Both the position numbers and the translations under genes were made by a program. Positions 1 to 64,000 of a stretch of DNA of 64,000 nucleotides are shown here, piece by piece (positions within the stretch are counted from its first letter, which is position 1; every line of letters begins with the position of its first letter). The stretch is from NCBI RefSeq assembly GCF_008365385.1, contig NZ_QOVF01000002.1, positions 124,001 through 188,000 on the forward strand, in the 5' to 3' direction. Under the pieces are notes generated by a model. It made no database searches. It saw only the letters and a program-made list of their open reading frames with translations, and was not told the DNA's origin. The stretch comes from Halopseudomonas laoshanensis. GTDB taxonomy: Bacteria; Pseudomonadota; Gammaproteobacteria; Pseudomonadales; Pseudomonadaceae.

Positions 1-234
1 AACGACGACGAATTCTCTGCGCACCTGCTGAAGCTGCTGGGTAGCCCACGCATAGACGTGGAATTGCATTTTCTTGAAGATCTGCAACCCAGCGCCGGCA
101 ACCGCAACCAGTTGGCAAGAAAGAGTCAGGCGGCCGTCAGTCAGGCCTTGGGATTAACTCCAGACTCCGGGGCTGAGGTGGCATCCGAGCTAGCCACAGA
201 TACCGCGGTCGAGCGATTGAAATCGGCGGCCTGA
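1..234 (+). CDS. lysophospholipid acyltransferase, C-terminal part (partial)
   Basis: This is the 3' end of a plus-strand gene that begins before the window; frame 1 is open from base 1 to the TGA at 232-234. The 77 visible residues include a stretch (GSPRIDVELHFLEDL, then RNQLARKSQAAV) that resembles the C-terminus of PlsC-type 1-acyl-glycerol-3-phosphate or lyso-ornithine-lipid acyltransferases. These membrane enzymes transfer acyl groups onto lysolipids. The catalytic HX4D motif would lie upstream, out of view. The last 94 bases overlap the 3' end of the convergent acpH gene, so both proteins appear to have extended tails. The family call rests on the tail only. Confidence 0.6.
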   Translation, partial: NDDEFSAHLLKLLGSPRIDVELHFLEDLQPSAGNRNQLARKSQAAVSQALGLTPDSGAEVASELATDTAVERLKSAA

Positions 235-803
235 TCGGTGGCGTACGCCATCACCTGCGGCATATAGGCCATAAAATCCGCCTCGAAGCCGGGATAATCC
301 TGCTCCAGCTCTTGCGCTGAGCCCGGCAACGGATTGGCGCGCTTGAGCCGCAGCGAAATGTTATCCAGCGCCCGGTGCAGGTTGTGCAACCGGGCGTAGC
401 TGGACAACCAATCATTTTTCGCCATGCGACTGATCGTCGGCCACGCCTGTTCGGGGATGATGGATTGCTGGTCCAGCAATACCGCGTAAATGTCCTGGGT
501 GAATTGCTCCAGCGGCTGGTCCGAAAATGCCTGCCAGTGGCGGGCCAGCAAATGATCGTAGAACATGTCGATCATGATGCCAGCATAGCGGCGACGCTCC
601 GGGCTGACTCGCTCGCGGCTGCGGCGCACCAAGGGGTGAGCGTCCGTGAAGACGTCTATACGCCGATGCAGCCAGATACCGTCGCGTACCCCCCGGGGCA
701 GATCCAGGCGTTCCACGGGCCCGCGCACGAAGTCTCCAAGCAGACTACCCAACGCCTGCTCGGGCTCTTTGGGGCCGAGAAACAGATGCGCGAGAAAATT
801 CAT
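141..803 (-). CDS. acpH: acyl carrier protein phosphodiesterase (AcpH, DUF479)
   Basis: AcpH hydrolyses the 4'-phosphopantetheine arm from holo-ACP in the cytoplasm. The start MNFLAHLFLG, the segment GSLLGDFVRG and the DMFYDHLLARHW region are typical of the family and place conserved Asp/His residues expected for this HD-like phosphodiesterase. At 220 aa it is about 25 residues longer than the usual ~195 aa. The extra Ser/Ala-rich tail is the part that overlaps the convergent acyltransferase gene. The start codon overlaps the stop of the upstream coiled-coil gene by one base (ATGA), which suggests translational coupling. Confidence 0.88.
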   Translation of the reverse strand: MNFLAHLFLGPKEPEQALGSLLGDFVRGPVERLDLPRGVRDGIWLHRRIDVFTDAHPLVRRSRERVSPERRRYAGIMIDMFYDHLLARHWQAFSDQPLEQFTQDIYAVLLDQQSIIPEQAWPTISRMAKNDWLSSYARLHNLHRALDNISLRLKRANPLPGSAQELEQDYPGFEADFMAYMPQVMAYATDQAADFNRSTAVSVASSDATSAPESGVNPKA

Positions 804-1726
804 CAGGGCGCAGAGACCTGCTGTTGCAGGTTGGACATTTGCGTACGCAAGGTATTGATGTTGCGATTGACCTGTACGCGGAAGCTGTCGATAGACTCCA
901 GCGCATCCTGAGTACTGCTCAAGCGTTGATCAATTTCCGAGCGCAGCACCAGCAATTCCTGGTCGAGGTTTACCGACTGCCGCTCACGCGCGAGAATTTC
1001 CAGCTTGGACTCCAGGCTGGAGGTACGGGCCGCCTGACGCTCCAGCTGTTGTTCCAGCTGAGTCAATTGGCCGGCTTCACCGTTAAGTGCCGTGAGCATC
1101 TGTTCAAGCTCCTCCACCGCAGCGAGATTCTCGCTTGAGCGCTGCTCGATAGCTTCCAACAGCTCTTCCTGCTCAACCAGTTGCTCCTGTTGCTCAGTCA
1201 GTTGCTCCGCGCCGGCTTGCACCAATTCTTCCTGGGCCGCCAACCGGGCCAGTAGATCGCGCTCGCTGGTAGCGGCAGTGTCCAGACGGCTCGTTTGCGT
1301 CTGCACTTGATCAGTCAACTCGGCTACCTGCTTTTCCAACTGCTCGAGTTGCGCCGCGCGCGCCTGCTCGGCCTCGCTACGGGAGGACTCAGTCGCACTG
1401 ACCTTACCGGTAATATCCTGAATACGGCCCACCGCATCTTCACTGATGCGTGCAAAGCTGTTTTGCGTGGCCACCAGTTGCTGGCGCAACTGAGTTTGTT
1501 GTTGGTGGCTCCAGTAGCCGAAACCAATCAGCGCCAGCGTCAGTGCCGCACACAGCGCCCACAATGCACCGTTACCCTGGGAGGAAGGCTCGGGTCGTAG
1601 CGGCGTGTGAATGGTCTCTGCCCGGGGACTCACCGCTGGAGAGGGCTGATCGCGGTCCGACAAAGGATCATGGTCATCCGTTGCCCGGAAGCTTGGCAAG
1701 TCGTCATCCCGATCACGTCCTTTCAT
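803..1726 (-). CDS. single-pass membrane coiled-coil protein of unknown function
   Basis: The protein has 307 aa. An acidic, proline-containing cytoplasmic N-terminus (residues 1-50) is followed by one membrane helix (GALWALCAALTLALIGFGYW, about 52-71). The rest, about 75-305, is rich in Gln, Glu, Leu and Ala with the heptad character of a long coiled coil. No enzymatic motif is visible. The predicted topology is a type II anchor with a periplasmic coiled coil. It is translationally coupled to acpH downstream. I do not recognise a named family; a role in envelope organisation would be a guess. Confidence 0.75.
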   Translation of the reverse strand: MKGRDRDDDLPSFRATDDHDPLSDRDQPSPAVSPRAETIHTPLRPEPSSQGNGALWALCAALTLALIGFGYWSHQQQTQLRQQLVATQNSFARISEDAVGRIQDITGKVSATESSRSEAEQARAAQLEQLEKQVAELTDQVQTQTSRLDTAATSERDLLARLAAQEELVQAGAEQLTEQQEQLVEQEELLEAIEQRSSENLAAVEELEQMLTALNGEAGQLTQLEQQLERQAARTSSLESKLEILARERQSVNLDQELLVLRSEIDQRLSSTQDALESIDSFRVQVNRNINTLRTQMSNLQQQVSAP

Positions 1727-1951
1727 GTACTAACCTCTTTTCTTTTGACAAAAAACCTTGAAAAGGCCGCGCCAGAGCGGTGCAATCATGCACCAGCAGA
1801 TCGCAGGCCTAGCCCCGCAGGGGGCCACTTTGCGCCGTTGGACCCGCTACAGCGCGCATAAATCCGTCGAATCGGACAATTGGTACATATTCTGCTTGTT
1901 ACAGGAACGCTTGGCCAGAACCCTCGACTGTTAACCAAGCCACCAGGGGGC

Positions 1952-2314
1952 ATGATGTTTACTGAAGCGCAATTCAATCGCACTACACTCGAATGCATGA
2001 CCGCACTGCGACGCCGACTCAAACAGGAACTGGGAGTGACTGTCAGGCTTAGCGATGTCGACGCGGTCGAGCACATGATCCGCCTCAGTCGGGACAGTCG
2101 TTTGGGTGACATCCGCGAACTGGGCCTGCGCCTGGCCGATATGACCACGCCCGAAGCAGAGCCCGAGCCGGAGATGCAACTGGGCCAGGGTGCGATCGCT
2201 TCGCGTCAGCGTCTGTTGCAGCAGACGCCCGCCCCAGCCTTCGAGGCACCGCCGCCGGTGCGGCAGAATGAATCAGCGCCGGTGCGCATCTACCGCGGGC
2301 AGGTAGTCCGCTAG
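1952..2314 (+). CDS. conserved hypothetical small protein
   Basis: A 120-aa protein. The ATG at 1952 (or the adjacent one at 1955) follows an AGGGGG ribosome binding site at 1945-1950 and is preferred over the upstream GTG at 1880, which has no such site. The N-terminal half (EAQFNRTTLECMTALRRRL, then LSDVDAVEHMIRLSRDSR) is predicted helical. The C-terminal third is Pro/Ala/Glu-rich and probably disordered. No known domain recognised. The last 42 bases overlap the 3' end of the convergent oxidoreductase gene. Coding status rests on start context, codon pattern and the ordered N-terminal half. Confidence 0.65.
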   Translation: MMFTEAQFNRTTLECMTALRRRLKQELGVTVRLSDVDAVEHMIRLSRDSRLGDIRELGLRLADMTTPEAEPEPEMQLGQGAIASRQRLLQQTPAPAFEAPPPVRQNESAPVRIYRGQVVR

Positions 2315-3310
2315 CGCCGACATGCCCGCCTGCCACCAGCTGGCAAAACGAGCAATGCCCTCCTCGGTGCTGACGGTGGGCACGTAGCCAAGATGCTCGC
2401 GCGCAGCGCTGATATCCAGATTGAAATCGCGCGCCATAACGGCCATACCCAGGCGAAATATGGCTGGCTCAGGTTGACCTGGGGTTAACCGGGCTTTCAG
2501 CTCGGCGATACTGGCCAGACCGTAAGCCAAGGCATAGGGCATATGCTGGGTCAATGGCGGCATGCCCAGCGTGCCAAGCAGTCGATTGAAGGTCGGCCAG
2601 AACGCCACCGGATCTCCATTACTGATGTTGTAGGCACGCCCTAGCGCAGTGGAAGGCGCCTGCAACGCCAACAGCAATGCCTGACTGACGTTCTCCACCG
2701 GAGTCAGATCCACACGATTGTCGCCACGACCGATAATGCGCAACCGGCCACTCTGATGAGCCCGCAGCAAACGAGGAAATACCGAGGTGTCACCCGCGCC
2801 GATGACCAACCGCGGCCGCAGTGCAATCACTTCCAGCCCCTGGCGACCGGCAGCAAGAACCTTCTGGTCGGCCAGATATTTAGTAGCGCCGTAATGATCA
2901 AAAAAGCGTGGCGGCTTGAAATCTTCACTGACATCCCGGTGGTGCTGGCCGTCAAAGTAGATTGACGGAGAAGACAGATGCACCAGACGCGGAATCTGCT
3001 GTTGCTGCATCGCTGCGATGATGTGCTCGGTCACACGAACATTGGCGTCATAGAAATGCTGGTAGCTGCCCCACGTCCCTACCGCGCCTGCACAGTGAAC
3101 AACGGCGTCGCAGCCGGCACTGGCCTTCAGGGCGAATGCCGCATCGAGCAGATCCCCGGCAATACACTCGGCGCCGCGTTCGGCCAGCCAGCCCATCGCC
3201 GCCATCTGCCGCCCTGAACAGACGACCTGCAACCCCTGCGCCAACGCATGGGCCGCAAAGCGCCCGCCGATAAAGCCGCTGGCACCCGTGACCAGAATCC
3301 GCATAGTCAT
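2273..3310 (-). CDS. NAD(P)-dependent epimerase/dehydratase (extended SDR, 3-beta-HSD-like)
   Basis: 345 aa. The N-terminus MRILVTGASGFIGG carries the GxxGxxG Rossmann motif of extended short-chain dehydrogenases. The active-site YxxxK is present as YGATK, and an upstream LSSPSIY supplies the serine. This pattern fits the 3-beta-hydroxysteroid dehydrogenase/isomerase-like or dihydroflavonol-reductase-like group, which act on sterol- or polyketide-like substrates. The actual substrate cannot be read from sequence. Translation may begin at the third residue (3304), which has comparable SD spacing. It is convergent with the small hypothetical gene and divergent from the enoyl-reductase-like gene at 3444. 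Confidence 0.82.
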   Translation of the reverse strand: MTMRILVTGASGFIGGRFAAHALAQGLQVVCSGRQMAAMGWLAERGAECIAGDLLDAAFALKASAGCDAVVHCAGAVGTWGSYQHFYDANVRVTEHIIAAMQQQQIPRLVHLSSPSIYFDGQHHRDVSEDFKPPRFFDHYGATKYLADQKVLAAGRQGLEVIALRPRLVIGAGDTSVFPRLLRAHQSGRLRIIGRGDNRVDLTPVENVSQALLLALQAPSTALGRAYNISNGDPVAFWPTFNRLLGTLGMPPLTQHMPYALAYGLASIAELKARLTPGQPEPAIFRLGMAVMARDFNLDISAAREHLGYVPTVSTEEGIARFASWWQAGMSALADYLPAVDAHRR

Positions 3311-3443
3311 CCTACCCCTTTTTTTGTTGTTAGCCTCTGCAAGGCTAAAGCATACACCGGCACAGGCACTGGCGCTGTGGAGTTGCAGCCGTTAACCTCA
3401 AGCCTTGGATGCGGCAGCGCCGCACGGCAGAAGAGGAAGAACC

Positions 3444-4496
3444 ATGCAGGAATGGATGATATACGGCGCCAATGGCTATACCGGCACCCTGTTGGCCAGG
3501 GAGGCCTACGAGCAGGGTCTGAAACCGGTGCTCGCCGGGCGCAATCGCAGCGCGGTGGAGGCTTTGGCCAGCGAACTGGACTTGCCTTGCCGGATCTTCG
3601 ACTTGCGCGACGCTGCGGCCGCCATTGAAGGGGTAAAAGGTATGCAAGCCGTTGCCCATTGCGCCGGCCCCTTTTCGGCCACCAGTCAGCCGATGATTGA
3701 CGCCTGTCTCGCCAACCATTGCCATTATCTGGATATCACCGGAGAGATAGACGTGTTTGTTGCTGCGCAGCAGCGCCATGCAGAGGCGGAGGCGGCCAAT
3801 ATCGTTATCTGTTCGGGAGTTGGCTTTGACGTCATCCCTACCGATTGCATCGCTGCCACCTTGAAAGCCGAACTACCAGACGCCGACCGCCTGGCCCTGG
3901 GCTTTGACTCACGCAGCGGCTTTTCGCCGGGCACTGCCAAGACCTCGGTAGAAGGGCTCAAGTATGGCGGCAAGGTGCGGGAAAAAGACAAGATCCGCAC
4001 TGTTCCGCTGGCATGGCAGAGTCGCGAGATCGACTTTGGCAACGGCACCAAATACGCCGTCACCATTCCCTGGGGCGATATCGCCACCGCCTGGTTTTCT
4101 ACCGGCATCGATAATATTGAGGTGTTTATTCCCATGGCACCGAGTGCCGCCACCCGTCTGCGGCGGCTGGATTGGCTCAGACCGGTGCTCGGCCTGGCGC
4201 CTGTTCAGGCCCTGCTGAAGCATCTGGTGGGCCGCAAGATCACCGGGCCGGACAGTCAGCAACGGCTCAGCGCGCGGACCTTTGTCTGGGGCGAAGCGCA
4301 GAACCGGGCGGGCAAGAAGGTCACCGCGCGTATCGAAGTCGCCAACGGTTATGACGTGACGGTGCACGGCGTATTGATGGCAGTCAAACACGTGCTGGAA
4401 GGCGTGCGGGCGCCGGGTTATTTCACCCCTTCACGGCTGATGGGCGATCATTGCATTGAAGAGTTGCCCGGCTCGGGAAAAATTCAGATCAGCTAG
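3444..4496 (+). CDS. saccharopine dehydrogenase-like / trans-acting enoyl reductase family protein
   Basis: 350 aa starting at the ATG at 3444, which has a GAGGAAGA ribosome binding site 7 bases upstream; a longer frame from 3405 has none. The N-terminus MQEWMIYGANGYTGTL has the GxxGxxG nucleotide-binding pattern of the saccharopine-dehydrogenase-like Rossmann family. The later CSGVGFDVIPTDC segment is typical of the group annotated as trans-acting enoyl reductases. The likely role is NAD(P)-dependent reduction of a lipid or isoprenoid intermediate; the substrate is unknown. It lies head-to-head with the preceding SDR gene, and its 3' end overlaps argP by 8 bases. Confidence 0.75.
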   Translation: MQEWMIYGANGYTGTLLAREAYEQGLKPVLAGRNRSAVEALASELDLPCRIFDLRDAAAAIEGVKGMQAVAHCAGPFSATSQPMIDACLANHCHYLDITGEIDVFVAAQQRHAEAEAANIVICSGVGFDVIPTDCIAATLKAELPDADRLALGFDSRSGFSPGTAKTSVEGLKYGGKVREKDKIRTVPLAWQSREIDFGNGTKYAVTIPWGDIATAWFSTGIDNIEVFIPMAPSAATRLRRLDWLRPVLGLAPVQALLKHLVGRKITGPDSQQRLSARTFVWGEAQNRAGKKVTARIEVANGYDVTVHGVLMAVKHVLEGVRAPGYFTPSRLMGDHCIEELPGSGKIQIS

Positions 4497-5397
4497 GGAA
4501 CGCCGACGCCTGACCCTTACCCAGCAAGCCAGGCGCGCTGCTTGCCAGCTGCTGGGTCAGTTGCTCCAACAGGCGCCCGCCATTGCGCCAGTAGTGCCAG
4601 TACAGCGGAACATCCACGCCCTGCCCCGGCAGAATTTCCCGCAGCAGACCCTGTTCAAGTTCCTGGATAATCTGTAGCGCTGGGACCATACCCCAGCCGA
4701 TGCCCGCGCAGAGCATGCGCACAAACCCCTCAGAGGACGGACACAGGTGGTAGGGAAACTCGCCCTGGTAGCCGCAGTTGGCCAGGAACCGATGCTGCAA
4801 CTGATCGTCCGAACCGAACACAATAGCCGGCGCCTGGCCCCATGCAGGCGCCTTCCACCCTGGCGGAAAATAAGTGGCCAGCAGGTCGGAGCGCGCCACC
4901 GCCAGGTATCGCATGTCGCCCAATTTAAGCGCGCGAGCCCCGGCTACCGGCGTGGGTGTAGCGCAAACACATCCGGCCACCTCGCCGGAGCGCATACGCC
5001 GCAGGCCTACATCCTGGTCGTCGGTCAGCAGATCCAATAGCAGCCCCTGCTCTTCGCACAGCGGCGCCACGGCCGCCGCCCACCAGGTCGCCAGGCTATC
5101 GGCATTCAGGGCAATACGCAGTCGCGTTTGCCCCGCGCCCTGCTCGCCCATTGGCACATCCTGAAGCAGATCACGCTCCAGCAAGCGCACCTGTTGCATA
5201 TGATTGAGCAGCCTCTGCCCAGCCAGGGTGGGCACCGGTGGTGACCTGCGCAGCAGCACCGGGGCACCCACGCGAGACTCCAGCAACTTGATCCGCTGCG
5301 ACACCGCGGACTGCGACAACCCCAGCGTAAGCGCCGCCCGTTCAAAGCCACCCTGCTCGACCACGGCGGCTAATGCCTGCAGCAACTTATAATCCAT
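4489..5397 (-). CDS. argP: LysR-family regulator ArgP (IciA)
   Basis: 302 aa from the ATG at 5397, matching the ~300 aa of ArgP; a TTG-type extension to 5490 is not needed. The N-terminal winged helix (MDYKLLQALAAVVEQGGF, then LGLSQSAVSQRIKLLE) is characteristic of ArgP, and the C-terminal part is a substrate-binding-like effector domain. ArgP activates the arginine/lysine exporter gene in response to basic amino acids. Here it is divergent from a LysE/ArgO exporter gene across 98 bases of AT-rich DNA. That arrangement is what makes the identification strong. Confidence 0.88.
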   Translation of the reverse strand: MDYKLLQALAAVVEQGGFERAALTLGLSQSAVSQRIKLLESRVGAPVLLRRSPPVPTLAGQRLLNHMQQVRLLERDLLQDVPMGEQGAGQTRLRIALNADSLATWWAAAVAPLCEEQGLLLDLLTDDQDVGLRRMRSGEVAGCVCATPTPVAGARALKLGDMRYLAVARSDLLATYFPPGWKAPAWGQAPAIVFGSDDQLQHRFLANCGYQGEFPYHLCPSSEGFVRMLCAGIGWGMVPALQIIQELEQGLLREILPGQGVDVPLYWHYWRNGGRLLEQLTQQLASSAPGLLGKGQASAFPS

Positions 5398-5495
5398 AAT
5401 TATTAATTCTCTTAATACTGCATAACGATTATTCGTTTTCCTTATTTGGCAGAGTAACCGAAACTGCCGACTCGTTGAACCAGGAATCAAGCCAA

Positions 5496-6092
5496 ATGAT
5501 GAGCACTTACTTTACCGGGTTATTTGTCGCCACCGGGCTGATCATCGCGATCGGCGCCCAGAACGCTTTCGTTCTCGGGCAGAGCCTCAAACGCGAGCAT
5601 CACCTTACCGCCGCGATCCTGTGCATGAGTTGCGACGCGGTGCTCATTGTCGCCGGTACTTTCGGGCTTGGCGCCCTGCTGCAGGAGCACTCGTTACTGC
5701 TGGAGATCACGCGCTGGGGCGGTGTACTCTTCCTGCTCAGCTATGCTGCGCTGGCGCTACGCCGCGCCAGCAAGCCAACTGCCTTGAACGTCGACGTGCA
5801 GCCACCCCGAACGCGGCGTGCCGTGATCCTTGCGACGCTGGCGGTCACCCTGCTGAACCCGCATGTCTACCTGGATACCGTGGTGTTGATCGGGTCCATC
5901 GGCGCGCAACAACAACTGCCCGGCATATTTGCTCTGGGCGCGGTCAGCGGCTCGATTCTCTGGTTTACTGCCCTGGCGCTTGGCGGCGCCTGGCTGGCGC
6001 CTTGGCTAAGCCGCCCCTACACCTGGAAACTGATCGATGTGGGCGTGGCCTGCATGATGCTGAGCGTTGCCTGGGGCCTCGCCAACTCCTGA
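5496..6092 (+). CDS. argO: LysE/ArgO-family basic amino acid exporter
   Basis: 198 aa. The ATG pair at 5496/5499 follows an AGGA site at 5482-5485 and is preferred to the TTG at 5475. The hydrophobic N-terminus with AIGAQNAFVLGQ is the LysE-superfamily signature, and about six membrane helices can be traced. Proteins of this group export arginine and/or lysine across the inner membrane. Divergent argP is the expected transcriptional activator. Which amino acid is preferred cannot be decided from sequence. Confidence 0.87.
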   Translation: MMSTYFTGLFVATGLIIAIGAQNAFVLGQSLKREHHLTAAILCMSCDAVLIVAGTFGLGALLQEHSLLLEITRWGGVLFLLSYAALALRRASKPTALNVDVQPPRTRRAVILATLAVTLLNPHVYLDTVVLIGSIGAQQQLPGIFALGAVSGSILWFTALALGGAWLAPWLSRPYTWKLIDVGVACMMLSVAWGLANS

Positions 6093-6317
6093 GCCCGAGG
6101 CTCTAACCGGCGTAAAACCACATGCTTGGTGCGTGGATAGAGTGCCACGGTGATGCTATGATAATTGCTTCCCGGTCGGTTGGACGGGCAACGCCCAATT
6201 CACAAGAGGCGTCATCAGGCTGTTGGACCAAGAGCTGCCAGCCTGCCAGTCACACCACGGATTCGTGTCGTTTTCATACCGTTTCCGGATCCTGATACCT
6301 GAAGATGGAGATACAAC

Positions 6318-6899
6318 ATGGCTTTTGAATTACCAGCATTGCCCTATGAAAAAACTGCGCTGCAGCCACACATTTCGGCTGAGACGCTGGAATACCACCA
6401 CGACAAGCACCACAAGACTTATGTCGACAACCTGAACAACCTGGTCCCCGGTACCGAATTCGAAGGCAAAAGCCTGGAAGAGATCATCAAGACTTCCAAG
6501 GGTGGCGTATTCAACAATGCAGCCCAGGTCTGGAACCACACGTTCTACTGGAACTGCCTGAGCCCGAACGGCGGTGGCGAGCCCACTGGCGAGCTGGCCG
6601 ATGCCATCAACAAGTCCTTTGGCTCCTTTGACAAGTTCAAGGAAGAGTTCAGCAAGACTTCGATTGGCACCTTCGGTTCTGGCTGGGGCTGGTTGGTCAA
6701 GCGCAGCGATGGTTCCCTGGCGCTGGTCAGCACTGTTGGTGCTGGCAACCCCATCACCTCCGGCGACACGCCGCTGCTGACCTGCGATGTATGGGAACAT
6801 GCCTACTACATCGACTACCGCAACGCCCGTCCGAAATACGTCGAAGCGTTCTGGAATCTGGTCAACTGGGACTTCGTTGCGAAAAATCTCGCCGCGTAA
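6318..6899 (+). CDS. sodB: iron superoxide dismutase
   Basis: 193 aa, the usual length of SodB. It dismutates superoxide in the cytoplasm. The metal ligands are visible: His in ALQPHIS, His in [10 protein letters not shown], and Asp and His in [11 protein letters not shown]. The [12 protein letters not shown] and GSGWGWLV contexts favour the iron over the manganese type. A GGAG ribosome binding site lies 8 bases upstream. It stands alone between argO and the EAL gene, and a strong hairpin with a UUCG loop follows it. The 225 bases upstream hold no gene; a TATGAT at 6157 with a weak -35 box is a possible promoter. Confidence 0.95.
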
Positions 6900-6921
6900 T
6901 ACCTGGGTAGTTATCGCTCCA

Positions 6922-6947
6922 ACACACCCCGCTTCGGCGGGGTGTGT
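6922..6947 (+). terminator. hairpin terminator after sodB
   Basis: Perfect 11-bp inverted repeat ACACACCCCGC / GCGGGGTGTGT closed by a TTCG tetraloop, 23 bases after the sodB stop. Only a short T stretch (CGTTT) follows, so termination efficiency is uncertain, but position and stability fit a 3' end for sodB mRNA. Confidence 0.75.
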
Positions 6948-7103
6948 CGTTTATGTCTATTAAATGACGCTGGCACTTTGACGTCATTCGATTCCTCACC
7001 GATACTGGGTATCATGTGCTGCGCGCAAAGCCCCATTGCATGATTGCGCCGGGCCCTTGATGATGTACAGATACCTATCAACTGATGCTGGAATAACAAG
7101 ACA

Positions 7104-9173
7104 TTGAAACCGGAGCGCCGACACAGTCTATCGATCAAGCTTCTGCGCCTTGTTCTGCTCTGGGCATTGCTTGTTGGAATCGTGCTCAGTTGCGCACAGA
7201 TACTCTATGATTTGAAGAAGGAGCGGTCACTGATAGACAGTACCGCTGCCCAGATTCTGGCCATGTCCCGCGACCCCGCGACCCAGGCGGTGTATAGCCT
7301 GGACAGGGAAATGGCCATGCAGGTGGTGGAAGGCCTCTTCGAGCATGAAGCGGTGCGCTTTGCCTCCATCGGCCATCCTGATGAAGCCCCCCTGGCATAC
7401 CGTGAAGAGATTACTCCCAGCTCCGGATACCGCACGCTGACCGACTGGTTGTTCGGCGCAGAACAAAGCTACAGCATCGAGCTGCATGGTCGCGCACCGT
7501 ACAACGAGTATTACGGTGACCTGCGTCTGACGCTGGATACTCATCCCTACGGCAATGACTTTCTGCAAAGCTCGCTGATCATCATGCTCTCCGGCATTCT
7601 GCGAGCGATGGCAATGGCCTTCGTGCTGTTTCTCATCTATCACGTACTGCTGACCAAACCCCTGGCACGAATTATTGGCCATATCGCCGACATCAATCCC
7701 GACCAACCGGGCAAAATGCACATCCCCATGTTGCCTGGCCAGGAAAAGAACGAGTTGGGTGTCTGGATCAACAAGGCCAACGAGCTGCTGGATTCCATCG
7801 AGCGCAACAGCCATCGCCGCCGTGAAGCTGAGGCCAACTTGCTGCACATGGCCCACCACGACACCCTGACCAGCCTGCCCAATCGCAGCATGCTGCAGGA
7901 ACAGCTCGGCCGCATCCTGACCGATGCAGGCCGGCGCCAGCGCGGCGTGGCTGTGCTGTGCTGCGGGCTGGACGATTTCAAGGAGGTCAACGAGCAGTTC
8001 AGCTACCAATCGGGCGACAGCCTGCTGGTCGCCGTTGCAGACCGTTTGCGCGCCAACAGCGGTCGCCTGGGCAGCCTGGCACGCTTGGGCGGTGATCAGT
8101 TCGCGCTGATTCAGACCGGGATCAATGAGCCCTATGAAGCTGCCGAGCTCGCGCAAACCATTCTTGACGACCTGAACCGCCCGTTCGAACTGGGAGACCA
8201 CAGCATCAGCCTGCGGGCGACCATTGGTATCACCCTGTTCCCCGATGACGGCGACGACGCTGAAAAACTGCTGCAGAAAGCAGAGCAGACGATGATGCTG
8301 GCCAAGGCACGCTCACGCAATCGCTACCAGTTTTACATCGCCAGCCTGGATAGCGAGATGCGCGTTCGCCGTGAACTGGAAAAAGACCTGCGCGGCGCGC
8401 TGGCCCGCAACGAGTTCCATCTGGTCTACCAACCCCAGGTCAGCTACAGCAGTCACAAGGTAGTGGGTGTGGAAGCCTTGATCCGCTGGCAGCATCCTGA
8501 ACGCGGCCTGGTCCCGCCGGATCTGTTCATTCCACTGGCCGAACAGAACGGCAGCATTATCGGGATCGGCGAGTGGGTACTGGAACAGGCCTGCCATCAA
8601 CTCAGCCTGTGGCGTAAAGACGGCTTCACCGATCTACGCATGGCCGTCAATCTGTCCACCGTACAGCTGCACCATAGCGAGTTGTCCAAACTGGTTACCA
8701 ACCTCATGCAGCGGTACAAGTTACCGCCCCACAGCCTTGAGCTGGAGGTCACAGAAACCGGTTTGATGGAGGATATTTCCGCTGCTGCAGGCCACCTGAA
8801 CAACCTGAAAAAGGCCGGCGTATTGATTGCGATCGACGATTTTGGTACCGGTTATTCTTCGCTGAGTTATCTTCGCGGCCTGCCGCTGGACAAGATCAAG
8901 ATCGACAAGAGCTTTGTACTGGATGTGCTGGTCGACGAAGACGACGCCACCATCGTCCGCGCAATCATCCAGCTGGGCCGCAGCTTGAATATGCAGGTGA
9001 TTGCCGAGGGCGTCGAATCCGCCGCGCAGGAAGCCTACATTATCGATCAGGGTTGTAGTGAAGGTCAGGGCTATTACTACAGTCGGCCGCTGTCAGCCAC
9101 TGCGCTGGCTGACTGGTTACGCAATTACAGCACCCGCAAGGTCGCTCGCCAGAACGCCAACCAGCACATCTGA
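7104..9173 (+). CDS. membrane c-di-GMP phosphodiesterase with degenerate GGDEF and intact EAL domain
   Basis: 689 aa. The start must be the TTG at 7104 or later, because an in-frame stop lies at 7083. Two membrane helices (about 14-36 and 158-183) enclose a ~120-aa periplasmic sensor region, followed by a HAMP-like linker, a GGDEF domain and a C-terminal EAL domain. The GGDEF signature is altered to LGGDQF, so cyclase activity is doubtful. The EAL domain keeps EALIRW, the Asn in AVNLS, the Glu in LEVTE, DDFGTGYSS, the Lys in IKIDKS and IAEGVES, so it should hydrolyse c-di-GMP. It is probably a periplasmic-signal-controlled phosphodiesterase. Confidence 0.88.
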   Translation: MKPERRHSLSIKLLRLVLLWALLVGIVLSCAQILYDLKKERSLIDSTAAQILAMSRDPATQAVYSLDREMAMQVVEGLFEHEAVRFASIGHPDEAPLAYREEITPSSGYRTLTDWLFGAEQSYSIELHGRAPYNEYYGDLRLTLDTHPYGNDFLQSSLIIMLSGILRAMAMAFVLFLIYHVLLTKPLARIIGHIADINPDQPGKMHIPMLPGQEKNELGVWINKANELLDSIERNSHRRREAEANLLHMAHHDTLTSLPNRSMLQEQLGRILTDAGRRQRGVAVLCCGLDDFKEVNEQFSYQSGDSLLVAVADRLRANSGRLGSLARLGGDQFALIQTGINEPYEAAELAQTILDDLNRPFELGDHSISLRATIGITLFPDDGDDAEKLLQKAEQTMMLAKARSRNRYQFYIASLDSEMRVRRELEKDLRGALARNEFHLVYQPQVSYSSHKVVGVEALIRWQHPERGLVPPDLFIPLAEQNGSIIGIGEWVLEQACHQLSLWRKDGFTDLRMAVNLSTVQLHHSELSKLVTNLMQRYKLPPHSLELEVTETGLMEDISAAAGHLNNLKKAGVLIAIDDFGTGYSSLSYLRGLPLDKIKIDKSFVLDVLVDEDDATIVRAIIQLGRSLNMQVIAEGVESAAQEAYIIDQGCSEGQGYYYSRPLSATALADWLRNYSTRKVARQNANQHI

Positions 9174-9176
9174 ATC

Positions 9177-10109
9177 TCAACTGCCCGACAGCAGCGCCAA
9201 CCACAAGGCTCCGCTGACCACACTCGCAGCGAACAGCCCCGCAAGACTCCACCGCGATTGCCGCCGCAGATGCTCGCTGAGATGTTCCTCATGGTGATCT
9301 GATAACAAAAAAGGCAAGCCGCTGACTGACGGTTTACCCAGCATATGCACTACCGCTGCGCGGCCGGCGACCCGAGCCCGGCGCTCGGCTTCGGTCTCTG
9401 CTGCAGCGCGGACCCGGTCCCATTCCTGCATATCCAACTGGCCGTCCTTGTTCTGATCAAAGCGCGCGACCAGATCCGGATAATCGGCTTTCCATTGGCT
9501 AATGACCTGCCGCGCCACCGAGCTCTGATCCTGCGCCTCACGCCCACCGCCACGGCTCTGAAACCAGCCCAAGGCATACAAGGACTCGCCCTCGGAAAAC
9601 CATTCCTCGGTGTAGCGATAACGGCTGCCGATCAAGCTTCCGAGCAACCCGGTACGCAGACTATGACCCGCCGGCCAGCGTTTGTGCCCTTCCCATCGCC
9701 GGCGCTTGTGTGGATGCACTTCAGCGCCCTGCGGATCGATCCAGCAACTGCCGGTGGCATCGCGCAACAGAAACGGGCGTTCCGATACACCTTGCTCGAC
9801 CGTGCGCCATTGGCTGGTTTTGCCGCTGCGGCGATACTCCTCAACCCGAAACCGATACCAGAGGCAGTCAATTTCAGCCAGCGGCGAGACCAGCGGAGCG
9901 TGACCGCCAGCATCCAGCTCTCCATTCAGCTCTACCAGCCCCTGGGCAGCAGAGCGGATACGTGAGGTAGGCGTATCTTCCACCCAGCGCGCCCGACGCA
10001 AACGCGTCAGCATTCGATACAACGCATACAGGGTCGCCAGGCTGCTAAGCGCAAGGAGCAGAAAAAAATAGCCATGCGGTAACAACATGATGCCGTGCAC
10101 ATTGATCAT
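9177..10109 (-). CDS. membrane protein with GIDE-like domain and an EF-hand, LemA partner
   Basis: 310 aa. Membrane helices lie at about 10-32 and at the C-terminus (about 288-307). The middle resembles bacterial proteins annotated as E3 ubiquitin ligase-like/GIDE, which often sit beside LemA; no RING zinc ligands are visible, so the ubiquitin label should not be taken literally. Residues 218-229 form a canonical EF-hand loop (DQNKDGQLDMQE) with Asp/Asn/Asp at 1, 3, 5, Gly at 6, Leu at 8 and Glu at 12, predicting Ca2+ binding. The start overlaps the stop of lemA by 4 bases. Function unknown. Confidence 0.75.
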   Translation of the reverse strand: MINVHGIMLLPHGYFFLLLALSSLATLYALYRMLTRLRRARWVEDTPTSRIRSAAQGLVELNGELDAGGHAPLVSPLAEIDCLWYRFRVEEYRRSGKTSQWRTVEQGVSERPFLLRDATGSCWIDPQGAEVHPHKRRRWEGHKRWPAGHSLRTGLLGSLIGSRYRYTEEWFSEGESLYALGWFQSRGGGREAQDQSSVARQVISQWKADYPDLVARFDQNKDGQLDMQEWDRVRAAAETEAERRARVAGRAAVVHMLGKPSVSGLPFLLSDHHEEHLSEHLRRQSRWSLAGLFAASVVSGALWLALLSGS

Positions 10110-10687
10110 GAAAACAAGGCTCGCATATCCACATCGGCAGTATCCGCTTCGGAAAACTGCAGCAGCTCGGCAGACTTGAAATCAAAGGTACGAGCTACGA
10201 TCACATCAGGAAATTGCTCGATTCGCACATTGTTGATATTCACCGCCGCGTTATACAGCTCGCGGCGATCGGCAATCCCGCTCTCCAGCCCAGTAATGCG
10301 CTCTTGCAGATGCTGAAAGGACTCATTGGCCTTGAGCTCCGGGTAGCTTTCGGCCAGCGCGAACAGCTGCCCCAGCCCAAGCCGCAGCGCCGACTCGGCC
10401 TGCCCTACCCCTTTCACATCAGAGCGCTCGCGCGCCTGAGCCACTGCAGTGCGCGCCTGGATGACCTTTTCCAGAGTGCCTTGTTCATGTTGCATATAGC
10501 GGCGGCAGGCCTCCACCAGCTTGGGTAGCTCGTCATGGCGTTGGCGCAACAGCACATCGATATTCGCCCAGGCCTGGCTGACTGCATGCTTGATGCTGAC
10601 CAGTTGGTTGTAAAGCATCACCGCATACAACAGCACCACCACCAGTATCGCCAGCGTGGCCAAAACGAAGGGGTTTGTCAGATCCAT
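10106..10687 (-). CDS. lemA: LemA family protein
   Basis: 193 aa, the typical size. An N-terminal membrane helix (about 8-27) is followed by the family hallmark LYNQLVSIKHAVSQAWANID, and the rest is a helical bundle. LemA proteins are membrane-anchored with no settled biochemical role. It is the first gene of a two-gene operon with the EF-hand membrane protein downstream (4-bp overlap). The pairing suggests a small membrane complex, which is inference from context. Confidence 0.9.
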   Translation of the reverse strand: MDLTNPFVLATLAILVVVLLYAVMLYNQLVSIKHAVSQAWANIDVLLRQRHDELPKLVEACRRYMQHEQGTLEKVIQARTAVAQARERSDVKGVGQAESALRLGLGQLFALAESYPELKANESFQHLQERITGLESGIADRRELYNAAVNINNVRIEQFPDVIVARTFDFKSAELLQFSEADTADVDMRALFS

Positions 10688-10799
10688 CAGTAGTTATCTC
10701 CATGAGCTGAAAACAGGCTCTGCCAACGATGGCACAGCCAGTTGCTGTTATAGCGCAACCGGCTCACCGCGGGAACTGCCCAAAGCTGAAGCTGAGCAT

Positions 10800-10862
10800 A
10801 TGTCATTGGATTTTAATCCACCGAGGTGGATAATAGCCGGTGGTTTTTTTCCAGCTGTATGA
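10800..10862 (+). promoter_or_regulatory. leader with short ORF and alternative hairpins before the RND operon
   Basis: Seen directly: a 20-codon ORF (ATG at 10800, TGA ending at 10862) containing NPPRW stops 19 bases before the adaptor gene. Within it, ATCCACC (10816-10822) and GGTGGAT (10825-10831) form a perfect inverted repeat. CCACCG (10818-10823) can instead pair with CGGTGG (10838-10843), which is followed by seven Ts. The two pairings share bases, as in an attenuator. Alternatively, the first repeat may be a repressor operator. No strong ribosome binding site precedes the small ORF. Confidence 0.35.
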
Positions 10863-10881
10863 ACTTAGAAAGGACTTTTTC

Positions 10882-11994
10882 ATGCTGCGCCGTCTGATAG
10901 TGATGTTGATTCTCGTGGTGGTTTTCGTCCTGGCGCTCGCAGCCTACAAGTACTCGTCTATCACTCAGCAGATAGCCATGTTCAGCGCTCCACAACCACC
11001 TATCGCGGTAGCGGCCGCGCAGGCGGTGGAGACCCAATGGCAAACGCGTCTGCCGGCGATTGGCAGCATGACCGCGGCGCTGGGTGTGGAGCTGACGGCC
11101 GAGGTCAATGGCACCGTCAGCGAGGTCCTGTTTACTTCCGGCCAACAGGTCGAGGACGGTCAGCCATTGCTGGTCATGAGCAGCGACGTCGAGCGCGCGA
11201 GCCTGCAATCGGCTGAAGCGCAGGCTAGCCTGGCGCAGCTTGAGTTCAAGCGGCAGGAAAACCTCCTGGCACGTCAGAGCATCTCCCGCAGCCAGTTCGA
11301 TCAATCGCGCTCTACCTTGCAGCAGTCCATATCGCAGGCTGAAGAGCTGCGCGCAATCCTGGCGAAGAAACGTATCAATGCACCCTTTGCCGGGCGCATC
11401 GGCATAAGCCAGGTAGACCCTGGCGACTACCTTTCTCCCGGAGCGAGCATCGCTACCTTGCAGAACCTGTCCAGCCTGTTCGTCGACTTTTTCCTGCCTG
11501 AGCAGTTCTATCCGCAACTGGCCATTGACCAGCAAGTCAGGGTCAAGGTGGCGGCATTTCCGGAGGAAGCCTTCGAGGGCCATATCGTAGCGATCAATCC
11601 CAAAGTCGAGGCCAGCACACGAAATCTGCAGGTCCGAGCCATGGTCGACAATCCTGACGAAAAGTTGCTGCCTGGCATGTTCGCCGAACTCGAGGTGCTG
11701 CAACCCACGGAAACGCCACAGATAGTGGTGCCGGAAACGGCTATCACCTTCACGCTGTACGGTAACTCCGTCTATGTCATCAAGCCGCGCCTGGATGACC
11801 AGGGCGAGCCGGTGATGGAGGAGGATGAAGCGGTCCTGGAGGTCGAGCGCCGCTCAGTGACCACTGGTGAACGCCGCGATGGCCAGATAGTGGTTCTGAC
11901 CGGCCTGCAGGCCGGTGAGCAGGTCGTTACTGCCGGGCAGCTAAAGCTGGACAGTCAGGCGCGTGTTGTCGTCAGCAACAGCAACCCACTTTAA
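10882..11994 (+). CDS. RND efflux periplasmic adaptor subunit
   Basis: 370 aa from the ATG at 10882, with an AAAGGA site 8 bases upstream. One N-terminal membrane anchor (RRLIVMLILVVVFVLALAAY) is followed by the membrane-fusion-protein layout: a lipoyl half (GTVSEVLFTSGQQVEDGQPL), a helical hairpin around 110-165, the second lipoyl half (INAPFAGRIGISQVDPGDYL) and beta-barrel/membrane-proximal domains. It would connect the pump encoded 12 bases downstream to an outer-membrane channel. No channel gene is adjacent, so a TolC/OprM-type protein encoded elsewhere is presumably used. Substrate unknown. Confidence 0.9.
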   Translation: MLRRLIVMLILVVVFVLALAAYKYSSITQQIAMFSAPQPPIAVAAAQAVETQWQTRLPAIGSMTAALGVELTAEVNGTVSEVLFTSGQQVEDGQPLLVMSSDVERASLQSAEAQASLAQLEFKRQENLLARQSISRSQFDQSRSTLQQSISQAEELRAILAKKRINAPFAGRIGISQVDPGDYLSPGASIATLQNLSSLFVDFFLPEQFYPQLAIDQQVRVKVAAFPEEAFEGHIVAINPKVEASTRNLQVRAMVDNPDEKLLPGMFAELEVLQPTETPQIVVPETAITFTLYGNSVYVIKPRLDDQGEPVMEEDEAVLEVERRSVTTGERRDGQIVVLTGLQAGEQVVTAGQLKLDSQARVVVSNSNPL

Positions 11995-12006
11995 GGCGAC
12001 TCCGGC

Positions 12007-15000
12007 ATGGCATTTACCGATATTTTTATCCGCCGCCCGGTGCTGGCCACCGTGGTCAGCCTGCTCATCGTGCTACTGGGTCTGCAGGCTTTCAATCAGC
12101 TGACGATACGTCAATACCCGCAGCTCGAGAACGCGCTGATTACCGTCACCACGGCCTACCCGGGCGCCAATGCCGAGGTGATCCAGGGCTACATCACGCA
12201 ACCTCTGCAGCAGAGTCTGGCCAGCGCCGATGGGGTTGATTACATCAATTCGGTCAGCCGTCAGAACTTCTCGGTGATCCAGGTCTATGCGCGGCTGGGT
12301 GCGGATACCGACCGGCTGTACACGGACATCCTGTCCAAGGCCGCCGAGGTGCGCAACCAACTGCCGCCACAGGCGCAGGAGCCGGTGATCAGCCGTGAGG
12401 CCGCCGACTCTACTGCCTTGATGTACATCAGCTTCTACAGCGAAACACTGAGCAATCCGCAGATCACCGACTATCTGTCGCGGATTGTCCAACCACGGCT
12501 GGCAACACTGCCGGGTATAGCGGAAGCCGAGATTCTCGGGCGCCAGACGTTCGCCATGCGCTTGTGGCTGGACCCAATCCGGATGGGCGCCTATGACGTG
12601 ACGGCTGAAGACGTCAATCAGGCTGTCAGTCAATACAATTACCTGACCGCAGCTGGCGAGCTCAAGGGCGAGTACGTGGTGACCAGCGTCAGCGCCTTCA
12701 CCGACCTCAAGGATCCGGAAGCCTTCGGCGCCATTCCGGTCAAGACCGAGGGTGACACCCGCGTACTGCTGCGTGACATAGCGCGTATCGAATTGGGTGC
12801 AGAAAGCTATGACTCGATCAGCTTCTTCGATGGCATTCCTTCGGTCTACATCGGCATTCAGGGCACGCCCGGCGCCAACCCGCTGGAGGTAATCAAAGAC
12901 GTACGCGCAGCGATGCCGGCCATTGAAGCGCAGTTGCCCGGCGAGTTACAGGCGTCCATCGCCTATGACGCGACGCAGTTTATCCAGTCCTCGATTGACG
13001 AGGTGGTCAAGACCCTGGGCGAAGCCGTGGTTATCGTCATCATCGTCGTCTTCCTGTTTCTCGGGTCTCTGCGCTCGGTGATCATTCCGGTGGTCACCAT
13101 TCCGCTGTCGATGATCGGGGTGCTGTTTTTCATGCAGCTGATGGGCTATTCGATCAACCTGCTGACGCTGCTGGCCCTGGTGCTGGCAATTGGTCTGGTA
13201 GTGGATGACGCGATCGTCGTGGTGGAGAACATTCACCGGCATATCGAGGAAGGCAAGACGCCGGTGGAGGCCTCACTTTCCGGCGCGCGTGAAATTGCCA
13301 TGCCGGTGGTCGCGATGACCATCACCCTGGCGGCGGTGTACGCGCCTATCGGCTTCCTGGAGGGGCTGACCGGAGCACTGTTCAAGGAGTTTGCGTTCAC
13401 GCTGGCTGGCGCGGTTATTATTTCCGGCATCGTCGCCCTGACGCTCTCACCGATGATGTGCTCAAAGCTGCTGCGCCACGAAGACAACCCCAGCGGCTTT
13501 GCCAACCGCCTGGACAAGATCTTCGATAAGCTGCAGGGCCGCTACCAGCGCACGTTGAACAGCAGCCTGAATACCAAAGCCGTAACCCTGACCTTTGGCG
13601 CAATAGTTCTTTTGCTGATTCCGATACTGCTGATGTTCACCCGCAGCGAACTGGCTCCGGAAGAAGATCAAAGCGTTATTTTCATGCTGGCTAACGCCCC
13701 GCAGACCGCCAACCTGGAGTATCTGACGCATTACACCGACGAAATGAACAAGGTGCTCAGGGAATTTGACGAATACGAGTCGCACTTTCAGATCAACGGC
13801 ATCGATGGGGTGCAAGGGGGCATTGGCGGGTTCCTGCTCAAACCCTGGGATCAGCGCGAGCGCTCGCAGATGGACATGTTGCCAGAAGTACAGGCGGCAC
13901 TGAATCAGGTGGCCGGGCTACAAGTCTTCGGCTTCAACCTGCCGTCGCTGCCCGGCACCGGCGACGGCTTGCCACTGCAATTCGTGATCAATACCCCGAG
14001 CGACTACGAGAGCCTGCTGCAGGTCACCGAGACGATCAAGAATCGGGCCCAGGAAAGCGGCAAGTTCGCCTTTCTGGACATCGACCTGGCCTTTGACAAG
14101 CCTGAGGTGACGATCGAAATCGCCCGTGAAAAAGCCGCGCAAATGGGCGTCGCCATGGAAGATATCGGCGTGACCCTGGCGACCCTGCTCGGCGAAGGCG
14201 AAATCAACCGCTTTACCATTGATGGCCGCAGTTACAAGGTCATTGCCCAGGTCGAGCGCGCCTACCGGGACAATCGCAGCTGGCTGAATAATTACTATGT
14301 CCGCAGCAACTCGGGGGCCATGGTGCCGTTGGGCACCTTGATCACGCTGGATAACCGCGCGCGGCCAACCCAGCTCAACCAGTTCCAGCAGCTCAACGCA
14401 GCGCGCATTCAAGGCGTACCCATCGTCAGCATGGGCGAAGCGCTGGCCACCCTGGAGCAGATTGCCGCCGAGGAGCTGCCCCAGGGCTTCACCATCGACT
14501 ACGCTGGCGCGGCCCGGCAGTACAAACAGGAAGGCGCAGCGCTGTACATGACTTTCGGCCTGGCCATGGCGCTGATCTACCTGGTATTGGCCGCGCAGTT
14601 CGAGAGCTTCCGTGATCCGCTGGTCATTCTGGTGACTGTCCCGCTGTCGATTTGTGGCGCGCTGATTCCGCTGTTCCTGGGCTTCTCGACGATGAACATC
14701 TACACGCAGGTGGGTCTGGTTACCCTGATCGGGCTGATCAGCAAGCACGGGATTCTGATCGTCGAGTTTGCCAACCAATTGCAACGTGAACAGAAGCTAT
14801 CAGTACGTGAAGCGGTCGAAGCCTCTGCGGCGATTCGTCTGCGCCCGGTATTGATGACCACCGCAGCCATGGTGTTTGCAATGATTCCCTTGCTACTTGC
14901 TGAAGGTGCCGGCGCGGTCAGTCGGTTTGATATCGGCATGGTCATCGCCAGCGGTCTTACCATCGGCACCCTGTTCACCCTGTTCGTGCTGCCAGCGGTG

Positions 15001-15039
15001 TATATCTGGATCAGTAAAGCAAAAACCCAAGTCAACTGA
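12007..15039 (+). CDS. RND multidrug efflux permease (HAE-1 type)
   Basis: 1010 aa, somewhat shorter than the ~1030-1050 aa of AcrB/MexB. The N-terminus FIRRPVLATVVSLLIVLLG, the two periplasmic loops, and the fourth transmembrane region with paired aspartates (LVVDDAIVVVENIHRH) required for proton relay are all present, so it should be an active H+-driven exporter. The closest flavour by eye is the MexI/MexW-like branch, but I would not assign a gene name. It forms an operon with the adaptor. The last codons overlap the hairpin that terminates rpoS on the opposite strand. Confidence 0.93.
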   Translation: MAFTDIFIRRPVLATVVSLLIVLLGLQAFNQLTIRQYPQLENALITVTTAYPGANAEVIQGYITQPLQQSLASADGVDYINSVSRQNFSVIQVYARLGADTDRLYTDILSKAAEVRNQLPPQAQEPVISREAADSTALMYISFYSETLSNPQITDYLSRIVQPRLATLPGIAEAEILGRQTFAMRLWLDPIRMGAYDVTAEDVNQAVSQYNYLTAAGELKGEYVVTSVSAFTDLKDPEAFGAIPVKTEGDTRVLLRDIARIELGAESYDSISFFDGIPSVYIGIQGTPGANPLEVIKDVRAAMPAIEAQLPGELQASIAYDATQFIQSSIDEVVKTLGEAVVIVIIVVFLFLGSLRSVIIPVVTIPLSMIGVLFFMQLMGYSINLLTLLALVLAIGLVVDDAIVVVENIHRHIEEGKTPVEASLSGAREIAMPVVAMTITLAAVYAPIGFLEGLTGALFKEFAFTLAGAVIISGIVALTLSPMMCSKLLRHEDNPSGFANRLDKIFDKLQGRYQRTLNSSLNTKAVTLTFGAIVLLLIPILLMFTRSELAPEEDQSVIFMLANAPQTANLEYLTHYTDEMNKVLREFDEYESHFQINGIDGVQGGIGGFLLKPWDQRERSQMDMLPEVQAALNQVAGLQVFGFNLPSLPGTGDGLPLQFVINTPSDYESLLQVTETIKNRAQESGKFAFLDIDLAFDKPEVTIEIAREKAAQMGVAMEDIGVTLATLLGEGEINRFTIDGRSYKVIAQVERAYRDNRSWLNNYYVRSNSGAMVPLGTLITLDNRARPTQLNQFQQLNAARIQGVPIVSMGEALATLEQIAAEELPQGFTIDYAGAARQYKQEGAALYMTFGLAMALIYLVLAAQFESFRDPLVILVTVPLSICGALIPLFLGFSTMNIYTQVGLVTLIGLISKHGILIVEFANQLQREQKLSVREAVEASAAIRLRPVLMTTAAMVFAMIPLLLAEGAGAVSRFDIGMVIASGLTIGTLFTLFVLPAVYIWISKAKTQVN

Positions 15040-15047
15040 CTTGGGTT
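15021..15047 (-). terminator. rho-independent terminator of rpoS
   Basis: Perfect 10-bp inverted repeat AACCCAAGTC / GACTTGGGTT with a 4-base loop. Read on the minus strand it is followed by five Ts, so it is oriented to end rpoS transcription. It lies inside the last codons and stop of the RND pump gene on the plus strand. Confidence 0.75.
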
Positions 15048-15077
15048 CTGGTGGTCGTGTCAGCTCCTGCCGTGGAG

Positions 15078-16085
15078 CTATTGAAAGATCGATTCACCCG
15101 ACAGGCCGTGCTGCTCGAGAATCTCTCTGAGCCGCTTCAATGCCTCGACCTGGATCTGCCTTACCCGTTCGCGGGTGAGGCCGATTTCCCGCCCAACTTC
15201 TTCCAACGTACTGCTCTCATGCCCACGCAAGCCAAAGCGGCGGGTAACGACTTCGCGCTGCTTTTCGGTCAACTCGGATAACCAGTTATCGATGCTCGCG
15301 TTCAGGTCATCGTCCTGTAACAGCTCACACGGGTCGGTGACATGGTCGTCCGTCAAGGTATCGAGGAGCGTCTTGTCCGAGTCAGGGCCGAAGGCCATGT
15401 CTACGGAGGCGACGCGCTCGTTGAGGCCGAGCATGCGCTTGACGTCCTCGACCGGACGATCGAGGAGCTGCGAGATTTCTTCCGGGGAGGGTTCGTGGTC
15501 AAGCTTTTGCGTCAATTCACGTGCGGCGCGCAGATAAATATTCAGCTCTTTGACCACATGGATGGGCAGGCGAATGGTGCGCGTCTGATTCATGATCGCG
15601 CGTTCGATGGTCTGCCGAATCCACCAGGTGGCGTAGGTAGAGAACCTGAATCCCCGTTCGGGGTCGAACTTCTCTACCGCGCGAATCAGGCCGAGATTAC
15701 CTTCCTCGATCAGATCGAGCAGTGTCAGACCACGATTGACGTAACGCCGCGCTATTTTCACCACCAGGCGCAGGTTGCTCTCAATCATGCGCTTGCGCCC
15801 GGCGGGATCACCCTTCTGTGCCAGGCGCGCGAAATGCACTTCTTCTTCGGGCGTGAGCAGGGGGGAAAAACCGATTTCATTCAGGTACAGCTGAGTCGCA
15901 TCCAGCTGCTTGGTAAACTCGAAGGCATTCTCGCGCTTGTGGTTGCGCGGGGTGGCTACCTTGCTCCGGGGCTTATCGTCGCGAGGTGCATCCATGTCGA
16001 TTTCCTCATCCCTGTCTTGACGTCCATTTACAACGAGTATGTCTTCGTTGTACTGGTCGGGCTCTTTATTATTATTCAATCCCAT
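15078..16085 (-). CDS. rpoS: RNA polymerase sigma factor RpoS (sigma-38)
   Basis: 335 aa. It directs RNA polymerase to stationary-phase and stress promoters. Region 1.2 ([20 protein letters not shown]), region 2 ([17 protein letters not shown], then [20 protein letters not shown]), region 3 and region 4 with its helix-turn-helix ([20 protein letters not shown]) are complete. The length and acidic N-terminal extension match pseudomonad RpoS. nlpD lies immediately upstream, as in E. coli and Pseudomonas, and the rpoS promoter commonly lies inside nlpD. The fdxA-rsmZ genes that follow rpoS in P. aeruginosa are not here. Confidence 0.97.
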
Positions 16086-16231
16086 GATGCATGCCCCATT
16101 CCAATTCGATCAGGATCTGGCAAACGCCCCAACAATGACACTGCCCAACACGCTCAGCTATCAGGCTGCCTTAGCAGTGTGACAGCTGTGTGTCGGTAAC
16201 TGTCTCACTGTCGATCAAAACGTACCAAGAA

Positions 16232-17062
16232 TCAAGACTTAGGCAAGTAACGCAAAGGGTCAACCGGCTGACCCTTACGACGTATCTCGAAATGCAACTT
16301 GACCCTATCTGTTCCGCTGCTGCCCATTTCAGCTATCACCTGACCGACTTTGACCTGGTCGCCTTCAACCACCAGCAGCTTACTATTATGAGCATACGCA
16401 CTGAGATAGGTTTCATCATGCTTGACGATAATCATCTCGCCGTAGCCCAGCAACCCCCGGCCGGCATACACCACGGCACCGCTTGCGGCTGCTTTCACAG
16501 GCTGTCCCAATTGACCGGCAATATCAATGCCTTTATTCAAACTTCCGTTTGACTGAAATCGGGAGAGCAATGGGCCCTGAACCGGCCAGGCCCAACCGGC
16601 CACATTGGCCGGCAGACTGACGGTTTTAGCCGGCGGCGCAGGCCGAGCGGCCGGCGCAGCTACCTGGGTATTGGTGCGGGCAGGTTCTGTTGTTCGTGAA
16701 GGTGTCGGCTTGCTGCTGGCGCGCGGGCTGGTGGTGCGCGAAAACCCCGGCCGAGACGCTGTTGCGGGCCGCGCCGCTGGCGTTCCAGCCGATTGCAGAC
16801 TGATCTGTTGGCCGGGATAGATGGTAAAGGGCTCGCGCAATCGGTTGGCGGCGGCGAGTTCCTTCCAGTCCCAGCCATAGCGGAAGGCGATCTGATACAG
16901 CGTTTCACCGCGCTGGACAACGTGCTGGCCTGAGGTAGTGGTCGGCGCGGCACGCTGCCCGCCCCGCGCCCGGTCATCAATAGGTGCCATTCCGCTGGGA
17001 CCCGCACAGGCAGTCAACAGAGTGACCAGGCCCACGAGGCCCAGTTGCTTTAATCCGAACAT
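16232..17062 (-). CDS. nlpD: lipoprotein NlpD, LysM and degenerate LytM domains
   Basis: 276 aa from the ATG at 17062; the longer frame starts with a TTG. A lipoprotein signal ends in LLTAC, so Cys is about residue 19. A LysM peptidoglycan-binding domain follows (HVVQRGETLYQIAFRYGWDW), then a Pro/Ala/Thr-rich linker and a C-terminal LytM/M23 domain. The usual HLH zinc motif is KLH (VKLHFEIR), so it is probably not a peptidase but an activator of septal amidases, as known for NlpD. It sits between the DUF368 gene and rpoS. Confidence 0.93.
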   Translation of the reverse strand: MFGLKQLGLVGLVTLLTACAGPSGMAPIDDRARGGQRAAPTTTSGQHVVQRGETLYQIAFRYGWDWKELAAANRLREPFTIYPGQQISLQSAGTPAARPATASRPGFSRTTSPRASSKPTPSRTTEPARTNTQVAAPAARPAPPAKTVSLPANVAGWAWPVQGPLLSRFQSNGSLNKGIDIAGQLGQPVKAAASGAVVYAGRGLLGYGEMIIVKHDETYLSAYAHNSKLLVVEGDQVKVGQVIAEMGSSGTDRVKLHFEIRRKGQPVDPLRYLPKS

Positions 17063-17138
17063 GGCAGTTGGCACGTCAGGCACACACAGCCCCAAGGCAA
17101 GAATGAATGATTGATTTCACTATAGTTAGCGGAATGGG

Positions 17139-18098
17139 TCAATTGGACACACGCTTGCCCAGCCATTCCAACAGCAACACTAATACCACGGCCGCAAGCA
17201 TCAGCACCAACCCCCATTGCCAATATGCTGGTTCGCCAGTTACAGCCTGATAATGCTGCGGCCAGAGGTTGCTTTCGAGCAAGGGCACGCGTTCGCCCTG
17301 ACTATCAACCCGCCAGCTGATGACTTCTTTCCAGGGCCAGACCTTGTTCAGCGAACCTACTAACAGGCCGGTCAGAAAAGCCAGGGTAATGTTGCGAGCA
17401 TGCTCCAGCAACCAGGACAGCAGGCGCGAAAAGCTGAGCAGACCGGCGATACAGCCTAGGGCGAATACGCTGATCAAGCTCAGATTGAAATCCTTTACCG
17501 CGCCCAGCACCACCGCATACAGCCCCAGCAGCAGCAGGATGAAGCTGCCGGAGATGCCCGGCAGGATCATCGCGCAGATGGCGATCGCGCCAGCAATAAA
17601 GATCATCAACGGCGTCGCCGGCCATTGCAAAGGCACCGCGACGGTAATCAGATAGGCAAAGACTGCCCCTATCACAAGGGCTCCAACTGTCCAGATATTC
17701 CAGCGCTGGATCTGCTTGCCGATCAGCACCACCGAGACCAGAATCAGGCCGAAGAAAAACGACCAGATCAACTCCGGGTGGTTGTCCAGCAGGTAGCTGA
17801 TCAACCGTGCCAGGCTAGCAATGCTGGTGAGAATGCCGGCCAGCAAGGTGAATAGAAAAGCGCCGTCAATCGCTTGCCAGGTTTCGCGAAAGCGCCCCTT
17901 GAGCAACCAGATCAACTTGGCTGGTGTGCAGGCTGAAATCGCCGCAAGCAGGCGATCATAAATGCCACTGATGAAAGCAATAGTGCCGCCGGAGACGCCA
18001 GGTACGACGTCTGCAGCACCCATGGCCATGCCTTTCAGAAAAATCACCAGAAAGGCCAAAGGTTGGTTGTCTTTATTGTTCAAGATCGGTTGCTCAAG
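17139..18098 (-). CDS. DUF368 polytopic membrane protein
   Basis: About 319 aa. The hallmark [21 protein letters not shown] near the N-terminus identifies the DUF368 family, integral membrane proteins with about eight to nine helices. Some members have been linked to polyprenyl-phosphate flipping, but I cannot say whether this one does that. The start is uncertain. A TTG at 18098 overlaps the pcm stop (TTGA) and has an AGGAG site 10 bases upstream; a TTG at 18083 is the alternative. Placement between pcm and nlpD is conserved among pseudomonads. Confidence 0.82.
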
Positions 18099-18729
18099 AT
18101 CGAATGGCTCCTGCCAGTAAGGGTACAAATCGCACCGGCTCGACCTGCTGGTGAATAAAGTTATCACCCTCGCGTATCACCAGTGTCAAAAACTGTTCTT
18201 TGTCGCCAACCGGAATCACCAGCCGGCCGCCATCAGCGAGCTGGTTGAGCAGCTCTTTGGGCACTTCCGCCGGCGCGGCAGCGACCAGAATCGCATCGTA
18301 GGGCCCATATTGCGGCCAGCCCCAGTTACCGTCGGCGTGGCGGAAAACCACGTTGCGAATGTTGATGTCCTTGAGCACCGCCTTGGCGCGCTCCTGCAAA
18401 GGATGAATACGTTCGACGCTGAATACTCGCTCCACCACCTGGGCGAGGATGGCAGTCTGGTACCCGGAGCCGGTTCCCACTTCCATCACTTTGTCCAAAG
18501 GCCCGCCCCCGAGCAGCAATTCGGTCATCCGCGCGACGATATAGGGTTGCGAGATGGTCTGGTTATGCCCAATCGGTAACGCGGTATCTTCATAGGCGCG
18601 ATGGGCCAGCGCTTCATCCACGAACAGGTGCCGCGGTGTGCGGCGCATCGCCTCCAGCACCCGCAGGTTGCGCACCCCTTCCTCGAACAAACGCTCAAGC
18701 AACCTTTCGCGGGTGCGCTGAGAGGTCAT
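18094..18729 (-). CDS. pcm: protein-L-isoaspartate O-methyltransferase
   Basis: 211 aa from the ATG at 18729 ([10 protein letters not shown]), the start used by pseudomonad Pcm; the frame is open further upstream to the surE stop. It methylates L-isoaspartyl residues in aged proteins using S-adenosylmethionine. The SAM motif [14 protein letters not shown] and the conserved [12 protein letters not shown]-like segment ([13 protein letters not shown]) are present. It is encoded between surE and the DUF368 gene, an arrangement shared with P. aeruginosa. Confidence 0.94.
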
Positions 18730-18768
18730 GCCTATGCCCTGCCGATCCATACCTTCTCTTACTACCAT

Positions 18769-19518
18769 TCAGCCCAGCCCCTCAAGCCACTGGCCGAGGT
18801 GATCGAACACCTCGTAGTGGGTCTTGTCTACTCGCAGCGGCGTCACAGAGACATAACCCTGCATCACCGCATGAAAATCAGTACCTTCTCCACCGTCTTC
18901 GGCATCCCCGGCAACAGAGATCCAGTAGCCTTCCTTGCCCCGCGGATCCACCCACTTGACCGGCTTGGCGGCCCGCGAGCGATGCCCCAGGCGCGTCAGG
19001 CGAATGCCCTTGATGTGGTCCAGCGGCAAATTGGGAATATTCACATTCAGGATGGTGCGCGGCGGCAGATCCAGCTGTTCATGCGCCGCAACCATCCGTT
19101 GCGCAATAATCGCGGCACTCTGCAGATTATCCGTCTGCCGGCCAACCAGCGAGAACGCCATCGCCGGACGCTTTAGAAAACGCCCTTCCAGTGCCGCTGC
19201 TACCGTACCCGAATAGAGCACGTCATCGCCCAGGTTGGCGCCGTGGTTGATGCCTGCTACCACCATATCGACACGGTCTTCGTACAGCGCGTTCAAACCC
19301 AGATGCACGCAATCGGTTGGCGTGCCGTTGAGACCGATAAACCCGTTCTCCAGTTCAAACGGACGCAGGGGTTTGTCCAGGCTCAACGAGCTGCTGGCTC
19401 CGCTGCGATCCTCATGGGGGGCTACCACCATGCACTCGGCATAACTGCTCAGGGACGCATACAGGGCCGCAAGGCCTGGCGCCAGCACCCCGTCATCATT
19501 CGCAATTAAAATACGCAT
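18769..19518 (-). CDS. surE: 5'/3'-nucleotidase SurE
   Basis: 249 aa, standard length. SurE is a metal-dependent nucleoside-monophosphate phosphatase of the cytoplasm. The N-terminal metal site [10 protein letters not shown], the [10 protein letters not shown] segment and [12 protein letters not shown]-like motif ([18 protein letters not shown]) are intact. Its ATG overlaps the truD stop by one base. It belongs to the ispF-truD-surE-pcm run, where stationary-phase survival functions lead into rpoS. Confidence 0.96.
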
Positions 19519-20582
19519 CAGCTTTCACTTTCCAGTCCACCGCCCGGCTCGTCCGTGAGCGTAACAAGCTCACGTAGCATTGCTGTGGCAAAACAGCCGG
19601 TCGGCAGGGTGAATTCAAGTACAAGACTATCCGGTGAGGGATAATGCCACGTCAGCGCAGCAATGGGGAGGCGCAAAATGCGCCGGGCCTGCTCTACTTC
19701 CGCGGCCAGGAGCCAGGCGACCAGCGCGGGTTCAGTATCAGCGGCCTGACGCTCGATCACTGCCACCTCAGCTGCAACGGGTGGCTCCCCTGCCCCCCAC
19801 ATGGGGCCTGTGGGATGCACGTCCAGCTCCGCCAGACGCGGGTCATCGCTTGCCAGGCGTTCGGCAGAGAACTGACTGCGGCTGTTGGTGAAAGCCAGGC
19901 AATCGCCGGCGAGCACCTGGTCCCAGGTGCCGGCTGCCACCCGCTGGGCAAGCAGCCGGTTGAATATCAGGCTGCGTGCCGTGGACAGCAGACGCGATCG
20001 AGTGCCCCGAGCCGGCGGCAATGCACCGCGCTCCGCCCAACTACGGGCTTCCAGCACATTGCCAGCAGCATGGCCAAAACGCTGCGGGCCAAAGTAATTC
20101 GGCACGCCGCGAGCAGCAATCTGTTGCAAACGCGCGTCCAGCAGCCCGACATCCGCGTGCAGCTGGGTCAGGTGAATAACAAAATGATTCGCGCTGTGCG
20201 CGCCACGCTGCAACTTGCGACTATGGCGACGGCTGTCGATACATTGCAGGTCACTATTCCACAGGGCGCTGAAGTCAGGATCGGCTCGGCCCGGCAATTG
20301 CAGACTGAACCACTGGCGAGTGACGGCCTTGCGGTCCTTGAGACCGGCATAGCTGACATCTCGCACCTTGAGCCCAGCCACCCTGGCCAAACGCTTGGCC
20401 ACCTCTTCAGTATTCAGATTGCGCTTTTCGATCAACAGCCAGAGGTGTTCACCCTGCCCGCTGAACGCGATGTCCAATACTTCGGTTACGCAAAAATGCT
20501 CGGGAAGCGCTTTCAGTACCGCATTGCCGCAGGGTGGGCCCCAGGCAGTCGGGCCCAGGCAGTCAAGCTGAGCGGTGGTCAT
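19518..20582 (-). CDS. truD: tRNA pseudouridine(13) synthase TruD
   Basis: 354 aa. It converts U13 of tRNA-Glu to pseudouridine. The catalytic aspartate lies in [16 protein letters not shown], and the downstream NYFGPQRFG motif is family-specific. Its start overlaps ispF by 4 bases and its stop overlaps surE by 1 base, so the three are probably translated in a coupled manner. Confidence 0.95.
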
Positions 20583-21052
20583 ACAGGCAGCAACAGGGCC
20601 ACGGCGTGAACCGCTATGCCCTCTTCACGCCCGATAAAGCCGAGTTTTTCCGTCGTCGTCGCCTTGACGTTGACCTGCTCCATATCTACTTGCAGGTCCG
20701 CCGCGATGGCTTCACGCATGGCCGGAATATGCGCCGCCATCTTTGGCGCCTGGGCGACGATGGTGGCATCCACATTGGCGACTTTCCACCCTTTGGCCAG
20801 CACCAGACCCAGCGCATGGCGCAGCAACACCCGGCTGTCAGCGCCCTTGAACTGCGGGTCGGTATCGGGAAAATGCTGACCGATGTCACCCAGAGCGGCG
20901 GCGCCGAGCAGCGCATCGGTCAAGGCATGCAGCAATACATCCCCATCAGAGTGGGCGACCAACCCGTGCTTGTGGGGGATCTGCAGACCGCCCAGAGTAA
21001 TAAAGTCGCCCTCGCCGAACCGGTGAACGTCATAACCGTGCCCAATACGCAT
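20579..21052 (-). CDS. ispF: 2-C-methyl-D-erythritol 2,4-cyclodiphosphate synthase
   Basis: 157 aa. IspF forms the cyclodiphosphate in the MEP isoprenoid pathway. The zinc ligands and signature (GYDVHRF, then [18 protein letters not shown] and [10 protein letters not shown]) are all present. It heads a coupled set with truD and surE; ispD, often adjacent elsewhere, is not next to it here. Confidence 0.96.
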
Positions 21053-21131
21053 ACATGCTCCTGCTGATCTCGATCGTCGGTGATGCCGACAGCTAGGTAG
21101 ATCTTACAGGGTCCGGCAGTTCGCTAGTAGC

Positions 21132-21980
21132 TCAGTTGATCAGCGCATTGGCGTGATGACGCAGATGATCCTCGATAAAACTGGCGATGAAATAATAGCT
21201 GTGGTCGTAGCCTGGCTGCCGCCGCAGAGTCAAAGGATGGCCTGCCGCTTGCGCCGCCGCCTCCAGTGCTTCGGGGCGTAATTGCGCGAGAAATTCATCG
21301 CCCTCGCCTTGATCAACCAGCAAAGGCAAGCGCTCGCTGGCACCGGCAATCAGCTCGCAGGTATCCCAGGCCTTCCAGTCGGCAGGATTATCGCCCAGAT
21401 AGCGACCCAAGGCTTTCTGCCCCCAGGGTACCTGGCTGGGATTGGTCATCGGCGCCAGGGCCGACACCGACTTGTAGCGACCCGGATTTTTCAATGCGCA
21501 GACCAGCGCACCATGCCCACCCATCGAGTGCCCGCAGATGCTGCGCAGCTTGGAAACCGGAAAGCTGGCCTCGATCAACTGCGGCAACTCGCTGACGACG
21601 TAATCGTACATCTGGTAATTGCGCGCCCAGGGCTGCTGCGTCGCATTCAGATAAAACCCGGCACCGGAGCCAAAATCATAGGCGCCATCCGGGTCATCCG
21701 GCACGTCTTCGCCACGCGGGCTGGTATCCGGCGCGACTATCACCAGGCCGAGTTCGGCGGCAATGCGCTGCGCTCCGGCTTTTTGCATGAAGTTCTCGTC
21801 GGTGCAGGTCAGGCCCGACAGCCAGTACACCACGGGCAAGGCGTTACCCTGATCCGCCTGCGGCGGCAGATAGACAGCAAAAGTCATGTCGCAGTTGAGC
21901 GTGCTCGAGCGATGCCGATAGCGTTTGTGCCACCCATCAAAACTTTTGTTGGCCGCGACCAGTTCCAGTGAATCCTGCAT
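21132..21980 (-). CDS. fghA: S-formylglutathione hydrolase
   Basis: 282 aa alpha/beta hydrolase. It hydrolyses S-formylglutathione to formate and glutathione, the second step of glutathione-dependent formaldehyde detoxification. The nucleophile elbow GHSMGGHGA, the conserved [13 protein letters not shown] segment and the late His in YDHSYYF support the assignment. It lies 45 bases downstream of adhC, which catalyses the first step, and is probably co-transcribed with it. Confidence 0.96.
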
Positions 21981-22025
21981 AAAATCTCCTTCCGGTAAGC
22001 CGTGGCGCCTGAGCGCCGGGTCAGC

Positions 22026-23279
<1,254 letters not shown>

Positions 23280-23281
23280 TC

Positions 23282-24178
23282 ATGACGCCGTGGGAAGGGA
23301 TAGACGAATTCGTCAGCGTTGCCGAATTGGGGCAGTTCAGCGCTGCCGCACAGCGGTTGGGGATTTCATCCTCGCATGTGAGCCGGCAGGTCGCCCGTCT
23401 GGAAGATCGCTTGCAGACCCGCTTGCTTTACCGCAGTACACGTAAAGTCAGCCTGACCGAGGCCGGCGTGACCTTTCTAGCCCATTGTCAGCGGCTGATC
23501 GACGCCCGGGATGAAGCAATGCAGGCGGTCAGCGACCTGGGTGGTTCGCCCAAGGGTCTGCTGCGAGTCACCTGCGCGGTGGCCTATGGTGAGGATTTCA
23601 TCATGCCGCTGCTCAACGACTTCATGCAGCAACACCCCCAGCTGAAAATTGAAATGACCCTGACCAATCAGATGCTCGATCTATTACATGGCAGCTACGA
23701 CCTGGCAATTCGACTAGGACGGCTGCAGGATTCAAGCATGATTGCCACTCGGCTCGCCCCCCGGCGTATGTATCTGTGCGCTGCGCCCAGCTACCTGCAG
23801 AGGCATGGCGCCCCACACAGCCTGTCCGAACTGCCCAGACATAATTGTCTGCTCGGCAGCAGCGACACCTGGCATTTCCAACAGGGCGGCAAAGAAACGC
23901 CGATAAGAGTTCAGGGTAATTGGCAATGCAATAGCGGCAAGGCGGTCCTGGACGCCGCATTACGCGGGTTCGGGCTGTGTCAGTTGCCGGATTATTACGT
24001 GCGTGAACACCTGCACCGTGGAACCTTGCGCGCGCTGTTGAGCCAGCATGAGCCGCCGCATACCGGGGTCTGGGCGCTCTATCCGCAGCAACGACACCTG
24101 TCGCCCAAGGTCCGTCAGGTGGTGGCATTGCTGAAAGAAGGATTGGCCCGCAGAAGCGAATATCAACCGACAGAATAA
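23282..24178 (+). CDS. gfnR: LysR-family regulator divergent from adhC (GfnR-like)
   Basis: 298 aa from the ATG at 23282, preceded by AGGGATA. The helix-turn-helix (FSAAAQRLGISSSHVSRQVARLE) and effector domain are those of a full-length LysR protein. In P. aeruginosa the LysR gene in this position, divergent from adhC-fghA, is gfnR and activates glutathione-dependent formaldehyde neutralisation. The symbol is assigned by this synteny rather than by alignment. Its operator would lie in the 143 bases between the two starts. Confidence 0.75.
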   Translation: MTPWEGIDEFVSVAELGQFSAAAQRLGISSSHVSRQVARLEDRLQTRLLYRSTRKVSLTEAGVTFLAHCQRLIDARDEAMQAVSDLGGSPKGLLRVTCAVAYGEDFIMPLLNDFMQQHPQLKIEMTLTNQMLDLLHGSYDLAIRLGRLQDSSMIATRLAPRRMYLCAAPSYLQRHGAPHSLSELPRHNCLLGSSDTWHFQQGGKETPIRVQGNWQCNSGKAVLDAALRGFGLCQLPDYYVREHLHRGTLRALLSQHEPPHTGVWALYPQQRHLSPKVRQVVALLKEGLARRSEYQPTE

Positions 24179-24215
24179 ATCGGCCCTACAATTCCTCCTG
24201 AAGAATCCGCCGCAT

Positions 24216-24254
24216 AAAAAAGCCGGAAGGGTTCACTGGGAACCGCTTCCGGCT
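24216..24254 (-). terminator. terminator of the DUF4168 gene
   Basis: AGCCGGAAG / CTTCCGGCT (24221-24229, 24246-24254) with an inner GGTTC / GAACC pairing and a one-base bulge. On the minus strand a run of six Ts follows (complement of 24216-24221). It lies about 70 bases past the stop of the minus-strand DUF4168 gene and could also slow readthrough from the LysR gene. Confidence 0.8.
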
Positions 24255-24322
24255 TGCTCTGCTACTCTGATTGACACCCTGGGTGTCAGCCCCTTAGAGC
24301 TTTATCAAAGCATTCAGTGCGC

Positions 24323-24697
24323 TTAGTTGAACTCTTGAGCGCGCTGCTGCAGCTCGGGATCCGACTGGATGCGAGTAGCGATCTGGTTATAGACCGGTAC
24401 TTCGATACCGACTTCACCCACTGCTTCCATCATCTTTTCTTGCGCTTCCAGCTGCAGAGACTGGGCCTGCTCTTGATCCTTGGCATCATTCAGCTTTTGC
24501 GTGAACTCTTCACGAATCTCGGCAACCTTCTCTTCAGCTTCAACAAATTTTTCCAGATCAGTATCGGAAATCGGCGCGGCTGCTTGCTGAGCCGCAGGTG
24601 GTTGCGCAGGAGCACCTTCCTGGGCGACTGCAGCAGTAGTTGCGAAGCCGAAGGTAGCGAAGCAGATGGCAGCGGTAAGGGTCTTGAGATTAGTCAT
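24323..24697 (-). CDS. secreted DUF4168 domain protein
   Basis: 124 aa from the ATG at 24697, with a GGAGA site 7 bases upstream; the longer frame lacks a site. A Sec signal peptide (about residues 1-26, ending TTAAVAQE) is followed by a Pro/Ala/Gln-rich linker and a short helical domain (about 45-124, containing VYNQIATRIQSDPELQQR) that matches DUF4168. Its function is unknown. It has its own terminator and is divergent from a two-component system whose regulator is of the sigma-54-activating type, so it is a candidate target. Confidence 0.82.
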   Translation of the reverse strand: MTNLKTLTAAICFATFGFATTAAVAQEGAPAQPPAAQQAAAPISDTDLEKFVEAEEKVAEIREEFTQKLNDAKDQEQAQSLQLEAQEKMMEAVGEVGIEVPVYNQIATRIQSDPELQQRAQEFN

Positions 24698-24732
24698 ATT
24701 GTTTCTCCATTGGTTAGAGTCCCTGATAACTA

Positions 24733-24749
24733 TCCATTTACCATGCCAA
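24733..24749 (-). promoter_or_regulatory. possible sigma-54 promoter of the DUF4168 gene (imperfect)
   Basis: Minus-strand sequence TTGGCATGGTAAATGGA. The -24 part (TTGGCATGG) fits the consensus YTGGCACGR well. The -12 part is ATGGA rather than TTGCA, so the conserved GC is GG. It lies about 36 bases from the ATG. The weak -12 element keeps confidence low. Confidence 0.3.
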
Positions 24750-24862
24750 CGATTGAAAAAATCATATAAATAACTGTTTTTGTTGGTAATTATTAAAATA
24801 TACGATTCTGCCAATGCTCAGCCACTAGCCAATTAACAGCTTTGTCTGTATCTTTTTTAAAC

Positions 24863-26416
24863 ATGAGCAAAAATTACCCGTACAAATCTGACACACAATG
24901 GTGGAAGCGCCCCTGGACCAGCGTCAGTGGATTGCAACGCACTCTGCTGCTGTTTGTGGTACTGCCATTACTGCTATTGACCGCGCTGGGTATTCGTTTT
25001 GGCCTGGGCCAGGCCAGCCAGTTTCAGGAGCAGCGCCTGAAGAACGACCTCGAGCTCATTGGCCGAGCTATCAGTATCCCGGTCGGCGCGGCGCTCGGCG
25101 AGAACGATCAAGAGGCTATAGAACTCGCGCTGGGCTCGGTGTTCGTTCTTGGTGAGGTGTACGGCGCGTCGGTATTCGATGTTGACGGAACGCGCATCGC
25201 CGCTGCAGGCATTACTGAAAGTGACCTCAGCCGTACCAGCATCCCGGAACGCATCGTCACCACGGGCGAAGGCCAGGAAGCCTACAGCCGAGTGGCAGGC
25301 CGTGACCTGTTTTCGCACTTCCTGCCGCTGTTCGATCATACCGGACAGATAAAGGGCCTGATCCAGATCACGCGGCGAGCCAGCGACTTCGGTCGCGCGC
25401 TTGACCAACTGACTATTATTGCCTGGCTGGTCTGGTCACTGCTCGGCCTGACCATCATCAGCGCCGTCATGCTCGGCCACTATGGCGGCGTCGGGCGTCA
25501 CGTCGACAAGCTGCTGGCGCATATGCAGCGCGTCGCCGCAGGCGATCATTCGCACCGTGCCGCCCCGGATGGACCAAGCGAGGTCGCCAGCCTGGCCAAT
25601 GGCCTGAACAGCATGCTCGATAGCATCGAGCAGGCGCAGCGTGAGCTGGAAGCCCATCGTCAGGCAGAAACCGCCTTGTTAGCTCGACTCAAAGACAACG
25701 AAAAGATGGTTGCCATCGGCGGCATGGCCAGAGGCATCGCCCATGAATTGGGCGCCCCCTTGAGCGTCATCGACGGGCGCGCCCGCCGCCTGCAAAAAAC
25801 CGAGGGGCTGGACGCGCGCCAGCAACGGCAGCTGGAGGGCATACGCTCTCAGGTGTGGCGCCTGACGCGCACGGTAAAGCAACTGCTGGATTATTGCCGG
25901 CCAGCGGCCACGCAGCATCGCAACATAGCTCCGACATTGCTGCTGGAAGGCGTAGCCGAATCCATCCGCCCTGAGGTAGAGGCGGCAGACAAACAGATGC
26001 GCATTGAGCTGCCGCAGCATATACCCAGCCTTTATGCCGACGCCGGCCGTCTGGAACTGGCGCTGCTCAATCTGGCCCGCAACGCCCTGCAGGCTGCCCG
26101 CAGCCAGATCAGTATCAACCTTACTGAAGAACCCCAGATGCTGGTCATCTGTATAGATGATGACGGTGACGGCCTGCCCGAGGGCCCGGTCGAGCAATTA
26201 CTCGAGCCTTTCTATACCACCAAGTCTCCCGGCGAGGGTACCGGGCTGGGTCTGGCCATCGTCCAGGCCGTTGCCGAAGAACATCAGGGCGAGTTGGTCC
26301 TGGGCAAGAGCCCCTTTGGCGGTTGCCGGGCGTGCCTGAGGTTACCCATACCACCCGCCGAGCACACGCAAGATACACCCCAGCCACCGGAGAACCTGAC
26401 CCATGTCGCAGACTGA
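24863..26416 (+). CDS. sensor histidine kinase
   Basis: 517 aa from the ATG at 24863; an in-frame TTG at 24842 is less likely. Two membrane helices (about 25-48 and 182-203) flank a ~130-aa periplasmic sensor region. HAMP, a dimerisation/phosphoacceptor helix (GIAHELGAPLSVIDGR) and an ATPase domain follow, with N box (LNLARNALQAA), DDGDGLPEG and GEGTGLGLAIV. It autophosphorylates on His and passes phosphate to the regulator whose gene overlaps by 14 bases. The signal is unknown. Confidence 0.93.
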   Translation: MSKNYPYKSDTQWWKRPWTSVSGLQRTLLLFVVLPLLLLTALGIRFGLGQASQFQEQRLKNDLELIGRAISIPVGAALGENDQEAIELALGSVFVLGEVYGASVFDVDGTRIAAAGITESDLSRTSIPERIVTTGEGQEAYSRVAGRDLFSHFLPLFDHTGQIKGLIQITRRASDFGRALDQLTIIAWLVWSLLGLTIISAVMLGHYGGVGRHVDKLLAHMQRVAAGDHSHRAAPDGPSEVASLANGLNSMLDSIEQAQRELEAHRQAETALLARLKDNEKMVAIGGMARGIAHELGAPLSVIDGRARRLQKTEGLDARQQRQLEGIRSQVWRLTRTVKQLLDYCRPAATQHRNIAPTLLLEGVAESIRPEVEAADKQMRIELPQHIPSLYADAGRLELALLNLARNALQAARSQISINLTEEPQMLVICIDDDGDGLPEGPVEQLLEPFYTTKSPGEGTGLGLAIVQAVAEEHQGELVLGKSPFGGCRACLRLPIPPAEHTQDTPQPPENLTHVAD

Positions 26417-27782
26417 ACATGTATTGCTGGTCGAAGACGACAGCGGACTCAGAGAGTTATTGCAGGAAGAACTGGAAAGCGAGGGTTATCGCGTCACCGC
26501 ATGCGGCGATGCGGAAAAGGGTCTTGCGGTCCTTGGCCAGGAGCCGGTCGACCTGCTGGTCAGCGACCTGCGCCTACCCGGTGCCAACGGGCTGAGTCTG
26601 CTGCCCGCTACTCAGAAGGCCGACGCGCCGCCAGCGGTACTGATCATCACCGCTTTTGGCTCGGTGCAGCAGGCGGTCGAATCGCTCAAGGCCGGGGCGG
26701 ATGATTTTCTCACCAAGCCGCTGGAGATGGATCACTTTCTGCTCACCGTAACCCGCTTGCTGGAAAATCGGCGTCTGCGCAACGAGGTCAAGCATTACCG
26801 GTCATTACTTGCCGTGCGACAGTTCAACGGCATTCTCGGGCAAAGCCCGGCGATGCTGCAGCTGTTCGACCAGATCAGACAAATCGCCCAGGCCGACGGG
26901 CCGGTGCTGGTGCAAGGTGAAAGCGGCACGGGCAAGGAATTGGTGGCCCGCGCATTGCACGAGCAGAGCTCGCGCAAGGACAAGCCCTACATGATGGTCA
27001 ACTGCGGCGGCATTCCCAGCGAACTGATGGAAAGCGAATTCTTCGGCCATGCGGCCGGTGCTTTTACTGGCGCTCGGACCCAGCGCGCAGGCTTGTTCCA
27101 GCAGGCCGACGGCGGCACCCTTCTGCTTGATGAGTTGGGCGAGATGCCGCTGGCGTTGCAGGCCAAACTATTGCGAGCCCTGCAGGACGGGCGCATCCGT
27201 CCGGTCGGCAGCGACCACGAAATTCAGGTTGATGTACGGGTTCTGGCGGCGACAAACCGTAACCTGACCCAGGCGGTAGCTGACGGCAGCTTCCGCGAAG
27301 ATCTGTTCTACCGCCTGGAAACCTTTGCCCTGCAGGTACCGCCGTTACGCGCGCGCGGTGAGGATGTGCAACTACTCGCAGAGTTCTTCCTTACCCGTTT
27401 CAACGCCCGGCAACATCGCGTGATCAAGGGTTTCAGCGACGATGCGCTCAAAGCGCTGCTCAGCTACAGCTTTCCCGGCAACGTGCGCGAGCTGCAGAAT
27501 GCGGTGGAGCGCTCGGCCACTTTCTGCGATAGCCCCTTGATTGAGGCGCGGCATCTGCCCCAGCGTATTCTCGAGCAACCCGACGAGCTGCCGATCACCG
27601 AAAGTGCTGAGTCCATGCCCGCCCCGCTCGTGGCCGGCGCTGATCCTGCTGGCATGCCGAGCCTGGAAAGTGTGCAACGGCGCTATATTCATCAGGTGCT
27701 CAAGGCAACACAGGGCAACAAACGCAAGGCCGCCGACATACTCGGCATCACCCGGCGCACGCTGTATCGCTGGCTAACCTGA
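26403..27782 (+). CDS. NtrC-family sigma-54-dependent response regulator
   Basis: 459 aa. The receiver domain (1-120) has the acidic pair EDD and phosphoacceptor Asp55 (LLVSDLRLPG). The AAA+ domain has Walker A GESGTGKE, the sigma-54 contact loop GAFTGA and LLLDELGEMP. The C-terminal Fis-type helix-turn-helix is RKAADILGITRRTLYRWL. All signatures are intact, so it should activate RpoN promoters when phosphorylated by the overlapping kinase. The nearest target candidate is the divergent DUF4168 gene. Confidence 0.94.
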   Translation: MSQTEHVLLVEDDSGLRELLQEELESEGYRVTACGDAEKGLAVLGQEPVDLLVSDLRLPGANGLSLLPATQKADAPPAVLIITAFGSVQQAVESLKAGADDFLTKPLEMDHFLLTVTRLLENRRLRNEVKHYRSLLAVRQFNGILGQSPAMLQLFDQIRQIAQADGPVLVQGESGTGKELVARALHEQSSRKDKPYMMVNCGGIPSELMESEFFGHAAGAFTGARTQRAGLFQQADGGTLLLDELGEMPLALQAKLLRALQDGRIRPVGSDHEIQVDVRVLAATNRNLTQAVADGSFREDLFYRLETFALQVPPLRARGEDVQLLAEFFLTRFNARQHRVIKGFSDDALKALLSYSFPGNVRELQNAVERSATFCDSPLIEARHLPQRILEQPDELPITESAESMPAPLVAGADPAGMPSLESVQRRYIHQVLKATQGNKRKAADILGITRRTLYRWLT

Positions 27783-27890
27783 CGCGGCCATGATCAGCCG
27801 CTGGAATGCAGTTTGATTCCACTGGTGATTAGCTCTCACAGCCACACTGGCGCGCGGCTAATCTGTGTTCTTTTAGCCTGAGAGTGGACC

Positions 27891-28568
27891 ATGTCTTTTG
27901 CCAAAGCGTTTTTCGATGTAGGCCTGTTTACCAACCAGGCCGGCGCCATGCGTGATTATTATCAGCAGCTCGACTTGAGCTTCGACCATAGCCTCAAGCT
28001 GGGTGGCGGTGTGCTTCAGCACCGTTATCAGGCCGACGACGCAGTATTGAAGATCAACGATGCGCGCGACCCGCTCCCCGAAGCGCCGGCCCACGCCTTG
28101 ACGGAACTGTTGATTGCGCTGCCAGGCTGCTCTGAGGCGGTGCAGAAGCAGGATCCAGACGGCAACTGCATCAGGCTGGTTCCACCCGGAGAGGATGACA
28201 TTCAGGGTCTGGCCTTGCGCATGTCGGTAAGCGATGTCGCCACCAGTACGCGCTTTTACACCGAGGTGTTAGGGTTACATGAACTGCGTCCTGGCGTGCT
28301 CAGTTGCGGCAAAGGCCTATTGCTGCTGCAAGCCTCCGGGCAGCCGCCCTGCGCCGCCTCACCGCTGGCAGCGCGCGGTTTGAGATACCTGACCTTGCAA
28401 ATATTTGATTGCGATAAAACCTACGCCCATGCCATTGGGCATGGCGCCACAGGGGTCAGGGAGCCGGTGAATATGGGCAGCACGGCCAGAATCGCCTTTA
28501 TCCAGGATCCGGACGGAGTCTGGATAGAGCTGTCGCAACGCGCTTCGGTAACGGGCAAAAGCCTTTAG
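27891..28568 (+). CDS. VOC superfamily (glyoxalase-like) protein
   Basis: 225 aa with two vicinal-oxygen-chelate modules. The C-terminal module (about 105-215) is clear: LRMSVSDVATSTRFYTEVLGL and AFIQDPDGVWIEL, with the terminal Glu as a possible metal ligand. The N-terminal module is more diverged. The family includes glyoxalase I, dioxygenases and resistance proteins; the reaction cannot be assigned. It stands alone between the response regulator and the solute-binding-like gene. Confidence 0.8.
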   Translation: MSFAKAFFDVGLFTNQAGAMRDYYQQLDLSFDHSLKLGGGVLQHRYQADDAVLKINDARDPLPEAPAHALTELLIALPGCSEAVQKQDPDGNCIRLVPPGEDDIQGLALRMSVSDVATSTRFYTEVLGLHELRPGVLSCGKGLLLLQASGQPPCAASPLAARGLRYLTLQIFDCDKTYAHAIGHGATGVREPVNMGSTARIAFIQDPDGVWIELSQRASVTGKSL

Positions 28569-28661
28569 AGCAGCTACACTAATTTCCATAATTTTGTATA
28601 CTCCGAAGCTATGGAAGGCGTGAGGTTCTCAAAGAACCCTGCCGAAATGACAGGATATTGA

Positions 28662-29489
28662 ATGGACTCTTCTCTCGACAAGGCTGTTGTGAGGTTACCT
28701 GGCGAGCGCATCAGCACAGCGATGCGCTGGACGCTGCTGATCGCTCTGATCGTCATCTGCTACCCCGCGCTGGGCGAAGAACCGCTCAGACTGGTTACCG
28801 GCGAAAAGTATCCGCCCTTCACCGGCAGCGACCTGCAAGACGGCGGCGTAATCACCGCACTGGTCAGTCATGCCTATGCCCGCAACAATGTTGCCACGCA
28901 AGTTGACTTCAAACCCTGGGTGAGGGGCTATGAAGACAGCCTGAAGCTCGAGTACGACGCCACCTTCCCGTATATCTCCACCGCCGAACGCGAAGCCAAC
29001 TTTTTATTCTCCGACCCTTTGTACATGCTGAAAATGCGTCTGTACGTGGAGCCTGAGAGCCGCTGGCGTGAAGGTTCGCCTGCTGAACTGGGCGGCGCAG
29101 TATTCTGCCTTCCCGTCGGCTACGAGTTTGCCGGCTGGGTATCCGAGCAGCGTGAGGAGCTGACTTTTGTCAGACCCCGCACCATCGAGCAATGCCATGA
29201 AATGATGCTGCGTGACCGTGTGGATGTGCTGATCAGCAATCCAGCCAACGTTGCTTATTTGGCCACCCTGGCCCGCAGTAAATCCCGGCATGTCACGCTG
29301 CGCGAGCTACCCGCGCCGCTAGCCGACGTCACACTGCATTTGATGATCCCCGCACATCACCCCCAGGCCACTCACCTGCTTGACCGCTTCAATGACGGCT
29401 TGCGGCAACTGCACAGCAGCGGTGACTTCGAACGCCTCTTTACCGCCCATCCTGACTACCAGGTGGTACGCTCCCGGGCGGAGCGCTGA
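28662..29489 (+). CDS. periplasmic solute-binding-like protein (SBP_bac_3 type)
   Basis: 275 aa. The ATG at 28662 has an AGGA site 7 bases upstream. A hydrophobic signal (MRWTLLIALIVICYPALGEE) begins only at residue 21, so the ATG at 28722 is an alternative. The mature part (LRLVTGEKYPPFTG, then DATFPYISTAEREANFLFSDPLY) matches the type-3 extracellular solute-binding fold, often annotated as amino-acid transporter substrate-binding protein. No ABC permease is adjacent, so it may be a stand-alone sensor-like binder. The macAB operon follows. Confidence 0.8.
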   Translation: MDSSLDKAVVRLPGERISTAMRWTLLIALIVICYPALGEEPLRLVTGEKYPPFTGSDLQDGGVITALVSHAYARNNVATQVDFKPWVRGYEDSLKLEYDATFPYISTAEREANFLFSDPLYMLKMRLYVEPESRWREGSPAELGGAVFCLPVGYEFAGWVSEQREELTFVRPRTIEQCHEMMLRDRVDVLISNPANVAYLATLARSKSRHVTLRELPAPLADVTLHLMIPAHHPQATHLLDRFNDGLRQLHSSGDFERLFTAHPDYQVVRSRAER

Positions 29490-29595
29490 TACCGATCTGG
29501 ACACGGGTCTTTACAGTCTCTTTACCCAAAACAGCCGCGCCCTGACGTCCTCGCCTGTAAACTTGCAGGCAATTACTCGATCTGGATACCGACCC

Positions 29596-30783
29596 ATGCC
29601 GGCTGGACCTTCGCGCTTTTCATTTCGCCTGCTTTGCTGGCTTACCGTCACCGTGCTGGGCATCGCTGCGCTCGTCTGGTGGCTATGGCTAAGCCCTCGA
29701 AATGGCGCCCCGGAATACACTAGCGCCGAAGTCCAGCGCGCCACTATTGAAGACAATATTACCGCCCTCGGCACGCTCGGCCCGCTTGACTACGTCGACG
29801 TCGGTACCCAGGTATCCGGGCAGTTGCTGACCTTGCACGTGGAACTGGGCGACAGCGTTGAAAAAGATCAACTGTTGGCCGAAATCGACCCCACCCTATA
29901 CCTCGCGCAAGTGGAGGCCAGCAAGGCTCAGCTGGCCAACCTGCAGGCGCAACTGGCTGATCGCCAGGCCCAGGAAACATTGGCAAGGCTGCAGGCCGAA
30001 CGTCAGCGCAACCTGCGCAAACTGGATGCCACCAGCCAGGAAGCGCTGGAAAGCGCCAATGCCACATTGCGCTCAGCCAGTGCACAGATTGACGCCGTCA
30101 AGGCGCAGATTCGCCAGACCGAGTCCTCTCTCAAGGGCGACCAGGCGGACCTGGATTACACACGCATTTATGCGCCGATGTCCGGCACCGTGGTTCAACA
30201 ACTGGCGAATCAGGGCCAGACCCTGAATGCCAATCAGACGGCGCCGATTGTGGTTCAGATTGCCGACCTGTCGACCATGACGGTGCGCACTCAGGTGTCA
30301 GAAGCGGATATAAGCCGACTCAAGCCCGGCATGGCGGCATATTTTTCCACTCTGGGTCAGCCTAATCGTCGCTGGGAAGGCACCTTGCGGCAAATCCTGC
30401 CCACCCCCGAAGTAATTAACAACGTAGTACTGTTCAACGCCCTGTTTGACGTGCCCAATCCCGATGGCCAGCTGTTGCCGCAAATGAGCGCTCAGGTATT
30501 TTTTGTCAATGAATCCGCAGAAGACGTGCTGACCATTCCGGTGGTGGCGTTGGGTAAGCCGATACGAGACAGCGGCAAGCCAGCAGCCGTCCAGGGCAAC
30601 CGCTTCGAAGTCCAGGTTCTTGATGAGCAAGGCGCACTGCAAGCCCGCACCGTGACTATTGGCACCCGCAATCGCGTTCTGGCTGAAGTGATCGACGGGC
30701 TGGAGGAAGGCGAGAAGGTCGTAACTAGCGGCCTGCCCGCCGCCTCAGCCGAAAATGGTCGCTCACCACGGCGGTTCATGTAA
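29596..30783 (+). CDS. macA: MacA-like periplasmic adaptor of an ABC efflux system
   Basis: 395 aa from the ATG at 29596; the longer frame upstream overlaps the previous gene and lacks a signal. An N-terminal membrane anchor (SFRLLCWLTVTVLGIAALVWW) is followed by the first lipoyl half (VDVGTQVSGQLLTLHVELGDSV), a long coiled-coil hairpin (about 115-190) and the second half (IYAPMSGTVVQQLANQGQTL). MacA proteins couple MacB to an outer-membrane channel. It is the first gene of a complete three-component operon. Confidence 0.9.
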   Translation: MPAGPSRFSFRLLCWLTVTVLGIAALVWWLWLSPRNGAPEYTSAEVQRATIEDNITALGTLGPLDYVDVGTQVSGQLLTLHVELGDSVEKDQLLAEIDPTLYLAQVEASKAQLANLQAQLADRQAQETLARLQAERQRNLRKLDATSQEALESANATLRSASAQIDAVKAQIRQTESSLKGDQADLDYTRIYAPMSGTVVQQLANQGQTLNANQTAPIVVQIADLSTMTVRTQVSEADISRLKPGMAAYFSTLGQPNRRWEGTLRQILPTPEVINNVVLFNALFDVPNPDGQLLPQMSAQVFFVNESAEDVLTIPVVALGKPIRDSGKPAAVQGNRFEVQVLDEQGALQARTVTIGTRNRVLAEVIDGLEEGEKVVTSGLPAASAENGRSPRRFM

Positions 30784-30786
30784 CCC

Positions 30787-32742
30787 ATGAATGACTCACT
30801 GATACGCCTGGATAACATCACCAAGACTTACCGCAATGGTGAGCTGGCGACGACCGTGCTGCACGACGTCTCGCTGGATATTCGCCAGGGTGAATTCGTC
30901 GCCATCATGGGGGCGTCAGGCTCGGGTAAATCGACGCTGATGCATCTGCTCGGCTGCCTGGACCGACCCACCCAGGGCGAATACCTGTTCCGCGGCAGGA
31001 ACATCGCCCACCTGAGCAACGATGAACGGGCCAGCCTGCGGCGTGAAACCTTCGGCTTTATTTTCCAGAGCTATCACCTGATTTCGTCTGCCAGTGCCAC
31101 AGAGAACGTTGAGGTGCCGGCCATCTATGCCGGTTTACCGCGTGCGGAGCGGCACCAGCGCGCTGAGGAATTGCTCACTGGCCTGGGCCTGGGCGAGCGC
31201 TTGCGCAACAAGCCGAGTCAACTGTCCGGCGGCCAACAGCAACGAGTGTCCATTGCCCGCGCGCTGATGAACGATGCTCAGGTGATTCTCGCAGACGAAC
31301 CAACCGGCGCCCTGGACAGCCAGAGCGGCAAGGACGTGCTGGCGCTGCTCAAGCAACTGCACCAGCGTGGCAAGACGGTCATTATCATTACTCACGATGC
31401 CGAGGTCGCCAGCCACGCCGAACGCCTGATCGAAATGCGCGATGGCCGAATTATCAGCGATAGCGGCGAACAGCCCTCGAGCCTCACGCAACAGGCGCAT
31501 CCCTCCAGCCCACCGCCCGCGCCGCGGCAGACTTCCGTTCTGCTGGCCGACAGCGCCGAGGCGGTGCGCATGGCCCTGCGCGCCCTGCGCGCCAATCTGT
31601 TTCGCACCGTGCTTACCCTGCTGGGTATCGTTATCGGCGTAGCGTCGGTGGTGGTGATGCTAGCCGTGGGAAACGGCGCCCGCCAGGAAGTGATCGATCG
31701 CATCAGTTCGCTGGGCACCAACCTGTTGCTGGTGCGGCCGGGGGCACCAAACACCCGGCGCTCCATCGATGGCAGCACCAATACCCTTATGCCGCTGGAT
31801 GCACAGCTGGTCGGAGAGCTCGATAACGTCATCGCCGCGCTGCCCGAGATGAGCGGCCGCGTAACCCTGCGCAGTGGCAACACCGATTATCAAACCGAGG
31901 TCACCGCTACCAGCCAGGATCTGCCGATGGCGCGTGACTGGGACGTGGCCAAGGGAGTCTTTATCAACGATGCAGACAACCAGCGCTACGCCGCCGTTGC
32001 GGTGCTTGGGGTCACAGTAGCCAATAACCTGTATGGCCCGGAGGCAAATCCGCTGGGCGAGTACGTATTGATCAACAATGTACCTTTTCAGGTAATTGGC
32101 GTCATGGAGGCAAAGGGTGCCACGCCCTGGGGCTCCGATCAGGATGACGTGGTCTTCGTTCCCCTGAATACCGGTAGCCTGCGTTTGATTGGCCAACGCA
32201 ACCTGAATTCGATCACTATCATGATCGAGGACCTGAACCTCTCGGAACTGACCCAGGAAGCGGTCAGACAGACCATCGTCCAGGCCCACGGCGGGGTCGA
32301 AGATTTTCAGATCCGCAACATGGCCTCGCTGCTCGAGGATGTCGCCGAGACCCAGAATACCTTTACCGTGCTGCTCGGTTCCATCGCCGCCATTTCGCTG
32401 CTGGTAGGCGGAATTGGTGTGATGAATATCATGCTGGTCAACGTCACCGAACGCACCCGGGAAATTGGCATACGGGTGGCCACCGGCGCGCGTACACAGC
32501 ACATCCTGCAGCAGTTTATCGTCGAGGCTATGGTGGTCTCGGCCATCGGTGGCGCTATTGGCGTGGTTGGCGGGCTGGGATTTGCCGCCGGACTGCAGGC
32601 ATTGGGCACACCGATTCAATTTACCCCCGGCCCGGTCATGCTGGCCTTTGGTTGTGCCTTCGCCACCGGGCTGATTTTTGGCTACATGCCCGCCCACAAG
32701 GCCGCGCATCTTGATCCGGTGGTGGCTCTCAGTGCTGATTAA
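30787..32742 (+). CDS. macB: MacB-like ABC transporter, fused ATPase and permease
   Basis: 651 aa. The N-terminal ATPase has Walker [10 protein letters not shown], signature LSGGQQQRV, Walker [13 protein letters not shown] and the H-loop THD. The C-terminal half has one membrane helix near 280, a large periplasmic domain and three helices ending with [22 protein letters not shown], the FtsX/MacB permease signature. It drives export of substrates from the periplasm (macrolides, peptides or siderophores in relatives) through MacA and the channel encoded next. Confidence 0.94.
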
Positions 32743-34144
32743 ACAACGCTCGTGTAAAACCCATCTCAGCCTGCTTGCTGCCAGCCTGCTAATGAGTGCA
32801 TGCAGTATCAACAGCCCGCTGCCACAAGCGCAGGTCACAGCACCTGCCAACTGGACCCAGCCGGCCGAGCAACTGGAATGGCCCAGTGCGGACTGGTGGC
32901 GGAATTATGCGAATGAGCCGCTGGAGGCGCTGATTTTGCGCGCGCGCAGCGGCAATCTGGATCTGGCCACAGCGGCCAGCCGTTTGCTGCAAGCGGATGC
33001 CCAGTTGCGCCAGGCCGGCGCGGCACTCTTGCCACAAGTGGACGGCAGCATCTCGGCCAATCGTAATGGCGACGACAGCAGCGCCCCCAGCAGCAGCTAC
33101 GGCGCCGGCCTGACCACGCGCTACGAGGTGGATTTCTGGGGTCGCAACCAATCATTGCGCGCCTCGTCGCAGGCCAGCTTGCAAGCGACCCGCTTCGATC
33201 AGGAAACGCTGGCTATCAGTATCGAGGCGGCGGTGGTGACCACCTGGCTGCAGATTCTGGAGAACGATCAACGCTTGCAACTGGCTGAAGACAGCCTGGC
33301 CAGCGCCGTACAGGTGCTGGAACTGGTCGAGGCGCGCTACCGTTACGGTGCTGCTGACCGGCTGGAACTCAGCCAGCAACAAACCCTGGTCGCCCAGTTG
33401 CGCGCCGGCCTGCCCACGCTACAACAGCGGCAGTTGCAGCTACGCAACAGTCTGGCACTGTTGCTGGGAGAAACGCCTGACACCGTGTTGCCGGCGAGCA
33501 GTCCGTTGACTGATGTGGCAATTCCGGTCGTCGCTGCCGGATTGCCCTCCGAGTTGCTTGAGCGCCGCCCTGATATACGCGCCAGCGAAGCACGGCTGCA
33601 AGCGGCCAATGCCGACCTGAGCGCCGCCAGAGCCGCGCTATTTCCAAGCATTCAACTCACGGCTCAATGGGGCGCGCAGAGCGTGGCATTGGGCACCCTG
33701 GCAAGCAATCCGGCAACCAGCTGGGGCCTGGCTGCAGGGCTGGTCCAACCGATCTTTCAGGGCGGGCAACTGCGCGCTCAGGTGGACGGCTCAGTAGCTC
33801 GCCAGGAAGAGCTCCTGGTGGATTATCGCCGTACTCTGCTCACTGCACTGGGCGAGGTAGACACCGCACTGGGCGCAGTACAACAAGCAGAGCAGCGCTA
33901 CGATTTTCTCCTCACCGCCAGCGAGTTGGCCGAACAGGCTTTCCGCCTGGCCGAGGCTCGTTATCGTGAAGGCTCCATCACCCTGCAAACGCTGCTGGAT
34001 ACTCAGCGCACCTGGTACAGCAGCCTCGACAGCCTGACCCAACAGCGCGCCACCTGGCTGCTTGCCAGTATCGACCTGTACCGCGCACTCGGCGGCGGCT
34101 GGCAGGCACAAGAGCAGGTGTATACTGCCGATGAGCTAGGGTAA
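32732..34144 (+). CDS. NodT-family outer membrane factor lipoprotein
   Basis: 470 aa from the GTG at 32732, which overlaps macB by 11 bases. The N-terminus has a lipoprotein signal ending in LMSAC. Two repeated TolC-like halves follow, with [23 protein letters not shown] and [19 protein letters not shown] as recognisable motifs. It forms the outer-membrane exit duct for the MacAB pump. The order adaptor-pump-channel resembles PvdRT-OpmQ of P. aeruginosa, but no siderophore genes are nearby. Confidence 0.92.
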
Positions 34145-34181
34145 GCTGTGCACCTCAGACTGGCTGACCACGGAGCATGAT

Positions 34182-34619
34182 GTGCCCCACACCTTGCGGC
34201 TCACCACCCTGCTGGAGCGTGATTATCGCCAGCACGCACACCCTCTGCAGCAGCTCAAACAGCAACTGCCGCTGATTGATGAGCTGTGCCGAACATTGGG
34301 CGTCAGCACCTTTAGCAGCTTTATCGATATCAGCGCGATCGAATGGCAGGAAGCTGCACAACTGACCGGGCAGGATGCGAATAGCGTCGAAGCAGACCCC
34401 GAGACCGGTACGCCCCTGACCATCGAGGATCTCAGTTGGCACCCGGCCGCGCTGGGAATGGCCAGCCTGGAAGCCGTCAGCCAACACCTGCAGCGCGGCG
34501 AGAACCTGCGCTTTCAGGTTGAAGACGTAACCCCCCTGCTTACCGAACTGGCTGAATGCCTGGAACATCTGGCGCCGCTGGAAGCCGATGGCGGGCAGTT
34601 TCATTTTGCCGCAGCGTGA
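34182..34619 (+). CDS. hypothetical protein, 145 aa
   Basis: Starts at a GTG with GGAG at 34172-34175. It is predicted to be a mostly helical, acidic, soluble protein with no signal peptide or membrane segment. The segment GVSTFSSFIDISAIEWQEA and a tail of paired Leu/Glu helices are its visible features. I recognise no family. It follows the efflux operon by 37 bases and could be co-transcribed with it; nothing ties it functionally. Confidence 0.6.
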   Translation: MPHTLRLTTLLERDYRQHAHPLQQLKQQLPLIDELCRTLGVSTFSSFIDISAIEWQEAAQLTGQDANSVEADPETGTPLTIEDLSWHPAALGMASLEAVSQHLQRGENLRFQVEDVTPLLTELAECLEHLAPLEADGGQFHFAAA

Positions 34620-34742
34620 AACGCTTCAGAGCTCATAGCCGCCGGCCAGATTACCTTCCTTGCCCACCTGTCCTTGAACCATGCGTCGTTCACGCCACTC
34701 TATGTTTGGGTGACGGCGCCCTCGCGCTATGGCCGACGTCTC

Positions 34743-34771
34743 TTGAAATATAAAGGCCGCCAACATACTGT
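34743..34771 (+). promoter_or_regulatory. putative sigma-70 promoter of the BLUF gene
   Basis: TTGAAA (34743-34748), a 17-base spacer and TACTGT (34766-34771), about 50 bases before the BLUF start codon. The -35 box is close to consensus, the -10 box moderate. Confidence 0.45.
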
Positions 34772-34820
34772 CATAACGGCCTATGCTGGACGCATCGAAT
34801 CAAGGATTACCTGAACACCC

Positions 34821-35435
34821 ATGACTGATCTCATTCGCATCGTCTATATCAGCCGCGCGACCTTTGCCACTTCCAATCCTGCTGATGGGGTCGAGCCCAC
34901 TGTATCGCGTATTCTGTCCACTTCGCGGACCAACAATCGCAAGCATGGTCTGGTCGGCATGCTCTATTACGGTGATGGTTGTTTTTTCCAGTGTCTGGAA
35001 GGCGAAACGTCCAAGGTGCAAACCCTGTACAAGACGCTGCTGAAGGATTCGCGGCACAAGGATCTTAAAATTCTCGCCAGCGAACCGATCAAGCGGTTGT
35101 CTTTCCCTGACTGGTCAATGAAATACGTGCCCGTGGATCAGCACATGCGCAAGCTGCTTGAAGAGCATGGCTTCGAACAGTTTGACCCCTATCGCTTCGA
35201 TCACCACCTGGTTGAACGGGTTATGCAGTTGCTCCAGGGCGTACCGGATCCGACCATTCCTCCGGTCGAAGGTCGCGCCTCGCCTCCCGCTCGTACCTTG
35301 TTGGCTCCTGGTTTGGCAGCGCAACCGGACTCGCCGCCTTCAGCCAACGGCTCGGCCAAACTCAGCCTGGCGATCAGCATCGCTGCACTGGTCATCAGTG
35401 TTATCACCCTGCTGCTGGTGCTGAGCCGCCTTTAA
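34821..35435 (+). CDS. BLUF blue-light photoreceptor with C-terminal membrane anchor
   Basis: 204 aa. Residues 1-100 form a BLUF flavin-binding domain. Tyr9 (IVYISR), the Asn pair near 38-39 (SRTNNRKHG), Gln57 (FFQCLEG) and Trp98/Met100 (PDWSM) are the residues that bind FAD and carry out the light reaction in AppA-type proteins. After a helical cap and a Pro/Ser-rich linker (about 140-178), one hydrophobic helix (about 180-201) ends the protein, giving a tail anchor. No effector domain is present. It has its own putative promoter. Confidence 0.9.
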   Translation: MTDLIRIVYISRATFATSNPADGVEPTVSRILSTSRTNNRKHGLVGMLYYGDGCFFQCLEGETSKVQTLYKTLLKDSRHKDLKILASEPIKRLSFPDWSMKYVPVDQHMRKLLEEHGFEQFDPYRFDHHLVERVMQLLQGVPDPTIPPVEGRASPPARTLLAPGLAAQPDSPPSANGSAKLSLAISIAALVISVITLLLVLSRL

Positions 35436-35574
35436 ACCCACGCCGTTCTGACAGGCATTGTTGCCATGCATAACCCGGCGTTCGGGCAATGAATAACAAT
35501 CCTGGCACGGGCAATTCAGCCACTATTTGACATAGTATTCAGGCTGACCAGCTTACTTAGCCCGGGAGATTTGC

Positions 35575-36555
35575 ATGCCCCAGACAGAACATCAGATCCT
35601 TGATCTCAATGGTATCCAGCTCAGCCTTTACAGTGACGGGCCCACGCAGGGGCCGGTAGTGTGGCTGCTGCATGGATTCCCAGAATGCTGGTACTCCTGG
35701 CGGCATCAGATCAGCGCGCTGAGCGACGCCGGCTACCGCGTATTTGCCCCAGAAATGCGCGGGTATGGCGCCAGCAGCGCGCCTCATGATCCAGCGCAAT
35801 ATGATCTGATCACCCTGTGCGGCGACATTCAGGCAGCGATGGATCTACTCGGTCATACGCAAGTGGCCATGATCGGCCACGACTGGGGCGCACCGATCGC
35901 CTGGCATCTGGCGCTGCTGGAGCCAGAGCGCGTGAACGTCGTCGGTGCACTGTCAGTGCCTTTCGGCGGCCGCCCGAAAAAGCCGGCCATTGGCATGATT
36001 CGCGAGCTGTACCAGGATCGCTTCCATTACATGCTGTACTTCCAAAAGCCCGGGCTGGCCGAGGCCGAGATGGCTGAGGATATCCCGCGTACCATGCGCG
36101 TGATGATGCATGGCATGTCCGGCACCGCCGGCGGCAGCACCTTGGTACAGGACAAGCCAGCCGATGCGCGCTGGCTGGATGACCGTATCGACCCCGACGT
36201 GCCACCGCAATGGTGTTCACCGGAGGCGTTTCAGGTCTACGTGGAAACCTTTGAGCGCAGCGGCTTTCACGGTCCGGTGAATTGGTACCGCAATTTCGAG
36301 CGCAACTGGGAACGCACCGAGCCGTTAGCCGGCAAACAGATTGACCAGCCGGCCCTGTTTATTATTGGCGACGCCGATCCGGTAGGGGAGCTGGAAAGCT
36401 ACACCATCAAGAAAATGCCTAACGTTGTGCCGCGCGTGGAACAGCACGTCATCGCCAATTGCGGCCACTGGATCCAGTGCGAAAAGCCGGAAGCCATCAA
36501 CCAGCTGCTGCTGGAATTCCTCAATCGTGAATTTGCCCCGAAGGTGACCCCATGA
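35575..36555 (+). CDS. epoxide hydrolase (alpha/beta hydrolase)
   Basis: 326 aa, start with a GGGAG site 7 bases upstream. The oxyanion motif HGFPECWYSW, nucleophile Asp in GHDWGA, acid Asp in IGDADPV and base His in NCGHW form an epoxide hydrolase triad, with Asp rather than Ser as nucleophile. Cap-domain tyrosines that polarise the epoxide are seen in YMLYFQ and NWYRNFERNW. It would open an epoxide to a diol. The stop overlaps the next gene by 4 bases (ATGA), and that gene encodes a halohydrin dehalogenase-like enzyme whose product would be an epoxide. Confidence 0.9.
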   Translation: MPQTEHQILDLNGIQLSLYSDGPTQGPVVWLLHGFPECWYSWRHQISALSDAGYRVFAPEMRGYGASSAPHDPAQYDLITLCGDIQAAMDLLGHTQVAMIGHDWGAPIAWHLALLEPERVNVVGALSVPFGGRPKKPAIGMIRELYQDRFHYMLYFQKPGLAEAEMAEDIPRTMRVMMHGMSGTAGGSTLVQDKPADARWLDDRIDPDVPPQWCSPEAFQVYVETFERSGFHGPVNWYRNFERNWERTEPLAGKQIDQPALFIIGDADPVGELESYTIKKMPNVVPRVEQHVIANCGHWIQCEKPEAINQLLLEFLNREFAPKVTP

Positions 36556-37232
36556 CCCCCGCCGACTTGACTGGCAAACGCATCCTATTGACTCAGGCAG
36601 ACGCCTTTATGGGGCCGGCATTGCATGCCGTACTCAGCCGCTGCGGCGCGCAGGTAGTTGCGGACACTGGCAGCCTGGAGTCACCGGAAGCCGTGAACCA
36701 ACTCGTCAGCCGTTCTGGGCAAATTGATGTGCTGGTGGCCAATCTTGGCGTACCCGCGCCCTCTACCGCGGTGGTAGAGGTCAGCGATGACGAATGGCGC
36801 AGCATGTTTACCCATATGGTCGACCCGCTACAGCAGCTCACCCGCGCTATCCTGCCGGCGATGATTGAACGTCAACGCGGCAAGATACTGTTGATGGGCA
36901 GCGCTTCCGCACTGCGCGGCATGAAGCGCGCATCCAGCTACAGCGCCGCGCGTGGTGCGCAACTGGCGTATGTCCGCGCAGTGGGCGTGGAAATGGCCAG
37001 GCATAATATTCAGATCAATGCGATAGCGCAGAACTTCGTCGATAACCCCACGTATTTTCCTGCTGAGATCCAGGCCAAGCCGGCGTTTCAGGAGCGATTG
37101 CAACGTGAGGTACCCCTGGGTCGCCTGGTCTCCGCCGAAGAGGACGCACAGTTCGCCGCCTATTTATGCAGCGACGCAGCCAATTGTTTTGTCGGACAGA
37201 TCTTTCCCGTATGCGGCGGATGGGCGGACTGA
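36552..37232 (+). CDS. halohydrin dehalogenase-like protein (SDR-derived)
   Basis: 226 aa. It has an SDR fold but lacks the cofactor-binding GxxxGxG; the same position reads TQADAFMG, which is the T-x4-F-x-G halide-site motif of halohydrin dehalogenases. The catalytic triad is S-x12-Y-x3-R (Ser in MGSAS, then YSAAR), with Arg instead of the SDR Lys. NFVDNPTYFP also resembles the HheC active-site region. These enzymes convert vicinal haloalcohols to epoxides and halide without cofactor. It is translationally coupled to the epoxide hydrolase upstream. The alternative, an inactive SDR, is less likely because both diagnostic motifs are present. Confidence 0.82.
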   Translation: MTPADLTGKRILLTQADAFMGPALHAVLSRCGAQVVADTGSLESPEAVNQLVSRSGQIDVLVANLGVPAPSTAVVEVSDDEWRSMFTHMVDPLQQLTRAILPAMIERQRGKILLMGSASALRGMKRASSYSAARGAQLAYVRAVGVEMARHNIQINAIAQNFVDNPTYFPAEIQAKPAFQERLQREVPLGRLVSAEEDAQFAAYLCSDAANCFVGQIFPVCGGWAD

Positions 37233-37302
37233 GTCGCCGCGATACTCGCCGGCCGTCGGCTAATGCTCTACGCATCTTGACGTACACCCTCTGGCTCGCC
37301 AT

Positions 37303-37341
37303 GTTAAGGCAGATGGCTTTATGCCATTTAACACCTTTTTT
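37303..37341 (+). terminator. terminator of the epoxide hydrolase-dehalogenase operon
   Basis: GTTAA (37303-37307) pairs with TTAAC (37328-37332), and ATGGC (37313-37317) with GCCAT (37323-37327), with a five-base bulge on the left arm and a TTTAT loop. Six Ts follow at 37336-37341. It lies 70 bases after the dehalogenase stop. Confidence 0.6.
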
Positions 37342-37398
37342 GCTGAACCGCTGTCACGACCGTGGCAGCCTCGTCAATCTCGATGAGTCCACTGCCCC

Positions 37399-38097
37399 AT
37401 GAATGCGCAATGGCTGTTTTCATCGCCAGCTTTTACCTCGCTGTTGCTGGTCATTCTGGTGCTCGCCTGCACAGGCTGCCTGGTGCTTTTCTATCGCACC
37501 CGAGCCTTGATACTGCAGCGTGACGAGGCCAACTCGGCAGCAGAGATGAGCCTGATCCAGTTGCGCAAGGCGACGCATCTGGATCAGTTGACCGGTCTTT
37601 TGTCACGTCAACGCCTGACCGAAATCGCCCAGGCTGAAATTACCCGCAGCCGCCGTTACGGGCACCCGCTGAGCGTGGTGTGTATGGATATTGACCATTT
37701 CAACCAGATCAATCGCGACCATAGCGACAAGGTTGGAGATGCCGTATTGACGGGACTGGCGCGCATGGCTCAAGCAATGACTCGACAGTCTGACGCAATC
37801 TGCCGCTGGAACGGCGGTGCGTTTCTGCTGGTGCTGCCGCACACCAGCCTGGAACAGGCCCTGGAGCTGGGCGAGAAACTGCGCAGACAAACCAGTGAGG
37901 CCGAACTGCTGGTCGACAATCGCATCAGCGTCAGCGTCGGTGCGGCCAGCCTGAGCTCTAAAGAAAGCTTCGAAAGTCTGACACGCAGGGCGGAAAATGC
38001 GTTGCAGCAGGCGAAAAGCGAGGGCCGCAATTGCTCCCTTGGCCACCACAGTGCAGAAGATGCCCATCACCTGAACGCCCAGTTCACCGGTAGCTGA
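37399..38097 (+). CDS. membrane GGDEF-domain protein with degenerate active site
   Basis: 232 aa. One N-terminal membrane helix (about 11-33) precedes a complete-length GGDEF domain (about 58-215). Conserved framework is seen (DQLTGLLSRQR, MDIDHFNQINRDHSDKVGD), but the signature position reads RWNGGAFLLVLP, so the catalytic Asp/Glu pair of GGDEF is lost. It is unlikely to make c-di-GMP and may instead bind GTP or c-di-GMP or act through protein contacts. The DNA is not otherwise damaged, so this is not a simple pseudogene. Confidence 0.85.
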   Translation: MNAQWLFSSPAFTSLLLVILVLACTGCLVLFYRTRALILQRDEANSAAEMSLIQLRKATHLDQLTGLLSRQRLTEIAQAEITRSRRYGHPLSVVCMDIDHFNQINRDHSDKVGDAVLTGLARMAQAMTRQSDAICRWNGGAFLLVLPHTSLEQALELGEKLRRQTSEAELLVDNRISVSVGAASLSSKESFESLTRRAENALQQAKSEGRNCSLGHHSAEDAHHLNAQFTGS

Positions 38098-38195
38098 GCC
38101 CCCGCTCTATTAACCGGCCTGATAGCAGTCCATCAGGCTGAAAAAAGTCTCTGTGCAAGGCGTATCATGGAGCTCCAGCCAGAGCGGAGCCGACC

Positions 38196-38903
38196 ATGCA
38201 AGAGCACCAGATTATTATCGCCAAGCGTTTCTGCGGCCCACCCCAGAGTGGCAACGGCGGCTACGTAGCCGGCTTGCTGGCCAAAGCCATGGGCCGGCCA
38301 TGCCAGGTGACGCTGCACGCGCCGCCGCCGCTTGATACCCCGCTACGGCTGCTATCTGTAGCAGAAGGCCTGCAATTGCTGGACGGCGACTTGCTGCTGG
38401 CGACCGGCAAGGACTACCAATTGCAGATGGCCGCACCCCAGCCGCCGGAGCTGGCTAGCGCACTGAGTGCCGAAAGCCGTTATGAAGGGTTTCAGGATCA
38501 CGGTCTGCCTAATTGCTTTGTCTGCGGTCCGCTGCGCGAGGCCAGTGACGGGTTGCGGATTTTTGCCGGTCCGCTGGACGCTCAGAAGAATCAGGTGGCC
38601 GCTGTGTGGCAACCCGATGCGACGCTGGATGATGGAACGGGGATGGTCGCCAGCGAGTTTGTATGGGCTGCTTTGGATTGCCCCGGTTTCTTCGCCGTCA
38701 AGCACGCGTCAGGTACCGCCCTGCTCGGGCGGTTTGCTGCACGTTTGTTAGAACCGGTGGCGATAGGTGAGCGTTTGATCGTCAGCGGTTGGGCGCTTGG
38801 TCACGACGGGCGCAAACACCAGGCCGGTACCGCCCTGCACCGCCAGGACGGCACGCCTGTCGCCCTGGCCGAAGCGACCTGGATCAGCCTGAAGCAGGCG
38901 TGA
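38196..38903 (+). CDS. hotdog-fold (thioesterase-like) protein
   Basis: 235 aa soluble protein. The opening (RFCGPPQSGNGGYVAGLLA), the middle CFVCGP with HGLPNCFVCG, and WAALDCPGFFAV followed by LGRFAARLLEPV resemble uncharacterised double-hotdog thioesterase-like proteins. A CoA-thioester substrate is plausible but unproved; no catalytic residue can be assigned with confidence. It is convergent with speA, and a hairpin lies between the two stops. Confidence 0.65.
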   Translation: MQEHQIIIAKRFCGPPQSGNGGYVAGLLAKAMGRPCQVTLHAPPPLDTPLRLLSVAEGLQLLDGDLLLATGKDYQLQMAAPQPPELASALSAESRYEGFQDHGLPNCFVCGPLREASDGLRIFAGPLDAQKNQVAAVWQPDATLDDGTGMVASEFVWAALDCPGFFAVKHASGTALLGRFAARLLEPVAIGERLIVSGWALGHDGRKHQAGTALHRQDGTPVALAEATWISLKQA

Positions 38904-38918
38904 GCTGATCCGCTCGCC

Positions 38919-38941
38919 CTGAGCGCTTATTCAGCGCTCAG
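38919..38941. terminator. hairpin between convergent thioesterase-like gene and speA
   Basis: Perfect 9-bp inverted repeat CTGAGCGCT / AGCGCTCAG with a 5-base loop, overlapping the speA stop codon. Neither side has a T run, so it may act as an mRNA 3'-end stabiliser or a weak bidirectional terminator. Confidence 0.4.
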
Positions 38942-40846
38942 GTAGGACGAGCGAGTCAACCCCAGGCGCAACGCATCCACGAAGCGCGCCCGCTCTGCAG
39001 AGCTGAGTCGCGCCCCGGCTACCTTGTCTCGGTAGCGGGTGACCAGTTCATCCGGCTCGAAGTGCACGTAGCGCAACATGTCTTCGATGGTGTCGTGGGT
39101 TTCGATGCCGCCATGCACTACCCGGCCGTCGCTGCGCAGGTAGACGTTGACCGAGTCGGTGTCGCCGAACAGGTTGTGCATGTCACCGAGAATCTCCTGA
39201 TAGGCGCCCACCAGGAAGATGCCCAGCAGGTAATCCTCGCCCTCACGCAACTCGTGCACCGGCAGACTGTTTTCGATGCTCTGCTCGTCCACGTAATGAC
39301 GGATCTTGCCATCGGAGTCACAGGTCAGATCCTGCAGCACCGCGCGGCGCAACGGCTCTTCGTCCAGACGATTGATCGGCATGATCGGCAGCACCTGATC
39401 AATCGCCCAGGTGTCCGGCAAGCTCTGGAAGACCGAGAAGTTGCAGATGTACTTGTCGGCCATCTTGTCATTCAGCTCGTCCAGTACCTGCCTGTGAGAC
39501 CGCTGACGGGCTTTGAGCAGATCGTGTAGCCGCGAGCACAGGGCAAAGTAACATTGCTCCGCTAGCGCCTTTTCCGACAGGCTCAGCTTGCCTTCAGCAT
39601 ACTGCGCCGCCACATCAGCCATGTAATGCGTCGCGCGCCAGTAGGTTTCAGTGACCATTTCGATGTCGTTATGGTCGAGCAGCCCCACCAGGTTGCGTAC
39701 CACCTGCGGCAAGCTGTCCAGGTCATCAATCGGTGGCAGCGTGTCGTTATGACGCTCCACATCGGTGACCTGAACCACCAGCACTGCGTGATGAGCAGTC
39801 ATCGCTCGGCCGCTTTCGGAAAAGATGTGCGGATGCGGCAAACCCTGGTCGTTACAGAAGTCGCGCAACATGGCGACTACCGTGTGCGCGTACTCATTGA
39901 CGTCGTAGTTGATCGAGCTGGCATTGCGCGAGTGAGTGCCGTCGTAATCCACGCCCAGGCCGCCGCCGACGTCGATATGATCGACCGGCAGCCCCAGCGC
40001 GCGGAGTTCACCGAAATAACGAATCGCCTCACGAAAGCCATGCTGGTAGTCGGCCAGATTGGCAATCTGCGAGCCCATATGAAAATGCAGTAGCCGCACA
40101 CCGTCTTGCAGCCCGGCATTGCGGAATTGCTCGACCACGCGCAGCAGTTGGGCGGCAGACAGGCCGAACTTGGATTTCTCTCCACCGGTGTCAGCCCACT
40201 TGCTTGAGGCCAGGGACGACAGCCGCACGCGCAAACCCACCTGCGGCGTCAGGCCCATTTTCGCCGCCTCTTCGATCACCAGCCGCACTTCCGACTCTTT
40301 CTCGATAACGATGAACACGTTATGTCCAAGCTTCTGGCCAATCAGCGCCAGATTGATGAACTCGCGATCCTTGTAGCCATTGCAGACGATGGTGCCGCCC
40401 TTGGGCGCCAGTGCCAGTACAGCCATCAGCTCGGGCTTGGAGCCGGCTTCAAGGCCAATGGACACATCCTCAGTGGCGATGATGTTCTCGACCACCGCCT
40501 CCTGCTGGTTGACCTTGATCGGATACAGCGCGGTATAGCCGTTGGTGTACTCCAGCTCGGCGATATTGCTGTCGAAAGCGCCGGTCAACTGGCGCACACG
40601 GTCCTGCAGAATATCCGGAAAACGCACCAGCAAGGGCAGATCCAATCCGCTCTCGCGCAACTGTGCGACCAGCTCGTGCAGATCGATAGCCTTGCCGTCA
40701 GGCCCGCGCGGTTTGACATCCACATGACCCTGCTCGTTGACGTTGAAGTAGCCAGCGCCCCAATGACGAATGCCAAAAACGCTGCGGCTGTCGGCAACCG
40801 TCCAGGCTGAAGCATCTTCCTTACGTGAACGTCGCTGTAACGCCAT
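38927..40846 (-). CDS. speA: biosynthetic arginine decarboxylase
   Basis: 639 aa from the ATG at 40846, with an AGAGG site 8 bases upstream; the GTG at 40855 sits inside the spacing. It is a PLP enzyme converting arginine to agmatine for putrescine synthesis. The PLP lysine lies in [11 protein letters not shown], and [30 protein letters not shown] and the C-terminal CSRLHDLL-type segment are all typical of the SpeA fold-III decarboxylase. It is a single gene, divergent from rhlG. Confidence 0.96.
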
Positions 40847-41028
40847 CAAATACACCTCTTGTCATAAGCTGGAAAAAACTGGCTACAGGATAAAGCAAAA
40901 GCGCCACACCTGCCGCTTCGATGATCGGGCATTTGTCTGCTGTATAACCAATGCAAACACTTGGCCTGCCGGGGCCTGCCCACTACTGTAGTGCAACTGG
41001 ATGACAAACCTATTGGTGGAGTGAACAG

Positions 41029-41799
41029 ATGCAACAGTATTTCAGCCTTAAGGGACGCACCGCACTGGTAACCGGCGGCAGCCGCGGTATCGGCAAAATG
41101 ATCGCTCAGGGTTTTCTCGAAGCGGGCGCACGGGTAATCATCTGCAGCCGCAAGAAAGACGAATGCGAGGCTACTGCCGCCGAGCTCGGCCAGTACGGTG
41201 AATGCATCGCCGTCAGCGCCGATCTGTCCAGCGAGGAAGGCGCCAAGGCCTTGTTTGCTGACCTGCAAGCGCATACCCAGCACCTGGACATTCTGGTCAA
41301 TAACGCCGGTACCAGCTGGGGCGCCAAGCTGGAAGACTTTCCGGTCAAAGGCTGGGAGAAGGTCATGCAGCTGAACGTTACCTCGGTATTCAGCTGTATT
41401 CAGCAATTGCTGCCGATGCTGCGCAAGGCCGGCAATGCCGAGAGCCCGGCGCGGGTGATCAATATCGGGTCGGTCGCGGGTATCAGCGCGTTCGGCGAAG
41501 AGGCTTATTCCTACGGGCCAAGCAAAGCGGCTGTGCATCAGCTGTCACGCATGCTGGCCAAGGAACTGGTCGGCGAACATATCAATGTCAACGTGATCGC
41601 TCCGGGCCGCTTCCCGAGCAAGATGACCAGCCACATTCACACTGACCCTGAGGCGCTGGCGGAAGATTGCCGGCACATTCCGATGAAGCGCTGGGGTCGT
41701 GAAGAAGAAATGTCAGCACTGGCAATCATGCTGGCCAGCACCGCGGGTGCTTACATGACCGGCAATATCATCCCGATCGATGGCGGCTTTACTCTCTAG
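41029..41799 (+). CDS. rhlG: NADPH-dependent 3-ketoacyl reductase RhlG
   Basis: 256 aa classical SDR. Cofactor motif TGGSRGIG, NNAG, catalytic Ser in NIGSVAG and YGPSK are intact. The N-terminus (YFSLKGRTALVTGGSRGIGK), the block GWEKVMQLNVTSVFSCIQQLLP and the end GAYMTGNIIPIDGGF match P. aeruginosa RhlG as I recall it closely. RhlG was linked to beta-hydroxyacyl supply for rhamnolipids, though its physiological role is debated. No other rhamnolipid genes are in the window. A terminator follows. Confidence 0.88.
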   Translation: MQQYFSLKGRTALVTGGSRGIGKMIAQGFLEAGARVIICSRKKDECEATAAELGQYGECIAVSADLSSEEGAKALFADLQAHTQHLDILVNNAGTSWGAKLEDFPVKGWEKVMQLNVTSVFSCIQQLLPMLRKAGNAESPARVINIGSVAGISAFGEEAYSYGPSKAAVHQLSRMLAKELVGEHINVNVIAPGRFPSKMTSHIHTDPEALAEDCRHIPMKRWGREEEMSALAIMLASTAGAYMTGNIIPIDGGFTL

Positions 41800-41807
41800 G
41801 CCTTACA

Positions 41808-41832
41808 GGGCTGGTTGATGCCAGCCCCTTTT
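41808..41832 (+). terminator. terminator of rhlG
   Basis: GGGCTGG / CCAGCCC (41808-41814, 41821-41827) with a six-base loop, followed by CTTTT, 9 bases after the rhlG stop. It overlaps the stop of the convergent GGDEF gene by 2 bases. Confidence 0.65.
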
Positions 41833-43540
41833 AAACATCGGTGGTGAACACTGCCTGGTGTTTGCCCGATCCCTTGGCCTTATACAAGGCCCGATCAGCC
41901 TTGGCCAACACCTCTTCGGTGGTCTGCCCGTCCGCGGGCCAGAACGCGCCACCTATACTGCAGCCGACCTTAGTCTCCTCCCCGGCGATCAACATCGGCG
42001 TACCCAGCGCACTGAGCGTACGAGCAGCGATCTGACGCGCGGTGATCTCCAGCTCCTCAGGCCTGATATTCAGCACCATAACGAACTCATCACCCCCCAG
42101 GCGCACCAGCAGGTCGCCCTCGCGCACCTTGGAACGCAGGCGCTCGGCAACCAGCTTCAGCAGCTCATCCCCTGCTGCGTGGCCTAGCTGGTCATTGACC
42201 TGCTTGAAGCCATCGAGGTCAAGAAACAGCAATGCCATGGGGCTATTCTGATCGTGTTTGCGCAAATAGTGCTCAAACCCGGAACGGTTCGCCAGCCCGG
42301 TTAAGCGGTCTGTCATTGCCAGTTCTGACATCTCGCCGAGGCGATTTTCCTGACGCCCCAGAGCTTCGACCAAGTGACGGATGGAGCTGCTAAGGATCTC
42401 CAGCTCTCTAACGCCCCTAATGACCGGAATCTCTGCGGGCTTTCCATCAGCGAGCTTGTCAGCCGCGCGAGCAATCTGCTGCAACGGGCGAGTGAGATGG
42501 CTGCTCGCCAGCCAGCCGACGAAAGCAAATATAACCGCAAGGGCCGAGCCTGCGATGACAATATCGCGCTGCAACTCGCGAGCAGGCTCATCAGCCACCT
42601 CAAGGGGTTGACGCGCGACAATAGTCCAACCCAGACCAGGATAATCTGCATGCCCATCAGCACTTGCAATACCCGTTAAAAAGGCGCCTGGTTGCGGCCC
42701 AGCCCACTCCACAACACGCCGATTCGCTCCCCTGCCACCAATTTTGTCCTGCAACAGTGGGGCTAGCGACTCGCCCACCCATCCCTTCGGACCTAACAGC
42801 ACAGTACCCTCTGCGCTCAACACAAAAAATTCGACGTTCCGCCGCTGCTGAGCAGGATTCAGCAGCGAACGGCTGACTTCCTCCGCCCAGGCCCAGGACA
42901 AATGAGCAGCCAATACACCCAGCAACTCTCCCTCGTCAGATTCAATCGGCAAACTGATATCGACAAACTTCATGGTCTCACCAGACGGATTCGGCAACAA
43001 ACTGGCCAATAAAACCGCCTCGTGAACATCCCCGATAAACATACCGTCTTTACCTTGCTGGTAAACGGGCCGCTGGGCGATGTTCGCTCCCTCAAGAATA
43101 CGCTGACTTGCCACCTGCACTGTGCCGTCGGATCCCAGTAGACCCAACCACGCCAGTTCGCCCATGCTGATCTGCAGCTGATCGATGATACGGGCCTGCT
43201 GCTCACGAGCCTCGGGCTGGCGCATGACACCCAACTCAGCCATAACCTCCATGACTTCCGCTCGGCCGGCCATATCACGGTCCAATCGGTCGCCCATCTG
43301 ATAAGCCAGCTCAGCCAGTTCGAACCCTGCACTATCCCGTAGACGAGCGGAAAAATCCTTGCTGATAAAAGCACCAAAAATCCAGCTCATTGACGCGATC
43401 AGCAAAGCAATCAACAACGCCAAGCGTGTGCGCAGGCTGGTGGAAGAACGCATTCGGGAGGAATCCTGTCCAGGTCGTTTGGTGCCCATAATACAGTTGG
43501 CATGATGCCGAGGTGAAGGCTGAAAGCTTTTCCATAGCAT
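41831..43540 (-). CDS. membrane diguanylate cyclase with periplasmic Cache-like sensor, HAMP and GGDEF
   Basis: 569 aa. Membrane helices near 37-57 and 315-335 enclose a ~255-aa periplasmic region with the look of a dCache small-molecule sensor (including VDISLPIESDEGELLGVLAAH). A HAMP region and GGDEF domain follow. The signature VRLGGDEFVMVL is intact, and REGD sits five residues upstream as a complete RxxD inhibitory site, so an active, product-inhibited cyclase is expected. The start is uncertain: the ATG at 43540 has an AAAGG site, while 43453 gives a shorter N-terminus. It is divergent from ectABC-ask. Confidence 0.9.
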   Translation of the reverse strand: MLWKSFQPSPRHHANCIMGTKRPGQDSSRMRSSTSLRTRLALLIALLIASMSWIFGAFISKDFSARLRDSAGFELAELAYQMGDRLDRDMAGRAEVMEVMAELGVMRQPEAREQQARIIDQLQISMGELAWLGLLGSDGTVQVASQRILEGANIAQRPVYQQGKDGMFIGDVHEAVLLASLLPNPSGETMKFVDISLPIESDEGELLGVLAAHLSWAWAEEVSRSLLNPAQQRRNVEFFVLSAEGTVLLGPKGWVGESLAPLLQDKIGGRGANRRVVEWAGPQPGAFLTGIASADGHADYPGLGWTIVARQPLEVADEPARELQRDIVIAGSALAVIFAFVGWLASSHLTRPLQQIARAADKLADGKPAEIPVIRGVRELEILSSSIRHLVEALGRQENRLGEMSELAMTDRLTGLANRSGFEHYLRKHDQNSPMALLFLDLDGFKQVNDQLGHAAGDELLKLVAERLRSKVREGDLLVRLGGDEFVMVLNIRPEELEITARQIAARTLSALGTPMLIAGEETKVGCSIGGAFWPADGQTTEEVLAKADRALYKAKGSGKHQAVFTTDV

Positions 43541-43685
43541 TCAGGGCAGCCTTTCTAAATGCAGTCGCAGAGGGGATCCAAGCCCCTGAATGAGGGTCAG
43601 ACAGGAAGAATATGACAAATCTATTTAACAGCTGTAAATATTTGATGAGCAACCAAGTAGGCCTGTAAATGGCCGGAACAGCGGG

Positions 43686-43715
43686 TTGAGATAATTTCCT
43701 GGATATGTTTATCAT
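43686..43715 (+). promoter_or_regulatory. putative ect operon promoter
   Basis: TTGAGA (43686-43691), an 18-base spacer and TATCAT (43710-43715), about 35 bases before the ectA ATG. The area from 43600 to 43730 is notably AT-rich. Osmotic regulation of this promoter is expected from known ect operons, but no specific operator is visible. Confidence 0.45.
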
Positions 43716-43749
43716 GTAAATAGTATTTATGAGTAAAGATCAGGACACG

Positions 43750-44283
43750 ATGACAAATATACCCGTAACACTACGTAAACCAGCGGTCACAGACGGTTTC
43801 GCGCTCAATGAGCTCGTTGCTCGTTGCGCCCCGCTGGATACCAATTCGGTGTACTGCAATCTGTTGCAGTGTGGCGATTTCGCGGATACCGCGATTACCG
43901 CCCTCACCGAGGACGGCGATATGGTCGGCTTCATTTCCGGCTATCGCCCGCCAAACAAGCCGAACACATTGTTCGTCTGGCAGGTGGCCGTAGACAGCCG
44001 CATGCGCGGCCAGGGTCTTGCGCTGAAAATGCTGATGGGTCTGGTCGAACGTGTTGCAGGTAAAGGTGTGACGCATCTGGAAACGACGATTTCTCCCGGC
44101 AACGAGGCCTCGGAAGCGCTATTCAAAAAGGCCTTCCACCAGCTCGGCGCCGAATACAGCACCCGGACGATCTTTTCCCGGGAGCAGCATTTCAATGGCC
44201 AGCACGACGATGAAGTGCTCTACAGCGCTGGTCCATTTGCAGCAACTTTTATAGCCGCCTCTGCGGCTGCACAAACTGCCTAA
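43750..44283 (+). CDS. ectA: L-2,4-diaminobutyrate N-gamma-acetyltransferase
   Basis: 177 aa from the ATG at 43750, which follows AGGA by 4 bases; the ATG at 43729 has no site. A GNAT-fold enzyme that acetylates diaminobutyrate with acetyl-CoA, the second step of ectoine synthesis. The acetyl-CoA loop is seen around VAVDSRMRGQGLALKML, and TNSVYCNLLQCGDF and TTISPGNEASEALF are EctA-specific. It is the first gene of ectABC-ask. Confidence 0.95.
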   Translation: MTNIPVTLRKPAVTDGFALNELVARCAPLDTNSVYCNLLQCGDFADTAITALTEDGDMVGFISGYRPPNKPNTLFVWQVAVDSRMRGQGLALKMLMGLVERVAGKGVTHLETTISPGNEASEALFKKAFHQLGAEYSTRTIFSREQHFNGQHDDEVLYSAGPFAATFIAASAAAQTA

Positions 44284-44303
44284 TTTAGAAATCAGGAGAC
44301 ACC

Positions 44304-45590
44304 ATGAACAACTTCGAACAGTTCGAAAAACATGAATCCGGTATCCGTAGCTATTGCCGCTCGTTCCCCGTGATCTTCAAGCAAGCTCGCGGCGCGGAAC
44401 TGATCACCAGCGAAGGCAAGCATTACATCGACTTCCTCGCCGGTGCCGGCACACTGAACTACGGTCATAACCATCCGGTTCTGAAGCAGGCACTGATCGA
44501 CTATATCTCCGACGACGGCATCACCCACGGACTGGATATGTATTCCGGCGCCAAGGAAAACTTCCTGGAAGTCTTTCACCGTGTGATTCTTGAGCCTCGT
44601 GGCTTTGGCGACTACGTTACTCAGTTCAGTGGCCCTACTGGCACCAACTCGGTAGAAGCCGCGTTGAAACTGGCGCGCAAGGTTACCGGCCGCAACAACG
44701 TAATCAGCTTCACCAACGGCTTCCATGGCTGCAGCATCGGCGCACTGGCTGTGACCGGCAACCAGCATCACCGTGGCGCCGCAGGCGTAGCGTTGACGGA
44801 TGTCAGCCGCATGCCTTACGCCAACTACTTTGGCGAGAGTGCCAATACCATCGCGATGATGGACAAGATGCTCAGCGATCCAAGCAGCGGTATTGATAAG
44901 CCCGCTGCGGTAATTGTAGAAGTGGTTCAGGGTGAAGGTGGTCTTAACACCGCGTCAGCCGAGTGGATGCGCAAACTGCAGAAGCTGTGCCGCAAGCACG
45001 GCATGCTGATGATCGCCGATGATATCCAGGCTGGCTGTGGCCGTACTGGTTCCTTCTTCAGCTTTGAAGGCATGGGCATCCAGCCTGACATTATTACCCT
45101 GTCCAAGTCGCTGAGCGGCTACGGTCTGCCCTTTGCAGTCGTTGTCATGCGCCGCGAGCTGGACCAGTGGGAGCCGGGTGAGCATAACGGTACATTCCGA
45201 GGCAACAACCTCGCCTTTGTCACCGCTGCCGCCGCCATGGAGCACTTCTGGACAACTGACGAATTTGCCAAGAGCGTTCAGGCCAAAGGCAAGATGGTCA
45301 AAGAGCGTATGCAGAAGATCGTTCGCAAGCACGGCCCTGACTCCCTGTTTGTTAAGGGTCGCGGCATGATGGTTGGCATCAGTTGCCCCAATGGTGAGAT
45401 TGCCTCGGCCATTTGCCAGGAGTCTTTCCAGCACGGTCTGGTTATCGAAACCAGCGGCAACCACAGCCAGGTAGTCAAATGTCTGGCTCCGCTGATCATC
45501 ACTGAAGAACAGATCGACCAAGCCATGACCATTCTGGACGCTGCATTTGCCAAGGTCATGAAAGAAGATTCCGCCGAACAGGCTTCCTGA
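44304..45590 (+). CDS. ectB: L-2,4-diaminobutyrate-2-oxoglutarate transaminase
   Basis: 428 aa class-III PLP aminotransferase. It forms diaminobutyrate from aspartate semialdehyde and glutamate. The PLP aspartate region is MLIADDIQAGCGRTG and the Schiff-base lysine lies in TLSKSLSGYGLPFA; GPTGTNSVEAALKLAR binds the cofactor phosphate. A GGAG site precedes the start, 21 bases after ectA. Confidence 0.97.
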   Translation: MNNFEQFEKHESGIRSYCRSFPVIFKQARGAELITSEGKHYIDFLAGAGTLNYGHNHPVLKQALIDYISDDGITHGLDMYSGAKENFLEVFHRVILEPRGFGDYVTQFSGPTGTNSVEAALKLARKVTGRNNVISFTNGFHGCSIGALAVTGNQHHRGAAGVALTDVSRMPYANYFGESANTIAMMDKMLSDPSSGIDKPAAVIVEVVQGEGGLNTASAEWMRKLQKLCRKHGMLMIADDIQAGCGRTGSFFSFEGMGIQPDIITLSKSLSGYGLPFAVVVMRRELDQWEPGEHNGTFRGNNLAFVTAAAAMEHFWTTDEFAKSVQAKGKMVKERMQKIVRKHGPDSLFVKGRGMMVGISCPNGEIASAICQESFQHGLVIETSGNHSQVVKCLAPLIITEEQIDQAMTILDAAFAKVMKEDSAEQAS

Positions 45591-45602
45591 GGAGAACGAA
45601 CC

Positions 45603-45992
45603 ATGATCGTACGTACACTGAAGGATTGCGAAGCCTCTGAACGACGCGTTGTCTCGCAGAACTGGGAAAGCACTCGCATGTTGTTGAAAGACGACAAGAT
45701 GGGCTTTTCCTTTCACATCACCACCATCTACGCCAATACCGAGACGCACATCTGGTACAAGAACCATCTCGAGTCGGTGTATTGCATGAGCGGTAACGGC
45801 GAAATTGAAACCCTGTCAGATGGCAAGGTCTACAAGATCGAGCCGGGCACGCTGTATATCCTCGATCAGCATGATGAACACATGCTGCGCGGTGGTACTG
45901 AAGACATGAAAATGGCTTGCGTCTTCAACCCGCCATTGAGCGGCAAGGAAGTTCACGACGCAGACGGCGTATACCCCGCAGACGCTACCTGA
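45603..45992 (+). CDS. ectC: L-ectoine synthase
   Basis: 129 aa cupin enzyme that cyclises N-gamma-acetyl-diaminobutyrate to ectoine. [17 protein letters not shown], the metal-site region [28 protein letters not shown] and [11 protein letters not shown] with its His ligand are present. The start follows GAGGAGAA, 12 bases after ectB. No ectD hydroxylase follows, so this operon alone would give ectoine and not hydroxyectoine. Confidence 0.97.
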
Positions 45993-46122
45993 GCACCAGC
46001 ATGCTGGTCGGGTTCGCACCCGCACTCGACCGGCATCAGCGGCTAGAGCCGTTGGACAGAAGTCATGCCGCCCCAGGATCAGGATGGTCGGCAACATTCA
46101 CCAACGACAGACACCTTATATT

Positions 46123-47553
46123 ATGCATACCGTAGAAAAGATTGGCGGCACCTCAATGAGCCGCTTCGACGAAGTACTCGACACCCTCTTTATCGGCCAG
46201 CGCAAACAGAACGAGCTCTATAATCGCGTGTTCGTGGTCTCCGCCTATGGCGGCATGACCAATCTGCTGCTGGAACACAAGAAATCCGGCGACCCCGGCG
46301 TTTACGAACGTTTTGCCGATGCGCAAAACGAAGACGCCTGGCTGGATGCCCTGGATGCCGTACTGGATACCATGCGCGCCAAGAACGCCGAGCTGTTCAG
46401 CGGCGAGTATGAGCGCCAGGCCGCTGACCGCTTTATCGAAGGTCGCATCAGTGATGTACGTGACTGCATGCTCAGCCTGCAGCAATTGTGCACCTACGGT
46501 CATTTTCAGCTGACTGAGCACCTGATGAAGGTGCGCGAGATGCTCGCCTCTCTGGGTGAAGCACACAGTGCTTTCAACACCGTACTGGCGTTGAAAAAGC
46601 ACGGTGCCAATGCTCGCCTGGTAGATCTGACCGGTTGGAATCAGCCAGAGCCCAAAGCGTTCCAGGACATGATCAAGGACAGCTTCGATGGCATCGACCT
46701 GAGCAAGGAACTGGTTGTGGCTACCGGCTACACGCATTGCAGCGAAGGCTTGATGAATACCTTCGATCGTGGCTACAGCGAAATCACCTTCGCCCAGATC
46801 GCCGCGACCACCAGTGCCCGTGAAGCGATTATCCACAAGGAATACCACCTCTCCAGCGCTGATCCGAATCTGGTCGGCCTGGACAATGTGGTGACCATCG
46901 GCCGGACCAATTATGACGTGGCCGACCAACTGTCCAATCTGGGCATGGAAGCGATTCATCCCAAGGCTGCGCGTACATTGCGCCGCGCCGGCATTCAGCT
47001 GCGCATCAAGAATGCTTTCGAGCCAGATCATGCCGGTACCCTGATCAGTCAGGACTACTGCAGCGAGAAGCCCTGCGTGGAGATCATCGCTGGCCGCAAG
47101 GACGTTTTCGGTCTGGAAGTGTTTGACCAGGAAATGCTCGGCGATGTGGGCTATGACATCGAGATCACCAAGTTGCTCAAGCAGCTCAAGCTGTATGTGG
47201 TCAACAAGGACTCCGATGCCAACAGCATTACCTACTATGCCTCGGGGTCACGCAAGATGATCAACCGTGCGGCGCGGCTGATTGAGGAAAAGTACCCGAT
47301 GTCCGAAGTGCACGTGCACAATATCGCCATCGTGTCGGCAATCGGTTCAGACCTCAAGGTCAAGGGTATTCTGGCCAAGACGGTTGCCGCTCTGGCTAGT
47401 GCCGATATCAGCATCCAGGCGATCCACCAGTCGATACGTCAGGTGGAGATGCAGTGCATCATCAAGGAAGAGGATTACGATGCTGCGGTGGCTGCCCTGC
47501 ACCAGGCATTGATTGAGCCGGAAAATCATGGCGACGTGATCGCTGCCGCCTGA
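46123..47553 (+). CDS. ask: ectoine-specialised aspartokinase (Ask_Ect)
   Basis: 476 aa from the ATG at 46123, placing VEKIGGTSM, the kinase N-terminal motif, at residue 4 as is usual. An in-frame ATG at 46084 has a better AGGA site and would add 13 residues, so the start is open. It phosphorylates aspartate at the head of the ectoine pathway. FVVSAYGGMTN, the aspartate-binding region and two C-terminal ACT segments are seen. Ask_Ect enzymes are known to be less feedback-inhibited than housekeeping aspartokinases. The gene lies 130 bases after ectC. Confidence 0.93.
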   Translation: MHTVEKIGGTSMSRFDEVLDTLFIGQRKQNELYNRVFVVSAYGGMTNLLLEHKKSGDPGVYERFADAQNEDAWLDALDAVLDTMRAKNAELFSGEYERQAADRFIEGRISDVRDCMLSLQQLCTYGHFQLTEHLMKVREMLASLGEAHSAFNTVLALKKHGANARLVDLTGWNQPEPKAFQDMIKDSFDGIDLSKELVVATGYTHCSEGLMNTFDRGYSEITFAQIAATTSAREAIIHKEYHLSSADPNLVGLDNVVTIGRTNYDVADQLSNLGMEAIHPKAARTLRRAGIQLRIKNAFEPDHAGTLISQDYCSEKPCVEIIAGRKDVFGLEVFDQEMLGDVGYDIEITKLLKQLKLYVVNKDSDANSITYYASGSRKMINRAARLIEEKYPMSEVHVHNIAIVSAIGSDLKVKGILAKTVAALASADISIQAIHQSIRQVEMQCIIKEEDYDAAVAALHQALIEPENHGDVIAAA

Positions 47554-47590
47554 GAGGGTTAGCCCTCAGGGTGTCAGCTCAGCACTGAAA

Positions 47591-47624
47591 AGCAGGCAGG
47601 CCTTTAAGGACTGCCTGCTTTTTT
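47591..47624 (+). terminator. rho-independent terminator of the ect operon
   Basis: AGCAGGCAG / CTGCCTGCT (47591-47599, 47611-47619) with inner CCTT/AAGG pairing, followed by a run of six Ts and then GTTTTC. It lies 38 bases after the ask stop and is the clearest intrinsic terminator in the window. Confidence 0.92.
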
Positions 47625-47635
47625 GTTTTCAGGCT

Positions 47636-48541
47636 TCAAGTTTCTAACAGAAAGCGGCTAATCAGATCGGCACTCTGCGCCGAGTTTTCCTGCATGAAGC
47701 AGTGCCCCCCTTCTGCCGACAGTACATTGACCTGCGGATTGATGGTCGCCAGTCGCTTGGCCGACTGCTGCACAAAGGGATAGGTCTTGTCGCCGTGAAT
47801 CACCAGGGTGGGTGTTCTGATCCGCTTGAGCGCTGGCCACAGGCGCTTGGGCATGGTTTCAAAAACCTCCGCCTCGCGGCTGGGTCGGCATTTCAGCTCT
47901 ACGCCGTGCTCCTGGTGATCCTTCAGCGCATGATCGATATGCGCCTGGAACCCCGCCTCCTCCCAACCACGGAATATGCCGCGATTGTGCAGCGCGCCAT
48001 AGGCGGTATCGCGGTCCGGCCAGTGATGCCGACGCGCCTTGGCGCTATCGGCCATCGGATTGCGCCGTACACCGAGCAGGCTCAAGCTGGTACGTAACTG
48101 AATCAGACGCATGGGAAATAGCACAGGATCTAGCAGTACCGCGCGCTCGAACAGCTCCGGATGGGCGGACAGCATCAAACTGGTCAGCACGCCACCGAAG
48201 CTGTGACCGCAGGCAAATCGGGGTACCTCACCGAAGCGCTCGCGTCCGGCCTGAAAGGCTTCCAGTGCCAGTTCGGCATTACGATTCCAGCCCAGAAAAG
48301 GGCCACCATGATCGCTTTCGCCATGGCCTTGCAGATCGCACAGCCACAGATCGAAATCCTTCGCCAACAGGGACAGCAGCGGTTCATAGGTCCGTGTGCA
48401 GAAACCGTTACCGTGGAGGAAATGCAAAAGCGGCTTGCCCGATACAGGGGTATGCCAACCGCGCAGATCAAAGCCTGCGCTCGTCGTATGCTGCCAGGGT
48501 AGCAACTGCATAAAGGCTACTCGATCGAATGGAAGCGACAT
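47636..48541 (-). CDS. alpha/beta hydrolase in the zinc-linked operon
   Basis: About 301 aa. HFLHGNGFCTRTYEPLL supplies the oxyanion region, GHSFGGVLTS the Ser nucleophile, VIHGDKTYP the Asp and GGHCFM the His, so the hydrolase triad is complete. The substrate is unknown. The start is uncertain: ATG 48541 has no ribosome site, TTG 48574 follows GAGGAG by 4 bases, and the frame stays open to a TTG overlapping the DUF1826 stop. Being third after zigA and DUF1826, it may also be induced by zinc limitation. Confidence 0.8.
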   Translation of the reverse strand: MSLPFDRVAFMQLLPWQHTTSAGFDLRGWHTPVSGKPLLHFLHGNGFCTRTYEPLLSLLAKDFDLWLCDLQGHGESDHGGPFLGWNRNAELALEAFQAGRERFGEVPRFACGHSFGGVLTSLMLSAHPELFERAVLLDPVLFPMRLIQLRTSLSLLGVRRNPMADSAKARRHHWPDRDTAYGALHNRGIFRGWEEAGFQAHIDHALKDHQEHGVELKCRPSREAEVFETMPKRLWPALKRIRTPTLVIHGDKTYPFVQQSAKRLATINPQVNVLSAEGGHCFMQENSAQSADLISRFLLET

Positions 48542-48597
48542 TCTAGAGCGCGATAGCTTCAATGTCAGCGGCAAACTGCTCCTCTGACCCCTCCATA

Positions 48598-49251
48598 TCA
48601 ATCAAGCCAGTCCAGTGTCAGCAGTAATCGTCGCTGCCCTACCGGCAGACGCGGCGAACGGTGAACCAGACCGCGCCCTTCATTGCCGTGCCAACGTTCG
48701 CCCTTGACCAGTGCAACCTCGCCGCAAGCCAGGGCACGCGCCGCTGCATCGTCATTACAGAAGTCCACCGCCGGGCCACCCAATTGCTGACGCGGCGAGT
48801 TCTGTTCTGATAACCATTCCGAACCTGGCCCGATATAGCTGGTGATCAACCTTACCGGCACCTTGTCAACGTGCCAGCGTGGGCACATGGCCTTGTCCAG
48901 GGTGCGCAGTCGCACGCCCACCGCGCGGGCGTCAAGCAGACAGGCGAAAAGGCTGACCAGGTAGCCGACGTCAGCAACAAACTCTGCATATCCGGGAATA
49001 TCGGCAACTCCCTGAGCAAATTCCGGAAGCGCCGCGATATCGCTGGTCTCTGCGTCCTTGGCCGTCCATGTACAGGTCTCGGCCAGCACCCTGCCCGATG
49101 CCAGCAGAGTCTGGCCAAATTGCTTCGCCGCGAGGTCCAACTGGCGCTGCCAGACCGCCAGATTCACATCGTCGCGCAGAATCTCGAGTAAGCTTTCAAC
49201 GGAATTGCCTTCCACTTGACGGGGCGTGCCTGGCATGGCGCGGGCCAACAT
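48598..49251 (-). CDS. DUF1826 family protein
   Basis: 217 aa soluble protein. WHVDKVPVRLITSYIGPGSEWL and the later ALVKGERWHGNEGRGLVHRSP contain conserved His/Asp/Arg residues that look like a metal or cofactor site, consistent with DUF1826. Members are commonly encoded beside COG0523 GTPases in zinc-starvation operons. The ATG overlaps the zigA stop by one base. The biochemical role is unknown. Confidence 0.85.
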   Translation of the reverse strand: MLARAMPGTPRQVEGNSVESLLEILRDDVNLAVWQRQLDLAAKQFGQTLLASGRVLAETCTWTAKDAETSDIAALPEFAQGVADIPGYAEFVADVGYLVSLFACLLDARAVGVRLRTLDKAMCPRWHVDKVPVRLITSYIGPGSEWLSEQNSPRQQLGGPAVDFCNDDAAARALACGEVALVKGERWHGNEGRGLVHRSPRLPVGQRRLLLTLDWLD

Positions 49252-50465
49252 CAGTCCGCTTCCTCGGTCCAGGGGCCAAATGGGTCAGGTAGGGACTGCC
49301 AGGCTTCGACGCCGCCAGCCATCTCAGCGTCGGTCAGCAGGCATGCATCCAGTTCCCGCGTGAGCCGGGCAAAATCGATATGCTGACCGATAAAAACCAG
49401 TTCCTGACGGCAATCGCCGGTTTGCGGATCCCAGTTGGCCATGATGGCTTCCAGGCCCTCGCCTGCCCCCGGCCAGTGCGCCTTGGGCACTGAACGCCAC
49501 CAGCGCCCGGCGTAGCTATATCGCATAAGACCACCGGCCTGCGACCAACTCCCGGCCTCCTGCGGTCTGGTGGCCAGCCAGAAAAAACCTTTGGAGCGCA
49601 GCAGGCGGCCGTTCTCCCAGGTACGATTCAGAAAGCTGAAAAAACGTTGCGGGTGGAAGGGCTTGCGCGCTTGGTAAGTATCAGCGGCAATGCCGTACTC
49701 CTCGGTTTCCGGCAAATGCTCACCCCTCATCTCCTTCAACCAGCCCGGCGCCATCGAGGCCTTGTCGAAGTTGAAACGACCGGTATTAAGTACCTTCTCC
49801 AGCGGCACCTGTCCCATGACCATTGGGACAATCTCCGCCTCTGCATTCAAGCCCCGCAGGATCGCTATCAACTCCTCGCGTTGATCGGCCGAGATCAAAT
49901 CCATTTTGCTGATCAGCAGAACGTCAGCAAACTCGACCTGCTCAATCAGCAGATCGGTGATGGAGCGCTCGTCTTCGTCGCCAAGCGTTTCTCCTCTGCT
50001 CGCCAGACTTTCGGCAGCCTGGAAATCGATCAGGAAATTCATGCCATCGACCACGGTAACCATGGTGTCCAGGCGCGCCAGGTCGGACAGACTACGCCCC
50101 TGCTCATCACGAAAAGTAAAGGTTTCTGCCACCGGCATCGGCTCGGAGATCCCGGTGGACTCGATCAGCAGGTAGTCAAAGCGACCCTCCTGCGCCAAGC
50201 GAGCCACTTCCTCCAGCAGATCTTCGCGCAGAGTGCAGCAAATACAGCCGTTGCTCATCTCCACCAGGCGCTCTTCCGCGCGGTTGAGAGTGACATCACG
50301 CTGCACCTCACTGGCATCAATATTGATTTCACTCATGTCATTGACGATCACCGCCACGCGCAGGTTTTCCCTGTTACGCAGAATCTGATTGAGCAAGGTG
50401 GTTTTCCCCGCACCGAGAAAACCTGAAAGGACCGTGACCGGCAACGGCATAAGCGACGAAGACAT
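49251..50465 (-). CDS. zigA: COG0523 GTPase ZigA, zinc-starvation metallochaperone
   Basis: 404 aa. The N-terminal GTPase domain has Walker A GFLGAGKTTLLN, the metal-binding CxCC motif GCICCTL, the ESTGISEP segment and SKMD specificity loop; the CobW C-terminal domain follows. COG0523 proteins with this context are made under zinc limitation and thought to deliver or conserve zinc. A 31-bp Zur-like palindrome sits 40 bases upstream of the start, which supports the ZigA assignment over cobalamin-linked CobW. Confidence 0.9.
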   Translation of the reverse strand: MSSSLMPLPVTVLSGFLGAGKTTLLNQILRNRENLRVAVIVNDMSEINIDASEVQRDVTLNRAEERLVEMSNGCICCTLREDLLEEVARLAQEGRFDYLLIESTGISEPMPVAETFTFRDEQGRSLSDLARLDTMVTVVDGMNFLIDFQAAESLASRGETLGDEDERSITDLLIEQVEFADVLLISKMDLISADQREELIAILRGLNAEAEIVPMVMGQVPLEKVLNTGRFNFDKASMAPGWLKEMRGEHLPETEEYGIAADTYQARKPFHPQRFFSFLNRTWENGRLLRSKGFFWLATRPQEAGSWSQAGGLMRYSYAGRWWRSVPKAHWPGAGEGLEAIMANWDPQTGDCRQELVFIGQHIDFARLTRELDACLLTDAEMAGGVEAWQSLPDPFGPWTEEAD

Positions 50466-50504
50466 AAAGGCTCCCTGTAGGCCTATTCAAGAAGCTGCCA
50501 TCCT

Positions 50505-50535
50505 ATATTTATTGTTATAACATAACAATAAATAT
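50505..50535. promoter_or_regulatory. Zur-type operator (31-bp palindrome)
   Basis: Perfect inverted repeat: ATATTTATTGTTAT (50505-50518), spacer AAC, and its exact complement ATAACAATAAATAT (50522-50535). The core TGTTATAACATAACA fits the known Zur box pattern TGTTATA-N-TATAACA in spacing and sequence. It precedes zigA by 40 bases and the divergent gene at 50609 by 73 bases. Confidence 0.82.
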
Positions 50536-50608
50536 TCACTTCAACAGTCTCATACAGTTCGGCGGCAACTGCTAAGATGAGCTCATCATTCCACCACCAA
50601 GGTCGACC

Positions 50609-50989
50609 ATGAATCCAGATCTAGGCACCGTTTACCAGCAGTCAATCGCCGCCGAGAACGAGGTGGAATTTCTGCAGATCCGTTTCAGCGATATCGATTT
50701 TGTCAGCCACGAGCTATGTACCACTTTGTTTGAAGTGCCATGGGGTGAAGATCAGGAGCTGCATGCCCTGTCCCTGGATTTTGATCAGGATATGCTCTTG
50801 CAGATTCTTGCGCGCCTCGAACCGGAGGCTCAGCAGCAATTTGTTGCGCAGGTGAATGGCCAGCAACCGCCCTTCCATGTCAGCCTACCTGAAGCCGTGC
50901 TGGTGGAGCGCGTGACCTGTGTACTCGGGGAAGAGCAGGAAGTCGAAGGGGAAGTCTTTACCCCCTTCGTTATCCAGGCTATTGATTAA
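50609..50989 (+). CDS. hypothetical protein, 126 aa
   Basis: A small acidic soluble protein from an ATG preceded by AAGG. Visible features are FLQIRFSDIDFVSHELCTTLFEVPWG and a run of Asp/Glu throughout, with no signal peptide or membrane helix. No family recognised. It is divergent from zigA, so the Zur-like palindrome could affect both, and it is convergent with the SIMPL gene by a 4-base overlap. Confidence 0.65.
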   Translation: MNPDLGTVYQQSIAAENEVEFLQIRFSDIDFVSHELCTTLFEVPWGEDQELHALSLDFDQDMLLQILARLEPEAQQQFVAQVNGQQPPFHVSLPEAVLVERVTCVLGEEQEVEGEVFTPFVIQAID

Positions 50990-51699
50990 CGCAGAATGTA
51001 ATCCACGCTGGTGACCACGCGCACGCGTTTGATCTCTGGCGTAAAGGCGTCAACGTCTTCAATCGAAAAATAACCCTGCGAGGCGCGGCGAATGCTGCCA
51101 ACCTCGGCCTCGGCGTCCCGGGCAAACTGGTCGGCCGCCGCGCGGGCATCGCGTGTAGCGTGCGCAATCATTTCGGGTTTGATCGACTCCAGTTGGGTAA
51201 ATACGAAGCGCGGCTGGAATTCATAGCTCTGGGTCAAGGCGACGCCAGACTTGACCAGCTCACCCACGGTCTGCATACCGGTTTTGACCCGGTCTACATC
51301 TTCAGTGCGCACCAGAACCGTGACTTCAGCGCGGTACCTTTCTGCTGGTAGCGCATTGTTATAGACGTTAGCGTGCTGGTCGGTGATTTTCGGCATCGAC
51401 AGCTGGATATCCTCTTCGACAAACCCCTTGAGCAGCAGGAATGAGCGAATCAGGCTCTGCTGTGCCTCTATGTCGGTTTGTAGTTGATCGAGCGAGTTAC
51501 CTGCAACCGAGAAATTGATTGGCCACAGTGCCAGATCTGCCTCTACGGTACGTTCGGCCAGGCCCTTTACGCTGACCACGCGATCGGCATCCCGAAACTG
51601 CAACAGCCCAGCCTTTATGCTGATGGCCATAAACGCCAGTGACAGTGCGATCAGCGCCGCGGCAATGATGGAAAGTCCGGAAAACCGTGAACTGCTCAT
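50986..51699 (-). CDS. SIMPL (YggE-like) domain periplasmic protein
   Basis: 237 aa from the ATG at 51699, which has an AGGAG site 7 bases upstream. An N-terminal signal or anchor helix (about 8-30) is followed by a SIMPL/DUF541 domain: VVSVKGLAERTVEADLALWPI, then ATRDARAAADQFARDAEAEVG and a final hydrophobic strand. E. coli YggE is linked to oxidative stress tolerance; the role here is unknown. It follows flhB on the same strand after 83 bases but is not a flagellar gene. Confidence 0.88.
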   Translation of the reverse strand: MSSSRFSGLSIIAAALIALSLAFMAISIKAGLLQFRDADRVVSVKGLAERTVEADLALWPINFSVAGNSLDQLQTDIEAQQSLIRSFLLLKGFVEEDIQLSMPKITDQHANVYNNALPAERYRAEVTVLVRTEDVDRVKTGMQTVGELVKSGVALTQSYEFQPRFVFTQLESIKPEMIAHATRDARAAADQFARDAEAEVGSIRRASQGYFSIEDVDAFTPEIKRVRVVTSVDYILR

Positions 51700-51782
51700 A
51701 AGCTGCTCCTGAAAGCACAAGAAAGAACATCAATGTAGCTCAAAATCAAGCCTGCCAGGGCAATAGAGAGACCAACAAGCGT

Positions 51783-52922
51783 CTATTCGTCCTTGCGCAA
51801 ATCTTCCGGTATATCCGGCTTGGGCATCGGGCCGGGACGCTTGCCCTGCCCTGCCCGGTATTGCCGCAACTGGAATACATAGGCCAACACCTGCGCCACC
51901 GCCAGGTACAGGCCGGAGGGGATCTGCTGGTCCAGCTCGGTACTGTAGAACACCGCCCGCGCCAGCGGGGGTGATTCCAGCACGATGATTTCGTGTTCAG
52001 CCGCCACCTCACGGATGCGCAGAGCGGTGAAATCGGCGCCCTTGGCAATCACAATGGGCGCACCCGACTTGATCGGGTCGTACTTCAATGCCACCGCGTA
52101 ATGGGTCGGGTTGGTGATGACGACGTCGGCCTTGGGTACTTCACCCATCATGCGCCGCTCGGCCATTTCACGCTGCAACTGGCGGATACGGGATTTGACC
52201 TCGGGTTTGCCCTCGGAGTCCTTGTACTCGTCCTTGACCTCCTGCTTGGTCATCTTCAGCTTCTGCTTGTTATCCCAGAGCTGAAAGGGGATATCCACGG
52301 CGGCAATCAGAATCAGTGAGCAGGCCAGAAACACCAAGGCCATGCCAAGAATATACCCGCTATGCTCAATCGCATCTGGCAGGGGTTGCCGATCCAGGGT
52401 GAGCATCTGATCCTGGAACAGGTTCAGCACAAACAGCGCCGTGACCAGCACCACGAGAAATTTGGCCAGCGCCTTGAGCAGCTCCACTAACGCCTTGAGG
52501 GAAAACATCCTTTTCAAGCCCGCGAGCGGATTCATCCGTTCGAACTTGGGCGCCATCGACTTGGCGCTGAGGAGCCAGCCACCCAGCAAAACCGGTCCGA
52601 CCAGAGCGGCGATCAGCAGCATGAAAAATAGCGGCCCGATCACGTCCAGCCCAATTCCCACTGAAGCGAGCAACTGCAAACCCATGGTATCGGTGGAGTA
52701 CAGAGCTGCGCGATCAATGCTGAAGTTGAAGATCATCAGATCCAGCAGGCGTCGGCCCATCTCCGGACCGAGCATGATCAGACCCACCGCCGCCACCATG
52801 ACCACAGCCAGGGTATTCAGCTCCTTGGAGCGTGCTACCTGGCCCTTGTCACGCGATTCCTTGAGGCGTTTCTCCGTGGGGTCTTCGCTTTTATCCTGGC
52901 CACTGTCCGACTGCTCTGCCAT
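51783..52922 (-). CDS. flhB: flagellar export switch protein FlhB
   Basis: 379 aa inner-membrane protein of the flagellar type III export gate. It has an N-terminal charged segment (EDPTEKRLKESRDKGQVARSKE), four membrane helices and a cytoplasmic domain with the self-cleavage motif NPTHYAVAL that switches export from hook to filament. The start overlaps the fliR stop by one base. It is the last flagellar gene of the run; flhA, which often follows, is not downstream here, and the SIMPL gene comes next. Confidence 0.97.
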   Translation of the reverse strand: MAEQSDSGQDKSEDPTEKRLKESRDKGQVARSKELNTLAVVMVAAVGLIMLGPEMGRRLLDLMIFNFSIDRAALYSTDTMGLQLLASVGIGLDVIGPLFFMLLIAALVGPVLLGGWLLSAKSMAPKFERMNPLAGLKRMFSLKALVELLKALAKFLVVLVTALFVLNLFQDQMLTLDRQPLPDAIEHSGYILGMALVFLACSLILIAAVDIPFQLWDNKQKLKMTKQEVKDEYKDSEGKPEVKSRIRQLQREMAERRMMGEVPKADVVITNPTHYAVALKYDPIKSGAPIVIAKGADFTALRIREVAAEHEIIVLESPPLARAVFYSTELDQQIPSGLYLAVAQVLAYVFQLRQYRAGQGKRPGPMPKPDIPEDLRKDE

Positions 52923-53698
52923 CAGTCAGCCCTCACAAAAGCACGAAGCCAGATCAGCGTTTCGGTAGTCACTACCTGGTACTGTTCGGCGACGCTACCG
53001 AGCAACACCCACATGATGAACAGCCCGAAAATCAGCGTCAGCGGGAAACCAATGGAAAAGATATTCAGCTGCGGGGCAGCGCGCATCATTACGCCGAAAG
53101 CCAGGTTGACGATCAGCAACGCGGTGATAGCCGGCAGACCAACCAGCAACGCAGCGGACAGCACCCAGGAAAAGCGCAGCACCAGGGCGTAAAAGTCGGT
53201 AGCCAGTAAGGTTTCGCCTATCGGCAAGGTGGTAAAGCTTTCGACCATGACCTCAATCACCACCAGATGGCCGTTCATGGCCAGAAACAGCAAGGTGACC
53301 AACATGGTGAATACCTGAGCGACCACCGCGACCGAAATACCCATGCTCGGGTCGTTCATCGAGGCAAAGCCCAGACCCATCTGCATCGCGATAATCTGGC
53401 CGGCCAGAACGTGGATCTGAAACAGCAACTGCAGTGCAAAACCCATCGCCACGCCGATCAGGATCTGCTCGGCAATCATGACCCAGGTGCCCAGAGACAG
53501 AGGATCGATCATCGGGGCGGCGGGAATATGCGGGGCGATAATAGCGGTCACAGCCAATGCCAGAAACAGGCGGATGCGCATCGGCACCAGTTGCGTACCG
53601 ATCACCGGCATGGTCATGAATACGCTGCCCGTGCGAAACAATACCCAGAGGTAGCTCATGACCCACTGGGTGATGACCTCGCTGGACAGCTCGATCAT
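52922..53698 (-). CDS. fliR: flagellar export protein FliR
   Basis: 258 aa, about six membrane helices. It forms the export gate with FliP and FliQ. The block LVPMRIRLFLALAVTAIIAP, then FALQLLFQIHVLAGQIIAMQMG and FASMNDPSMG are FliR hallmarks. It overlaps both flhB and fliQ by one base each. Confidence 0.96.
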   Translation of the reverse strand: MIELSSEVITQWVMSYLWVLFRTGSVFMTMPVIGTQLVPMRIRLFLALAVTAIIAPHIPAAPMIDPLSLGTWVMIAEQILIGVAMGFALQLLFQIHVLAGQIIAMQMGLGFASMNDPSMGISVAVVAQVFTMLVTLLFLAMNGHLVVIEVMVESFTTLPIGETLLATDFYALVLRFSWVLSAALLVGLPAITALLIVNLAFGVMMRAAPQLNIFSIGFPLTLIFGLFIMWVLLGSVAEQYQVVTTETLIWLRAFVRAD

Positions 53699-53967
53699 CA
53701 GCCGATCAGTCCGGGGATATTCCGGTAAAGCCGGTCAGTGAACTCGATCAGTTGAGTCACCAGCCAGGGACCCAGCCAGATCAGTGTCAGAAAGGTGAAC
53801 AGCAGGCGTGGCAGGAAGCTCAAGGTCTGTTCGTTAATCTGTGTAGCAGCCTGAAACATCGCCACGATCAAGCCCACTACCAGGCTCGGCAGTACGATCA
53901 CGGCGACCATCACTGTGGTCAGCCACAGCGCCTGGCGAAACAGATCTACCGCTACTTCAGGTGTCAT
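53698..53967 (-). CDS. fliQ: flagellar export protein FliQ
   Basis: 89 aa with two membrane helices (about 15-40 and 50-75). LPSLVVGLIVAMFQAATQINEQTL is the FliQ signature. It lies 10 bases after fliP and overlaps fliR by one base. Confidence 0.96.
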   Translation of the reverse strand: MTPEVAVDLFRQALWLTTVMVAVIVLPSLVVGLIVAMFQAATQINEQTLSFLPRLLFTFLTLIWLGPWLVTQLIEFTDRLYRNIPGLIG

Positions 53968-53977
53968 CGAAGGGCTC

Positions 53978-54730
53978 CTATGTCACCGCAAAACTGGCTG
54001 CCAGGGTACCTATGATCAACGCCCAGCCGTCTACCAGGACGAATAGCATGATCTTGAATGGTAGCGAGATGATCAGCGGCGACAGCATCATCATACCCAT
54101 CGCCATCAGCACACTGGCCACCACCAGATCGATCACCAGAAACGGAATAAAGATCATGAAGCCGATCTGAAACGCCGTCTTCAGCTCGGAAGTGACGAAT
54201 GCCGGCACCAGGATATGGAAAGGCACATCATCCGGGCTGGCCAGATCAGTACGTCGCGCCAGACGTACAAAGAGCTCCAGATCAGTTTCACGCGTCTGCG
54301 CCAGCATGAAACCTCTGAGCGGAATGCTCGCGGCGTCTACCGCCTGCTGTGGGGTCATTTCCTCGGCCAGATAGGGTTGCAGCGCGGTTTCATTGATGCG
54401 CTCAAACACCGGTGCCATCACAAACAGGGTGAGAAACAGTGCCAGGCCGACTAGAATCTGGCTGGACGGTGTTTGCTGCAAACCCAAAGCCTGACGCAGA
54501 ATCGCAAAGACGATAATGATCCGGGTAAAGCTGGTCATCATCATCACGAACGCGGGAATAAAGGTCAGGGCCGACATCAGCAGCAGAATCTGCAAGCTGA
54601 CGGAGTAGGTCTGTTCGCCCTCCTGGTCAGTACTCAACGTGATCGCCGGCATGCTCAGCGGATCAGCGGCGGTCTGCGCCAGCACCGAGGGCGCCAGCAA
54701 CATCAAAAGCAGAAAAATCCAGCGCATCAT
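53978..54730 (-). CDS. fliP: flagellar export protein FliP
   Basis: 250 aa. A cleavable signal ([19 protein letters not shown]) is followed by four helices of the export gate core. [38 protein letters not shown] and the C-terminal [19 protein letters not shown] are typical. It overlaps fliO by 4 bases. Confidence 0.97.
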
Positions 54731-55158
54731 GGCTTGGGCTCCCGCTTCAACAGGCCGCGCAGGGTCTTGGCAAAATCGGAGTTCATCGTGCCGGCGGCGC
54801 TAACCTCTGCAATAGGCTCATCAAATACATGCAGGGTATTGATGCGCCCAGGAGAGGCGCCCAGCAACAGCTGCTTGCCGCCAACATCGACCAGCAATAT
54901 TCGGTCTCTCGGCCCCAGAGGCAGGCTGCTGAGCAAACGAATATGCTGACCGCCCTGAGGAGCCAAAGGGCCAACGCGGCGCATCAGATAACCGATCAGA
55001 AAGATCAGCCCGACCACTAGCAACAGGCCTCCGCCCAACTGCGCCAGCTGGGCGATCAGCGACACCTGGCTGGACACTGGCGCGGAAGCAGAATCGGCCT
55101 GCGCCCAGGCAGCACCACAAGATAGGCAGGCCGGCAGTATGAATGCAGCTGACTTCAT
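54727..55158 (-). CDS. fliO: flagellar protein FliO
   Basis: 143 aa. An N-terminal signal-like segment, one membrane helix (about 38-60) and a small cytoplasmic domain with the FliO pattern [25 protein letters not shown]. FliO aids assembly of the FliP ring. Its start overlaps fliN and its stop overlaps fliP. Confidence 0.93.
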
Positions 55159-55628
55159 CAGCGCAGTTTCTTGATTCGTTCGGAAGGGCTGATCACATCG
55201 GTCAGGCGTATACCAAACTTCTCGTTCACCACCACCACCTCGCCATGCGCAATCAAGGTACCGTTGACCTTCACATCCAGCGGCTCACCCGCCAGCCGAT
55301 CCAGTTCGACTACCGAACCCTGATTCAGCTGCAGCAGGTTGCGGATAGTGATATCGGTATTACCCACTTCCATGGAAATGGTTACTGGAATATCCAGAAT
55401 CACATCCAGGTTAGGGCTGTCAGTGCCGTCGAACTGATCGCCGCCAGCGACCGCCGCTGGCGCGTTGAATTCTTCCATCGGCATGCGCGGCGAACTGTTG
55501 GCTGTCGCCAACATCGCGTCTATATCATCCTGATCGGTATCACCCGCTTCATCCAGCGCAGCAGCCCACTCGTCTGCCAGCGCCTGCTCCTCGGGAGTGA
55601 CCTCGTCGGACTTCTTGTCATCAGCCAT
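55158..55628 (-). CDS. fliN: flagellar motor switch protein FliN
   Basis: 156 aa. An acidic N-terminal extension (about 1-70) leads into the SpoA/FliN domain: LDVILDIPVTISMEVGNTDI, LLQLNQGSVVELDRLAGEPLDV and GEVVVVNEKFGIRLTDVI. It forms the C-ring with FliM and FliG. Start follows fliM after about 40 bases. Confidence 0.96.
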   Translation of the reverse strand: MADDKKSDEVTPEEQALADEWAAALDEAGDTDQDDIDAMLATANSSPRMPMEEFNAPAAVAGGDQFDGTDSPNLDVILDIPVTISMEVGNTDITIRNLLQLNQGSVVELDRLAGEPLDVKVNGTLIAHGEVVVVNEKFGIRLTDVISPSERIKKLR

Positions 55629-55668
55629 CTTGTTCTTCCTCTACACGAATAAAGCGGTCCGTCAGCCC

Positions 55669-56640
55669 CTAACGCGGGCGTGAGATCGGCCCCAGAATTT
55701 GCAATGCCAGATTACCCTTGACCGAGCCCAGCTTGGCCTTGAACGTAGGCACACCGTTAGCGCAGAGCACCATGTGTTCCGGCAGCTCCACGGGTATGAC
55801 ATCGCCCGGTTGCATGCTCAACAGGTCCTTGAGCTTGAGCTGGCGGCGCACCACGGTGGCACTGAGCGGCACCTTGGCAGCGGTTATCTCCTCACGCAGG
55901 GCCTTGACCCAGCGCTCGTCATGTTCGTCCACATCCGACTGCACACCTGAATCCAGCACTTCACGCAGTGGCTCGATCATCGAATAGGGGAAAGTAATGT
56001 GCATATCTCCACCGCCACCATCCAGTTCGATGTGGAAGGTGGAGACCACCACTACCTCACTGGGGCTGACGATATTCGCCAACGCCGGATTCACCTCGGA
56101 GTTCACATACTCGAAGTTGACCTCCTGCACGGCCTGCCAGGCTTCCTTCAGGTCGAGAAAGGTCTGATCCAGCACCATGCGTACCACACGCAACTCGGTC
56201 GGCGTGAATTCACGCCCCTCGATCTTGGCATGCCGTCCATCGCCACCAAAGAAGTTGTCGACCAGCTTGAATACCAGGCGCGCATCGAGAATAAACAGTG
56301 CTGTGCCGCGCAGCGGTTTCATCTTCACCAGATTAAGGCTGGTGGGTACATAGAGTGAATGCACGTACTCGCCGAACTTCATCACCTGCACGCCACCCAC
56401 CGCCACATCCGCCGAACGGCGCAGCAGATTGAAAATACTGATACGGGTATAGCGGGCAAAACGCTCGTTGATCATTTCCAGGGTCGGCATGCGCCCGCGG
56501 ACGATACGATCCTGGCTGGTCAGGTCATAATTCTTGACTGACCCCGGCGTGGTATCGATCTCGGTTTCAACTGCCCCGTCGTCGACACCATGCAACAGCG
56601 CATCGATTTCGTCCTGTGAGAGCAGATCCTGAACGGCCAT
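55669..56640 (-). CDS. fliM: flagellar motor switch protein FliM
   Basis: 323 aa. The N-terminal CheY-P binding segment is LLSQDEIDALLHGV. The middle domain includes RIVRGRMPTLEMINERFARY and the GGxG-type region FGGDGRHAKIEGREFTPTE, and a C-terminal SpoA domain follows. It links chemotaxis signalling to rotor direction. It lies 9 bases after fliL. Confidence 0.97.
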   Translation of the reverse strand: MAVQDLLSQDEIDALLHGVDDGAVETEIDTTPGSVKNYDLTSQDRIVRGRMPTLEMINERFARYTRISIFNLLRRSADVAVGGVQVMKFGEYVHSLYVPTSLNLVKMKPLRGTALFILDARLVFKLVDNFFGGDGRHAKIEGREFTPTELRVVRMVLDQTFLDLKEAWQAVQEVNFEYVNSEVNPALANIVSPSEVVVVSTFHIELDGGGGDMHITFPYSMIEPLREVLDSGVQSDVDEHDERWVKALREEITAAKVPLSATVVRRQLKLKDLLSMQPGDVIPVELPEHMVLCANGVPTFKAKLGSVKGNLALQILGPISRPR

Positions 56641-56649
56641 GGAGGCTTC

Positions 56650-57162
56650 CTATTGCAAGACTATATTGGTAAACAACACCGATTCGATCACCGGGTCGCC
56701 GACTTCCTTTTCCAGCAAGGCCTTGACCGCGAGTGTCGCTCGTTCGCGCAGGGCTTCCTTACCTTCAGGAGAGAACAATGTCTGGAACTCTTCACTGCTG
56801 AACAGCAGCACCAGCTCGTTGCGCAGCAGCGGCATGTGCGCCGCGACGCTGGCCATCCCCTCGCTATCGCGTCCCATCAAGACCACATTGACCTGCAGAT
56901 AACGCTTGCGGCCCTCATGGGTGTAGTTGACCACAAAAGCCGGATCCAGCGGCTGATACAGCGCACCCGCTCGGGCGGGCTCGGCAGGCTCAGCCTCGGC
57001 CACCTCCTCGTCTCCACTCATCAGCATGTAGGTCACCCCTCCTGCCGAGAGCAATACCGCCAGCAGGCCAACCCCGACAAGGATCAGCAATTTCTTTTTG
57101 CTTTTGCCCGGTACCGCTGCAGCTTCTGCTGCGGGCGCTTCATCTCGCGATTGCTTTGCCAT
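56650..57162 (-). CDS. fliL: flagellar basal body-associated protein FliL
   Basis: 170 aa. A charged N-terminus, one membrane helix (about 23-47) and a periplasmic FliL domain (YQPLDPAFVVNYTHEGRKRYLQVNV, then LRNELVLLFSSEEFQTLFSPEGKE). It supports stator function. It is the first gene after a 288-base gap holding a sigma-54 promoter and the fliK terminator, so it starts a transcription unit fliLMNOPQR-flhB. Confidence 0.95.
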   Translation of the reverse strand: MAKQSRDEAPAAEAAAVPGKSKKKLLILVGVGLLAVLLSAGGVTYMLMSGDEEVAEAEPAEPARAGALYQPLDPAFVVNYTHEGRKRYLQVNVVLMGRDSEGMASVAAHMPLLRNELVLLFSSEEFQTLFSPEGKEALRERATLAVKALLEKEVGDPVIESVLFTNIVLQ

Positions 57163-57222
57163 GACAAAATTCCGTCACTTAAACAGGGAAAACCTGCTTT
57201 TTGTGTCTTGAGGTGAAAGTAT

Positions 57223-57239
57223 TGCATCGACCATGCCAA
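57223..57239 (-). promoter_or_regulatory. sigma-54 promoter of fliL
   Basis: Minus strand TTGGCATGGTCGATGCA. It matches YTGGCACGRNNNTTGCW with intact -24 GG and -12 GC at the correct 12-base offset and only two mismatches. It lies 61 bases before the fliL ATG. RpoN with FleQ-type activation of flagellar operons is established in Pseudomonas. Confidence 0.75.
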
Positions 57240-57413
57240 CTTGTCGGTGCGCGCTAAGCCTAGTGCGCCAAGGATAAAGCCAAGCGTGGCAAATGTCTTT
57301 GTACGGTGAGAAAAAGTCCGGAGAGAGATTAGCCGTGGCGAAAATCGAGCCTTGGCGCTGGGAGGAAAGCGCCTCTGGCCGCTGGTTCGGACAGGGAATG
57401 ATCAGGCTGAAAT

Positions 57414-57436
57414 TCAGCCCACCGACCGGTGGGCTG
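57414..57436 (-). terminator. terminator of fliK
   Basis: CAGCCCACC / GGTGGGCTG (57415-57423, 57428-57436) with loop GACC, extendable to an 11-bp palindromic arm. On the minus strand AATTT follows. It lies 14 bases past the fliK stop and separates fliK from the fliL unit. Confidence 0.6.
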
Positions 57437-57450
57437 AGGCGGCGCAAGCT

Positions 57451-58779
57451 TTACGCGTAATAATCAACCAGCCTGTTGGTCATCGCCTGGCTGATCGCAT
57501 CGGCCGCCATCAGCATGCCGGCTTCATCTGCCATGGACGCTGTCGATGATGCACCCGCCACTGCGCTCCCGCCAGTTGAACGGCCCTGGCTGTCCTGGCC
57601 TGCCTGCTGCCCGACGGAAGAGTCACCTACCGAAACGTTCACCAGATCCATGCCCTGCTGCGAAAATGACTCACGCAGGCGGAACATCTGTGCTTCCAAC
57701 GCCTCTCGGACTGACGGGTTCTGGCTGACAAACTGCACCTGGTGCTCCTGGCCGCGCGTTTGAATATGAATTTCCATTGGCCCCAACTCAGCCGGATCCA
57801 GGCGAATCTCCACGCTGCGCAGGTTCTGGCTGGACATCCATTGTATTTTTTCCACCATGGCGTCGCCCCAGCCAGCCTGGCCGAAGGGCACACCCAGCGA
57901 CTGCGTTGCCGCCAAGACCGGGCGCGCTGCCAAAGTGCCCTGCGCCGTTGCCTGGCCCTGGGTGCCAGGTCGTTGCAGCGCTTCGGTGGCGTCCGCCTCG
58001 GCAGCACCCCGTTTACCTGTCAGCGCCTCCAGGGCGTCGCTCAGCTTGGCAGTGAACGCGGCCCGAGTGTCCTGACCGGCCAGAGACGGATCCTGAGCGC
58101 GTTGTTGAATCTGGGTTTCCAGCAAGCTCGCGCGGTCCGCCTTGGACGATCCCGTGCCATTTTCCTGGCGCAGCTCGCGCTCCAGTTGAGCCTGTTGAAG
58201 CTGATCGGCTGTGAGCGTGCCTTGGGCCCCGCTAGCAGGGCCACCCTGAATACCCGTCACTGCGGCAGCCGCTCGCGCATCACCAACACCGGCCTGCCGG
58301 CCCGGCAACGCATTCAACGCCAACAACTCGCTATCCAGCTCACCTTCGAGATCACTTTCGCTTTCAAGCTCGGCGGCATCATTCAGAGCCTGGCGAGCCT
58401 GCGTCAGCCATTGCGCCCAATCATCAGCCATCGACTTGAGCAAAGCCGGATCCGTTTCTGCATCCGTGGCTATCGATTCCGCGTTCATATTCAGCTCAGC
58501 GAGATGTTCCAGCCAACCTTGCATGTCGGCCGGCAAATCCTTGCCGTCAACGGCAATCTCCAACTCCTCCAGCGCAGCCAATCCAGCGCCGCCGTCTGGC
58601 CCTTCCAGAAACGCCAGCAGCGCATCGAGTTGCTCTGATTGCTGCCCGGACAGTACCGCGGAAAAACTCTGCGCGCCTTCTCCCTCGCTCAATTGCGCGG
58701 AGGATGCAGGGCCCGCAGAGGTAACGCTCTGTCGTACCGGACTGGACAATATTGCCAGCATATTCTGACTGACGGACAT
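57451..58779 (-). CDS. fliK: flagellar hook-length control protein FliK
   Basis: 442 aa from the ATG at 58779 (MSVSQNMLAIL), which follows GGAG by 9 bases; upstream ATGs at 58794 and 58833 lack sites. The long N-terminal ruler is low-complexity, rich in Ala, Gln, Glu, Ser. The C-terminal domain contains RSVEIRLDPAELGPMEIHIQ and NPSVREALEAQMFRLRESF, the conserved FliK core that signals FlhB to switch substrate. It is followed by its own terminator. Confidence 0.93.
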   Translation of the reverse strand: MSVSQNMLAILSSPVRQSVTSAGPASSAQLSEGEGAQSFSAVLSGQQSEQLDALLAFLEGPDGGAGLAALEELEIAVDGKDLPADMQGWLEHLAELNMNAESIATDAETDPALLKSMADDWAQWLTQARQALNDAAELESESDLEGELDSELLALNALPGRQAGVGDARAAAAVTGIQGGPASGAQGTLTADQLQQAQLERELRQENGTGSSKADRASLLETQIQQRAQDPSLAGQDTRAAFTAKLSDALEALTGKRGAAEADATEALQRPGTQGQATAQGTLAARPVLAATQSLGVPFGQAGWGDAMVEKIQWMSSQNLRSVEIRLDPAELGPMEIHIQTRGQEHQVQFVSQNPSVREALEAQMFRLRESFSQQGMDLVNVSVGDSSVGQQAGQDSQGRSTGGSAVAGASSTASMADEAGMLMAADAISQAMTNRLVDYYA

Positions 58780-58910
58780 CGTGGATGTCTCCATGGCTTC
58801 GGAGTGGGAGTGCAATTGCGACTTCTTAAGCATGGCTTTGCAAAGTGCGGGCCACTTATCGGGGAAGCGGGAAACTCAATGCAGAAACTGGCCTGGCAAG
58901 CTGGTTAAAT

Positions 58911-59249
58911 CTACCGGGCCAGGTGTAACTGCACGCGCTGGAATAGCTGGCGGATTTCCTCATAGCACTGGCTGGCCAGTTCGGCATCATGCTGCAACCC
59001 CGCTTGCTCGGCACGTTCACAGGCATGCTGAAGCGCCTCCGCGCCCATGTTGCCGCAACTGCCCTTGAAGCTATGGGCCGCTTGTCTGAAGGCATCCCAT
59101 TGCTGCTGTTGCAGGCTACTGGCCAGTGTTGCCAGGCGCTTCTCTCCATCCTGCACAAAGGTATCCAGCAAAAGCGGGTAATCGTCCTGCATCAGCTCGC
59201 GCAGCGCGGATTGCACTGCGGGGTCAAGATCCATGGCTACGTCAGGCAT
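58911..59249 (-). CDS. hptB: histidine phosphotransfer protein HptB
   Basis: 112 aa from the ATG at 59249, with AGGAGGAG about 10 bases upstream; an in-frame ATG at 59276 is an alternative. A single Hpt four-helix domain with phospho-acceptor His59 (QAAHSFKGSCGNMGA). In P. aeruginosa HptB receives phosphate from several hybrid sensors and passes it to HsbR, affecting swarming and biofilm. The adjacent hsbR and hsbA genes support the name. Confidence 0.9.
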   Translation of the reverse strand: MPDVAMDLDPAVQSALRELMQDDYPLLLDTFVQDGEKRLATLASSLQQQQWDAFRQAAHSFKGSCGNMGAEALQHACERAEQAGLQHDAELASQCYEEIRQLFQRVQLHLAR

Positions 59250-59273
59250 AAAGTAGGCTCTCCTCCTGGTCGC

Positions 59274-59293
59274 CATAGCCTCAAAAGGCTATG
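59274..59293. other. hairpin at the hsbR-hptB junction
   Basis: Perfect 8-bp inverted repeat CATAGCCT / AGGCTATG with loop CAAA, covering the hsbR stop codon and the alternative hptB ATG at 59276. A CTTTTTG stretch follows on the plus strand only, so as a terminator it would face antisense transcripts. On the sense mRNA it could hide the upstream hptB start. Confidence 0.35.
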
Positions 59294-61082
59294 CCTTTTT
59301 GTTTGTATTATGGCCAAGCTGCCAGGCAAAAACTACTCGCACGCGGTTGCCCGCGGCGTTGAACTCAAGCTCGTCAGCCAGGGCTCGGACCAGTGCAAGC
59401 CCCCGGCCAAAGTAGCCATCACCGCTGCCACTGGCACCGCGCTCATCGGCATGCCAGTGGGCGCCGGTGAATCCTGATGCGTCCGGAATGCGGGTAAATC
59501 CACTGCCACTATCCTCCACCTCGATACTCAGCAAACCGCCAGCATTGCCCGGCTGGTGATCCAGCGAAACGCTGATCCAGCCATCGCGCAACGCATTCAG
59601 ACGCTCGTTGCGCTGCTGGTAATAGCGCGTAAACCCCAGATAGTCAGCCTTGAGCGAAGAATCCAGCTGTAACAGACCATGCTCCAGCGCGTTGCTGTAT
59701 AGCTCGCTGAGAATGGTAAAAAGGCTGCCCCCGTGTTCGCGCAGACCCGGCACCTCCATCAGCACCTTGAGCAGAAACGGCAAAGGATTATGTTCACGGA
59801 TCGACGCCGCGCGGAAGGTGTAGGCCAGATGCCAGTCCTGCGCGTCCAGTTGGCGGGCATCCGGTTGCAGCAACATGGCCGGTGGTACGCTGAGTGGCTG
59901 CATGACCACTTCAAGCAGGCTGATATCGTCTTCAGGGCTGCCATGAAAGGCTTCCAGTGCCTGCAACAAACCATCGAATACCGCTCCAGGCTGGCCGACG
60001 TAGCTTTCCACCACTTGCAATACGCGCTGCTCGCCGAATTGCTCGCCTTGCTGATTGCGGCTTTCGATGACACCGTCGGTCCAACAAAGTAGTCGCTCAC
60101 CCGCTGCGAGCGGCAATACCACAGGCGTCGGATCGAAGCGCTCCGAGCGTGCCACTGCCAGCGGCAAATGAGTTGAGCTGATGCGGTGCAGGGTTTCGCC
60201 AGCACTGCCAAGCACCAGTACCTCTGGCAGGCCGCCGTTCCAGATCTCGACCAGGCCCTTGTCGGGATTCACTTCGATCAATACCGCGCAGCAAAAAATG
60301 CCCACCGGCAGGATGCGGCTGAGCTTGCTGTTGAGCTCGACCAGTATGTCGCGCAGATTGAAGCCACGTGCGGTCATCGAGTAGAACACCTCGGCCAGCG
60401 GCATGGCACCAATGGCTGCCGACAGACCATGGCCGGTGAAATCGCCGAGCAGAATATGCATGCCGCCCGAAGGCTTGTATGCCGCAAGCAGAATATCGCC
60501 ATTGAACATCGCATAGGCGGATTGCAGATAGCGCAGATTTTCCGCCCCGAGACTGCCCGCATGGGCGACGCGATCGAAGATAATCTTCGCCAGTTGCTGC
60601 TCCTGCAGTAGCCGTTGATGCTGCTGGGAAATCAGATCACGTTGTTGCTGAAGGGTCTGATGCATGTCCTGCATGCGGTTGAACGCCAGAATCTTGGCTT
60701 GCAGGATGACCGGATTGTAGGGCTTGGTCAGGAAATCATCGCCGCCCGCTTCCAGGCACTGCACCAGCGCGCCGGTTTCAGTCAGGCTGGTGAGAAAGAT
60801 GATAGGCACCAGATCTTCGCCGGACGCCTGCTTGATTTGCCGCGCGGCCTCGAAGCCATCCATCACCGGCATCAGCGCATCCAGCAGTACCAGATCCGGA
60901 CGCTGGTCGATAAAACGGTCAACGGCTTCCAGGCCATTCTCGGCGCTGATCACCTCATGACCCAGCTGCGTGACCAGACGGCCTAGGATCATCCGGTCAG
61001 TCGGGTTGTCGTCCGCTATCAGCACGCGCAATCGGCTGACCGGGTCTGCAGAGGGCAACTGGCCAGGCACGGGATTGGGCAT
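59289..61082 (-). CDS. hsbR: response regulator HsbR: receiver, PP2C phosphatase and anti-sigma kinase domains
   Basis: 597 aa. Receiver domain (about 18-135) with phospho-acceptor Asp68 (LVLLDALMPVMDG). A SpoIIE/RsbU-type PP2C phosphatase follows (about 190-385, with LLGDFTGHGLSAAIGAMP). The C-terminal RsbW-like ATPase domain (about 430-590) has ELYSNALEHGLL as N box and IEVEDSGSGF. In P. aeruginosa HsbR both phosphorylates and dephosphorylates HsbA depending on its receiver state. The gene lies between hsbA and hptB. Confidence 0.93.
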   Translation of the reverse strand: MPNPVPGQLPSADPVSRLRVLIADDNPTDRMILGRLVTQLGHEVISAENGLEAVDRFIDQRPDLVLLDALMPVMDGFEAARQIKQASGEDLVPIIFLTSLTETGALVQCLEAGGDDFLTKPYNPVILQAKILAFNRMQDMHQTLQQQRDLISQQHQRLLQEQQLAKIIFDRVAHAGSLGAENLRYLQSAYAMFNGDILLAAYKPSGGMHILLGDFTGHGLSAAIGAMPLAEVFYSMTARGFNLRDILVELNSKLSRILPVGIFCCAVLIEVNPDKGLVEIWNGGLPEVLVLGSAGETLHRISSTHLPLAVARSERFDPTPVVLPLAAGERLLCWTDGVIESRNQQGEQFGEQRVLQVVESYVGQPGAVFDGLLQALEAFHGSPEDDISLLEVVMQPLSVPPAMLLQPDARQLDAQDWHLAYTFRAASIREHNPLPFLLKVLMEVPGLREHGGSLFTILSELYSNALEHGLLQLDSSLKADYLGFTRYYQQRNERLNALRDGWISVSLDHQPGNAGGLLSIEVEDSGSGFTRIPDASGFTGAHWHADERGASGSGDGYFGRGLALVRALADELEFNAAGNRVRVVFAWQLGHNTNKKA

Positions 61083-61085
61083 GAT

Positions 61086-61391
61086 TTACTCGATACTGAA
61101 TAACTGCTCGAAATTGGAAATGCTCAGCACTTTGCGTACGTCCGCATTACACCGCACGATGCGAATATCGGCAGCGTCACCACCTGCGTGATCACGCAGC
61201 AGCAGCAACATGCCCAGCGCGGAGCTATCAATATAATCGGCGTCGTGCAGATCTACGATGTAGCGTTCCGGGGTCAAACCTCCGCGCTCATACGCTTCGC
61301 GAAAGTCCTGATGTGCACCGAAGTCGAAACGCCCTACCACCCTTATTGTCAGTTCCTGACCGTCTGCAGATAAAGTTGCCTTGATCGGCAT
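61086..61391 (-). CDS. hsbA: anti-anti-sigma factor HsbA (STAS domain)
   Basis: 101 aa single STAS domain with the phosphorylatable serine at 56 in DADYIDSSALGMLLLLRDH. In P. aeruginosa unphosphorylated HsbA binds FlgM, releasing FliA for flagellar genes, while phosphorylated HsbA binds a diguanylate cyclase to favour biofilm. It lies 3 bases upstream of hsbR. An AAGGA site precedes the start. Confidence 0.92.
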   Translation of the reverse strand: MPIKATLSADGQELTIRVVGRFDFGAHQDFREAYERGGLTPERYIVDLHDADYIDSSALGMLLLLRDHAGGDAADIRIVRCNADVRKVLSISNFEQLFSIE

Positions 61392-61468
61392 AGTGGATTC
61401 CTTATTGGCGGGTTGTGCGTGTGCTGCAAAAGCCTCCCTTTAACCTTTAGCACAGGGTATGCAGACTG

Positions 61469-61924
61469 TCAGGGATTATTTCGATTGCGATCAAATGCAC
61501 GCTGGGAAAGCTCATCCAGCAGCTTCTGCTCCTGCTTGTCCGCGCGCACCCGTGCTTCCTGCTGATAGCGTTCGATGAGTTTGCGCATCGCTTCCAACCG
61601 TTGATAGCGCTGACGCCAGACCTCACGGGCTTTACCCAGGCTTTGCTGATGCCAGACAACCGTCTGGTGTTGCTGATCGATGGCCGTCTGCATCTGCGCC
61701 AGGAAGCGTTGGTAGTTGAGCAACCAGTCGCGGCCAACGCCTTGCTGGCCGCGTTGAGTCCAACCGTTCTGATACTCCTTGCAATAAAATTCCAGGTCGC
61801 GCAGTCGCGCCTGGGCATCATCCAGCTGCCGCTGGCAATCACCCAGCATGCCAGCCGCTTTGCGTTCTTCATCCAGGGCGATATCCAGCACGGGCGTCAG
61901 ACGCCGAATGCGGCTTTCACTCAT
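61469..61924 (-). CDS. fliJ: flagellar export chaperone FliJ
   Basis: 151 aa, almost entirely an antiparallel coiled coil, rich in Gln, Arg and Leu. [20 protein letters not shown] at the start and the overlap of 8 bases with fliI support FliJ. It joins the FliI ATPase ring to the export gate. Confidence 0.92.
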
Positions 61925-63272
61925 GGCTGATCAACTGCTCCAATGACTTCTGACTGTCCGGCAGGTTGACCTTGACCTGCAGTCCCTGGCGCAGAAAGGC
62001 CTGCATTTCCGGCATTTTCTCCATGGCCTTGTCAGTCAGCGGATCAGACCCGGCAGAATAGGCACCCACACTGATCAGATCGCGGCTTTGCTGGTAGCGG
62101 GCGTAGAGCTGCTTGAATTGCTGGGCCTTCTGCAAGTACTCGTCGCTGACGATCTGCGGCATGGCCCGACTGATCGAGGCTTCGATATCAATCGCGGGAT
62201 AATGCCCTTCTTCGGCCAACCGACGTGATAACACCACGTGGCCGTCGAGGATGGCGCGCGAAGCGTCGGCAATCGGATCCTGCTGATCGTCACCTTCGGA
62301 CAATACGGTATAGAACGCGGTTATCGAGCCTCCGCCCTGCTCGGCATTACCCGCCCGCTCTACCAATTGCGGCAGCTTGGCAAATACCGACGGCGGATAG
62401 CCCTTGGTCGCTGGCGGCTCACCGATGGCCAGGGCGATTTCCCGCTGGGCCTGGGCGAAACGCGTCAGCGAATCCATCAGCAACAATACGTTCTTGCCCT
62501 GGTCGCGAAAATATTCGGCGATGCGCGTGCAATACATGGCGGCGCGCAGACGCATCAGGGGGGCGTCATCCGCCGGCGAGGCGACTACCACTGATCGGGC
62601 CATACCCTTCTCGCCGAGAATTTGCTCGATGAATTCCTTGACCTCACGGCCCCGCTCACCGACCAGGCCGACAATGGTGATATCCGCTTCAGTAAAGCGC
62701 GTCATCATCCCCAGCAACACACTCTTGCCGACGCCGCTACCGGCGAACAGACCCAGCCGCTGGCCGCGGCCGACCGTCAAGAGACTGTTGATGGTGCGAA
62801 TGCCCACATCCAGGGTCTCGTCAATCGGGTGGCGCTTGAGCGGATTGATCACCGGCCCATTCAGGTCCACCCAGTCATCAGCCTTGAAATCGCCCTTGCC
62901 GTCCAGCGGCCGGCCAATGCCGTCAACTACCCGACCAAGCATCGCGTTGCCCATGGGTAGCTTGCCACCGCCCTTGGACGGCACGACGCGGGCGCCGGGC
63001 TGCACACCTTGCAAGCTGTCGACCGGCATCAGATAAATCTTGCTGCCGGAAAAGCCCATCACTTCCGCTTCGATCTGCGTACGCCCGCCCTGCGGGGTAT
63101 CACTGATCACCACGCAGCGGCTGCCCACTGGCGCCTTACAGCCTTCAGCTTCCAGGGTCAGGCCGACCATACGGATCAGCCGACCCTCTACTACAGGCTC
63201 GTGGGGCAAGGTCAATGCGTTAGGGTAAGTGGCCAGGCGCTTGGCAAAACTGATGCGTTCAAGCCGGCTCAT
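61917..63272 (-). CDS. fliI: flagellum-specific ATPase FliI
   Basis: 451 aa. A hexameric F1-beta-like ATPase for type III export. Walker A is [15 protein letters not shown], Walker B is [17 protein letters not shown], and the export-ATPase signature [23 protein letters not shown] is present. It overlaps fliH by 14 bases and fliJ by 8 bases. Confidence 0.97.
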
Positions 63273-64000
63273 CGTTGCTCCCCGGACTTGCTGCAGATGC
63301 AGACTCCTGGCCGGTCTCCGTCAGGGTGATATCCGGCTCCGGCGGGCGCACACGCTGCTCGCGCTGTTGCTCAAAAAGCTGCGTGGTGATCTGTTGCAGG
63401 CGGGTTTCCAGCGTCGCGTCCAGTTGGCTGTGCTCGGTTTCAATCCGGCAACCCCCGGGCATCAGTTGGTCATCTTCCAGCAATCGCCATTTTTCCTCAT
63501 GGCGCTCGCGCAATGCCTTGGCGGCGTCAAAATCAGCCGGATTGAGATAAATACGAATATTCTCGGCGCCCATCGGCAGCGCTTTCAGCGCGCCGCGCAA
63601 CACCGCGGTGATCTGACTGGAATCGATCTTCAGTTCGCGCTGGATAACTTCGCGGACCATGGTTTCAACCAGTTTGAGCAGCATGTCCTCAATCTGGTCA
63701 TCCTGCTCGCGCATTGGCTCGAGCAGCTGCACCATGACCTTTTCCAGCTCGTCCATCCGCGCGTCCAGCTTAACCTTTGCCTCCTGCTGGCCCTTGAGTT
63801 GGCCAGAATGAAAGCCGTCCTTCTCGCCGGTGGCGAAACCTTCGTTGTAGGCTTCCTCGCGGATCTGTTCCAGCTCCTCTACCGTATAAGGCTTAGGGCC
63901 CTGCTCCTGGAGTTCCGCCTCAGCTGCAAGCTCACCATTCTCCGCTGATTCTTCAGGCTGCTCTTCACGTTCGATCGGCACATGGTGCGGCGCCGCGTCA
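63259..64000 (-). CDS. fliH: flagellar assembly protein FliH (5' end outside the window)
   Basis: At least 246 residues are visible. The frame remains open to the window edge, so the GTG at 63981 is probably not the true start and about 20 N-terminal residues are missing. An acidic, disordered N-terminal part precedes a coiled-coil stalk ([25 protein letters not shown]) and a C-terminal domain resembling the V/F-ATPase peripheral stalk. FliH binds FliI and regulates it. Other flagellar genes (fliE, F, G) are expected beyond the edge. Confidence 0.92.

Follow-up and report, generated by a model that had tools for sequence, protein, structure and literature searches.

A predicted epoxide hydrolase and D-type halohydrin dehalogenase gene pair in Halopseudomonas laoshanensis and the distribution of both genes in the genus

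We analyzed a stretch of 64,000 nucleotides from Halopseudomonas laoshanensis (the window) and found in it two adjoining genes which are predicted to code for an epoxide hydrolase and for a halohydrin dehalogenase (HHDH) of the D subtype (HheD). The reading that we favor, with a probability of roughly 0.8 and on the basis of sequence, is that the two proteins would form a unit which converts haloalcohols to epoxides and epoxides to diols, and that the dehalogenase gene settled behind a resident hydrolase gene. HHDHs are used in biocatalysis, and their natural role is unclear. For the pair in the window, the enzyme subtype and the kind of operon are both already known. What the present analysis adds is that the hydrolase gene appears to be older and is not a dedicated partner, together with the distribution of the hydrolase and the dehalogenase throughout the genus. 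The locus contains the following features:

34821-35435, + strand: BLUF blue-light sensor gene (PF04940), upstream of the hydrolase gene
35575-36555, + strand: predicted epoxide hydrolase gene, alpha/beta-hydrolase, EphA/sEH-like, ORF of 326 aa (Pfam Abhydrolase_1)
36552-36555, + strand: ATGA, the 4 bp in which the stop of the hydrolase gene overlaps the start of the dehalogenase gene, seen in the sequence
36552-37232, + strand: predicted halohydrin dehalogenase gene, D subtype (HheD), ORF of 226 aa
37399-38097: GGDEF gene, downstream of the dehalogenase gene

The two ORFs and their 4-bp overlap were thus borne out by the sequence as they had been described in the original prediction. Beyond the GGDEF gene, an ORF without a Pfam match is followed by an arginine decarboxylase gene (called speA) on the opposite strand, and the G+C content of the hydrolase-dehalogenase pair is about that of its surroundings. 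A BLUF gene was also located upstream of the hydrolase gene in three genomes that do not have the dehalogenase (G016, G021 and G023).

The catalytic residues of HHDHs follow the spacing S-x12-Y-x3-R. In the 226-aa protein, the active-site motif is S117-x12-Y130-x3-R134 and motif 1 is TQADAFMG (T14-x4-F19-x-G21), and inspection of the sequence revealed neither a TGxxxGxG-type motif nor S-x12-Y-x3-K. For comparison, the available text of two papers gives a Ser-Tyr-Arg triad for HHDHs (PMC4989007) and defines their motif 1 as T-x4-F/Y-x-G (PMC11976700). The replacement of the cofactor motif, on which the original prediction had insisted, was therefore confirmed. S117, Y130 and R134 were invariant in an alignment of 23 rows, and both HHDH motifs were present in 107 of 108 HHDH-like rows, which argues that these motifs did not occur by chance. 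An HheD-like protein of Plasticicumulans acidivorans (L078:6001-6657) has Leu at the position of the motif-1 Thr.

Sequence comparisons (phmmer) aligned the 226-aa protein over its full length with solved HheD2 (PDB 7b73) at 317 bits, whereas the best ordinary SDR, FabG, scored 85 bits. A-type HHDHs, at 76 bits, were below this best FabG, and thus the result that the protein is nearer to HHDHs is limited to the B and D types. In phylogenetic analysis, it was split from eight classical SDRs with a support of 100 (with long-branch warnings) and placed inside a group with 7b73 and 8xxb, a triple mutant of HheD8 (SH-aLRT 99), with HheB outside; HheA, HheC, HheE, HheF and HheG references were absent from the dehalogenase trees. 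The glycine motif was present in all eight classical SDRs, but their extraction for this comparison favored frames with that motif, so this count is a description and not a test. The predicted fold was nearest to HheD2, HheB and HheD8 (VIA-align), with HheD2, an enzyme of the same subtype which has both motifs, as the best structural match; HheD and HheB accounted for all of the top four structural rows, which were about 3.5 Z units over the next.

These data bear on the possibility that 36552-37232 encodes an ordinary SDR which depends on NAD(P) and whose cofactor site has degenerated. We regard this as extremely improbable, as HheD2 scored approximately 230 bits better than the best classical SDR, Y-x3-R replaces Y-x3-K, motif 1 replaces the glycine motif, and both the tree, for all its long-branch warnings, and the structural rows point away from classical SDRs. 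By sequence, motifs and predicted fold, 36552-37232 encodes a predicted D-type HHDH. The assignment made in the original prediction is therefore supported. Three additional HHDH-motif proteins (L163, L164 and L165), which are 39-45% identical to the query, formed their own branch, separate from the rows of HheB and HheD, and are perhaps another HHDH subtype.

Among solved structures, the 326-aa protein was closest to EphA of Mycobacterium tuberculosis (5cw2), with 270 bits, followed by mammalian soluble epoxide hydrolase (sEH), with approximately 239 bits. It scored 62 bits with haloalkane dehalogenase and 97 bits or less with Cif-like proteins. The alignments with EphA and sEH revealed the same catalytic residues, i.e., the nucleophile D103, the cap tyrosines Y155 and Y238, the acid D268 (aligned with the Asp of sEH) and the base H298, and an HGFP motif (HGxP type) is located at position 33. 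Moreover, D103, Y155, Y238, D266, D268 and H298 were identical in 35 of the 35 genus orthologues compared, with the dehalogenase present or absent; this comparison leaves out the partial sequence of G017. Thus, 35575-36555 is predicted to encode an epoxide hydrolase that resembles EphA and mammalian sEH and has the full set of catalytic residues, consistent with the partner enzyme proposed earlier. To our knowledge, neither EphA nor mammalian sEH has an HHDH partner.

In a consensus scan of 34600-38200, no site resembling a promoter was detected on the coding strand, nor did any terminator-like site follow the dehalogenase before the next gene. A hairpin of seven pairs is present at about 37311-37329, with a T run some bases further on; the stability of this stretch was similar to that of shuffled sequences (z of -0.41; 63 of the 200 shuffled sequences equaled or exceeded it). 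The proposal that the pair is closed by a terminator was therefore not upheld, and a weak terminator may follow the pair. The scan yielded neither a promoter nor a terminator, and it is the spacing of the hydrolase and dehalogenase genes that suggests their co-transcription as an operon.

The substrate of the two enzymes and their catalysis can be suggested from the families to which they belong. In the dehalogenase, R134 would lower the pKa of Y130, which would deprotonate the hydroxyl group of a vicinal haloalcohol, and S117 would hold the substrate. The alkoxide would displace the halide, thereby generating the epoxide, and the halide would leave into a pocket lined by T14, F19 and G21. In the hydrolase, D103 would attack the epoxide while Y155 and Y238 polarize the epoxide oxygen, and H298 with D268 would activate water, resulting in release of the diol. 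Halide displacement by HHDHs is reversible, and epoxide hydrolysis is in effect irreversible. The hydrolase step would thus pull the reversible dehalogenase step forward and keep the level of the reactive epoxide low. A similar two-step argument is found, in the available text of PMC11976700, for HheC, whose gene shares an operon with that of an epoxide hydrolase in Agrobacterium radiobacter.

The dehalogenase might instead serve in vivo mainly in the reverse direction or with other nucleophiles (nitrite, cyanide or similar), which would open epoxides in competition with the hydrolase. HHDHs take such nucleophiles in the reverse reaction, and according to the accessible part of a review (PMC4989007), other physiological functions are conceivable because few HHDH genes adjoin an epoxide hydrolase gene. 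However, a hydrolase that is co-expressed would use up the epoxide and so oppose its opening by nucleophiles, and the pair includes no gene that would supply them. We therefore consider this use of the enzyme improbable, and conversion of haloalcohols to diols is the direction which we prefer.

Among 37 Halopseudomonas genomes, the dehalogenase was detected in 22 (E-value of 5e-97 or better), whereas the best matches in the other 15 (1e-17 to 4e-21) were at the level of other SDRs. The hydrolase was found in 36 of the 37, including all 15 without the dehalogenase (in one of these, G017, the match was partial). The only genome of the genus without a hydrolase match, G015, is 81% complete. We also searched 195 genomes sampled from the order, each at least 90% complete; here, the hydrolase was present in five of the eight other genomes of the family, presumably Pseudomonadaceae, at an E-value of 1e-90 or better, and the dehalogenase was present in none of these eight at 1e-40. 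The hydrolase had originally been considered a dedicated partner of the dehalogenase, and its orthologues in genomes which lack the dehalogenase, within the genus and in the family, contradict this.

To describe the surroundings of these genes, 38 regions were fetched from 35 Halopseudomonas genomes, 34 of which hold the hydrolase; in 29 of the 34, the hydrolase and speA share one fetched region, and the other five are near contig ends. The dehalogenase gene was located directly behind the hydrolase gene and on the same strand in 17 of the 22 genomes that have it (gap of -4 to +69 bp), and linkage in 17 genomes of the genus indicates that the adjacency is more than chance. The 4-bp overlap occurred in four of these 17 pairs, the other 13 having gaps of 14 to 69 bp. 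Thus, the two-gene arrangement of the original prediction holds in the linked genomes, but the overlap is not general. In G028, an ORF of 655 codons on the opposite strand, which reads like a chemotaxis receptor, separates the two genes; G018, the closest genome to G028 in the speA tree, has the same gene order and no dehalogenase. In another four genomes (G015, G024, G027 and G029), the dehalogenase was present at a different locus. The split in G028 and these four genomes suggest that linkage is dispensable.

A wider set of halo-organic genes was sought in this genome, and the search was negative at the cut-offs of the families. Type II haloacid dehalogenase was above the cut-off in three of the 37 Halopseudomonas genomes, with the present genome below it (76.7 versus 125.4 bits), and the tryptophan-halogenase family was detected in none of the 37.

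Outside of the genus, HheD-like proteins were found at an E-value of 1e-40 in 17 of the 194 other genomes sampled from the order and in eight of the 369 other genomes of a class sample. HHDHs had been described as rare in the original prediction; this agrees with the class sample and not with Halopseudomonas itself. Among the best 80 of 343 relatives, close relatives of the dehalogenase in named genomes were mostly from Halopseudomonas or Pseudomonas. Only one of 72,556 PLSDB plasmid records matched at 1e-30 or better, from Novosphingobium, with 44.5% identity. We also analyzed 86 loci outside of the genus, 69 from a collection scan (best 80 of 343 relatives) and 17 from the order search, leaving out L166-L173 from the class search. 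With flanks that ranged from almost nothing (short contigs) to 6 kb, none of the 86 contained a relative of the hydrolase at 1e-5 or better (best 0.018), which suggests that HheD is kept without the hydrolase there.

A conserved partner of HheD outside of the linked group was considered and rejected, as no Pfam family occurred in more than five of 92 same-strand neighbors. These neighbors (at least 95 aa, gap of less than 250 bp) came from 90 loci, i.e., the 86 outside loci and the four unlinked Halopseudomonas loci, and their ORFs were called by a simple length-and-GC script, so that some may be shadow frames. General alpha/beta-hydrolase families were matched by two to three of the 92. An HMGL-like lyase gene was located behind HheD on the same strand at L040:6770-7672, and its family occurred in five of the 92 neighbors.

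It is conceivable, then, that the two enzymes are neighbors with unrelated substrates, the hydrolase being a general detoxifier of epoxides (e.g., lipid epoxides) with which the dehalogenase merely shares a transcription unit. Such a reading is consistent with the retention of the hydrolase in each of the 15 genus genomes that lack the dehalogenase, with the 86 outside loci and the four genus genomes in which the dehalogenase is found apart from the hydrolase, and with the lack of a recurrent neighbor family. However, the dehalogenase gene lies behind an epoxide hydrolase gene in 17 of 22 genomes across a deep divergence, the two chemistries fit as consecutive steps, and the operon of HheC and an epoxide hydrolase, as given in the consulted text of PMC11976700, is a precedent. 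Overall, we consider unrelated substrates unlikely, although a serious alternative, and favor consecutive steps of one conversion.

In the dehalogenase tree, the linked genes and that of G028 formed one group with a single row from Lysobacterales (SH-aLRT 86); this dehalogenase (L092) falls among the linked ones and has no hydrolase within 6 kb. When the 18 linked or nearly linked dehalogenases were constrained to one clade, the likelihood was not worse (p-AU 0.619). The four unlinked Halopseudomonas dehalogenases formed their own clade (SH-aLRT 99), yet a single clade of all 22 genus dehalogenases was not rejected (p-AU 0.587), and we therefore dropped a second acquisition and do not claim two separate ones. 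Seven rows (L159-L165) were excluded from the constraint tests, and in both tests the constrained trees outscored the quick free search, i.e., the free tree was not optimal. The distinct HheD clade of the four Halopseudomonas genomes (L019, L020, L021 and L022) is at another locus, with no hydrolase adjoining; in L021 and L022, a gene of the LigT / 2'-5' RNA ligase family is located upstream of the dehalogenase.

Protein distances of the dehalogenase correlated with those of the hydrolase (r of 0.92) and of speA (r of 0.88), and none of 5000 permutations reached the observed values; G020 and G014, in whose regions speA was absent, were dropped, which left 15 of the 17 linked genomes. The dN/dS ratios relative to the nearest relative, G026, were 0.073 for the dehalogenase and 0.055 for the hydrolase; the three other comparisons were also below 0.1, but their dS values, at about 0.8 to 2, are so high that these ratios are unreliable. 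Probably, the dehalogenase gene joined a resident, older hydrolase gene, and the pair was then inherited together. The hydrolase gene would be the older resident, usually near speA, and the dehalogenase gene would have settled immediately after it in an ancestor common to many species of the genus; since then, the pair has descended jointly, with purifying selection acting on it and with some losses and a single split. We infer this direction of assembly, with the hydrolase first and the dehalogenase second. Alternatively, the dehalogenase may have been lost from an older pair, given that the speA tree (30 of the 37 genomes) is weak at depth.

The closest known system is HheD12 of Halopseudomonas (Pseudomonas) pelagia CL-AP6, an orthologue which is 90% identical to the window dehalogenase and which likewise lies directly behind the hydrolase gene with the same 4-bp overlap (L003, L031). 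Relatives of HheD12 have been reported in all but one marine member of the P. pertucinogena lineage (PMC6922532); that article, in the text available, covers the enzyme and its spread, and its main text does not once use the term epoxide hydrolase. The linkage of HheD12 with the hydrolase may already have been noted in Schallmey et al. 2014, where HheD12 was described. The HheD2 locus (L155, whose protein corresponds to 7b73 without change) differs from the window in that its 1.5-kb flanks contain no relative of the hydrolase. In the consulted portions of the literature, the HheC-epoxide hydrolase operon of A. radiobacter shows the same two-step logic in one operon (PMC11976700), and only two then-known HHDH genes were in an operon with an epoxide hydrolase as of a 2016 review (PMC4989007). 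However, the A. radiobacter operon has a C-type HHDH, whereas that in the window is of the D type. The window hydrolase scored 64 bits with PDB 1ehy, which we take to be the hydrolase of the Agrobacterium operon, versus 270 bits with EphA; if so, this hydrolase is only a distant relative, and the two pairs look independently assembled.

It is plausible that the pair has a role in detoxification or carbon use, as was originally suggested. We propose tentatively, and at less than even odds, that a haloalcohol-to-diol operon arose at least twice and that the true job of at least the Halopseudomonas HheD branch is to degrade biogenic haloalcohols. In Agrobacterium, HheC would have been combined with one type of hydrolase; in Halopseudomonas, the combination would be of HheD and an EphA/sEH-like hydrolase, formed when a dehalogenase gene came in behind a core hydrolase gene that was already resident. 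A literature search found nothing that joins HHDHs, bromoperoxidase and a marine setting. The physiological role of HHDHs has been left open in the HHDH literature, and if our proposal is true, retention across Halopseudomonas would point to such a role for the HheD branch, for example, in the degradation of bromohydrins made by algal hypobromite chemistry. The genus offers a natural experiment, as it includes genomes with the hydrolase alone, with the dehalogenase added, with a split pair and with the dehalogenase elsewhere, as well as the near relatives G028 and G018, and this makes the physiological question of HHDHs testable.
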